Assembly: GCA_016844605.1 (NCBI GenBank)
Contig: JAENJD010000010.1
Coordinates: 1 to 43,902, forward strand
DNA length: 43,902 bases
Direction: 5' to 3'
Source of the DNA: Steroidobacteraceae bacterium
GTDB taxonomy: Bacteria > Pseudomonadota > Gammaproteobacteria > Steroidobacterales > Steroidobacteraceae
Shown: piece after piece, positions 1 to 43,902 of the stretch
How positions within the stretch are numbered: the first letter of the stretch is position 1
Layout: every line of letters begins with the position of its first letter
Program-made: the position numbers and the translations under genes
Notes under the pieces: generated by a model
What the model was told of the DNA's origin: nothing
The model's database searches: none
What the model saw: the letters and a program-made list of their open reading frames with translations, nothing else

Positions 1-170
1 AGATCCGCGGCGAGATTGACCGCCTGCGTGCGATAGATGGCCGTGCGACCGGCCTGCAGGCTGTTGAGGTACAGAGCGGCAATGCCGAGCATGCCGATCG
101 CCAGCACGACGAGAGCCACCAGCGTCTCGACCAGAGTGAAGCCATTCTGCAATTTCATGCTATTACTCAT
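1..170 (-). CDS. pilV: Type IV pilus modification protein PilV-like (fragment, runs off window start)
   Basis: Minus-strand translation MSNSMKLQNGFTLVETLVALVVLAIGMLGIAALYLNSLQAGRTAIYRTQAVNLAAD: prepilin GFTLVE motif plus hydrophobic helix, typical of PilV; immediately downstream of the fimT-like gene. Confidence 0.8.
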   Translation of the reverse strand, partial: MSNSMKLQNGFTLVETLVALVVLAIGMLGIAALYLNSLQAGRTAIYRTQAVNLAAD

Positions 171-179
171 GATTCAACT

Positions 180-815
180 CTAGGAGCAGCCCGCGATCGG
201 GACGCCGATCGCGTCAATCAAGACCTGAATCTCGGTCGGGTCCCGGGTCACGCCGGCCCGGCCGGTCACTGAGATCAGGATGCCGCGTGCGGCCGACAGT
301 TCCCCGCCGGACATCTCGTTGCCACGCTCGTCGCAAAGGACCAGGCGGGTCGCGTTGGTGTTGTCCGCAAAGCCATTATCTCGGTAAGTAACACGGAGCG
401 GACTAGCCGGATTCGTCGCTGAACGCCCGATGATGGTGGTAGGTATGGCGTCGTGCTGCAACAGCACTTGCTCTCCGGCATCGCGCTGGCCGTTTGGATT
501 AACGGCGGGAAGGCTGTCGACAAAAACGATCCAACCCGTCAGCATCACCGACGCGGCGCATGTCGGAACGGGGGTGGCCGGATTGTCCGCGTTAACTGAA
601 TTGGCACTCGCGCAAAACGTCACGGGCACGCGGCGCTTGATCGCCTCGGAACGCGCGAAATGCAGGCCCGCCATGACGTCGTTGGCGGCACCGGTGATGC
701 GCGCATTGCGGATGAAGTTGCCCATGGCCGGGACGCCGACGCCGAGCAGGAGGCCTGCGAGCGCCAGGACCAGCATCAACTCAAGCAACGTAAAGCCTGT
801 TTGCCCTTTTTTCAT
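180..815 (-). CDS. fimT: GspH/FimT family pseudopilin (minor type IV pilin)
   Basis: MKKGQTGFTLLELMLVLALAGLLLGVGVPAMGNFIRNARITGAANDVMAGLHFARSEAIKRRVPVTFC is a FimT/GspH signature. ORF track start at 854; the ATG at 815 gives the canonical prepilin leader. Confidence 0.88.
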   Translation of the reverse strand: MKKGQTGFTLLELMLVLALAGLLLGVGVPAMGNFIRNARITGAANDVMAGLHFARSEAIKRRVPVTFCASANSVNADNPATPVPTCAASVMLTGWIVFVDSLPAVNPNGQRDAGEQVLLQHDAIPTTIIGRSATNPASPLRVTYRDNGFADNTNATRLVLCDERGNEMSGGELSAARGILISVTGRAGVTRDPTEIQVLIDAIGVPIAGCS

Positions 816-934
816 GGCATGCACTATACGGTCGCGGAAACGGGCCGACGGCATGACCTGACGGACGATGCCTCCGCGCCGATGAACGGCATGAATTACC
901 GTCGCATCAGCTGCTTGGCGGCCTTCCTTTGTGA

Positions 935-4835
<3,901 letters not shown>

Positions 4836-4857
4836 TCCGTGCTAGTCTTTTCAACCC

Positions 4858-5193
4858 ATGAAGATGCTCCTTGCCGGCTTTGTCGCGGTGCTCGCACTCT
4901 TGCAGTACCGGCTGTGGGTCTCTGACGAAGGCATGCGCGAGGTCTGGCATCTGGCGGGCGCGGTCGAATCCCAGCGCGCTGACAACGCGGTACTTGCTGA
5001 GCGAAATACCCAGCTCAAGGCCGAGGTCGCGGATCTCAAGCATGGTCTGACGGCGCTCGAGGAACGGGCACGCCATGACCTGGGCATGATCGCGGTCACC
5101 GAGACTTTCTATCAGGTCGTGGACACGCCAGAGCGGGCGCCCGATGACCGCCAGGATGAGTCAATCGCGACGCAGGCTGCCGCGACGCCTTGA
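4858..5193 (+). CDS. ftsB: Cell division protein FtsB
   Basis: Short single-TM protein with coiled coil and ...EERARHDLGMIAVTETFYQVV ending, located between eno and ispD. Confidence 0.9.
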   Translation: MKMLLAGFVAVLALLQYRLWVSDEGMREVWHLAGAVESQRADNAVLAERNTQLKAEVADLKHGLTALEERARHDLGMIAVTETFYQVVDTPERAPDDRQDESIATQAAATP

Positions 5194-5200
5194 TATCCCG

Positions 5201-5902
5201 GTGTCCGAACGCATCTGGTTCGTGATACCTGCCGCCGGATTGTCGTCGCGATTCGGCGGCTCCGTGCCAAAGCCCTATCTGCGCATTGCGGGACGCAGCC
5301 TGCTGGAGCATGCGTTGCGGGCATTGCTGCTGTGCCCAGGGCTGGCCGGCGGCGTCGTCGTCATCACAGAGGGTGACCGGCGCTGGGCGCGGCTGCCTGC
5401 CTCGGTCCGGCGCCGCGTCATGACGACCACGGGTGGTGCAACACGCGCGCAGTCCGTGCAGCGTGGGCTCGAAGCCCTGATTGCCGCGCTGCCCACGGAC
5501 TGGGTGCTGGTGCATGATGCGGCGCGACCCTGCCTGCCATCCGGTGATCTTGCGGCGCTGGTAACGGCTTGCCGGCGCGACGAGGTAGGGGGGTTGCTGG
5601 CCTTGCCGATCACCGAGACGGTGAAGCTCGCCGACGGCGATGGGCGCAGTGGACGGAGTGTTCCGCGCGACGGCCTCTGGCGCGCGCAGACCCCGCAGAT
5701 GTTCCGGCATGGACCGTTGCTGCGGGCCCTGTCCAGGGCACTGGAAGAAGGAATTGAAGCAACCGACGAAGCGGTCGCCATCGAAAGGCTGGGGCTGCGT
5801 CCGAAACTTGTCGAAGGCTCGCCGCTGAATATCAAGGTCACGCGACCCGCGGATCTTGCGCTGGTGAGCGCCGCACTGCGCCTCGCCAAGGAGAGATCGT
5901 GA
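5201..5902 (+). CDS. ispD: 2-C-methyl-D-erythritol 4-phosphate cytidylyltransferase
   Basis: IWFVIPAAGLSSRFGGSVPKPYLRIAGRSLLEHAL...VLVHDAARPCL. GTG at 5201 is the likely start; the ORF-track start 5144 lies inside ftsB. Confidence 0.96.
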   Translation: MSERIWFVIPAAGLSSRFGGSVPKPYLRIAGRSLLEHALRALLLCPGLAGGVVVITEGDRRWARLPASVRRRVMTTTGGATRAQSVQRGLEALIAALPTDWVLVHDAARPCLPSGDLAALVTACRRDEVGGLLALPITETVKLADGDGRSGRSVPRDGLWRAQTPQMFRHGPLLRALSRALEEGIEATDEAVAIERLGLRPKLVEGSPLNIKVTRPADLALVSAALRLAKERS

Positions 5903-6381
5903 GAATCGGCAGTGGACATGACCTGCACCGTTTCGGGCCCGGCGATCACGTGATGCTGGGTGGCGTGCGCATCGCACACGACCGTGGATTGGTGGCGCAC
6001 TCGGACGGCGACGTCGTACTGCACGCGCTCATGGATGCGCTGCTCGGCGCGGCGGGTGCCGGCGACATCGGCCAGCACTTCCCCGATAGCGATGCGCGCT
6101 GGGCAGGCGCCGACAGCCGTGTGCTGCTGCGAGAGGTCGGCAGGATGATCGCGTCGCGCGGCTTCGAGATCGCGAATTGCGACGTCACGCTGGTCGCGGA
6201 GGCACCCCGCATCGCCGGCCACCGCGAAGCGATGTGCGCAAATATCGCCGCGGACCTGGCACTCGAGCGCAGCCGCGTCAATGTAAAGGCCACCACCGCG
6301 GAGGGTCTCGGCGCACTTGGCCGCGGGGAGGGAGTCGCAGCCCATGCGGTCGTCCTGTTGCTGGCAGGCGATAGTGCCTGA
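5899..6381 (+). CDS. ispF: 2-C-methyl-D-erythritol 2,4-cyclodiphosphate synthase
   Basis: MRIGSGHDLHRFGPGDHVMLGGVRIAHDRGLVAHSDGDVVLHALMDALLGAAGAGDIGQHFPD. Confidence 0.97.
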   Translation: MRIGSGHDLHRFGPGDHVMLGGVRIAHDRGLVAHSDGDVVLHALMDALLGAAGAGDIGQHFPDSDARWAGADSRVLLREVGRMIASRGFEIANCDVTLVAEAPRIAGHREAMCANIAADLALERSRVNVKATTAEGLGALGRGEGVAAHAVVLLLAGDSA

Positions 6382-7441
6382 CGACGCAAGGCGTGAGGCC
6401 TGGCGCCAGCTCGCTCTCGACCCACCCCTTGCCCACGGCGGAGCGCCGGTCGCGGGCCAGATACGAACCGATCCCGAGGACTTTCTCGTCGAGGAACGGC
6501 TCAGCTTCCAGCCGGATGGCGGCACAGGTCATTACCTGCTGCTGGTCGAGAAGCGCGATGCCAATACGCTTTACGTCGCGAAGTGTCTCGCCAGGCTCGC
6601 CGGGCTTCCCGCGGGCGACATCGGCTTTGCGGGGCTCAAGGACCGGCGCGCGGTCGCGCGCCAGTGGTTTTCCATTCCTGCTCGGCATGTCCGGCCGTCG
6701 GCCGCGGGGCTGGAAGGTGACGGGTTCCAAGTGCTCGAAGTCCATCCGCACTCGCGAAAGCTGAGACGCGGTGCGCTCGCTGCCAATCGCTTCCGCCTGC
6801 GCGTGCGCGAACTCAGGGGCGATCTCACGACACTGGCGGCGCGGTTGCAGACGATCGCTCTGCGCGGGGCACCGAATTATTTCGGGCCGCAAAGATTCGG
6901 ACGCGACGGGGCGAATCTGCTGCGGGTGAACGACTGGATCGATTCCGGGCGCTTGCCGCGCGATCGTGCCGCCCGCGGCTTCCTGCTGTCGGCCGCCCGC
7001 TCGCTGGCATTCAATGCGGTGCTCGGCCGTCGTGTCGCCGAGGGAAGCTGGGACCGCCTGCTGCCCGGTGAAATCGCAAGTCTCTCCGGCAGCTCGTCGG
7101 TGTTCCGGGTGGCAGAGGTCGACCAAGAGCTCGCGCGCCGCTGCCGCGAAGGTGACATTCATCCGAGTGGCCCGCTGTGCGGGGAGGGCGACATGCAACC
7201 CGGGGGCGAGTGCGCATCCATTGAACAATCAGTTCTCGAGATGCTGGCGCCATTGCCGGAGCGCCTGGCCGGCGTGGTCGCCGGCGAACGGCGCGCACTG
7301 GTATTGCGGCCGGCGGATCTGGCCTGGAATGTAGGCGGGCAGGAGCTCGAGCTGGAATTTGAATTGCCGCGCGGCGCATTCGCGACCAGCCTGCTGCGCG
7401 AGGCCATCTCGGCGACAGTGCCCGAAGCGGAATCTGATTGA
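6374..7441 (+). CDS. truD: tRNA pseudouridine(13) synthase TruD
   Basis: ...DPEDFLVEERLSFQPDGGTGHYLLLVEKRDANT...GFAGLKDRRAVARQWFSIPA...GAPNYFGPQRFGRDG. Probable GTG start at 6374, overlapping the ispF stop. Confidence 0.95.
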   Translation: MPDDARREAWRQLALDPPLAHGGAPVAGQIRTDPEDFLVEERLSFQPDGGTGHYLLLVEKRDANTLYVAKCLARLAGLPAGDIGFAGLKDRRAVARQWFSIPARHVRPSAAGLEGDGFQVLEVHPHSRKLRRGALAANRFRLRVRELRGDLTTLAARLQTIALRGAPNYFGPQRFGRDGANLLRVNDWIDSGRLPRDRAARGFLLSAARSLAFNAVLGRRVAEGSWDRLLPGEIASLSGSSSVFRVAEVDQELARRCREGDIHPSGPLCGEGDMQPGGECASIEQSVLEMLAPLPERLAGVVAGERRALVLRPADLAWNVGGQELELEFELPRGAFATSLLREAISATVPEAESD

Positions 7442-7446
7442 CGACG

Positions 7447-7971
7447 TCAGGGATCGAGCAGTACGTACAAGGCGCCGGTGCCGCCGTCCGGCCGCCGCGC
7501 GGAACAGAATGCAGCGACGGCGTCGTGCCGGCGCAGCCAGCGATTGACCGCTGCCTTGAGCACGGGCCCGCGATCACCGGAACCGCGCCCCTTGCCGTGC
7601 ACGATGCGCACACAACGCAGGCCGTGATGGCTCGCGTCGGCCAGAAATCCGAGGATCGCGAGTCGCGCCTCTGCCCGGGTCATGCCGTGCAGGTCCAGTT
7701 CATCGCGGCGCGCGTACAGGCCGCGTCGCAGGCGGCGCATTGCCGCTTCGGGGACGCCATTGCGCCGGTAGGTCAGCTCCTCGCCGGTCTCGACCTCGAG
7801 ATCCGCGGCATCGAGATCGAGCGATTCCGCGAGCACACGCGCTTCGTCCGCGCGGCGGAGAGCCGCACGCGCAGGAACCTTTGGCCGCTGTGGCGCTGGC
7901 CGGGACTGCCGGAGCGGTCGCACGTCGCGTACCGCGGCGCGAAAGAGCTTTCGTTCGTCTTCGTCATTCAT
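7447..7971 (-). CDS. Smr/MutS2 C-terminal domain protein (SmrA/YdaL-like putative endonuclease)
   Basis: ELDLHGMTRAEARLAILGFLADASHHGLRCVRIVHGKGRGSGDRGPVLKAAVNRWLR: Smr LDxHG and HGxG motifs. Start taken at the ATG for MNDEDERKLFR. Confidence 0.9.
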   Translation of the reverse strand: MNDEDERKLFRAAVRDVRPLRQSRPAPQRPKVPARAALRRADEARVLAESLDLDAADLEVETGEELTYRRNGVPEAAMRRLRRGLYARRDELDLHGMTRAEARLAILGFLADASHHGLRCVRIVHGKGRGSGDRGPVLKAAVNRWLRRHDAVAAFCSARRPDGGTGALYVLLDP

Positions 7972-8066
7972 GCTGAGGTCCGCGGTGCGCTGGCGAGACC
8001 GCCGCTGCTTTCCAGTATAGTGCGGCCCGGTCGCCGCGCACGCGATGGGGATGAACAGGCGAGGCC

Positions 8067-8828
8067 GTGAAGATCCTGCTTTCAAACGACGATGGCTATC
8101 GGGCCGAAGGATTGCGCTGCCTGAAGGAGGCGCTCGCGGATGTTGCGCCGCTGACGCTGGTCGCCCCGGATCGCAATCGCAGCGGTGCCAGCCATTCGCT
8201 GACCCTCGACGTGCCGCTGCGCGTCCAGCAGGCCGAGCCGGACACCTGGTATGTCATCAACGGCACGCCGACCGACTGCGTGCACCTGGCAATCACGGGC
8301 CTCTTCGAGCATGAATTCGACATGGTCGTGTCGGGCGTCAATGACGGACCCAATCTCGGCGACGATGTCCTTTATTCCGGCACGGTGGCGGCCGCCATTG
8401 AAGGGCGCTTTCTCGGACTGCCGACAATTGCCATGTCGCTGGTGCCAGTGACCGGCAATTGCACGCATTACCGTACTGCGGCGCGGATCGCGCGCGAACT
8501 CGTGCTGCGCCTGCTCGCGAAGCCGCTGCATCGCTCCATGATCCTCAATGTCAATGTTCCTGACCTGCCATATGCGGAACTGCGGGGATTCGAAGTCACG
8601 CGCCTGGGCAATCGGCATCGCGCGGAGGCGGCGGTCAGCGGCCTCGATCCACGCGGCCGCCGGATCTACTGGGTCGGCGCCGCGGGTTCCGAACAGGACG
8701 CGGGCCCTGGCACGGACTTTCATGCGGTTACCAATGGGTTCGTCTCGGTCACGCCGTTGCAGGTGGACCTGACGCGCCACGCCGCACTCGACAGCCTCCG
8801 CGACTGGCTGCGGGAACCGGGATCATGA
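8067..8828 (+). CDS. surE: 5'/3'-nucleotidase SurE
   Basis: [78 protein letters not shown]. Confidence 0.98.
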
Positions 8829-9499
8829 GCAGCGAGCGGGAAGAGCCGACGCGCAGTGGAATCGGAATGACCTCGGCGCGCACGCGCGAGCGCCTAATCC
8901 AGCGCCTCGTCGAGCAGGGAATCCGCGATCCGCGGGTGCTCGACCGAATTCGCAATGTGCCGCGGCATTTGTTCGTGGACGAGGCGCTGTCGAGCCGCGC
9001 ATACGAGGATACGGCGCTGCCGATCGGGCACGGCCAGACCATTTCGCAGCCCTATGTCGTCGCACGCATGACCGAGGCCGTGACGCTCGGCGGCGTCCCG
9101 GACAAGGTGCTCGAGATCGGAACAGGCTGCGGCTACCAGACCGCCGTACTGGCTCCGCTGGTTGGGCGGCTCTATAGCATCGAGCGAATCGAAGCCCTGC
9201 TCGACCGGGCCAAGGAAAACCTGAAGGAACTCGGCATCCGCAATGTGCGCTTCAAGCACGGCGACGGCAATGAAGGCTGGCCGTCGCAGGCGCCATTCGA
9301 TGCGATCCTGGTTGCTGCCGCACCGCATGCCGTGCCGCAGAAGTTGCTGGACCAGCTCGGCGAGGGTGGCCGGCTGGTTGCGCCGATCGGTCCTGAAGGG
9401 CGGCAGGAACTTCTGCGCCTGACGCGGCGCGGCGATCAGTACCTGCGCGAAAGACTTGGCCTTGTCAGTTTCGTGCCATTGCTGGGCGGCCTTTCCTGA
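8825..9499 (+). CDS. pcm: Protein-L-isoaspartate O-methyltransferase
   Basis: [44 protein letters not shown]...[20 protein letters not shown] overlap with surE. Confidence 0.97.
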
Positions 9500-9500
9500 G

Positions 9501-10214
9501 GTGGAGGGCGGCGCAAGGGTCGCAGCCGCGGTGCCCGGCCGTTTCCTGATCGTGGTGACAGCCCTCGCCCTGATGGCTTGTGCCGGCGCGGCGAAGAAGC
9601 CGGCTATCCCGGATCATCATGTCGTGCGTGCCGGCGAGACTCTTTATTCCATCTCGATGCGCTACCGACTCGACTATCACGATGTCGCGCGCTGGAATGG
9701 CATTGCTGCCGACTATCGCATCGATGCAGGGCAACGAATCCGGCTGAATCCGCCACCCCGAGCGCGGGCCAGGCCGGCTCCAGCCGTCGCCGCAGCGCGC
9801 GCCCCATCGCCACGCGCCTCGCCCGACGATCCCGCGCATCGTCCGCCACACTGGCGGTGGCCTGTGCAGGGCGGGCGCGTGATCGGAACCATCACGCAAC
9901 CATCCGGTGGACTGGGCCTGCGCATCGACGGCGAATTGAACCAGCCCGTATTCGCCGCAGCGGACGGCAGGATTGTCTACACGGGCAGCGGTCTGCGTGG
10001 CTACGGCCAGTTGATCATCATTACTCACGAGCGCGGCTGGCTCTCGGCCTACGGTCACAATGCGCTGGTCCATGTGCAGGAAGGCGAGACAGTGCGCGCC
10101 GGGCAGGCGATTGCCTCGATGGGACCCGGGCCGGATCAACAGACAATGCTCTACTTCGAAATCCGCCTCGACGGCCGGCCGCTCGACCCGCTCAAGCAGC
10201 TCCCGCCACGCTGA
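9501..10214 (+). CDS. nlpD: LysM / M23-fold lipoprotein, NlpD-like amidase activator
   Basis: N-terminal lipoprotein-like signal (ALALMACAGA), LysM repeat HHVVRAGETLYSISMRYRLDYHDVARWN, C-terminal M23-like domain VFAAADGRIVYTGSGLRGYGQLIIITHERGWLSAYGHN. GTG 9501 is the likely start. Confidence 0.88.
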   Translation: MEGGARVAAAVPGRFLIVVTALALMACAGAAKKPAIPDHHVVRAGETLYSISMRYRLDYHDVARWNGIAADYRIDAGQRIRLNPPPRARARPAPAVAAARAPSPRASPDDPAHRPPHWRWPVQGGRVIGTITQPSGGLGLRIDGELNQPVFAAADGRIVYTGSGLRGYGQLIIITHERGWLSAYGHNALVHVQEGETVRAGQAIASMGPGPDQQTMLYFEIRLDGRPLDPLKQLPPR

Positions 10215-10231
10215 ACTTGCGACTGGGCATC

Positions 10232-10303
10232 CGTCTGAAAAAGGGGACGCTACCCTTTTCCCAAAGGATCGAAGGAAAAGGGTAGCGTCCCCTTTTTCAG
10301 ACG
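10232..10303. repeat. Perfect 30-bp-arm palindrome (12-nt loop), each arm itself an imperfect hairpin; REP-like / bidirectional terminator-like element
   Basis: CGTCTGAAAAAGGGGACGCTACCCTTTTCC (10232-10261), loop CAAAGGATCGAA, then its exact reverse complement (10274-10303). Confidence 0.95.
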
Positions 10304-10552
10304 ATCAGTGCAATGGCGACTTCGCGAAATTCGGAGAGCAGCAGGTTGTAGGTGCGGCAGGCGGCGCCGGTGTCCATTACTTCCAGTCCGATGCCGTGTG
10401 AGGCAAACGCGGAAAATAATTCCGGTGGCGGCATGCGCTGCCTTGGCCCGGTGCCGAGAATCACGACATCCGCGATCGCGCATGCGGATCTCGCCTGCCG
10501 CATAGGCAGTGATCGCATTCGAGACATTTCCTTCTTCGCGGCTGATCTGCAT
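10297..10552 (-). pseudogene. Mth938-like domain protein (DUF498 / NDUFAF3-like) remnant with internal deletion and frame change
   Basis: N-terminal frame MQISREEGNVSNAITAYAAGEIRM; a different frame carries the C-terminal signature ADVVILGTGPRQRMPPPELFSAFASHGIGLEVMDTGAACRTYNLLLSEFREVAIALIV. The central ~40-45 residues usual for the family are absent. Confidence 0.78.
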
Positions 10553-10612
10553 CGGCTTGCCTAACCGAAATATAGCCAATCCCCGCGATGCGCGCCGTTA
10601 TCATGACCGGCG

Positions 10613-12361
10613 ATGAAACGAGAGCCCCGAGAGCGCGGCGCAGCAGCGGTGATCAGGCGGCGGGCTCCGGGGGCCGTCGATGCGTTGCCGGCGTCGATCA
10701 ATCCCGTGCTGCGACGCGTATATGCCGCGCGTGGCGTCAGCCATCCCGATGAGTTGACACTCGAGCTCAGGCAGCTGTTGCCCGTGTCAACGCTCGACGG
10801 CATCGGGCCCGCCACGGAACTGCTTGCGTCACACCTGGAGCGCGGCTCGCGCATCCTCGTGGTGGGCGATTTCGACGCGGACGGAGCCACAAGCACCGCA
10901 CTCGTGCTGCGCCAGCTGCGCCGCCTCGGTCACGAAAACGCAGGATTCCGCGTGCCGGATCGTATGCGGCATGGGTACGGACTGACCCCGGTGCTGGTCG
11001 CGGACCTTGCCGGCGAGCATGCCGACCTGCTCATCACGGTGGACAACGGAGTTTCGGCATTCGCCGGCATCGAAGCCGCACAGGCCCTCGGCATGCAGGT
11101 GCTCGTCACCGATCACCACCTGCCCGGACCAACACTTCCAGCCTGTGCGGCAATGGTGAACCCGAATCTTACGGGCGCAGGATTCGGCAGCCGGGCGCTC
11201 GCCGGTGTGGGTGTCGCTTTCTACCTGATGGCGTCGCTCACCCGGGAACTGGAAACGCGGCGCGGCTGCCGGCTACCCGCCGTCGCCGATCTCCTCGACC
11301 TGGTCGCGCTCGGCACCGTCGCTGACCTTGTGCCGCTCGATCGCAACAACCGGATCCTGGTGCAGGAAGGCCTGAAGCGCCTGCGCGCCCGTTCGGCAGC
11401 ACCCGGACTGATGGCATTGACGCGGGTCGCGGGCTGCCGCCTGGAAGACCTGTCTGCACGTCATCTGGGCCACCAGATCGCACCAAGGCTGAATGCCGCG
11501 GGCCGCATCGACGACATGTCGGTCGGTATCCGCTGCCTGTTGACCGATGATTGGGCCGAGGCGCTCACACACGCACAGGAACTGGACCGGCTCAATCACG
11601 AGCGCCGCGAAATGGAATTGCGCATGCGGGATGAAGCCACGATTGCCGTGCGCCGGCTTCACCTGAAGGAAGCTGGCCTGCCCGCGGGCGTCGCGCTCTA
11701 CGACCGGGGCTGGCATGCCGGAATCGTGGGCCTGGTCGCGACTCGCATGAAAGACCGGGTCCATCGCCCGGTCGTCGCATTTGCGCCCGCAGGGAACGGT
11801 GAATTGCGTGGATCGGCCCGCTCAGTCGCGGGCGTGCACGTCCGCGACGTGCTCGAAGCGATCGACACGCAGCACCCGGGACTGATCGACCGCTTTGGCG
11901 GGCATGCGATGGCCGCGGGACTGACCCTGCGCGAGGACTGCCTGCAGAAATTCACGGATGCCTTTGGCGAGGAAGTCGGCCGGCGCCTGACCCGCGACCA
12001 GATGCTCGGCGTGCTGGAAACCGACGGCGAACTTGCGGCAGGCGAGTTGTCGCTCGAAACGGCGCTCGCACTCGAGGCGGGCGGGCCCTGGGGTCAATCC
12101 TTTCCGGAGCCGCTGTTCGACGGTGAATTCGTCGTTGCCGAATCCCGCGTGCTGGCCGACCGCCACCTGAAGCTCTGGCTGCGGCCACAGCCGGCATCGA
12201 AGCCCATTGAGGCGATTGCATTCGGCCACTTCGACGTGGACGGCGCGCAGCGGCCGTCCGCGGGCGCGCGGATCCGGCTCGTATTCCGCCTGCAGTCGAC
12301 GAGCTACGGCGGCACGACGCGGGCCGAGATGCTGGCGGAATACCTGCAAACCTGCGAATGA
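10613..12361 (+). CDS. recJ: Single-stranded-DNA-specific exonuclease RecJ
   Basis: ILVVGDFDADGATSTALVLRQLRRLG (DHH motif), LLITVDNGVSAFAGIEAAQALGMQVLVTDHHLPG, FGGHAMAAGLTL. Confidence 0.97.
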   Translation: MKREPRERGAAAVIRRRAPGAVDALPASINPVLRRVYAARGVSHPDELTLELRQLLPVSTLDGIGPATELLASHLERGSRILVVGDFDADGATSTALVLRQLRRLGHENAGFRVPDRMRHGYGLTPVLVADLAGEHADLLITVDNGVSAFAGIEAAQALGMQVLVTDHHLPGPTLPACAAMVNPNLTGAGFGSRALAGVGVAFYLMASLTRELETRRGCRLPAVADLLDLVALGTVADLVPLDRNNRILVQEGLKRLRARSAAPGLMALTRVAGCRLEDLSARHLGHQIAPRLNAAGRIDDMSVGIRCLLTDDWAEALTHAQELDRLNHERREMELRMRDEATIAVRRLHLKEAGLPAGVALYDRGWHAGIVGLVATRMKDRVHRPVVAFAPAGNGELRGSARSVAGVHVRDVLEAIDTQHPGLIDRFGGHAMAAGLTLREDCLQKFTDAFGEEVGRRLTRDQMLGVLETDGELAAGELSLETALALEAGGPWGQSFPEPLFDGEFVVAESRVLADRHLKLWLRPQPASKPIEAIAFGHFDVDGAQRPSAGARIRLVFRLQSTSYGGTTRAEMLAEYLQTCE

Positions 12362-12384
12362 CCGTCTGTTAAGATCCGGCCCGC

Positions 12385-13480
<1,096 letters not shown>

Positions 13481-13496
13481 GAATCCTGGAGCGGCG

Positions 13497-14999
13497 ATGG
13501 AAGAGAAACCCGCAACTGACGAAAATGCGCTGATCGCGGAGCGGCGTGCAAAGCTCGCGCGGCTGCGCGAGTCCGGCGGCGCATTTCCGAATGACTTCCG
13601 GCGCGATGCGCTGGCTCACGACCTGCATGCGACCTACGGCAATCGCAGCGATGATTGGCTGGTTGCGAACCCGGTGCGCGTGCGCGTCGCCGGCCGGATG
13701 ATGTTCAAGCGCGTCATGGGCAAGGCGTCATTCGCAAAGCTCCAGGACGGCGGCGGACAGATCCAGCTTTATCTCCAGGCTGAAGCGCTCGGTGCCTCGT
13801 ACGAGGAGTTCAAGGGCTGGGATGTCGGCGACATTGCCGGCGCGCAGGGTGTGTTGATGCGGACCCGCGCGGGTGAACTCTCGGTCCGCGTCGAGTCCGT
13901 CCGTCTGCTCGTCAAGTCGCTGCGGCCCCTGCCGGACAAGTGGCACGGCCTGGCGGACACCGAAACGCGATATCGGCAGCGCTATGTCGACCTGATCGTC
14001 AATGAAACGGCGCGCGGAACATTCAGAACCCGCACTCACATCGTGCGATTCCTGCGTGCGTTCCTGGACGCACTCGACTTTCTAGAGGTCGAGACGCCGA
14101 TGATGCAGCCGATACCCGGCGGAGCGGTCGCCCGGCCATTCATCACCCATCACAATGCGCTTGGCCAGGACATGTACCTGCGCATCGCGCCGGAGCTGTA
14201 CCTGAAGCGCCTGGTGGTCGGCGGATTCGAGCGCGTATACGAAATTAATCGCAATTTCCGCAATGAGGGCCTGTCGACGCAGCACAACCCCGAGTTCACG
14301 ATGCTGGAGTTGTATCAGGCCTATGCGGACTGCGAGGACTTCATGGGCCTGGTCGAGCGCATGATGCAGGGTCTCGCGGACGCGGTTGCCGGTTCGCGCG
14401 AGATCATCTACCAGGGCAGGCGGCTGAATTTCGGCGCGCCATTCGCCAGGCTTTCGGTGGAGCAGGCGATCCTTGCCGGCGATCCGGCGCTCGATCGCGC
14501 GCGAGTGCGCGATATCGCCTATCTCCGCGCGGCCTGCGCCAGGCACGACATCACGCCCGGCAAGGAAGACGGCGCCGGCAAACTGCAGATCGACCTGTTC
14601 GAGAAGACCTGCGAGCATCGGCTCGAGCAGCCGACATTCGTGCATTCGTATCCCGCCGAAGTGTCGCCGCTGGCGCGCAAGCGTGACACCGATCCGTTCG
14701 TGACAGACCGCTTCGAGTTCTTCGTGGATGGGCGCGAGCTCGCCAATGGCTTTTCGGAGTTGAATGACCCTGAGGACCAGGCCGAGCGATTCCGCGCCCA
14801 GGCCGCCCGCAAGAAGGCGGGCGATGAGGAAGCGATGTTCTACGACGCCGACTATGTCCGCGCGCTGGAGTACGGAATGCCGCCCGCCGCGGGACTCGGC
14901 GTCGGCATTGACCGGCTGGTGATGTTGTTGACGGACTCGCCCAGCATCCGGGATGTGCTGTTGTTCCCGCAGCTACGGCAGCAGGCGGAGACCGACTAG
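13497..14999 (+). CDS. lysS: Lysyl-tRNA synthetase, class II
   Basis: [30 protein letters not shown]...[28 protein letters not shown]...[26 protein letters not shown]. Confidence 0.98.
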
Positions 15000-15037
15000 C
15001 CGCAGTATTCGATACGCGCGGGTGCGCGGCGTCCTGC

Positions 15038-15931
15038 TCAGCGCCCGGGAGTTCCCTGCGGTGCCGGTATTGAATAGGGCAGGTCGGCCGGCACCAGTTC
15101 CGAGCCGCCGGGCCGGGCCCCCAGCAGCTCGCTGCAGAAGCGCATTTCCGTGACCGCCAGCAATTCCATGCCATGCGGCCCATCGCAGGCAGTGACAACC
15201 TCTGCGGCCCTTGACTCGCCGCTGTAGAGCGCGAGCCCGGGCGGGAAGGGCGCACCGGCAGGCCCTGCATAGCGCAACATGCGGCGCTTGATGCGGCCAA
15301 GGTGCTGGGTGCGAGCGACGATTTCCTGGCCGACGTAGCAGCCCTTTGTAAAGCTGACCGCCGACAGCAGGTCGAGATTCAGCATCTGCGGAATCCAGTT
15401 GCCGGCGGTCTCCGGGTGCACGGTCGGTTCACCATCCTTGATGCAGGCGCGTTCCCAGTCGTCGGGTGAAACCCGATCCGCGTCATGCAGGACCCATTCC
15501 AGTGATGCTGGCGGACCCACCAGCAGCAATCTCTGCGAACCGGCCACCATCACCGTGACGCCTGCGGCTGCGGCTTCCGGCTGCGACCAGGATCCGCCTG
15601 CCGGTGCGACCATCATCCCGGCGACGGCGAGTGCTTGGCTTCGGTCTTCGATTGAAACTTCGGCGCGCAGGACGAAGTTTGATAGACGCGTGATCAGCGG
15701 TGCCGCCAGCGAACGCCGAATGACGATTAATACGATGTCGCCGCGCGAGGCGAGTCGCAGGATCTCGAGGACCCTGCCGTCGCGATCGCAGGCGGCGGCC
15801 AGCAGCCCCGGGTGACGTTCGAGCCCGAGCAGGTCATTCGTCAGCTGTCCCTGCAGAAAGGATCGTGCGTCGCGCCCCGAGACTTCAACGACCGAAAATG
15901 CCGGCAGCAGAGTGCAACGTGAATCGGGCAT
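15038..15931 (-). CDS. ygfZ: tRNA-modifying/folate-binding protein YgfZ (GcvT-like)
   Basis: MPDSRCTLLPAFSVVEVSGRDARSFLQGQLTNDLL... with the YgfZ signature KGCYVGQEIVARTQHLGRIKRRML. ORF-track extension to 16498 is spurious antisense to sdhC. Confidence 0.93.
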   Translation of the reverse strand: MPDSRCTLLPAFSVVEVSGRDARSFLQGQLTNDLLGLERHPGLLAAACDRDGRVLEILRLASRGDIVLIVIRRSLAAPLITRLSNFVLRAEVSIEDRSQALAVAGMMVAPAGGSWSQPEAAAAGVTVMVAGSQRLLLVGPPASLEWVLHDADRVSPDDWERACIKDGEPTVHPETAGNWIPQMLNLDLLSAVSFTKGCYVGQEIVARTQHLGRIKRRMLRYAGPAGAPFPPGLALYSGESRAAEVVTACDGPHGMELLAVTEMRFCSELLGARPGGSELVPADLPYSIPAPQGTPGR

Positions 15932-16015
15932 CGCGACCATCGTAGCGCAGTACATCTGGCCAAAGACGCGGCAAATGGCCTTGGGCAGTGCAATCACGAT
16001 CTGGCAGAATGGAAC

Positions 16016-16414
16016 GTGATGCAAGCCCATCGGCCGTTGTCCCCGCACCTGCAGGTGTACCGCCTTGCGTTCGGGACAGTGCTGTCGGGCCTGCACCGCA
16101 TCTCGGGTGTCGCGCTGTCCGCCGCCAGCCTGCTGCTGGTGGGATGGCTTGTCGCGGCGGCGCGAGGCCCACAGGCCTACGCGATGGCGATCCGGTTCTT
16201 CTCGAGCGTGCCCGTCAAACTCGTACTGGCAGCGGCACTGGCGGCCTTCTGGTATCACCTTTTCGCTGGACTGCGGCACATGGCCTGGGATGCGGGGCTG
16301 GGTTTCGACAAGGCGGTCACCCGGAAAAGCGGCATGACGGTCGTCGCGCTCGCAGTATTGGCGTCGATTCTTACGCTGGTCTTGGCCCGGCGCCTTTTCC
16401 TGGCGGCGCCATGA
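16016..16414 (+). CDS. sdhC: Succinate dehydrogenase cytochrome b556 subunit
   Basis: [36 protein letters not shown]; ...[12 protein letters not shown] heme-binding region. Confidence 0.95.
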
Positions 16415-16788
16415 GCGGGCGTTCTCTGCAGGGTGCGGCTGCCACCCGAGCGGACCCGCATGCGACACGCCACTGGCGCAATCAGCGCGTGAGCGCAATC
16501 GCCTTGCTGCTGCTTGGGCCCTGGTTCATTTACAAGCTGCTGATGCTGCCGGCGCTGGATTATGCGACCGTGACCGCGTGGATCGCCGAGCCGCTGCAGG
16601 CGCTCTTGCTGCTGCTATTCGCCTGGAGCACGCTGTGGCATTCGGCACTCGGCGTGCAGGTGGTGGTCGACGACTATGTTGGCGGTCGCTTGAACGTCCC
16701 GACGGTGCGATTCCTGCAGGTGGCACATGGGGCGGCGGCCATCGCGGTCGGCTGGTCGATCTGGATGATTGCCCTGGGCGGCGCATGA
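16411..16788 (+). CDS. sdhD: Succinate dehydrogenase hydrophobic membrane anchor subunit
   Basis: Three hydrophobic helices; [23 protein letters not shown]...[20 protein letters not shown] overlap with sdhC. Confidence 0.93.
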
Positions 16789-18569
16789 AGGCCTACGAAC
16801 TGGTCGAGCATCAATTCGACGTCATCGTGGTCGGCGCCGGCGGCGCCGGATTGCGCGCGACCATGAGTCTTGCGGAGGCGGGGCTCGCCACCGCATGCAT
16901 CACCAAGGTGTTCCCGACCCGCAGCCACACGGTGGCGGCGCAGGGTGGCATCAGTGCGGCGCTCGGCAACATGGGAGAGGACGACTGGCGCTTCCACTTC
17001 TACGACACGATCAAGGGCTCGGACTGGCTCGGTGACCAGGATGCGATCGAATTCATGTGCAAGGAAGCGCCCGCGGCCGTCATCGAGCTCGAGCATTTCG
17101 GATTGCCATTCTCGCGAACCGAGGACGGGCGGATCTACCAGCGGCCATTCGGCGGCATGACCACGAACTACGGCAAGGGAATCGCGCAGCGTACCTGCGC
17201 CGCCGCGGATCGCACCGGTCACGCGATGCTGCACACGCTCTACCAGCAATGCCTCCGGCACGAAGCGAATTTCTTCATCGAGTTCTTCGCGATCGACCTG
17301 ATCATGGAAAGCGGCGAATGCCGCGGCGTGCTGGCGCTCGACATGGCGACCGGCACGATGCACCGGTTCCTGGCGCAGGCGACGATCCTCGCCACCGGCG
17401 GCTACGGCCGCACCTATTTTTCCTGCACATCGGCGCACACCTGCACCGGCGATGGCGGCGGCATGGCACTGCGCGCCGGTTTGCCTTTGCAGGACATGGA
17501 ATTCGTGCAGTTTCATCCGACCGGGATCTACGGTGCCGGCTGCCTGATCACCGAGGGCGTGCGTGGCGAGGGCGGCATCCTGCGGAATTCCGCGGGCGAG
17601 CGGTTCATGGAACGATACGCGCCGAATGCCAAGGATCTGGCCTCGCGCGACGTGGTCAGCCGCGCCATGACGATCGAGATCCGCGAGGGCCGCGGGGTCG
17701 GTCCCGAGCGCGATCACCTGTTCCTGCACCTCGAGCATCTCGGCGCCGACGTGATCCTGAAGCGGCTGCCAGGAATTGCCGAAACCGCGATGATCTTCGC
17801 GGGAGTCGACGTGACCCGCGCACCGATTCCGGTGCTGCCCACCGCGCACTACAACATGGGTGGAATTCCCTGCAATATTCACGGCGAAGTGCTGACCGTC
17901 CGGAATGGCGATCCGGAATCCGTCGTGCCGGGCCTGATGGCGATCGGTGAAGCGGCCTGCGTCTCGGTGCACGGTGCAAACCGGCTTGGCTCGAACTCGC
18001 TGCTGGATCTGGTCGTCTTTGGGCGGGCGGCGGCCGCGCGTTGCTCGGCCATCCTGAAACCGGGAGTGACTCGCGGCATGCCTGCGGCCCAGGCGACAGA
18101 TCCGGTGCTTGCGCGCTTCGATCGCGTCCGCCATGCCGGTGGCAGCCGGCCGACCGCTGCAATCCGGGAGGAGATGCAGCGCGGCATGCAGCTTGACGCC
18201 GCCGTCTTCCGCAGCGGCAGCAGCCTTGCCGATGGCTGCAGACGCCTTGCGCAGACCTTCGAGTCATTCTCAGAACTGCGTATTTCCGACCGCTCACTCG
18301 TATTCAACACCGACCTGATCGAGGCGCTCGAGCTGGACAACCTCCTGCGGCAGGCCGTGGCGACAATCCACTCGGCGGGGAATCGGACCGAAAGCCGCGG
18401 CGCGCATGCCCGGGAGGATTTCCCCAAGCGCGACGACGCCAATTGGTTGAAGCACTCCCTTGCATGGGTCACAGACGATGGTGCGGTGCGATTTGACTAT
18501 CGCCCGGTGCACCTGAACACACTGACTGGCGACGTGGACGCGATACCGCCGCGCGCCAGGACCTACTAA
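16785..18569 (+). CDS. sdhA: Succinate dehydrogenase flavoprotein subunit
   Basis: [79 protein letters not shown]. Start at ATG 16785 (ORF-track start 16578 lies inside sdhD). Confidence 0.98.
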
Positions 18570-18590
18570 GGAAATATTGGAGCACGCCGG

Positions 18591-19379
18591 ATGGTTCAGT
18601 TCGTGTTGCCCGCGAAATCCCGCTACAAGGATCAGCCCGGCCGCCATTTCCCGGCGCCGCCGGCAGCGAAGCGCGTTCGCCGATTCCGCATCTATCGCTT
18701 CGATCCCGATTCCGGCCGGCCGCCTTGTGTCGACACTTTCGATGTCGATCTCGACCGCTGCGGGCCGATGGTTCTCGACGCACTCATCAAGATCAAGAAT
18801 GAGATCGATTCGACACTGACATTCCGGCGTTCATGCCGCGAAGGGATCTGCGGTTCCTGCGCGATGAATATCGACGGGCTCAATACGCTCGCCTGCACCT
18901 GCCCGATCGAACCGAAGGGCGCGGAGTGCCGGATCTTTCCGTTGCCTCACCTGCCGGTCATCAAGGACCTGGTGCCGGACCTGACGCTTTTTTATGAGCA
19001 GTACGCCTCGGTGAAACCGTGGCTGCAGACCCGCGAGCCTGCGCCCGCCGGGCGCGAGCGGACACAGTCGCCGCGCGACCAGGAACTCGTCGACCGGCCA
19101 TCAGCCTGCATCCTCTGCGCCTGCTGCTCGACCAGCTGTCCGAGCTACTGGTGGAACAGCGACCGCTACCTGGGTCCCGCGGCCTTGCTCGCTGCCTACC
19201 GCTGGATCGTGGATACGCGCGATGAAACCGGGGGCGAGCGGCTCGATCAGCTGCAGGATTCATTCCGGCTCTACCGCTGCCACACGATCATGAATTGCGT
19301 CGAGGCCTGTCCCAAGGACCTCAATCCCGCGCGGGCAATCGCCGACATCAAGCGCAGGCTGGCCAGTCGTGACGATTGA
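18591..19379 (+). CDS. sdhB: Succinate dehydrogenase iron-sulfur subunit
   Basis: [58 protein letters not shown]. Confidence 0.98.
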
Positions 19380-19632
19380 CGCCGGCGTGCCGGAAGTCAC
19401 CCCGGGTGACCTGCGGTGGCGATGCCGTCGTGGCATGCGGGAGCTCGACCTGCTGCTAAGCCGCTGGCTCGATCGCAGCTGGGAAGCGGCCGGCGCAGAC
19501 AGCCGTGCCGCATTCCTGCGCATCCTGGAGGAGCCCGATCCGCAGCTCGCCGACTGGTTGTTGCACGGTCACCGCCCTGACGATCAGCCGATCGCGACAC
19601 TGCTCGATGACATCGTTTCCCGTCGAATGTGA
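19369..19632 (+). CDS. sdhE: FAD assembly factor SdhE (YgfY/CptB)
   Basis: [21 protein letters not shown] contains the RGxxE motif; adjacent to sdhB; about 87 aa. Confidence 0.93.
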
Positions 19633-20020
19633 GCCACGGCCGGAGCCGCGGCTGGCTGCAGCCGCCTTGTTGCTGCATGTCTCGGCTGCCGCGTTGCCCT
19701 GGGCCAGTCGCTGCCCGGGCTGGCTCGCAGTCCCATTGTCGGTGTTCGCGCTCGCTTCCTTCGCCGCGACGCTCGCGCGCCTTCCGGGTCTCCATTGCCG
19801 CCTCCAGGGTCTCGCCGTCCGTGGGGCTGACTGGCGGGTGCGGTATGCCGGTGATGCCTGCGCATGGCCCGCCCGGGTTGGCAGTGGAACCCGGGTTTAT
19901 GCCGGGCTGATCGTGCTCGACCTGGTGGCGGGGCCCGGGCGCGTGGGGTGGCTGCTGACGCGCCGGGCGATGGATTCCGGTCAATTCCGTCACCTGAAAG
20001 CCCGGCTGCGCCTGGCTTGA
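19607..20020 (+). CDS. YgfX-like (CptA-like) membrane protein
   Basis: N-terminal hydrophobic hairpin, C-terminal LLTRRAMDSGQFRHLKARLRL resembling the YgfX ending; follows sdhE with out-of-frame overlap. Start ATG 19607 inferred. Confidence 0.7.
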   Translation: MTSFPVECEPRPEPRLAAAALLLHVSAAALPWASRCPGWLAVPLSVFALASFAATLARLPGLHCRLQGLAVRGADWRVRYAGDACAWPARVGSGTRVYAGLIVLDLVAGPGRVGWLLTRRAMDSGQFRHLKARLRLA

Positions 20021-20026
20021 TAGAAT
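20021..20026 (+). promoter_or_regulatory. Candidate extended -10 (TGA-TAGAAT) upstream of rpoE
   Basis: TG at 20018-20019 followed by TAGAAT; no clear -35 hexamer. Confidence 0.3.
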
Positions 20027-20150
20027 CCTCAGTCTGGATCACATCAAGGAGGCAATAGGCGCTGCCACCGCTGGCCCCGTCGAACTAATGGGGGGCCTGC
20101 CGGTCATACCCGGCGTGACGGCAGTAGGGACAGCGCTGATCGTCGAGCCA

Positions 20151-20753
20151 ATGCGGGCTGAAGCAGGCGATATTGCGCTTGTCCGTCGGGTGCAGAAGGG
20201 CGACAAGTCGGCCTTCGATGCGCTCGTGCTGAAGTATCAGCACAAGGTACTGAAGCTGGTGCAACGTTACGTGCGCAATCCGGCGGACGCCGAGGACATC
20301 GCGCAGGAAGCCTTCATCAAGGCTTATCGCGCATTGCCGGCGTTTCGCGGCGACAGTGCTTTCTACACTTGGCTGTACCGGATCGCGATCAATACGGCCA
20401 AGAACGCACTGGTTGCGAACCGGCGCCGGCCGATTTCCTACGACCTTGATCCGCAGGACGGATCGCAGGCCCAGGTTCATGCCCGGCTGGCGGATGCGGA
20501 GACGCCGGAGGCACTTGCGCTGACCGAGGAGATCCGCCGGACTGTCAATGAAGCCATCGAGGCACTACCGGACGATCTGCGACTCGCAATCGTGCTGCGC
20601 GAACTCGAGGGCCTGAGCTACGAGGACATTGCAAAGACGATGGAATGCCCAGTCGGAACCGTGCGCTCGAGAATCTTCAGGGCACGCGAAGCGATCGATC
20701 GCAGCTTGCGCGAGGTATTCGACGGCGGTCTGGGCCGGATCGGAGATTCCTGA
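20151..20753 (+). CDS. rpoE: RNA polymerase sigma factor RpoE (AlgU/sigma-E type ECF)
   Basis: IALVRRVQKGDKSAFDALVLKYQHKVLKLVQRYVRNPADAEDIAQEAFIKAYRALPAFRGDSAFYTWLYRIAINTAKNAL; followed by rseA/rseB. Start uncertain (alternative 20088). Confidence 0.95.
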   Translation: MRAEAGDIALVRRVQKGDKSAFDALVLKYQHKVLKLVQRYVRNPADAEDIAQEAFIKAYRALPAFRGDSAFYTWLYRIAINTAKNALVANRRRPISYDLDPQDGSQAQVHARLADAETPEALALTEEIRRTVNEAIEALPDDLRLAIVLRELEGLSYEDIAKTMECPVGTVRSRIFRAREAIDRSLREVFDGGLGRIGDS

Positions 20754-21401
20754 ATGACTGAACGCATCAAGGAACAACTTTCGGCGTTTCTGGACGGCGA
20801 ACTGCCGGAGCCGGAATCGGCGCTTTTGCTGAAGCGGCTGGAGCGCGACGACGACCTGCGCGCGGCGCTGTCGCGTTACTCGCTGATCGGCGCAGTGATG
20901 CGCAGCGATGGCGACGTGCCCGCTGCGCGCCAGGTGGCCGCGCGCGTCAGTGCTGCCATCGCGCGTGAACCGGCCGGCCGCATGGCGGCCGCCAGGTTCC
21001 GCTCTGCGGCGCTCATGCGGCCGCTGACGGGTCTCGCAGTGGCCGCGGGTGTCGCGGCGCTCGCGCTCTTGCTGATGCAGCGCTTCGATACGGAGCAACC
21101 CTTGCGACCCGAGCCGGTCCTGGCACAGGTCGCGGATGCGCCTGTCGAGCCTGTGATGGTTGCCGCGGATCCGGCTGAGACGCCTTCCCGCACATACACG
21201 ACGCCTGCCGCAGCCGATGGGCCGGGCAGCCTGCCTGCGGCACAGTTCGCCAACTATCTCGTGGCGCATAGCAGCTATGCCTCGCCGTTGGTCCGCAGCA
21301 GTGTCGTGACCGGCCTGATCGCGGCGCCTCAGGAATTGCCCCCCCGGGAAATGGCAGGGAGCGACACGCAGGCACCAGAGAGTGCCCAGGCCGCCCAGTG
21401 A
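20754..21401 (+). CDS. rseA: Anti-sigma-E factor RseA (MucA-like)
   Basis: Short cytosolic domain ERIKEQLSAFLDGELPEPESALLLKRLERDDDLRAALSRYSLIGAVMR, single TM (LTGLAVAAGVAALALLLM), position after rpoE. Confidence 0.9.
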   Translation: MTERIKEQLSAFLDGELPEPESALLLKRLERDDDLRAALSRYSLIGAVMRSDGDVPAARQVAARVSAAIAREPAGRMAAARFRSAALMRPLTGLAVAAGVAALALLLMQRFDTEQPLRPEPVLAQVADAPVEPVMVAADPAETPSRTYTTPAAADGPGSLPAAQFANYLVAHSSYASPLVRSSVVTGLIAAPQELPPREMAGSDTQAPESAQAAQ

Positions 21402-22360
21402 ACATTTCTCGCGCATTGACGTCGATCGCGCTCTTTGTCGCGTTGCCCGCCGCGGCGGACGAGGGCCAGGAATGGCTCGATCGAATGGCCGGCGCGCTTG
21501 CCGGCACCAGTTATGCCGGCGAGTTTGTCTGCGAGTCAGCCGGGCGCGCGGAGAGTCTGCGCATCGTGCACCGGGTCCGTGACGGCGTCGTCGCGGAGCG
21601 CCTGGTTTCACTGTCCGGCAACGGGCGCGAATTGATCCGGGACGGCGACGAGATCGTCGTCTATCTCCCCGACCAGAAGCTCGCGATCATCGAGCGGCGA
21701 CCGGCTGGCAGTGACCTGATGGGAGCCCTGCCTCAGTTTGGCGGTGAATTCCGTCCCTGGTATGAAGTCAGTTACGTCGGACGCGAAGCCGCGCTACTCG
21801 GTCCCGCGGCAGTCGTCGTGGTGCGGCCGCGGGACGGCTACCGATTCGGCTATCGCCTGTGGATCGATGAAGCGACCCATATGCCGGTACGAAGCGAATT
21901 GTCGGACGCCGCCAGCCGCGTCATCGAGCGAGTGCGCTTCACGCGACTCGAACTCGACGATGCGATTGCGGATGCGGCTTTCGAACCCAGACTCGACCGC
22001 TCCAAGCTGCGCTGGGTTCGCCAGGCGTCGCAGTCGACGGATGTAGCACCCGCCTGGCACGCGGCGCAGATGCCCCCCGGATTTCGCCTGTCGGTCAGCG
22101 GGCTGCAGGCCATGGCTGGCACCAGCTCGCCAGTCAGCCATCTGGTCTTTTCCGACGGTCTTGCCTCGGTATCGGTGTTCATCGAGACGCCGGCACCAGG
22201 CGCGGCGCCGGTCACTGGATCCGGGCGTTCCGGCGTTGCGTCGGCATTCTCGACGATTGTCCAGGGTCATCAGGTCACGGTGGTCGGCGAAGTGCCGCCG
22301 GACACGTTGAAATACATCGCCACCGGTCTGACGCCCACGGCACCGGATCCCGGCCGCTGA
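21398..22360 (+). CDS. rseB: Sigma-E regulatory protein RseB (MucB)
   Basis: Signal peptide, then EWLDRMAGALAGTSYAGEFVCESAGRAESLRIVHRVRDGVVAERLVSLSGNGRELIRDGDEIVVYLPDQK; GTGA overlap with rseA. Confidence 0.92.
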   Translation: MNISRALTSIALFVALPAAADEGQEWLDRMAGALAGTSYAGEFVCESAGRAESLRIVHRVRDGVVAERLVSLSGNGRELIRDGDEIVVYLPDQKLAIIERRPAGSDLMGALPQFGGEFRPWYEVSYVGREAALLGPAAVVVVRPRDGYRFGYRLWIDEATHMPVRSELSDAASRVIERVRFTRLELDDAIADAAFEPRLDRSKLRWVRQASQSTDVAPAWHAAQMPPGFRLSVSGLQAMAGTSSPVSHLVFSDGLASVSVFIETPAPGAAPVTGSGRSGVASAFSTIVQGHQVTVVGEVPPDTLKYIATGLTPTAPDPGR

Positions 22361-22620
22361 GCGACCCGCCTGCCGCAATTCCAGGGCCGCGGTTTGTAGT
22401 CTACAGCCGCGAGGATTGCCCGCTATGCGACGATTTCATCGCCAAGCTGATGCGTCAGCTCGCGCCATTCGCGGAGTGCGTTGACATTCGCGACGTCGAT
22501 GCGGATCCGCTGACACGCCGGCGTTTCGGCCCGAAGATTCCGGTGCTCACCGTGGATGGCAGTCTGGTTTGCCATGGCCAGCTCGACACCGCGGCGGTCG
22601 CGCGATTGCTCGCGCGCTGA
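22357..22620 (+). CDS. Glutaredoxin-like (DUF836) thiol protein; apparent CTG start
   Basis: Translation LSDPPAAIPGPRFVVYSREDCPLCDDFIAKLMRQLAPFAECVDIRDVDADPLTRRRFGPKIPVLTVDGSLVCHGQLDTAAVARLLAR*: CxxC (CPLC) and KIPVL cis-Pro region. No in-frame ATG/GTG/TTG near the 5' end; the CTG overlaps the rseB stop (CTGA). Confidence 0.8.
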   Translation: MSDPPAAIPGPRFVVYSREDCPLCDDFIAKLMRQLAPFAECVDIRDVDADPLTRRRFGPKIPVLTVDGSLVCHGQLDTAAVARLLAR

Positions 22621-22643
22621 GCGGCCCCGCCACCGCGCACTGC

Positions 22644-22649
22644 TATAAT
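22644..22649 (+). promoter_or_regulatory. Candidate extended -10 promoter (TGC-TATAAT) for lepA
   Basis: Perfect TATAAT preceded by TGC, 51 nt upstream of the lepA ATG, in the only sizeable intergenic gap of this stretch. Confidence 0.6.
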
Positions 22650-22659
22650 CAAAAATTCC

Positions 22660-22676
22660 CCGGACCGCTTGTCCGG
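22660..22676 (+). other. Small hairpin in the predicted lepA 5' leader
   Basis: CCGGAC-CGCTT-GTCCGG, perfect 6-bp stem. Confidence 0.6.
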
Positions 22677-22699
22677 CAACAGAGCGGCCGGTCCCCTTG

Positions 22700-24487
<1,788 letters not shown>

Positions 24488-24497
24488 ATCGCGGAGA

Positions 24498-25286
24498 GTG
24501 ACGATGGTGTTCGATTTTTCGTTCCTGCTGGTGGCGCTGGCGTTGGTCACCGGCCTTGTCTGGGGTGTGGATCGCTGGATCTTCGCGCCGCTCCGCGCCG
24601 CGCGCGGGCATGCAAAGGAACCGCTGCTGGTCGATTACTCGCGCTCGTTCTTTCCGGTAATCGTGATCGTGCTGGTGCTCCGCTCGTTCCTGTACGAGCC
24701 ATTCCGGATCCCGTCGGACTCCATGATGCCGACATTGGTCCAGGGCGATTTCATTTTCGTCAACAAGTGGCGCTATGGCCTGCGTCTCCCGGTCGCCAAC
24801 TGGAAAATGCTCAGCATCGGCGCGCCGGTACGTGGTGACGTGATGGTATTCCGCAAGCCCACCGATCGGTCACTGGTGCTCATCAAGAGACTTGTGGGCC
24901 TGCCCGGCGACATGATTCGCGTGACCGGCACGCAGATCTACGTGAACGGTACGCCATTGCGGATTACGCCCGGCGAGTTGTATTCCGGACCCAAGAACGA
25001 GCAGTATCCGTTCTCGCGGGTGGGCGAGGAGCAGTTTGACGGCGCAAGGCACGCCATCATGCTGGACCCGGTACGACCCGGAATGGAAGGGGAGTGGCGC
25101 GTGCCGGAAGGCCATTTCTTCATGATGGGTGATAATCGCAACAACAGCCGTGACAGCCGTTTTTCCGATGTCGGCTTTGTGCCGCAAGAGAATGTCATCG
25201 GCAAGGCGGAGGCGATCTGGCTGTCATTCAACCCCGAGCCAGGCTCGATCCTGCTCTGGGAACGCATGGGAACCGGAATTCGGTAA
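24498..25286 (+). CDS. lepB: Signal peptidase I
   Basis: FLYEPFRIPSDSMMPTLVQGDFIFVNKWRYGLRLP; DVMVFRKPTDRSLVLIKRLVGLPGD; MMGDNRNNSRDSRFSDVGFVP. Confidence 0.97.
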   Translation: MTMVFDFSFLLVALALVTGLVWGVDRWIFAPLRAARGHAKEPLLVDYSRSFFPVIVIVLVLRSFLYEPFRIPSDSMMPTLVQGDFIFVNKWRYGLRLPVANWKMLSIGAPVRGDVMVFRKPTDRSLVLIKRLVGLPGDMIRVTGTQIYVNGTPLRITPGELYSGPKNEQYPFSRVGEEQFDGARHAIMLDPVRPGMEGEWRVPEGHFFMMGDNRNNSRDSRFSDVGFVPQENVIGKAEAIWLSFNPEPGSILLWERMGTGIR

Positions 25287-25297
25287 GGAGGCGGGAT

Positions 25298-25669
25298 ATG
25301 CAGGACAGACAGCGGGGCATGACATTCCTCGGCATCCTCTTGATCATCATCGTGGTCGGCGCCTGGGTCTACGCCGGCATCAGGCTGGTGCCCAAGTATC
25401 TCGAATACGTACGCGTTGCGGCGACACTCGAAAAAGTCCGCGATGAATTCGAGTCAAATCCGGGCTCGACCGAGTTCATGCTGCGCAAGGCCATCGAGCG
25501 CCACTTCGACATCGAGATGGTGACGGCCATCGACTCGAATGACATCGAGATCAAGAAGGAAGGCGGATCATTCACCCTGCGCGCCAACTATGAGGATACC
25601 GTGCCGCTCGTTTCAAACATTTCGTTCCTGCTGACGTTTGACAAGACCGTCGAGGTCGCTGCGCGCTGA
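25298..25669 (+). CDS. DUF4845 domain membrane protein
   Basis: QDRQRGMTFLGILLIIIVVGAWVYAGIRLVPKYLEYVRV, located between lepB and rnc as is usual for this family. Confidence 0.88.
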   Translation: MQDRQRGMTFLGILLIIIVVGAWVYAGIRLVPKYLEYVRVAATLEKVRDEFESNPGSTEFMLRKAIERHFDIEMVTAIDSNDIEIKKEGGSFTLRANYEDTVPLVSNISFLLTFDKTVEVAAR

Positions 25670-25688
25670 GCCGCGCTGCGGGCGAGGC

Positions 25689-26372
25689 GTGGATCCCGCG
25701 GGCTGGCTGCAAGAACGCCTGGGCTGCAGTTTCGCCGACACCAGGCTGATGGTTCAGGCCCTGACGCACCGCAGCGTCGGGCCTGCCAATAACGAACGGC
25801 TGGAATTCCTCGGCGACGCAGTGCTCTCCTTTGTCGTCGCCGAAATGCTGTTCGAAGCCCACCCTGAAGCAAGCGAAGGCGAGCTTTCGCGTTATCGCGC
25901 CAGTCTTGTCAGCGGCGATGCACTTGGGGCGATCGCGCTCGAGCTTGGCCTCGGTGCGCATCTGCGCCTTGGCGAAGGGGAACTCAAGTCGGGTGGCCAG
26001 TGGCGCGCCTCGATCCTGGCGGACGCGCTCGAGGCGCTGGTCGGCGCCGTCTATCTCGACCGGGGACTCGATGCGGCGCGTGCCGTTGCCGTGCGCCTTT
26101 TGCAACGGCGCCTTGACGGGTTGCCGGGGGCCTCCGAACTGAAGGACCCCAAGACGCGTCTGCAGGAGTGGTTGCAGGGTCGCGGTCTCGACTTGCCGGA
26201 CTACCAGGTGCTGGAGATCTCCGGGGAGCCGCATGAGCAGCTCTTCCGCGTTCGCTGCGATGTCAGCGAGCTCTCGATCGCGGCCGAGGCGGAGGGCAGC
26301 AGCCGCCGGCGCGCAGAACAGGAGGCAGCGTCGCTGGTTCTCGAGAATCCGGCATTGCAGGCGCGGCGATGA
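25689..26372 (+). CDS. rnc: Ribonuclease III
   Basis: LTHRSVGPANNERLEFLGDAVLSFVVAEMLF; ILADALEALVGAVYLDRG; dsRBD at the C terminus. GTG 25689 is the likely start. Confidence 0.97.
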   Translation: MDPAGWLQERLGCSFADTRLMVQALTHRSVGPANNERLEFLGDAVLSFVVAEMLFEAHPEASEGELSRYRASLVSGDALGAIALELGLGAHLRLGEGELKSGGQWRASILADALEALVGAVYLDRGLDAARAVAVRLLQRRLDGLPGASELKDPKTRLQEWLQGRGLDLPDYQVLEISGEPHEQLFRVRCDVSELSIAAEAEGSSRRRAEQEAASLVLENPALQARR

Positions 26373-27274
26373 GCGCAGTGCCCGGCCACCGTTGCGGCAC
26401 GGTCGTGCTGGCCGGCCGGCCAAATGTCGGCAAGTCGACGCTCCTGAACGCGCTGATCGGCCAGAAACTCAGCATCGTCACGCCCAAGGCCCAGACTACG
26501 CGCCAGCGCATCGCCGGCGTGCTGACGCGGCCGGAATTCCAGCTGATCCTGCAGGACACGCCGGGATTCGGCGCGCCCGCCGGAAGGCGCCTGAACCAGG
26601 CGATGCACCGTGAGGCGGTCGCCGCCATTGCGACGGCGGACGCAGCGATCCTGATCACGGCGGCAACACGATGGACCGCCGAGGACGATAACGTGCTTGC
26701 GCAGCTGGTGTCCGCCGGCGCGCCGATTGTCGTTGCAGTCAACAAGATTGATCGCGTGCGACCGAAGGCGCGCCTGCTGCCTTACCTCGAGTCACTTTCG
26801 GGCCGGCATCCATTCGCGGCAATCGTGCCGGTCTCGGCATTGCGTGGCGAGAACCTTATGCGGCTCGTGGACGCGGTCGTCGCACTGCTGCCGGTGGCGT
26901 CGCCGATGTATCCGGAAGACCAGGTGACGGATCGCAATGAGCGGTTCATGGCCGCGGAAGTCGTGCGCGAGAAACTGATGCTGGCGCTGCATGACGAACT
27001 TCCCTACGGCATAGCGGTCGAGATAGAACGCTTCCAGGAAACGCCGGACGGGCGGGTCGAGATCGACGCCATCATCTGGGTCGAGCGTGAGGGGCAAAGG
27101 AAAATCGTCATCGGGTCCAAGGGCGAGGGCCTCAAGGCCATCGGGCGCGCCGCGCGACTGGAATTGAATGAATTGCTCGGCCGGCGCGTGCACCTTTCGA
27201 CCTGGGTCAAGCTCCGTGAAGACTGGACCGACGATGCCGGTATGCTTCGCCGGCTTGGCCATGATTCCGCATGA
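26369..27274 (+). CDS. era: GTPase Era
   Basis: GTVVLAGRPNVGKSTLLNALIGQKLSIVTPKAQTTRQRIAGVLT...DTPGF; KH domain KIVIGSKGEGLKAIGRAAR. ATGA overlap with rnc. Confidence 0.98.
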   Translation: MSAVPGHRCGTVVLAGRPNVGKSTLLNALIGQKLSIVTPKAQTTRQRIAGVLTRPEFQLILQDTPGFGAPAGRRLNQAMHREAVAAIATADAAILITAATRWTAEDDNVLAQLVSAGAPIVVAVNKIDRVRPKARLLPYLESLSGRHPFAAIVPVSALRGENLMRLVDAVVALLPVASPMYPEDQVTDRNERFMAAEVVREKLMLALHDELPYGIAVEIERFQETPDGRVEIDAIIWVEREGQRKIVIGSKGEGLKAIGRAARLELNELLGRRVHLSTWVKLREDWTDDAGMLRRLGHDSA

Positions 27275-28002
27275 GCGCACCGCGACGCGTGCTGCTTGAG
27301 CCGGCCTACCTGCTGCATCACCGGCCCTGGAGTGACACCAGCAGGATCCTCGAGTTGATGACCAGGAGCCACGGTCGCGTGACACTGTTCGCACGCGGCG
27401 CGCGCCGTCCGGGTTCGGCGCTGCGTGGCGTGCTGCAGCCATTCATACCGCTGCTCGTTTCATGGTCCGGCCGGGCGGATGGCGGGACGCTGACCGGGGC
27501 TGAGATCGGCGGTGCACTCCGCCCGCTGCCGCCGGCGCAATTGATGAGCGGCTTCTATCTCAATGAGCTGCTGCTACGCCTGCTGCCGCGCGAGGATCGG
27601 CATGAGCGAGTCTTCGACGCCTACGCGGATGCGATCGGCCGGCTGGCGGGTGCGGCTGACCACCGGCCGCTGCGAGTCTTTGAACTGATACTGCTCGAAG
27701 AACTGGGTTACGGTCTCGAATTGGCGCGCGAAGCGGCGAGTGGCGAGCCATTGGAGCCGGATCGGTACTATCATTTCCTGCCGGGCCGTGGCGTGCTGGC
27801 AGTGCGCGACGCCACCGGCGACCCGGATGCAATCCGGGGCCGCGAAATGCTGGCGGTGTCCTGCGGCGAATTCGGCGAGCCGGCCGCGCTTGCTGCCGCC
27901 AGGCGGATCCTGCGGGCCGCGATCGGCCACTGCCTCGAGGGGCGCGGCCTGCACAGCCGCGAAGTGATGCTGGCATTGCGCCAGCTGGAGCAAAACGCGT
28001 GA
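27271..28002 (+). CDS. recO: DNA repair protein RecO
   Basis: [59 protein letters not shown]. Confidence 0.95.
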
Positions 28003-28736
28003 GCCCGACGACCATCGATCTCGGCGTCAATATTGATCATGTGGCAACGCTGCGGCAGGCCCGTGGCGGGCGCTCGCCCGATCCGATGCAGGCGGCATTG
28101 ACAGCCGAACAGTCGGGGGCCGACAGCATCACGCTGCACCTGCGGGAGGATCGACGCCACATCCAGGACCGCGACGTACAGGCCATGCGCAACGCACTGC
28201 AGACGCACATGAACCTGGAGATTGCAGCCACCGCGGAGATGCTCGATATCGCAATACGGGTCCTGCCGACCGACGTGTGCCTGGTGCCGGAACGGCGCAG
28301 CGAACTGACGACCGAGGGCGGTCTCGATATCGTCGGCCAGGTGGCCGCGATAACAGCGGCCTGCACGCGCCTGCGCACGGCCGGGATCCGCGCGGCACTG
28401 TTCATCGACCCCGATCTCGTCCAGGTGGACGCAGCGGTGCAGAGCGGCGCATCGGTCGTCGAGTTGCATACCGGAAGCTATGCGGAGGCGCGTGGACCGG
28501 AGCGGGCACGTGAACTTGCACGTCTGCGCGAGGCAGCGCGGCATGCCACCGTCAGCGGTCTCATCGCGCATGCCGGGCATGGGCTCGATTACCAGAATGT
28601 GCAGCCCGTGGCGGCGATCCCGGAACTCGCGGAACTCAATATCGGCCACGCCATCATTGCCCGCGCAGTGATGACCGGTCTCGGACCGGCGGTTGCGGAG
28701 ATGAAGCGGCTGATGCGCGAAGCGCGCGGCGCATGA
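27999..28736 (+). CDS. pdxJ: Pyridoxine 5'-phosphate synthase
   Basis: [55 protein letters not shown]. Confidence 0.98.
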
Positions 28737-29116
28737 TCTTCGGCATCGGCACGGACGTGGTGCGGATCGAGCGCATCGCTGCCGCTTACGAACGCTTTGG
28801 TGCACATTTCGTCGAGCGGCTGCTGCTGCCGGAGGAACGTGCCGTGTTCGATGCAAGTCGCAGGGCGGTCCGTTTCCTGGCGATGCGCTTCGCAGCCAAG
28901 GAAGCGATCGTCAAGGCGCTCGGCACCGGGTTCGGCCACGGCGTCTGGATCAGGGATGTCGGTTTCCTCGCCAATGCCTGGGGTCGTCCGGAGGTCCTGT
29001 TTTCGGCGCGCGGTCGCGCGGTCGCCGACAAGCTCGGCGCGGGTGAGGGTCACGTCAGCCTGACGGATGAAGCGGGTCTGGTGATTGCAGTCGCCGTGAT
29101 GATGAGGAAATCGTGA
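28733..29116 (+). CDS. acpS: Holo-[acyl-carrier-protein] synthase
   Basis: [35 protein letters not shown]...[20 protein letters not shown]. Confidence 0.97.
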
Positions 29117-29898
29117 GCGCATCACTCAATTGCCTGGTTTTCGACATCGAGACGATTCCCGATGTCGAAATCGGCCGTCGCATGCCGGGACTTGCCGACC
29201 TCGACGACGCGGCAGTTGCCGAGGCGATGTTCACGCGGCGAGCCGAGGAGACCGGGTCGTCATTCCTGCCCTTCGAGCAGCACCGGGTCGTCGCGATTTC
29301 GGCGGCGCTGCGGACCGGGGACGAGCTGCAGGTGTGGAGTATCGGCAGTCCCGAGAGCACCGAGGACGACCTGATCCGCCGGTTCTTCGGAGGTCTGGAA
29401 AAACTGCGGCCCACGCTCGTTTCCTGGAATGGCTCCGGTTTCGACCTGCCGGTGCTTCACTACCGGATGCTGAAACACGGGGTCGCCGCGCCAACCTACT
29501 GGGACACCGGCGAGCTTGACCGCGACTTCCGCTGGAACAACTACCTGAGCCGCTATCACACGCGGCACACCGACCTGATGGATGTGCTGTCCGGATACCA
29601 GCCGCGCGGGCGCGCAAGCCTCGATCATGTCGCAGGGCTCCTGGCGCTGCCCGGAAAGCTTGGCATGGGCGGCGACAAGGTCTGGGACGCATGGCGGGAA
29701 GGGCGCCTGGCCGAGATCCGCGACTACTGCGAAACGGATGTGTTGAACACCTATCTCATTTTCCTGCGATTCGAGCTGATCCGCGGGCGGCTGACACCGG
29801 CGATGCATGACAGCGAGCTTGCGCGGGTGCGCTCCTGGCTCGGCGAGCGCAAGGAAACGCATTGGCGCGCGTTCGAGGCAGCCTGGAAGCCCCGTTGA
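29113..29898 (+). CDS. Predicted 3'-5' exonuclease, PolB-like exonuclease family (PF10108-type)
   Basis: LVFDIETIPDVEIGRR (DxE exo motif), LVSWNGSGFDLPVLHYR (Exo II), DYCETDVLNTYLIFLRFELIRG (Exo III). Confidence 0.88.
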   Translation: MSASLNCLVFDIETIPDVEIGRRMPGLADLDDAAVAEAMFTRRAEETGSSFLPFEQHRVVAISAALRTGDELQVWSIGSPESTEDDLIRRFFGGLEKLRPTLVSWNGSGFDLPVLHYRMLKHGVAAPTYWDTGELDRDFRWNNYLSRYHTRHTDLMDVLSGYQPRGRASLDHVAGLLALPGKLGMGGDKVWDAWREGRLAEIRDYCETDVLNTYLIFLRFELIRGRLTPAMHDSELARVRSWLGERKETHWRAFEAAWKPR

Positions 29899-31235
29899 AT
29901 CCTGCGCAGGAGCCGGAGACGGCCGAGATCAGCTCGCTCGATCATGAGGGGCGCGGCGTGGCGCGGATCGACGGCAAGGCGGTCTTCGTCGAGGGCGCAT
30001 TGCCCGGCGAGCAGGTGCGCCTGCGGCGGACCCACCGGCGCCGGCGGCATGACGAAGCCGTCATGGTGGAGTTGTTGCGGGCCTCGCCGGATCGCGTTAC
30101 CCCGCGCTGCCGGCATTTCGGTCTGTGCGGCGGTTGCTCACTGCAGCATCTCGCACACGACGCACAACTCGTCGCCAAAGGCAGTCAGGTGGCGGAGGAA
30201 CTCGAGCGCATCGGGGGCGTGCGCCCCGCTACCTGGTTGCCGCCGCTGGCAGGCCCGGTCTGGTCCTACCGGCGCCGCGCGCGCCTGGGGTGCAAGTACG
30301 TCGTTGCCAAAGGCAGGGTGCTGGTCGGATTTCGCGAGCGCGGCAGCCCCTACCTCGCGGATCTCGAGCACTGCGAGGTCCTGGTCGAGCCGGTGGGCGG
30401 CCTGATCGCGGAACTCGCGGGCCTGATCGGCGAGTTGAGCATCCGCGACCGTGTGCCGCAGATTGAAGTCGCGGCCGGCGACAATGCGACTGTGCTCGTG
30501 CTGCGTGTGCTGGATCCGCCGAATGAGGCCGATCTCGCGAGACTCCGGGAATTCCAGTCGCGGCGCGCAGTCGAGTTGCACCTGCAGCCCGGCGGCCTCG
30601 ACACGGTCGTGCCACTCACACCGCCGGCAACTGCGCTCCGATACGGACTGCCCGACATGCCGGCAGGCATCGGCTTTGCGCCGACCGACTTCATCCAGGT
30701 GAATGCCGGACTGAATCGCCAGATGATCGAGCGCACGCTCGAGCTGTTGTCGCCCCGTGCGGATGACAAGGCGCTGGACCTTTTTTGCGGGCTGGGGAAT
30801 TTCAGCCTGCCGCTGGCCCGTCGCGTGGCCCGCGTCACCGGCGTCGAAGGTGATGCAGGCCTGGTCGCGCGTGCCCGGGAGAATGCCCTGCAGAATGGCA
30901 TCGACAACGCGGAGTTTCATGCGGCTGATCTTTTCGCCGACGTATCGCATTCGCCTTGGGCCGGACGCAACTACGACCTGGTGCTGCTCGATCCTCCGCG
31001 CGCGGGTGCCCGCGAGGTACTGCCGGTGCTGGTGGCAAGCAGGCCCAGGCGCATCGTGTACATTTCCTGCCACGCGGGGACACTCGCCCGCGATGCGGGA
31101 ATCCTCGTGCAGCAGCATGGCTACAATCTCGTCGCGGCCGGCATCATGGACATGTTTCCGCACACGTCGCATGTCGAATCCATCGCCTTGTTCGAGCCCG
31201 CCGATGCCGGGCGAATGGCGGGAGCAAGGGCATGA
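29895..31235 (+). CDS. rlmD: 23S rRNA (uracil(1939)-C(5))-methyltransferase RlmD
   Basis: TRAM-like N terminus (SSLDHEGRGVARIDGKAVFVEGALPGE), Fe-S motif CRHFGLCGGCSLQHL, LDLFCGLGNFSLPLA, LDPPRAG, YISCHAGTLARD. TTG start at 29895 overlaps the upstream stop (TTGA). Confidence 0.95.
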   Translation: MNPAQEPETAEISSLDHEGRGVARIDGKAVFVEGALPGEQVRLRRTHRRRRHDEAVMVELLRASPDRVTPRCRHFGLCGGCSLQHLAHDAQLVAKGSQVAEELERIGGVRPATWLPPLAGPVWSYRRRARLGCKYVVAKGRVLVGFRERGSPYLADLEHCEVLVEPVGGLIAELAGLIGELSIRDRVPQIEVAAGDNATVLVLRVLDPPNEADLARLREFQSRRAVELHLQPGGLDTVVPLTPPATALRYGLPDMPAGIGFAPTDFIQVNAGLNRQMIERTLELLSPRADDKALDLFCGLGNFSLPLARRVARVTGVEGDAGLVARARENALQNGIDNAEFHAADLFADVSHSPWAGRNYDLVLLDPPRAGAREVLPVLVASRPRRIVYISCHAGTLARDAGILVQQHGYNLVAAGIMDMFPHTSHVESIALFEPADAGRMAGARA

Positions 31236-32287
31236 CGCTCGGTCCGGTGATGGTGGACCTGAAGGGCATTGCGCTCGAACCGGACGAGCGCGAACTGCTC
31301 GGTCATCCGCTGGTCGGCAGCGTGATCCTGTTCAGCCGCAACTATGACAATCCTGGCCAGCTCGCGCGCCTCGTCGCGGAAGTTCATGCAATCCGCTCAC
31401 CGGCACTGCTGGTTGCAGTGGATCAGGAGGGCGGCCGTGTGCAGCGATTCAAGGAGGGATTCACGCGATTGCCCTCCATGCGTGCGGTCGGGCGCCGCCA
31501 CAGCGGCGAACGGGGCGAGGGGCTTGCGCTGGCGCGGCGGCTTGGGTGGCTGATGGCGGCAGAGTTGCGCGCGGTCGGCATCGACATGTCATTTGCCCCC
31601 TGCGTGGATCTCGACTACGGCGTCAGCCAGGCGATCGGCGATCGCGCCCTGCATGTGGACGCGGCAGCCGTCGGTGAACTCGGTGTCGCCTACATGCTCG
31701 GCATGCGGGAAGCGGGGATGGCGGCGACCGCCAAGCATTTTCCGGGCCACGGTGCGGTGGCCGCCGACTCCCACGTATCGCTGCCCGTTGACCGGCGCGA
31801 CTGGACCGACATCGGCGCTGACCTGCTCCCGTATCGCCGGCTGATCGCCAATGGCCTGTTATCTGTCATGGTGGCGCATGTCGTTTTCCCCGAAGTGGAT
31901 GCCATGCCCGCGAGCCTGTCGCCACACTGGATCCGTGGCGTCCTGCGTGGCGAGCTTGGATTTCAGGGCGCGGTCTTCGCAGATGATCTCTCGATGGGCG
32001 GCGCGGCGGCATTCGGCGATATCACCGCGCGTGCCGCGCAGGCACGCGCAGCCGGCTGCGACGTGCTGCCGGTCTGCAATGATCGCGCCGCCGTACTTCA
32101 GCTGCTCGGCGCGATGAAGCATACGATCGATCCGGTCGGCGGCCTGCGTCTCGCGCGCCTGCATGGCCGTGATGGGCTGGAATTGCAGGCCTTGAAATCC
32201 GACCCGCGTTGGCAGGAGGGCGTCACGGCGGCGCAACGCTGCCTCGAACGGCCCGAGCTTCATCTCGAAGGCGAGCGAAACGTCTGA
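31232..32287 (+). CDS. nagZ: Beta-N-acetylhexosaminidase NagZ
   Basis: LVGSVILFSRNYDNPGQLARLVAEVHAIRSPALLVAVDQEGGRVQRFKEGFTRLPSM; AATAKHFPGHGAVAADSHVSLPVDRR; DDLSMGGA. Confidence 0.97.
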   Translation: MTLGPVMVDLKGIALEPDERELLGHPLVGSVILFSRNYDNPGQLARLVAEVHAIRSPALLVAVDQEGGRVQRFKEGFTRLPSMRAVGRRHSGERGEGLALARRLGWLMAAELRAVGIDMSFAPCVDLDYGVSQAIGDRALHVDAAAVGELGVAYMLGMREAGMAATAKHFPGHGAVAADSHVSLPVDRRDWTDIGADLLPYRRLIANGLLSVMVAHVVFPEVDAMPASLSPHWIRGVLRGELGFQGAVFADDLSMGGAAAFGDITARAAQARAAGCDVLPVCNDRAAVLQLLGAMKHTIDPVGGLRLARLHGRDGLELQALKSDPRWQEGVTAAQRCLERPELHLEGERNV

Positions 32288-32314
32288 CCGGAAAGTCGCA
32301 CGCTGAACGCTGGA

Positions 32315-35300
32315 TCAGGCTCCGAGCGTCAAAAGCAGTTCGTCAGCGACCTTCAGGCGCGTCGGGCCATCGGCGTTTGGCAGCTTGATGCGCAGGCGGT
32401 GCGAGCCGTCGAGCCGGAATTTCCCGCCGCTCACTTGCACCAGCCGGATGACCTGTGCGGGATCGACGCGATGCTCGCTTTCGAATTCGACGACACCGGC
32501 CGTCGCACCGATTTCAAGACGGCGGATGCCCAGGCCTGCCGCACGCAGCTTGAGCCGGTGCACCCGGAACATCATCTGGGCGGGTGGGGGCAACGGCCCG
32601 AACCGGTCGATCATTTCCACCTGCAGGTCTTCGAGCTGTGCGACATCGGGGGCGCTCGCCATGCGCTTGTAAAGCTGCAGGCGCAGGTGCACGTCCGGCA
32701 TGTAGTCCTCCGGCAGGAGCGCAGGAAGCTGCAGGTCGACTTCCGGTCCCGAGTGCAATGGGCGTTCCAGGTCGGGTTCGCGGCCTGCCCGCAGGGCCTG
32801 CACGGCGCGCTCCAGCAGCTCGAGATAAAGGCCGATGCCGATCTCCTGGATCTGGCCGCTTTGTTCCTCGCCGAGCAGCTCACCGGCGCCGCGGATCTCC
32901 AGATCCTGCGTTGCCAGGGTGAATCCCGCGCCGAGGTCCTCCAACGCTTCGATGGCTTCGAGGCGCTTGGCGGAGTCCGCCGGAAGTGACGCCTTGGGCG
33001 GCGCCATCAGGTAGGCCCAGGCACGATGGTGTGACCGACCGACGCGCCCGCGCAGCTGGTGCAGTTGTGCGAGGCCGAAACGTTGCGCTCCGTCGATCAG
33101 GATCGTATTGGCGGTCGGAACATCGATCCCGGATTCGATGATCGTCGTGCAAACAAGTATTTCGAAGCGGCGGTGATAGAAATCGAGCATCAGCCTTTCG
33201 AGATCGCGCTCACGCATGCGGCCGTGACCGACGCGGACCGTGGCTTCCGGCACGAGCCGGCGCAGGCGCTCCGCAAACAGCTCAATGTCCTCGATCGTGT
33301 TGTGCACGACATAGACCTGACCGCCGCGGCGGATCTCGCGCAGGCAGGCTTCCCGCACGAGGCCATCGCTCCACTCACAGACGAATGTCTCGATCGCCAT
33401 TCTTTCGGCCGGCGGTGTCGTCATCAGGGAAAGCTCGCGCAGTCCGCCGAGGGCCATGTTCAGCGTGCGCGGGATCGGCGTTGCCGTCAGTGTCAGCATG
33501 TCCACATCGGCGCGCATCTGTTTCAGGCGTTCCTTGTGTCCGACGCCGAAGCGATGCTCCTCATCGACGACGACGAGCCCCAGATCCCGGAACAGGACAT
33601 CGCGCTGCAACAGTCGATGCGTGCCGATGACGACGTCCACGCTGCCCGATGCCAGTCCCGCGATGACCTCGCGCTGTTCCACAGCGGTGCGAAAGCGTGA
33701 GAGATTCTCAACCTTGATCGGCCAGTCCGCGAAACGGTCGGCGAATGTCTGCACATGCTGCTGGGCGAGCAGCGTGGTCGGAACCAGCACGGCGACCTGC
33801 CTGCCGCCCTGGACCGCCGCGAAGCTCGCGCGCAAGGCAACTTCGGTCTTGCCGAATCCGACATCGCCGCAGATGACCCGATCCATGGGCTTTCCCGACC
33901 GCATGTCGGCGAGTACCGCGTCGATCGCGTCCCGCTGGTCTACGGTTTCCTCGAATGGAAACCCCGCCTCGAACGCGCGATAAGCGCCTTCGTCAAATTC
34001 GATCGCGCGCCCCTGCCGGGCCGCACGACGCGAGTAGAGATCCAGGAGCTCGGCGGCGACATCGCGCAGGCGCTCGGCCGCCCGGCGGCGTGCCCTGGCC
34101 CATTGCTCGGTTCCGAGTTTGTGCCAGGGCGCCGCTTCGGCTGCGCCGCCCGTATAGCGCGTCACGCGGTCAAGCGCATGCACCGGGACGTACAAGAGGT
34201 CGCCGCCGAAATACTCGACGACCAGGAATTCGGCCGGGTTTCCGTCGACCTGCATGACGCGCAAGCCGCGGTAGCGGCCGACGCCGTATTCCTCATGGAC
34301 GACCGGCGCGCCAGGCGAGAGCGCGGCAAGCTCACGGAGGATGGCCTCGGGATCGCGGTCCGCACGCCGCCGCCGCCGCTCCTGGCGCGCGCGCTCGCCA
34401 AACAACTGGTCTTCCGCGACCAGCGCGAGACGCCGGCCGGGAAGTACCAGCCCGCGCACGTCCGGCGCGACAGCGACGGCCAAGGACTGGCCACCGGCGG
34501 TGAATGCGACCCAATCGGAAACCTCGACAGCCTGCAGGTCCTGGCGCCGCAGCATCTCGAGCAGCAACTCGCGCCGGCCGGCCGAATCGGCAGTCAGCAG
34601 TACGTGCCCTTCAAAGCGCACGCGGAACGCCGCAAGTACCGCTGCGGGCAGGGCGGCGCGTGGGTCGGCGCGCAATTCGGGTGGCGGTTCCGACCCAAAA
34701 TTCCGGATCGGCAGCGTGGCTGCAAGCGGTTCGGCCTTGACCGCTGTCACGAGCACCCGCGCATGCTTCGCGAGAGCGGCTGAGACTGCGTCGGCAGCCG
34801 CGAATGCCTCGGCGGGCGGCAGGATGGGCCGCTCGCGATCATGCCGCCTCTGTTCGTGACGGTCCTCGATTTCGGCCCAGGCGAGTGGCAATGCATGCTC
34901 GAGGTCCGCGGTGTCGACAATTACCGTCGCAGGCGGGAGGTACTCGGCGAGTGTCGCCGTTCCTTCGAAGAAAAACGGCAGCCAGGCCTCGATGCCGGCC
35001 GGGGCGAGCCCTTGCGTCACGGCGCGATAGACCGGACTGGCCTGCGGGTCGCCCTCGAATCGCTCACGCCAGCGGCTGCGAAATCCGGCCACCGCCGCAG
35101 GCGTAGTCGGAAACTCGCGTGCCGGCAGCAGGCGGATGAGATCGAGACGTTCAGCCGAGCGCTGGTCGACGGGATCGAAGCAGCGAATGCTCTCGATCTG
35201 GTCATCGAACAGGTCGAGACGGAATGGCTGGGCGGCTCCGGCTGCATAGAGATCGATTACCGATCCGCGCACGGCGAATTCACCGGGGCTCAGGACCTGC

Positions 35301-35764
35301 GTGACATGTGCATAACCCGCACCGGCCAGGCGCGCGCGCAAACGCGCCAGGTCAACGCGTTCTCCGGTCCTGAGCTCGAAGGCCTGCGCGTCGATGAATT
35401 GTCGCGGCGGCAGCCGGTCGAGCAACGCTGCCTTGGTCGTGACGATCAGACCGCGCTTGAGTTCCGGCAGCGCTGCCAGCGTCCGCAGGCGCTCTGAAAC
35501 GATGTCTGGATGGGGCGAGAAGGGGTCGTAAGGCAGGGTTTCGCGGTCTGGAAAGGACAGCAGGACCGCGCTCGGTCCGGCAAAGAAGGCCAGCTCCGCC
35601 AGCATACGGTCCGCCTCGCGACCGGTCGGGGCGACGACAAGCACCGGAGCGGAGTCTGGCGCGGCTTCGGCCAGCGCCCAGGCCAGGCTGCTGCCATAGA
35701 GTTCGCCCCAGCGAATGGCTCCTGCGCCTGCCGGCAGCACGATCCGGTCGTCGTTTTTGCTCAC
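32315..35764 (-). CDS. mfd: Transcription-repair coupling factor
   Basis: CarD-like RID region (SPGAPVVHEEYGVGRYRGLRVMQVDG), helicase motifs ICGDVGFGKTEVALRASFAAVQGG, VVDEEHRFGVGHKERLK, GRVGRSHHRAWAYLM. Confidence 0.98.
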   Translation of the reverse strand: MSKNDDRIVLPAGAGAIRWGELYGSSLAWALAEAAPDSAPVLVVAPTGREADRMLAELAFFAGPSAVLLSFPDRETLPYDPFSPHPDIVSERLRTLAALPELKRGLIVTTKAALLDRLPPRQFIDAQAFELRTGERVDLARLRARLAGAGYAHVTQVLSPGEFAVRGSVIDLYAAGAAQPFRLDLFDDQIESIRCFDPVDQRSAERLDLIRLLPAREFPTTPAAVAGFRSRWRERFEGDPQASPVYRAVTQGLAPAGIEAWLPFFFEGTATLAEYLPPATVIVDTADLEHALPLAWAEIEDRHEQRRHDRERPILPPAEAFAAADAVSAALAKHARVLVTAVKAEPLAATLPIRNFGSEPPPELRADPRAALPAAVLAAFRVRFEGHVLLTADSAGRRELLLEMLRRQDLQAVEVSDWVAFTAGGQSLAVAVAPDVRGLVLPGRRLALVAEDQLFGERARQERRRRRADRDPEAILRELAALSPGAPVVHEEYGVGRYRGLRVMQVDGNPAEFLVVEYFGGDLLYVPVHALDRVTRYTGGAAEAAPWHKLGTEQWARARRRAAERLRDVAAELLDLYSRRAARQGRAIEFDEGAYRAFEAGFPFEETVDQRDAIDAVLADMRSGKPMDRVICGDVGFGKTEVALRASFAAVQGGRQVAVLVPTTLLAQQHVQTFADRFADWPIKVENLSRFRTAVEQREVIAGLASGSVDVVIGTHRLLQRDVLFRDLGLVVVDEEHRFGVGHKERLKQMRADVDMLTLTATPIPRTLNMALGGLRELSLMTTPPAERMAIETFVCEWSDGLVREACLREIRRGGQVYVVHNTIEDIELFAERLRRLVPEATVRVGHGRMRERDLERLMLDFYHRRFEILVCTTIIESGIDVPTANTILIDGAQRFGLAQLHQLRGRVGRSHHRAWAYLMAPPKASLPADSAKRLEAIEALEDLGAGFTLATQDLEIRGAGELLGEEQSGQIQEIGIGLYLELLERAVQALRAGREPDLERPLHSGPEVDLQLPALLPEDYMPDVHLRLQLYKRMASAPDVAQLEDLQVEMIDRFGPLPPPAQMMFRVHRLKLRAAGLGIRRLEIGATAGVVEFESEHRVDPAQVIRLVQVSGGKFRLDGSHRLRIKLPNADGPTRLKVADELLLTLGA

Positions 35765-35785
35765 GAAGCTCCCCGCAGACAGAAC

Positions 35786-35813
35786 ACCCCGTTCCGGGCG
35801 TGCCCGGCGGGGT
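35786..35813. terminator. Strong GC-rich hairpin between the small secreted-protein gene and mfd (both on -); terminator- or leader-like
   Basis: ACCCCG-TT-CCGGGC-gt-GCCCGG-CGGGGT: 12 bp with a 2-nt bulge. No clear U-tract on either strand. Confidence 0.45.
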
Positions 35814-35869
35814 CAGGGAGCGCAGGATACCCGCGCCGGAGCCGGCCGCAAGTTCAGCCGGTCTGGCTG

Positions 35870-36139
35870 CTATCTCAAAATAACGGCGTGCAGAACGCGG
35901 TCATTCTCGAAGTACACGGAAAAGCCGGGATAGTCCCAGCGCGTGATCGGGGGCTGGCCGACCGTCGCGTGGCGGGTGACGGGCTCGCCGAAGCGGCCCT
36001 GCACCGTGGACATCGTGCTGCCCCGATTCGGGCGTTCGGCGGCGGCCGCGGGGTCACCCGTCGGCACGCTGAGCACCTCCGCCCAGGCGGGGCCAGTTGC
36101 AAGAAGCGAAAGCAGCAGCAATGTGCGTACGATAGTCAT
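35870..36139 (-). CDS. Small secreted/periplasmic conserved hypothetical protein
   Basis: Signal peptide MTIVRTLLLLSLLATGPAWA, then MSTVQGRFGEPVTRHATVGQPPITRWDYPGFSVYFENDRVLHAVIL. Confidence 0.8.
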   Translation of the reverse strand: MTIVRTLLLLSLLATGPAWAEVLSVPTGDPAAAAERPNRGSTMSTVQGRFGEPVTRHATVGQPPITRWDYPGFSVYFENDRVLHAVILR

Positions 36140-36239
36140 CGCGATTCCTCCGCCCGGCAGTGTAGCACCGGCTGGAAATGTGACGAGAATGCAGAGATAA
36201 ATCCATGATAGGCATCCCGAATTTGGCCAATAAGTACCG

Positions 36240-37475
36240 ATGCTGACACCATTGCCGCTGGGGCTCGGCCTGCGCTACGTGCGCGCCCGCAAGCACCAGT
36301 ATTTTGTCTCCTTCATCAGCTGGGTCTCGCTTGCAGGCGTCTGTCTCGGTGTCGCCGCCCTGATAACGATTCTGTCGGTCATGAATGGATTCGAAGGCGA
36401 GTTGCGCAGCCGCCTGCTCGCGCTTGCGGCGCATGCGACCCTGCCAGCGTCGGCTGACGTCGGGTCGCTTGAGGACCTCGCTGTCCGCGCGCGAAAACAA
36501 CCCGGTGTCACCCTGGCCCTGCCATTCATCGAGGTGCAGGGGCTGGCATCCGACGGGCCGCAGCTCGCGGGCGTGGCGCTGCGTGGCATTGCCGCCCGCG
36601 ATTACGCGGCAGACGCTGATTTGCGCACCGCGATGCGTGAAGGCTCGCTCGATGCGCTCATGGCAGGCAGCAATCGCATCGCACTCGGCCGCGCCCTCGC
36701 GATCCAGTTGCAGGTGGGCATCGGCGACACGGTGACGGTGCTGTTGCCTCGCATGGACGCCGATGGAGGCCTCACGCCGCGCATCGGCGCGTTCGAAGTG
36801 GCTGGCCTCTTCGAGATCGGGCTCGCCGATCACGACGCGGTGATGGGATTCGCCGCTATCGAGGATGTTGCAGCGCTCGCAGGGCCCTCGGCTACCGCCG
36901 GGGTGCACTTGTTTTTCGCGGATCCCTTTGAGGCTCCGCGGCTCGCCCCCGCCATTGCAGGCGCCCTCGGCACGGGTCCTGCGCGTGACTGGACCGTCGA
37001 TCACGCGGCCTACTTCCGCGCGATACGCCTCGAAAAGACGATGATGACGGTGATCCTGCTGCTGATCGTCTCGGTCGCAGCGTTCAACATCGTGGCGAGT
37101 CTCGTCATGGTGGTGGCGGAGAAACGCAGTGACATCGCTATCCTGCGCACAATGGGCCTGTCGCGTGCCGGCGTCATCGGCGCGTTTGTCGTGCAGGGCA
37201 CGGTCATTGGATGGATCGGCACGCTGGCCGGTGTCGGTCTCGGGATCCTGCTCGCGCTCTACGCAGGCGACATCACGCCGGTGCTGGAGCGCCTGTTCGG
37301 CTTCCAGGTGTTCGATGCCGATGTCTATTACATCACTCGCATCCCCTCGGAACTGCGTCTTGCCGATGTCGCGCTGGTCGCCGGGGCGGCGCTTGCGCTG
37401 ACGCTGGTCTCCACGATTTACCCTGCACGGCGTGCGGCTGCGACCGAGCCCGCGGAGGCGCTTCGTTATGAGTGA
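36240..37475 (+). CDS. lolC: Lipoprotein-releasing ABC transporter permease LolC-type
   Basis: LRYVRARKHQYFVSFISWVSLAGVCLGVAALITILSVMNGFEGELRSRLL; FtsX-like C terminus EKRSDIAILRTMGLSRAGVIGAFVVQGTVIG. Confidence 0.93.
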   Translation: MLTPLPLGLGLRYVRARKHQYFVSFISWVSLAGVCLGVAALITILSVMNGFEGELRSRLLALAAHATLPASADVGSLEDLAVRARKQPGVTLALPFIEVQGLASDGPQLAGVALRGIAARDYAADADLRTAMREGSLDALMAGSNRIALGRALAIQLQVGIGDTVTVLLPRMDADGGLTPRIGAFEVAGLFEIGLADHDAVMGFAAIEDVAALAGPSATAGVHLFFADPFEAPRLAPAIAGALGTGPARDWTVDHAAYFRAIRLEKTMMTVILLLIVSVAAFNIVASLVMVVAEKRSDIAILRTMGLSRAGVIGAFVVQGTVIGWIGTLAGVGLGILLALYAGDITPVLERLFGFQVFDADVYYITRIPSELRLADVALVAGAALALTLVSTIYPARRAAATEPAEALRYE

Positions 37476-38736
37476 GCGCTCGCTCGTTCCTGCCGCTTAT
37501 GCCTGGTGGATCGGTGCGCGCTACCTGCGGGCGCGCCGCGCCAACCGATTTGTCGGATTCATCTCGGGGATCTCGATGGCCGGTATCGCGCTCGGTGTCG
37601 CCGTGCTGATCGCCGTGCTGTCGGTCATGAATGGATTCGAGCTCGACCTGCAGGCAAGGATCCTGGGCGTGGTGTCCCATGCGACGCTTGAAGGCACGGA
37701 CGGCAGGCTCGACGATTGGCGGGATCTGCGCCGCCGCACGACCGGCCGGCCCGGCGTCGTGGCGATCGCGCCGTACATCGAAGGGCAGGGCATGCTGGTC
37801 GCAGCCGACCGGTCCGCCGCCGTCGAGTTGCGTGCCGTGGAGCCAGCGGACGAACGCGCCGTTTCGACCCTGCACCAGCACCTCAGTGGCGGCGGGCTGG
37901 ACGAACTGAAGCCGGGCGGCTACCGGATCCTGCTGGGGCACACGCTGGCCACGGAACTCGGCGTAGCAATCGGCGACAGCGTGCTGGTCGTCATCGCGCA
38001 GGGCAATGTGACACCCGCAGGTGTCGCGCCGCGCATGCGGCGATTCACCGTGGCAGGGCTGATCGATGTCGGCATGTACGAATTCGACCGCGGTCTCGCC
38101 CTGTTGCACCTGGAGGACGCGCGCCGGCTCTATCGCATGGGCGACTCGGTGACAGGATTGCGCTATGCGTTTGCCGATGGCAAAACCGCGGGCCAGCAGA
38201 TCCGCGAGCTTGCAGAGGGTCTCGGCGGCAGCTTCCTCATCAGTGACTGGAGCCGCCGTCACGCGAATTTCTTCCGCTCGATCCAGGTAACGAAATCGAT
38301 CATGTTCGTCGTGCTGCTGCTGGTCGTCGCTGTCGCGGCTTTCAACATCATCGCGACGCTCGTGATGGTTGTGAAGGAAAAGCGCCCCGACATCGCGATC
38401 CTGCGCACCCTGGGCGGCACGCCGCGCGAGATCCTGACGATATTCGTCGTGCAGGGCGCCGCAATCGGCGTCGTGGGGACCGGCGCGGGCGTGGCGCTGG
38501 GCCTCTTGATCGCGCACAACATCACGGCAATTGTCGGCGGCATCGAGCGGCTGCTCGGCATCACGCTCGTGGATCCGCAGGTCTATTTCATCTCGGAACT
38601 GCCCGCGGACGTGCAATCCGGGGATGTGCTCGCAATCGCGGTGACCGCACTGGTACTCGGTATTGCGGCAACCCTTTACCCGGCGTGGCGTGCAGCCAGC
38701 ACGCAGCCGGCGGAAGCCCTGCGTCATGAGGTCTGA
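37468..38736 (+). CDS. lolE: Lipoprotein-releasing ABC transporter permease LolE/LolC-type
   Basis: GARYLRARRANRFVGFISGISMAGIALGVAVLIAVLSVMNGFELDLQARILGVVSHATL; paralogous to the preceding gene. Start at ATG 37468. Confidence 0.92.
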   Translation: MSERSLVPAAYAWWIGARYLRARRANRFVGFISGISMAGIALGVAVLIAVLSVMNGFELDLQARILGVVSHATLEGTDGRLDDWRDLRRRTTGRPGVVAIAPYIEGQGMLVAADRSAAVELRAVEPADERAVSTLHQHLSGGGLDELKPGGYRILLGHTLATELGVAIGDSVLVVIAQGNVTPAGVAPRMRRFTVAGLIDVGMYEFDRGLALLHLEDARRLYRMGDSVTGLRYAFADGKTAGQQIRELAEGLGGSFLISDWSRRHANFFRSIQVTKSIMFVVLLLVVAVAAFNIIATLVMVVKEKRPDIAILRTLGGTPREILTIFVVQGAAIGVVGTGAGVALGLLIAHNITAIVGGIERLLGITLVDPQVYFISELPADVQSGDVLAIAVTALVLGIAATLYPAWRAASTQPAEALRHEV

Positions 38737-38745
38737 GACACAAGC

Positions 38746-39435
38746 ATGAATGACTCGGTAGTGCTCGCCTGCGAGGGCCTGGTGAAGGAATTCCGGCAGG
38801 GACCGGCGACGGTTCGCGTGCTGCGAGGCGTCAACGCGTCGATTCGCCGCGGCGAGCGCCTCGCAGTCGTCGGTGCGTCGGGATCTGGCAAGACAACGCT
38901 TTTGCAGTTGCTGGGCGGCCTCGACCTGCCGACTTCCGGCCGCGTGCTGATCGACGGCCGCGAGATGTCCGCGCTTCCGGACGTTGAGCGCGGCCGGCTC
39001 CGCAATGTCGCAATGGGATTCGTCTACCAGTTTCACCACCTGCTGCCGGAGTTCAGCGCGCTCGAGAATGTCGCGATGCCGCTCCTGATACGACGGTTGC
39101 CGCGTGCGGAGGCCAATGAGAAGGCGCGGGCACTGCTGGCGCGCGTCGGGCTCGCGGATCGCCTGACGCACAGGCCATCCGAGTTGTCCGGCGGCGAGCG
39201 CCAGCGCGCGGCGGTCGCACGAGCATTGGTTACGCAGCCGCGGATCGTCCTTGCCGACGAACCGACGGGCAATCTGGATGGCGCCCACGCGCGACAGATA
39301 TTCGCGCTGATGATGGAGCTGAATCGCGAACTGGGCACCAGTCTCGTCATCGTCACGCATGACACCCAGCTCGCTGCGCGCATGGATCGCGTGCTGACCC
39401 TGGAAGACGGATTACTGCTCGAACGCGAGGGCTGA
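38746..39435 (+). CDS. lolD: Lipoprotein-releasing ABC transporter ATP-binding protein
   Basis: [32 protein letters not shown]-loop [56 protein letters not shown]. Confidence 0.96.
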
Positions 39436-39455
39436 CGGCACCACGCGGTAGTCGC

Positions 39456-39474
39456 CGCCGATCCAAGATCGGCG
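39456..39474 (+). terminator. Perfect 8-bp stem/3-nt loop hairpin between lolD and comEC
   Basis: CGCCGATC-CAA-GATCGGCG; no downstream U-tract. Confidence 0.4.
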
Positions 39475-39498
39475 CTGGCCACTGACGGATGATCCGCG

Positions 39499-40908
39499 AT
39501 GCCCTGGCTCGTGCTGGCCTTCTGTGCCGGCGCCGCCGCCGTTCATTTCCTTCCCGTACTGCCGACGCAAGGCGGCCTGGTGGCGACCGCGGTGGCAGGA
39601 ATGCTCGTCTGGCCGCGTTGGCGGGTCATTGCGGCGATGTTGTTCGGGCTCGCCTGGACCGCATTCAGTGCCAGGCAGATCCTTGCCGACGACTGGCCGT
39701 GTATGCGCGATCGCGAGGTCATCGATCTCGTTGGCGTCGTGACCGCCCCGGCAACGATGCGCGTAGGGCGGGTCGATTTCGACTTCCTTGCTTCCAGTTC
39801 GGCCGGATCAGGAGAGCCGCGGCAGTTGCGCCTCAGTTGGTACGAGGCCGACGCAGTTCCCCTGCCAGGCCAGCAGTGGCGCATGACGGCACGCCTGCGC
39901 TGCCGCAGCGGCTTCTCCAATCCGGGGACACCCGATCGCGAACTCAACTTGCTGAGGCAGGGGCTCGGCGCTACCGGATACGTCGTCAGCGGGTTCCGGC
40001 CGATGCTGCTTGCAGACCGGCCATGGCAATACCCGGTGCAGCGCCTGCGCGCGCGGATCGCCGCGGACATCGCCGCATCGCAGGCTTCATATGCCTCGGC
40101 AGCAGTGTTGCAGGGCCTTTCAGTCGGCGTGCGCGGCAATGTGCCCGACAAGTTGTGGGAGGCCTTTGCCGCCACCGGCATTGCGCATCTGATGGCCATC
40201 TCCGGCATGCATGTGACCGGTTGTGCCCTGTTCGCCCTGCTGCTGATGCGCTCGGCCTGGCAGCTGCGGCCGGGCATTCTGCAAAGCAGGAGGATCGGTG
40301 TCGAGATGGCGGTCGTGGTTGCTGTCACGGCCGCCTATGCAATGCTTGCCGGTGCGTCGTTGCCCACATTGCGAACGCTCGTGATGGTCGTCATCGTTGC
40401 GTGGCAGCGCGTGCTGCGGCGCGCCACGCCGGTGCACCTGACATTGGCGCTGGCGGCCTTGCTGCTGGTTGCCGCTGACCCGCTCGCCGTTAGCTCGAGC
40501 GGATTCTGGCTGTCATTCGTGGCGACCGCCGCCTTGCTGGCCCTGATCGACGCCGGGCCCGGGTGGCTGGGCCGCCTGACGGCATTCCTGCGCGCACAGG
40601 CAGCAATCCTCCTGCTGCTGACACCGGTGCTGGCTATCGCCTTTGGCCGGCTGTCGCTGATCGCGCCGCTCGCGAACGCGATCACGGTCCCCGTCTTCAG
40701 CCTTGTGCTGCTGCCGGTCATCCTGCTTGCCACGATGCTCGCGGCGTTGTCGCCCGGGAGCGCAAGCGCCATCTGGGAGGCGCTTGCAGCGCTCCTCGAT
40801 TCAAGCTGGCCTTGGTTCATTGCGGCGGGCCGATTGGAATTCGCGACCTGGTGGCCCGTGGCGCAGCCGATTGCGCTCGTCATTGCCGCCGGTGCGACGC
40901 GTTACTGA
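39499..40908 (+). CDS. comEC: DNA internalization protein ComEC/Rec2, N-terminal and competence (membrane) part
   Basis: FCAGAAAVHFLPVLP...GLSVGVRGNVPDKLWEAFAATGIAHLMAISGMHVTGCALFALLL; multiple TM segments; ends at TGA 40906-40908 before the metallo-beta-lactamase domain. Confidence 0.9.
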   Translation: MPWLVLAFCAGAAAVHFLPVLPTQGGLVATAVAGMLVWPRWRVIAAMLFGLAWTAFSARQILADDWPCMRDREVIDLVGVVTAPATMRVGRVDFDFLASSSAGSGEPRQLRLSWYEADAVPLPGQQWRMTARLRCRSGFSNPGTPDRELNLLRQGLGATGYVVSGFRPMLLADRPWQYPVQRLRARIAADIAASQASYASAAVLQGLSVGVRGNVPDKLWEAFAATGIAHLMAISGMHVTGCALFALLLMRSAWQLRPGILQSRRIGVEMAVVVAVTAAYAMLAGASLPTLRTLVMVVIVAWQRVLRRATPVHLTLALAALLLVAADPLAVSSSGFWLSFVATAALLALIDAGPGWLGRLTAFLRAQAAILLLLTPVLAIAFGRLSLIAPLANAITVPVFSLVLLPVILLATMLAALSPGSASAIWEALAALLDSSWPWFIAAGRLEFATWWPVAQPIALVIAAGATRY

Positions 40909-41759
40909 TGCCAATACGGGGCCTGCGCGCTGCCGCTGCGGTGATGCTCGCGGCGATCGTGCTTGGGCGCGCGGGGCGACCCGCGGAAGCAGCGTGGGCG
41001 CTCACGACACTGGATGTGGGGCAGGGGCTCGCAGTCGTCGTCGAGACCCGTGATCACGTGCTCGTATTTGACACCGGGCCACGTTGGCGCGGCGGCTCGG
41101 CGGCGGCGCGTGTCTCATTGATTCCCTGGCTGCGCGCGCGCGGGATCCGTCACATCGATCGCCTGGTGCTGAGCCACGATGACGGCGACCACACCGGAGG
41201 GACCGGCGCATTGCTTGATTCGCTGCCCGTCAAGGACCTGCTGGTCGGGCCTCGAGTCAAGCCAAAGGTGCCCTCGAGGACCTGCCGGCGTGGCGAGCAC
41301 TGGCGATGGGACGGCATTGAATTCCGGGTCCTCCATCCCGTGCTCGAGACACCCGGCAGCGACAATGACAACTCCTGTGTCCTGCACATCGCCGGGACCG
41401 GCGGCAGCGCGCTATTGCTGGCGGATCCCGAAGCCGCTGCCGAGGAGGAGCTCCTGTCGCAATCGCTGAGCGCGGATGTCGTGCTCTTGCCGCATCACGG
41501 CAGCCGCACGTCCTCCGGGGCGCGCCTTGTTGGCGCAGTCGGTGCGCGCGTTGGAATCGTTTCGGCTGGATTCGGCAATCGCTGGAATCTGCCTGATCCG
41601 GGTGTCATCGCGCGCTGGCGCGCCGCCGGCACGACTGTGCTGAACACCGCCGATGTCGGCGCCGTCACCGTACATTTTGCGCCGACGCCGGGTGGCATCG
41701 AAATCCAGGCGCATCGACTGGAGTCCCGGCGCTGGTGGCGAAGGGGCGCATCGCGCTGA
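40908..41759 (+). CDS. comEC: ComEC C-terminal metallo-beta-lactamase-like domain as a separate ORF
   Basis: WALTTLDVGQGLAVVVETRDHVLVFDTGPRW...DRLVLSHDDGDHTGG...VVLLPHHGSRTSSG, as in ComEC C-terminal MBL domains. ATG overlaps the previous stop (TGATG). Confidence 0.88.
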   Translation: MPIRGLRAAAAVMLAAIVLGRAGRPAEAAWALTTLDVGQGLAVVVETRDHVLVFDTGPRWRGGSAAARVSLIPWLRARGIRHIDRLVLSHDDGDHTGGTGALLDSLPVKDLLVGPRVKPKVPSRTCRRGEHWRWDGIEFRVLHPVLETPGSDNDNSCVLHIAGTGGSALLLADPEAAAEEELLSQSLSADVVLLPHHGSRTSSGARLVGAVGARVGIVSAGFGNRWNLPDPGVIARWRAAGTTVLNTADVGAVTVHFAPTPGGIEIQAHRLESRRWWRRGASR

Positions 41760-41803
41760 ACGGGCAGGGCATCGATACAGCGGTCACGGTATCATGCCGC
41801 CGC

Positions 41804-42451
41804 ATGTGGGAAATCATCGTTGCCGGCGGCCCGGTCATGGCGCCGATCATCCTTTGCTCGGTGGTCGGCATCGCCATCGTGGTCGAGCGTCTCTGGACAC
41901 TGCAGCGCAAGCGCGTCATTCCGCGCGAACTGACGGACCGCGTGTGGAAACTGGTTGAAACGCGGACCCTGAACGACCGGCACATCGAGGCGCTCGCGCG
42001 CAATTCCCCGTTGGGCCGGATACTCGCTGCGGGGCTTGCGAACCGCAATCACGGGCGCGAAATCATGAAAGAGGCCATCGAGGATACCGGACGGCACGTG
42101 GTCCATGAACTCGAGCGGTTTCTGAATACGCTCGGCACGATTGCCGCGATGTCGCCGCTGCTCGGATTGCTCGGCACCGTGACCGGGATGATCACCGCCT
42201 TCAATGCGATCACGGAGGCGGGTGTCGGAGACCCGCGTGCGCTGTCGGGCGGTATCGGTGAGGCGTTGATTACGACTGCAGCCGGCTTGATCGTCGCGGT
42301 TCCCGCGTTGTTCGCCTATCGTTACCTGCGCGGACAGGTGGACGCCCTGGTCATCGACATGGAAAAGGAGGCGACCCGGCTGGTGCAGGCCTTCGACCGC
42401 ATGGGCGCAAAGGCGCAGGCCCACGAGCGGCGGCGCGAAGCGGCCTCATGA
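41804..42451 (+). CDS. exbB: MotA/TolQ/ExbB proton channel family protein
   Basis: MWEIIVAGGPVMAPIILCSVVGIAIVVERLWTLQRKR; LNTLGTIAAMSPLLGLLGTVTGMITAFNAI; ALITTAAGLIVAVPALFAYRYL. Confidence 0.94.
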   Translation: MWEIIVAGGPVMAPIILCSVVGIAIVVERLWTLQRKRVIPRELTDRVWKLVETRTLNDRHIEALARNSPLGRILAAGLANRNHGREIMKEAIEDTGRHVVHELERFLNTLGTIAAMSPLLGLLGTVTGMITAFNAITEAGVGDPRALSGGIGEALITTAAGLIVAVPALFAYRYLRGQVDALVIDMEKEATRLVQAFDRMGAKAQAHERRREAAS

Positions 42452-42870
42452 GACTCGACTCCAGGCGCAAAGAAGAACCGGAACTGAACATGACGTCGCT
42501 GATCGACGTCGTGTTGTTGCTGGTTATCTTCTTCATGCTGGCGACCACGTTCGTGAAGGAAGGCCGGCTGCGCGTCGAGCTGCCGGACGCAAATTCCGCA
42601 CCGGCGGACGCGCCGCTGGACCCCCTCGTCATCACGATCACGGCCCAGGGCGGCTACCGCGTCAATGAACGCACGCTCGTCAACAATTCGCGCGAGACCT
42701 TGCGTGCCACATTGTTGAAGGTTTCCGGCGGCGAGACCGGGCAACCGGTGACGATTCGCGCCGATGCCCGCGCGACACATCAATCTGTCGTGACCGCGAT
42801 GGATGTGGCGGCGCGTCTTGGCTTCACGCAGGTCAACATTGCAACCATCAGCCAGCAAACGGAAGGTTGA
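42448..42870 (+). CDS. exbD: Biopolymer transport protein ExbD/TolR family
   Basis: EEPELNMTSLIDVVLLLVIFFMLATTFVKEGRLRVELPDA; ATGA overlap with exbB. Confidence 0.94.
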   Translation: MRLDSRRKEEPELNMTSLIDVVLLLVIFFMLATTFVKEGRLRVELPDANSAPADAPLDPLVITITAQGGYRVNERTLVNNSRETLRATLLKVSGGETGQPVTIRADARATHQSVVTAMDVAARLGFTQVNIATISQQTEG

Positions 42871-43902
42871 CCGCGACCTGCCGCCGCTGAACACCAGCGG
42901 TCTCAGGATCTACAGGCGGCTCATGGCTTATGCCAGGCCGCACTGGCCGATGTTCGCGCTGGGCGTCGTCGGCATGGTGCTGTTTGCATCCGTCGATACC
43001 GGGCTGGCCTGGCTGGTCAAGAAATTCCTGGATGGCGCCTTTGTCGAGCGCGACCCGCAGGTGCTGGTGCTGGTGCCGGCCGGCATCATCGTATTGTTCA
43101 CTGTTCGCGGCATCGGCGACTTTCTCGCCGTATTCGCTCCCGGATGGGTCGGCCGCCACGTCATCAAGGCCATTCGGCGGGATGTCTTCGCACGTTACCT
43201 TCAGCTGCCAACGGCTTTCTTCGACCGCAATGGCGTCGCGCAGTTGTTGTCGAAGCTGACCTACAACATCGAACTGGTCGCGGAAGCCGCGACCACCGCG
43301 ATCACCTCGTTGATCCGCGACACGTTGACAATCGCCGGACTGCTCGGCTGGTTGTTCTTCATGAACTGGCGACTGACTTCCTTCGCGCTGGCTGTGGCGC
43401 CTCTGATCGTGGGGTTGATGCGGATCACCAGCCGCCTGTTCCGGCGCTACAGCATGCGAATCCAGGCCTCGATGGGGGATGTCACCCGCGTGGCGAAGGA
43501 AGCGCTCGAAAGCCACCGGATGATCAAGGTCTTCAATGCACAACCGCAACAGCACGGCTCGTTCGAGCAGGTCAATGAACGCAATCGCGCGAGCTTCATG
43601 AAGCTGGTGGCGGTCAAGGCGGTGTCGAACCCGGTGGTGCAGCTGATAGCGGCATTCGGGCTCGCGGCCATCATGTATGTCGCAATCCGCGACGTGCTGG
43701 AGAAAGGGCTGTCGGTCGGCGAATTCACCTCGTTCCTGACGGCGTTGCTGCTGATCACGGCGCCGCTGCGCCGGCTCGTCAGTATCGTCGGGCCGCTGCA
43801 GCAAGGCATCGCCGCGGGCCAGAGTGTATTCGAGATACTCGACACCGCGGCGGAGGACCAGGGCGGGCCCCGCCGCATCGAGCACGCGCGCGGGGAAATC
43901 GA
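42839..43902 (+). CDS. msbA: Lipid A export ABC transporter (MsbA), truncated by window end
   Basis: RIYRRLMAYARPHWPMFALGVVGMVLFASVDTGLAWLVKKFLDGAFV...GGRHVIKAIRRDVFARYLQLPTAFFDRNGVAQLLSKLTYN region (read as WVGRHVIKAIRRDVF), open to the window end. Start uncertain: in-frame TTG 42839 or ATG 42923. Confidence 0.9.
   Translation, partial: MQPSASKRKVDRDLPPLNTSGLRIYRRLMAYARPHWPMFALGVVGMVLFASVDTGLAWLVKKFLDGAFVERDPQVLVLVPAGIIVLFTVRGIGDFLAVFAPGWVGRHVIKAIRRDVFARYLQLPTAFFDRNGVAQLLSKLTYNIELVAEAATTAITSLIRDTLTIAGLLGWLFFMNWRLTSFALAVAPLIVGLMRITSRLFRRYSMRIQASMGDVTRVAKEALESHRMIKVFNAQPQQHGSFEQVNERNRASFMKLVAVKAVSNPVVQLIAAFGLAAIMYVAIRDVLEKGLSVGEFTSFLTALLLITAPLRRLVSIVGPLQQGIAAGQSVFEILDTAAEDQGGPRRIEHARGEI

Follow-up and report, generated by a model that had tools for sequence, protein, structure and literature searches.

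A perfect palindrome lies between two convergent genes in the window, the 43,902-nt stretch of Steroidobacteraceae bacterium DNA analysed here (assembly GCA_016844605.1, contig JAENJD010000010.1). This arrangement raises the question of whether the palindrome serves its two neighbours as a terminator or is one copy of a mobile repeat. A sequence-only reading had suggested both. We analysed the palindrome, its copies in the same assembly, and the corresponding sites and candidate transposase genes in related genomes.

Structure of the Palindrome and Its Neighbourhood

The features of the site are listed in Table 1. The repeat search paired 30 of the 30 positions of the arms (10232-10261 and 10274-10303) around a 12-nt loop and returned no other such inverted repeat within the window; the sequence and coordinates of the sequence-only reading were exact. 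The predicted RNA fold had an energy of -56.6 kcal/mol (z -12.5 versus shuffles), and the DNA fold gave -37.3 (z -13.0 versus shuffles). The isolated arms folded into the nested 7-bp/7-nt hairpins that had been noticed (-8.1 and -7.3 kcal/mol), but the long hairpin is far more stable than these two together. The complementarity of the loops (GACGCTA/TAGCGTC) arises because the arms are inverted copies of each other. Because this complementarity is forced by the inverted arrangement, and because folding as one long hairpin is much more favourable, a kissing-loop design was rejected.

Table 1. Features of the palindrome site in the window.
Feature	Position	Strand	Basis
nlpD-like LysM/M23 peptidase gene, upstream of the palindrome	9456..10214	+	
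GAACTTGCGACTGGGCATC, probable decayed family-2 palindrome arm; G001 has GAACTTGCGACCCGGCACC here	10213..10231	+	
Family-1 inverted dimer, perfect palindrome	10232..10303	no strand	sequence, repeat search, fold
CGTCTG, palindromic extension on the left, particular to this copy; repeats the right flank in inverted form and has no counterpart in G001	10232..10237	+	
Left repeat unit AAAAAGGGGACGCTACCCTTTT, 7-bp stem and 7-nt loop	10238..10259	+	
12-nt loop, part of the 24-nt inter-core spacer TTTTCCCAAAGGATCGAAGGAAAA	10262..10273	no strand	
Right repeat unit, AAAAAGGGGACGCTACCCTTTT on the minus strand; the plus strand reads GTAGCGTC across the loop	10276..10297	-	
CAGACG, right extension; belongs to the conserved 3' end of the DUF498 gene	10298..10303	+	
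Truncated DUF498 (Mth938-like) gene, stop codon overlapping the palindrome	10297..10527	-	

The nlpD stop codon and the palindrome are 17 nt apart, and on the right the palindrome shares bases with the stop codon of the truncated, minus-strand DUF498 gene. The latter gene had been described as decayed, and this was borne out: it covers only positions 53-109 of PF04430, whereas the frame is intact in the sister genome G001 (about 90% identical) and encodes 131 aa. At window 10470/10471, approximately 113 nt of the G001 gene are missing and the reading frame is broken. The conserved 3' end of the gene, AGACGATCAG, which includes CAGACG, is also present in G001. The resemblance of the segment 5' of the palindrome to a family-2 arm (see below) was equalled by 2 of 2980 random window segments.

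Family-1 Repeats across the Genome

The 2.09-Mb assembly contains 58 matches to the unit AAAAAGGGGACGCTACCCTTTT at ≤2 mismatches. A shorter 21-mer of the unit gave 59 matches with two mismatches allowed, at approximately 30 places and mostly in inverted pairs. The reversed control gave no match to either. The palindrome was thus the only copy in the window, as had been noted, but not in the genome. We refer to these repeats as family 1 and collected 25 inverted dimers, in addition to some singles and clusters. Both unit cores were identical in 22 of the 25 dimers (script listing), and the spacers were mostly 17 nt long with a sequence that varied from copy to copy. The 24-nt spacer of the window copy is identical to that of the copy on contig C80 (L019), which indicates that whole dimers can be duplicated as a unit. 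The 9-nt spacers were weakly but significantly alike (3.80 versus 3.03 matches of 9). This likeness led us to reject unrelated random sequence as their origin and makes common descent with much change more likely. Captured target DNA was also rejected as a source of the spacers, which showed no likeness to the same-site G001 sequence (permutation P 0.40); spacer length did not correlate with the length of that sequence (P 0.38, n = 8).

Site context was assigned with a simple codon-usage gene caller. Only 5 of the 30 sites fell within predicted genes, and the probability of so few is below 1e-15 if 85-90% of the genome is taken as coding. The caller placed 14 sites between convergent genes; it missed the truncated DUF498 gene, and the window site therefore raises this count to 15. 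The intergenic bias that the sequence-only reading had suggested looking for is thus present. One of the intragenic copies, at L028:1023-1078 (C135), lies in frame inside glyS, the gene for the glycyl-tRNA synthetase beta subunit, where it adds 14 codons net; this dimer is absent from five relatives. At L010:5981-6115, one plus-strand and three minus-strand units lie between convergent genes, and G001 is empty there. At L024:2281-6142 (G000 C33), two family-1 dimers flank pstC-pstA-pstB-like genes (names from translations). At G001:C30:4710-4991 this gene group is missing, and a family-2 palindrome marks the point where its outer flanks meet.

A Y1 Transposase Gene Flanked by the Same Repeat

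The assembly contains one gene above the cut-off for PF01797 (Y1 transposase; 62.9 bits versus a cut-off of 23). It lies on the minus strand of contig C119 (L013:2968-3654); contig C90 has a second Y1 relative that is much weaker. Family-1 units lie on both sides of the C119 gene, as the sequence-only reading had suggested looking for: a plus-strand unit at L013 position 2957 covers its 3' end, and two minus-strand units (3779 and 3810) are located 125-180 nt upstream of its start. The 228-aa protein carries the motifs NHVH, WQ, and YVELNP; NHVH and Y..E.NP are invariant across four homologs. It scored 73.2 bits against NCBIfam REP_Tyr_transpos, below the 80-bit cut-off. As a single sequence it gave no PDB match, and a profile of the four homologs matched TnpA_REP (4er8) and IS200/IS605 transposases (2xma and 2xm3). 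The protein has a C-terminal extension; TnpA_Y1 subclass 2.1 proteins have an HTH-like domain at the C-terminus, but no Pfam HTH match was obtained here even at E 10. A search of the genome collection with the C119 transposase returned only a 43% Omnitrophota homolog, flanked by AATAGGGACAGCGACTATTTT.

Two congeners possess orthologs with different flanking repeats. The G003 ortholog (64% identical protein) is flanked by GGGGACGCGTCCAATTA and the G002 ortholog (60% identical) by AAAAGGGGACAGTCCCCTTTT; both repeats are GGGGAC hairpins different from that of family 1. The G003 motif was found about 178 times in G003 and not once in the other six genomes, and the G002 motif had 52 palindromic matches in G002 and at most one elsewhere. 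Each repeat is amplified solely in its own genome, so that repeats diverge in step with their transposases. That the exclusivity runs three ways is the best argument that each enzyme moves its own repeat. The second-largest family-1 population was found in G006 (26 matches, loci L087-L094), and no transposase relative was detected in that 77% complete assembly. The G006 arms are more diverged, perhaps representing an older, orphaned population.

Comparison of Sites with the Sister Genome

We searched for the flanks of 24 family-1 sites in G001, and 17 were comparable, including the window and two comparable on one side only. Eight of the 17 were without any element in G001 and carried 9-39 nt of other sequence instead (segments picked by eye), so the sites are polymorphic between the sister species. 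A second palindrome, TTGGTGCCGGGTCGCA...TGCGACCCGGCACCAA (family 2), occupied five sites (window/C58, C61, C92, C33, and C115). At the C43 site, G001 has a family-2 palindrome with a family-1 variant nested inside, and three sites carry old family-1-like relics (C31b, C96, and C25). These empty, family-2, and relic sites indicate that the window copy is young and mobile, in agreement with the recent insertion guessed from its perfect arms.

Less expected was that the two palindrome families recur at the same sites. Family 2 was present at 6 of the 17 sites, versus 0.25 expected if all intergenic gaps are assumed equal and 1.9 if approximately 200 gaps, an assumed number, are usable (P 0.012). 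Family 2, the second palindrome family of the genus, is also tied to a Y1 gene: at L095:2046-3110 (G004 C12), a gene for a 295-aa Y1 transposase (REP_Tyr_transpos, 80.6 bits) is flanked by family-2 terminal repeats of about 31 bp.

Symmetry of the Copy-Specific Flanks

Another less expected feature is that each family-1 palindrome extends 2-6 nt into its local flank in a copy-specific manner (CGTCTG/CAGACG in the window). Beyond the first 3 nt, the mean run of outer flank symmetry was 5.68 versus 1.38 in swapped-flank controls (P 2e-4), and 3.50 versus 1.24 when nested copies were left out.

Relation to Known Elements

Two groups in the literature come into question, the GTAG-tagged REPs that accompany RAYTs and the TIRYT/TIRtron elements (PMC3733652). 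Judged by the motif signature and the repeats around the gene, the nearest described kind is the TIRYT/TIRtron group (TnpA_Y1 subclass 2.1). In common with this group, the C119 gene encodes a Y1 transposase with HUH and catalytic-tyrosine motifs (NHVH and YVELNP) and is flanked by inverted repeats with a GGGG-AC core, which have multiplied as dimers and clusters. The motif GGGGWSAS is common to some TIRYT repeats (Di Nocera et al. 2013, PMC3733652); the family-1 core GGGGACGC agrees with it at 7 of 8 positions and GGGGACAG of the G002 ortholog at 8 of 8, the comparison with the published TIRs being one of motifs. Some repeats are self-complementary in both, as reported for the TIRs of S. maltophilia ORF 1152 (PMC3733652).

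Most published TIRYTs belong to TnpA_Y1 subclass 2.1, which corresponds to Bertels group 1 as given in PMC6006769. The C119 protein shares with this subclass NHVH, WQ, and Y-x-E-L-N-P (YVELNP here, YIELNP as published), its length (228 aa versus a median of 238), and the C-terminal extension. A survey reported that genes of this subclass had no REP-like sequences in their vicinity (Quentin et al. 2018, PMC6006769), whereas the three congeneric genes described here each have an amplified cognate hairpin repeat. With IS200/IS605 the C119 protein shares the HUH/Y1 fold family, as its PF01797 and PDB matches suggest; it differs in having Y-x-x-x-N-P where class 1 has Y-x-x-x-Q and in being a single copy above the cut-off in the assembly.

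Family 1 resembles REPINs and BIMEs (Bertels and Rainey 2011, PMC3116915) in that inverted units separated by a short spacer form one long hairpin and have spread without a transposase of their own. The copies are inverted pairs, mostly outside genes and polymorphic between relatives, like mobile dimers of that type. Family 1 differs in the absence of a GTAG foot, in its lower copy number, and in its spacers, which are different in nearly every copy. The CGTC REPs, with CGTC at the unit end and no transposase, were rejected as a match: in the conserved unit of family 1, CGTC is a loop sequence, and a transposase gene lies between copies of the repeat. The CGTC that opens the window palindrome belongs to the copy-specific extension, outside the conserved unit.

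Discussion

The window palindrome is very probably a non-autonomous inverted dimer of REP-like type that inserted recently and was moved in trans by the C119 Y1 (HUH) transposase. The underlying observations are the dispersed dimers, the repeat-flanked transposase gene, the cognate repeat of each ortholog, the empty sites in G001, and the intergenic bias. The C119 enzyme would be the actual mover. By analogy with IS200/IS605 and TnpA_REP, it may bind hairpins in single-stranded DNA at replication forks, either those of single units (AAAAGGG-GACGCTA-CCCTTTT) or that of the dimer, cut them, and rejoin them at new places; new insertions would come to lie mostly just 3' of stop codons, where they are least harmful. 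Counting against this explanation are the G006 population, which has 26 matches and no detected relative of the enzyme in an assembly that is 77% complete, the REP_Tyr_transpos score below the cut-off, and the weak second Y1 relative on C90. Transposition is read here from genome comparison and not from observed events.

According to a rival proposal, selection has kept the palindrome for the convergent nlpD and DUF498 genes, either as a bidirectional intrinsic terminator or to stabilise mRNA 3' ends. This proposal draws on the position of the palindrome against both stop codons, its A5-stem-T5 layout and strong hairpin, and the enrichment of family 1 between convergent genes. We consider such a role, which the sequence-only reading had raised for termination, possible but unlikely. 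Other copies of this mobile family lie within genes, glyS among them, and the run comprises only five T that are paired inside the long stem. In G001, several of the orthologous convergent gene pairs do without a comparable palindrome, which is evidence against a terminator that is required. A terminator scan, limited to 20-bp stems and 8-nt loops, called no terminator-like site. Transcripts of either strand are predicted to form a very stable hairpin, and effects on termination or mRNA ends are therefore plausible, although they would be only incidental. A REP/BIME of the classical GTAG-tagged type, with a group 2-3 RAYT as its mover, would account for the inverted dimers, the intergenic bias, and the Y1 transposase, but is very improbable: no GT[AG]G stands unpaired at the hairpin's 5' foot, GTAG occurs solely within GGGTAGCGTCCC at the loop, and NHVH/YVELNP and a length of about 230 aa fit subclass 2.1 and not 2.2-2.5 (PMC6006769). 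The suggested RAYT-mobilised REP/BIME type thus stands as a mobile repeat with a cognate tyrosine transposase, but not as a GTAG-foot REP with a classical RAYT. All the checks on mobility named in the sequence-only reading gave positive results: copy number, intergenic bias, a Y1 gene between copies of the motif, and polymorphism, here between sister species.

The symmetric flanks admit an addition to, and not a replacement of, mobilisation by the transposase. Dimers might be made or repaired in place by fold-back (template-switch) synthesis that copies an arm and a few flanking bases across, which would yield perfect arms and copy-specific symmetric flanks. The excess of within-copy symmetry over the swapped-flank controls, the identical arms, and the extensions at the window, C95, C61, and C18, which match the G001 flank on one side only (by eye), are in its favour. 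We nevertheless hold it to be somewhat short of an even chance. The shared spacer of the window and C80 copies makes whole-dimer copying possible, the symmetry already exists in G001 at C3, and it was weaker in the G006 replication (n = 8, P 0.006-0.05). Insertion into short pre-existing inverted repeats, as at C3, would also explain symmetric flanks. A fuller version, which we put forward only tentatively, is that insertion or fork repair might build or heal the second arm by fold-back, inverting a few flanking bases and deleting a short piece of the target, with palindromes of the other family as preferred landing or replacement sites.

Family 1 therefore belongs to an element type already described, and the signs of cognate amplification and recent movement are unusually clear in it. 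The manner in which REP-like repeats spread is an unsettled matter in the field. In the three congeners the transposase orthologs have diverged and each is accompanied by a GGGGAC hairpin amplified in that genome; there are also clean pairs of occupied and empty sites between sister species. This set is suited to testing enzyme-repeat recognition and the form of the insertion junctions. If the fold-back reading is true, the palindromes would be perfected and lengthened at each site.
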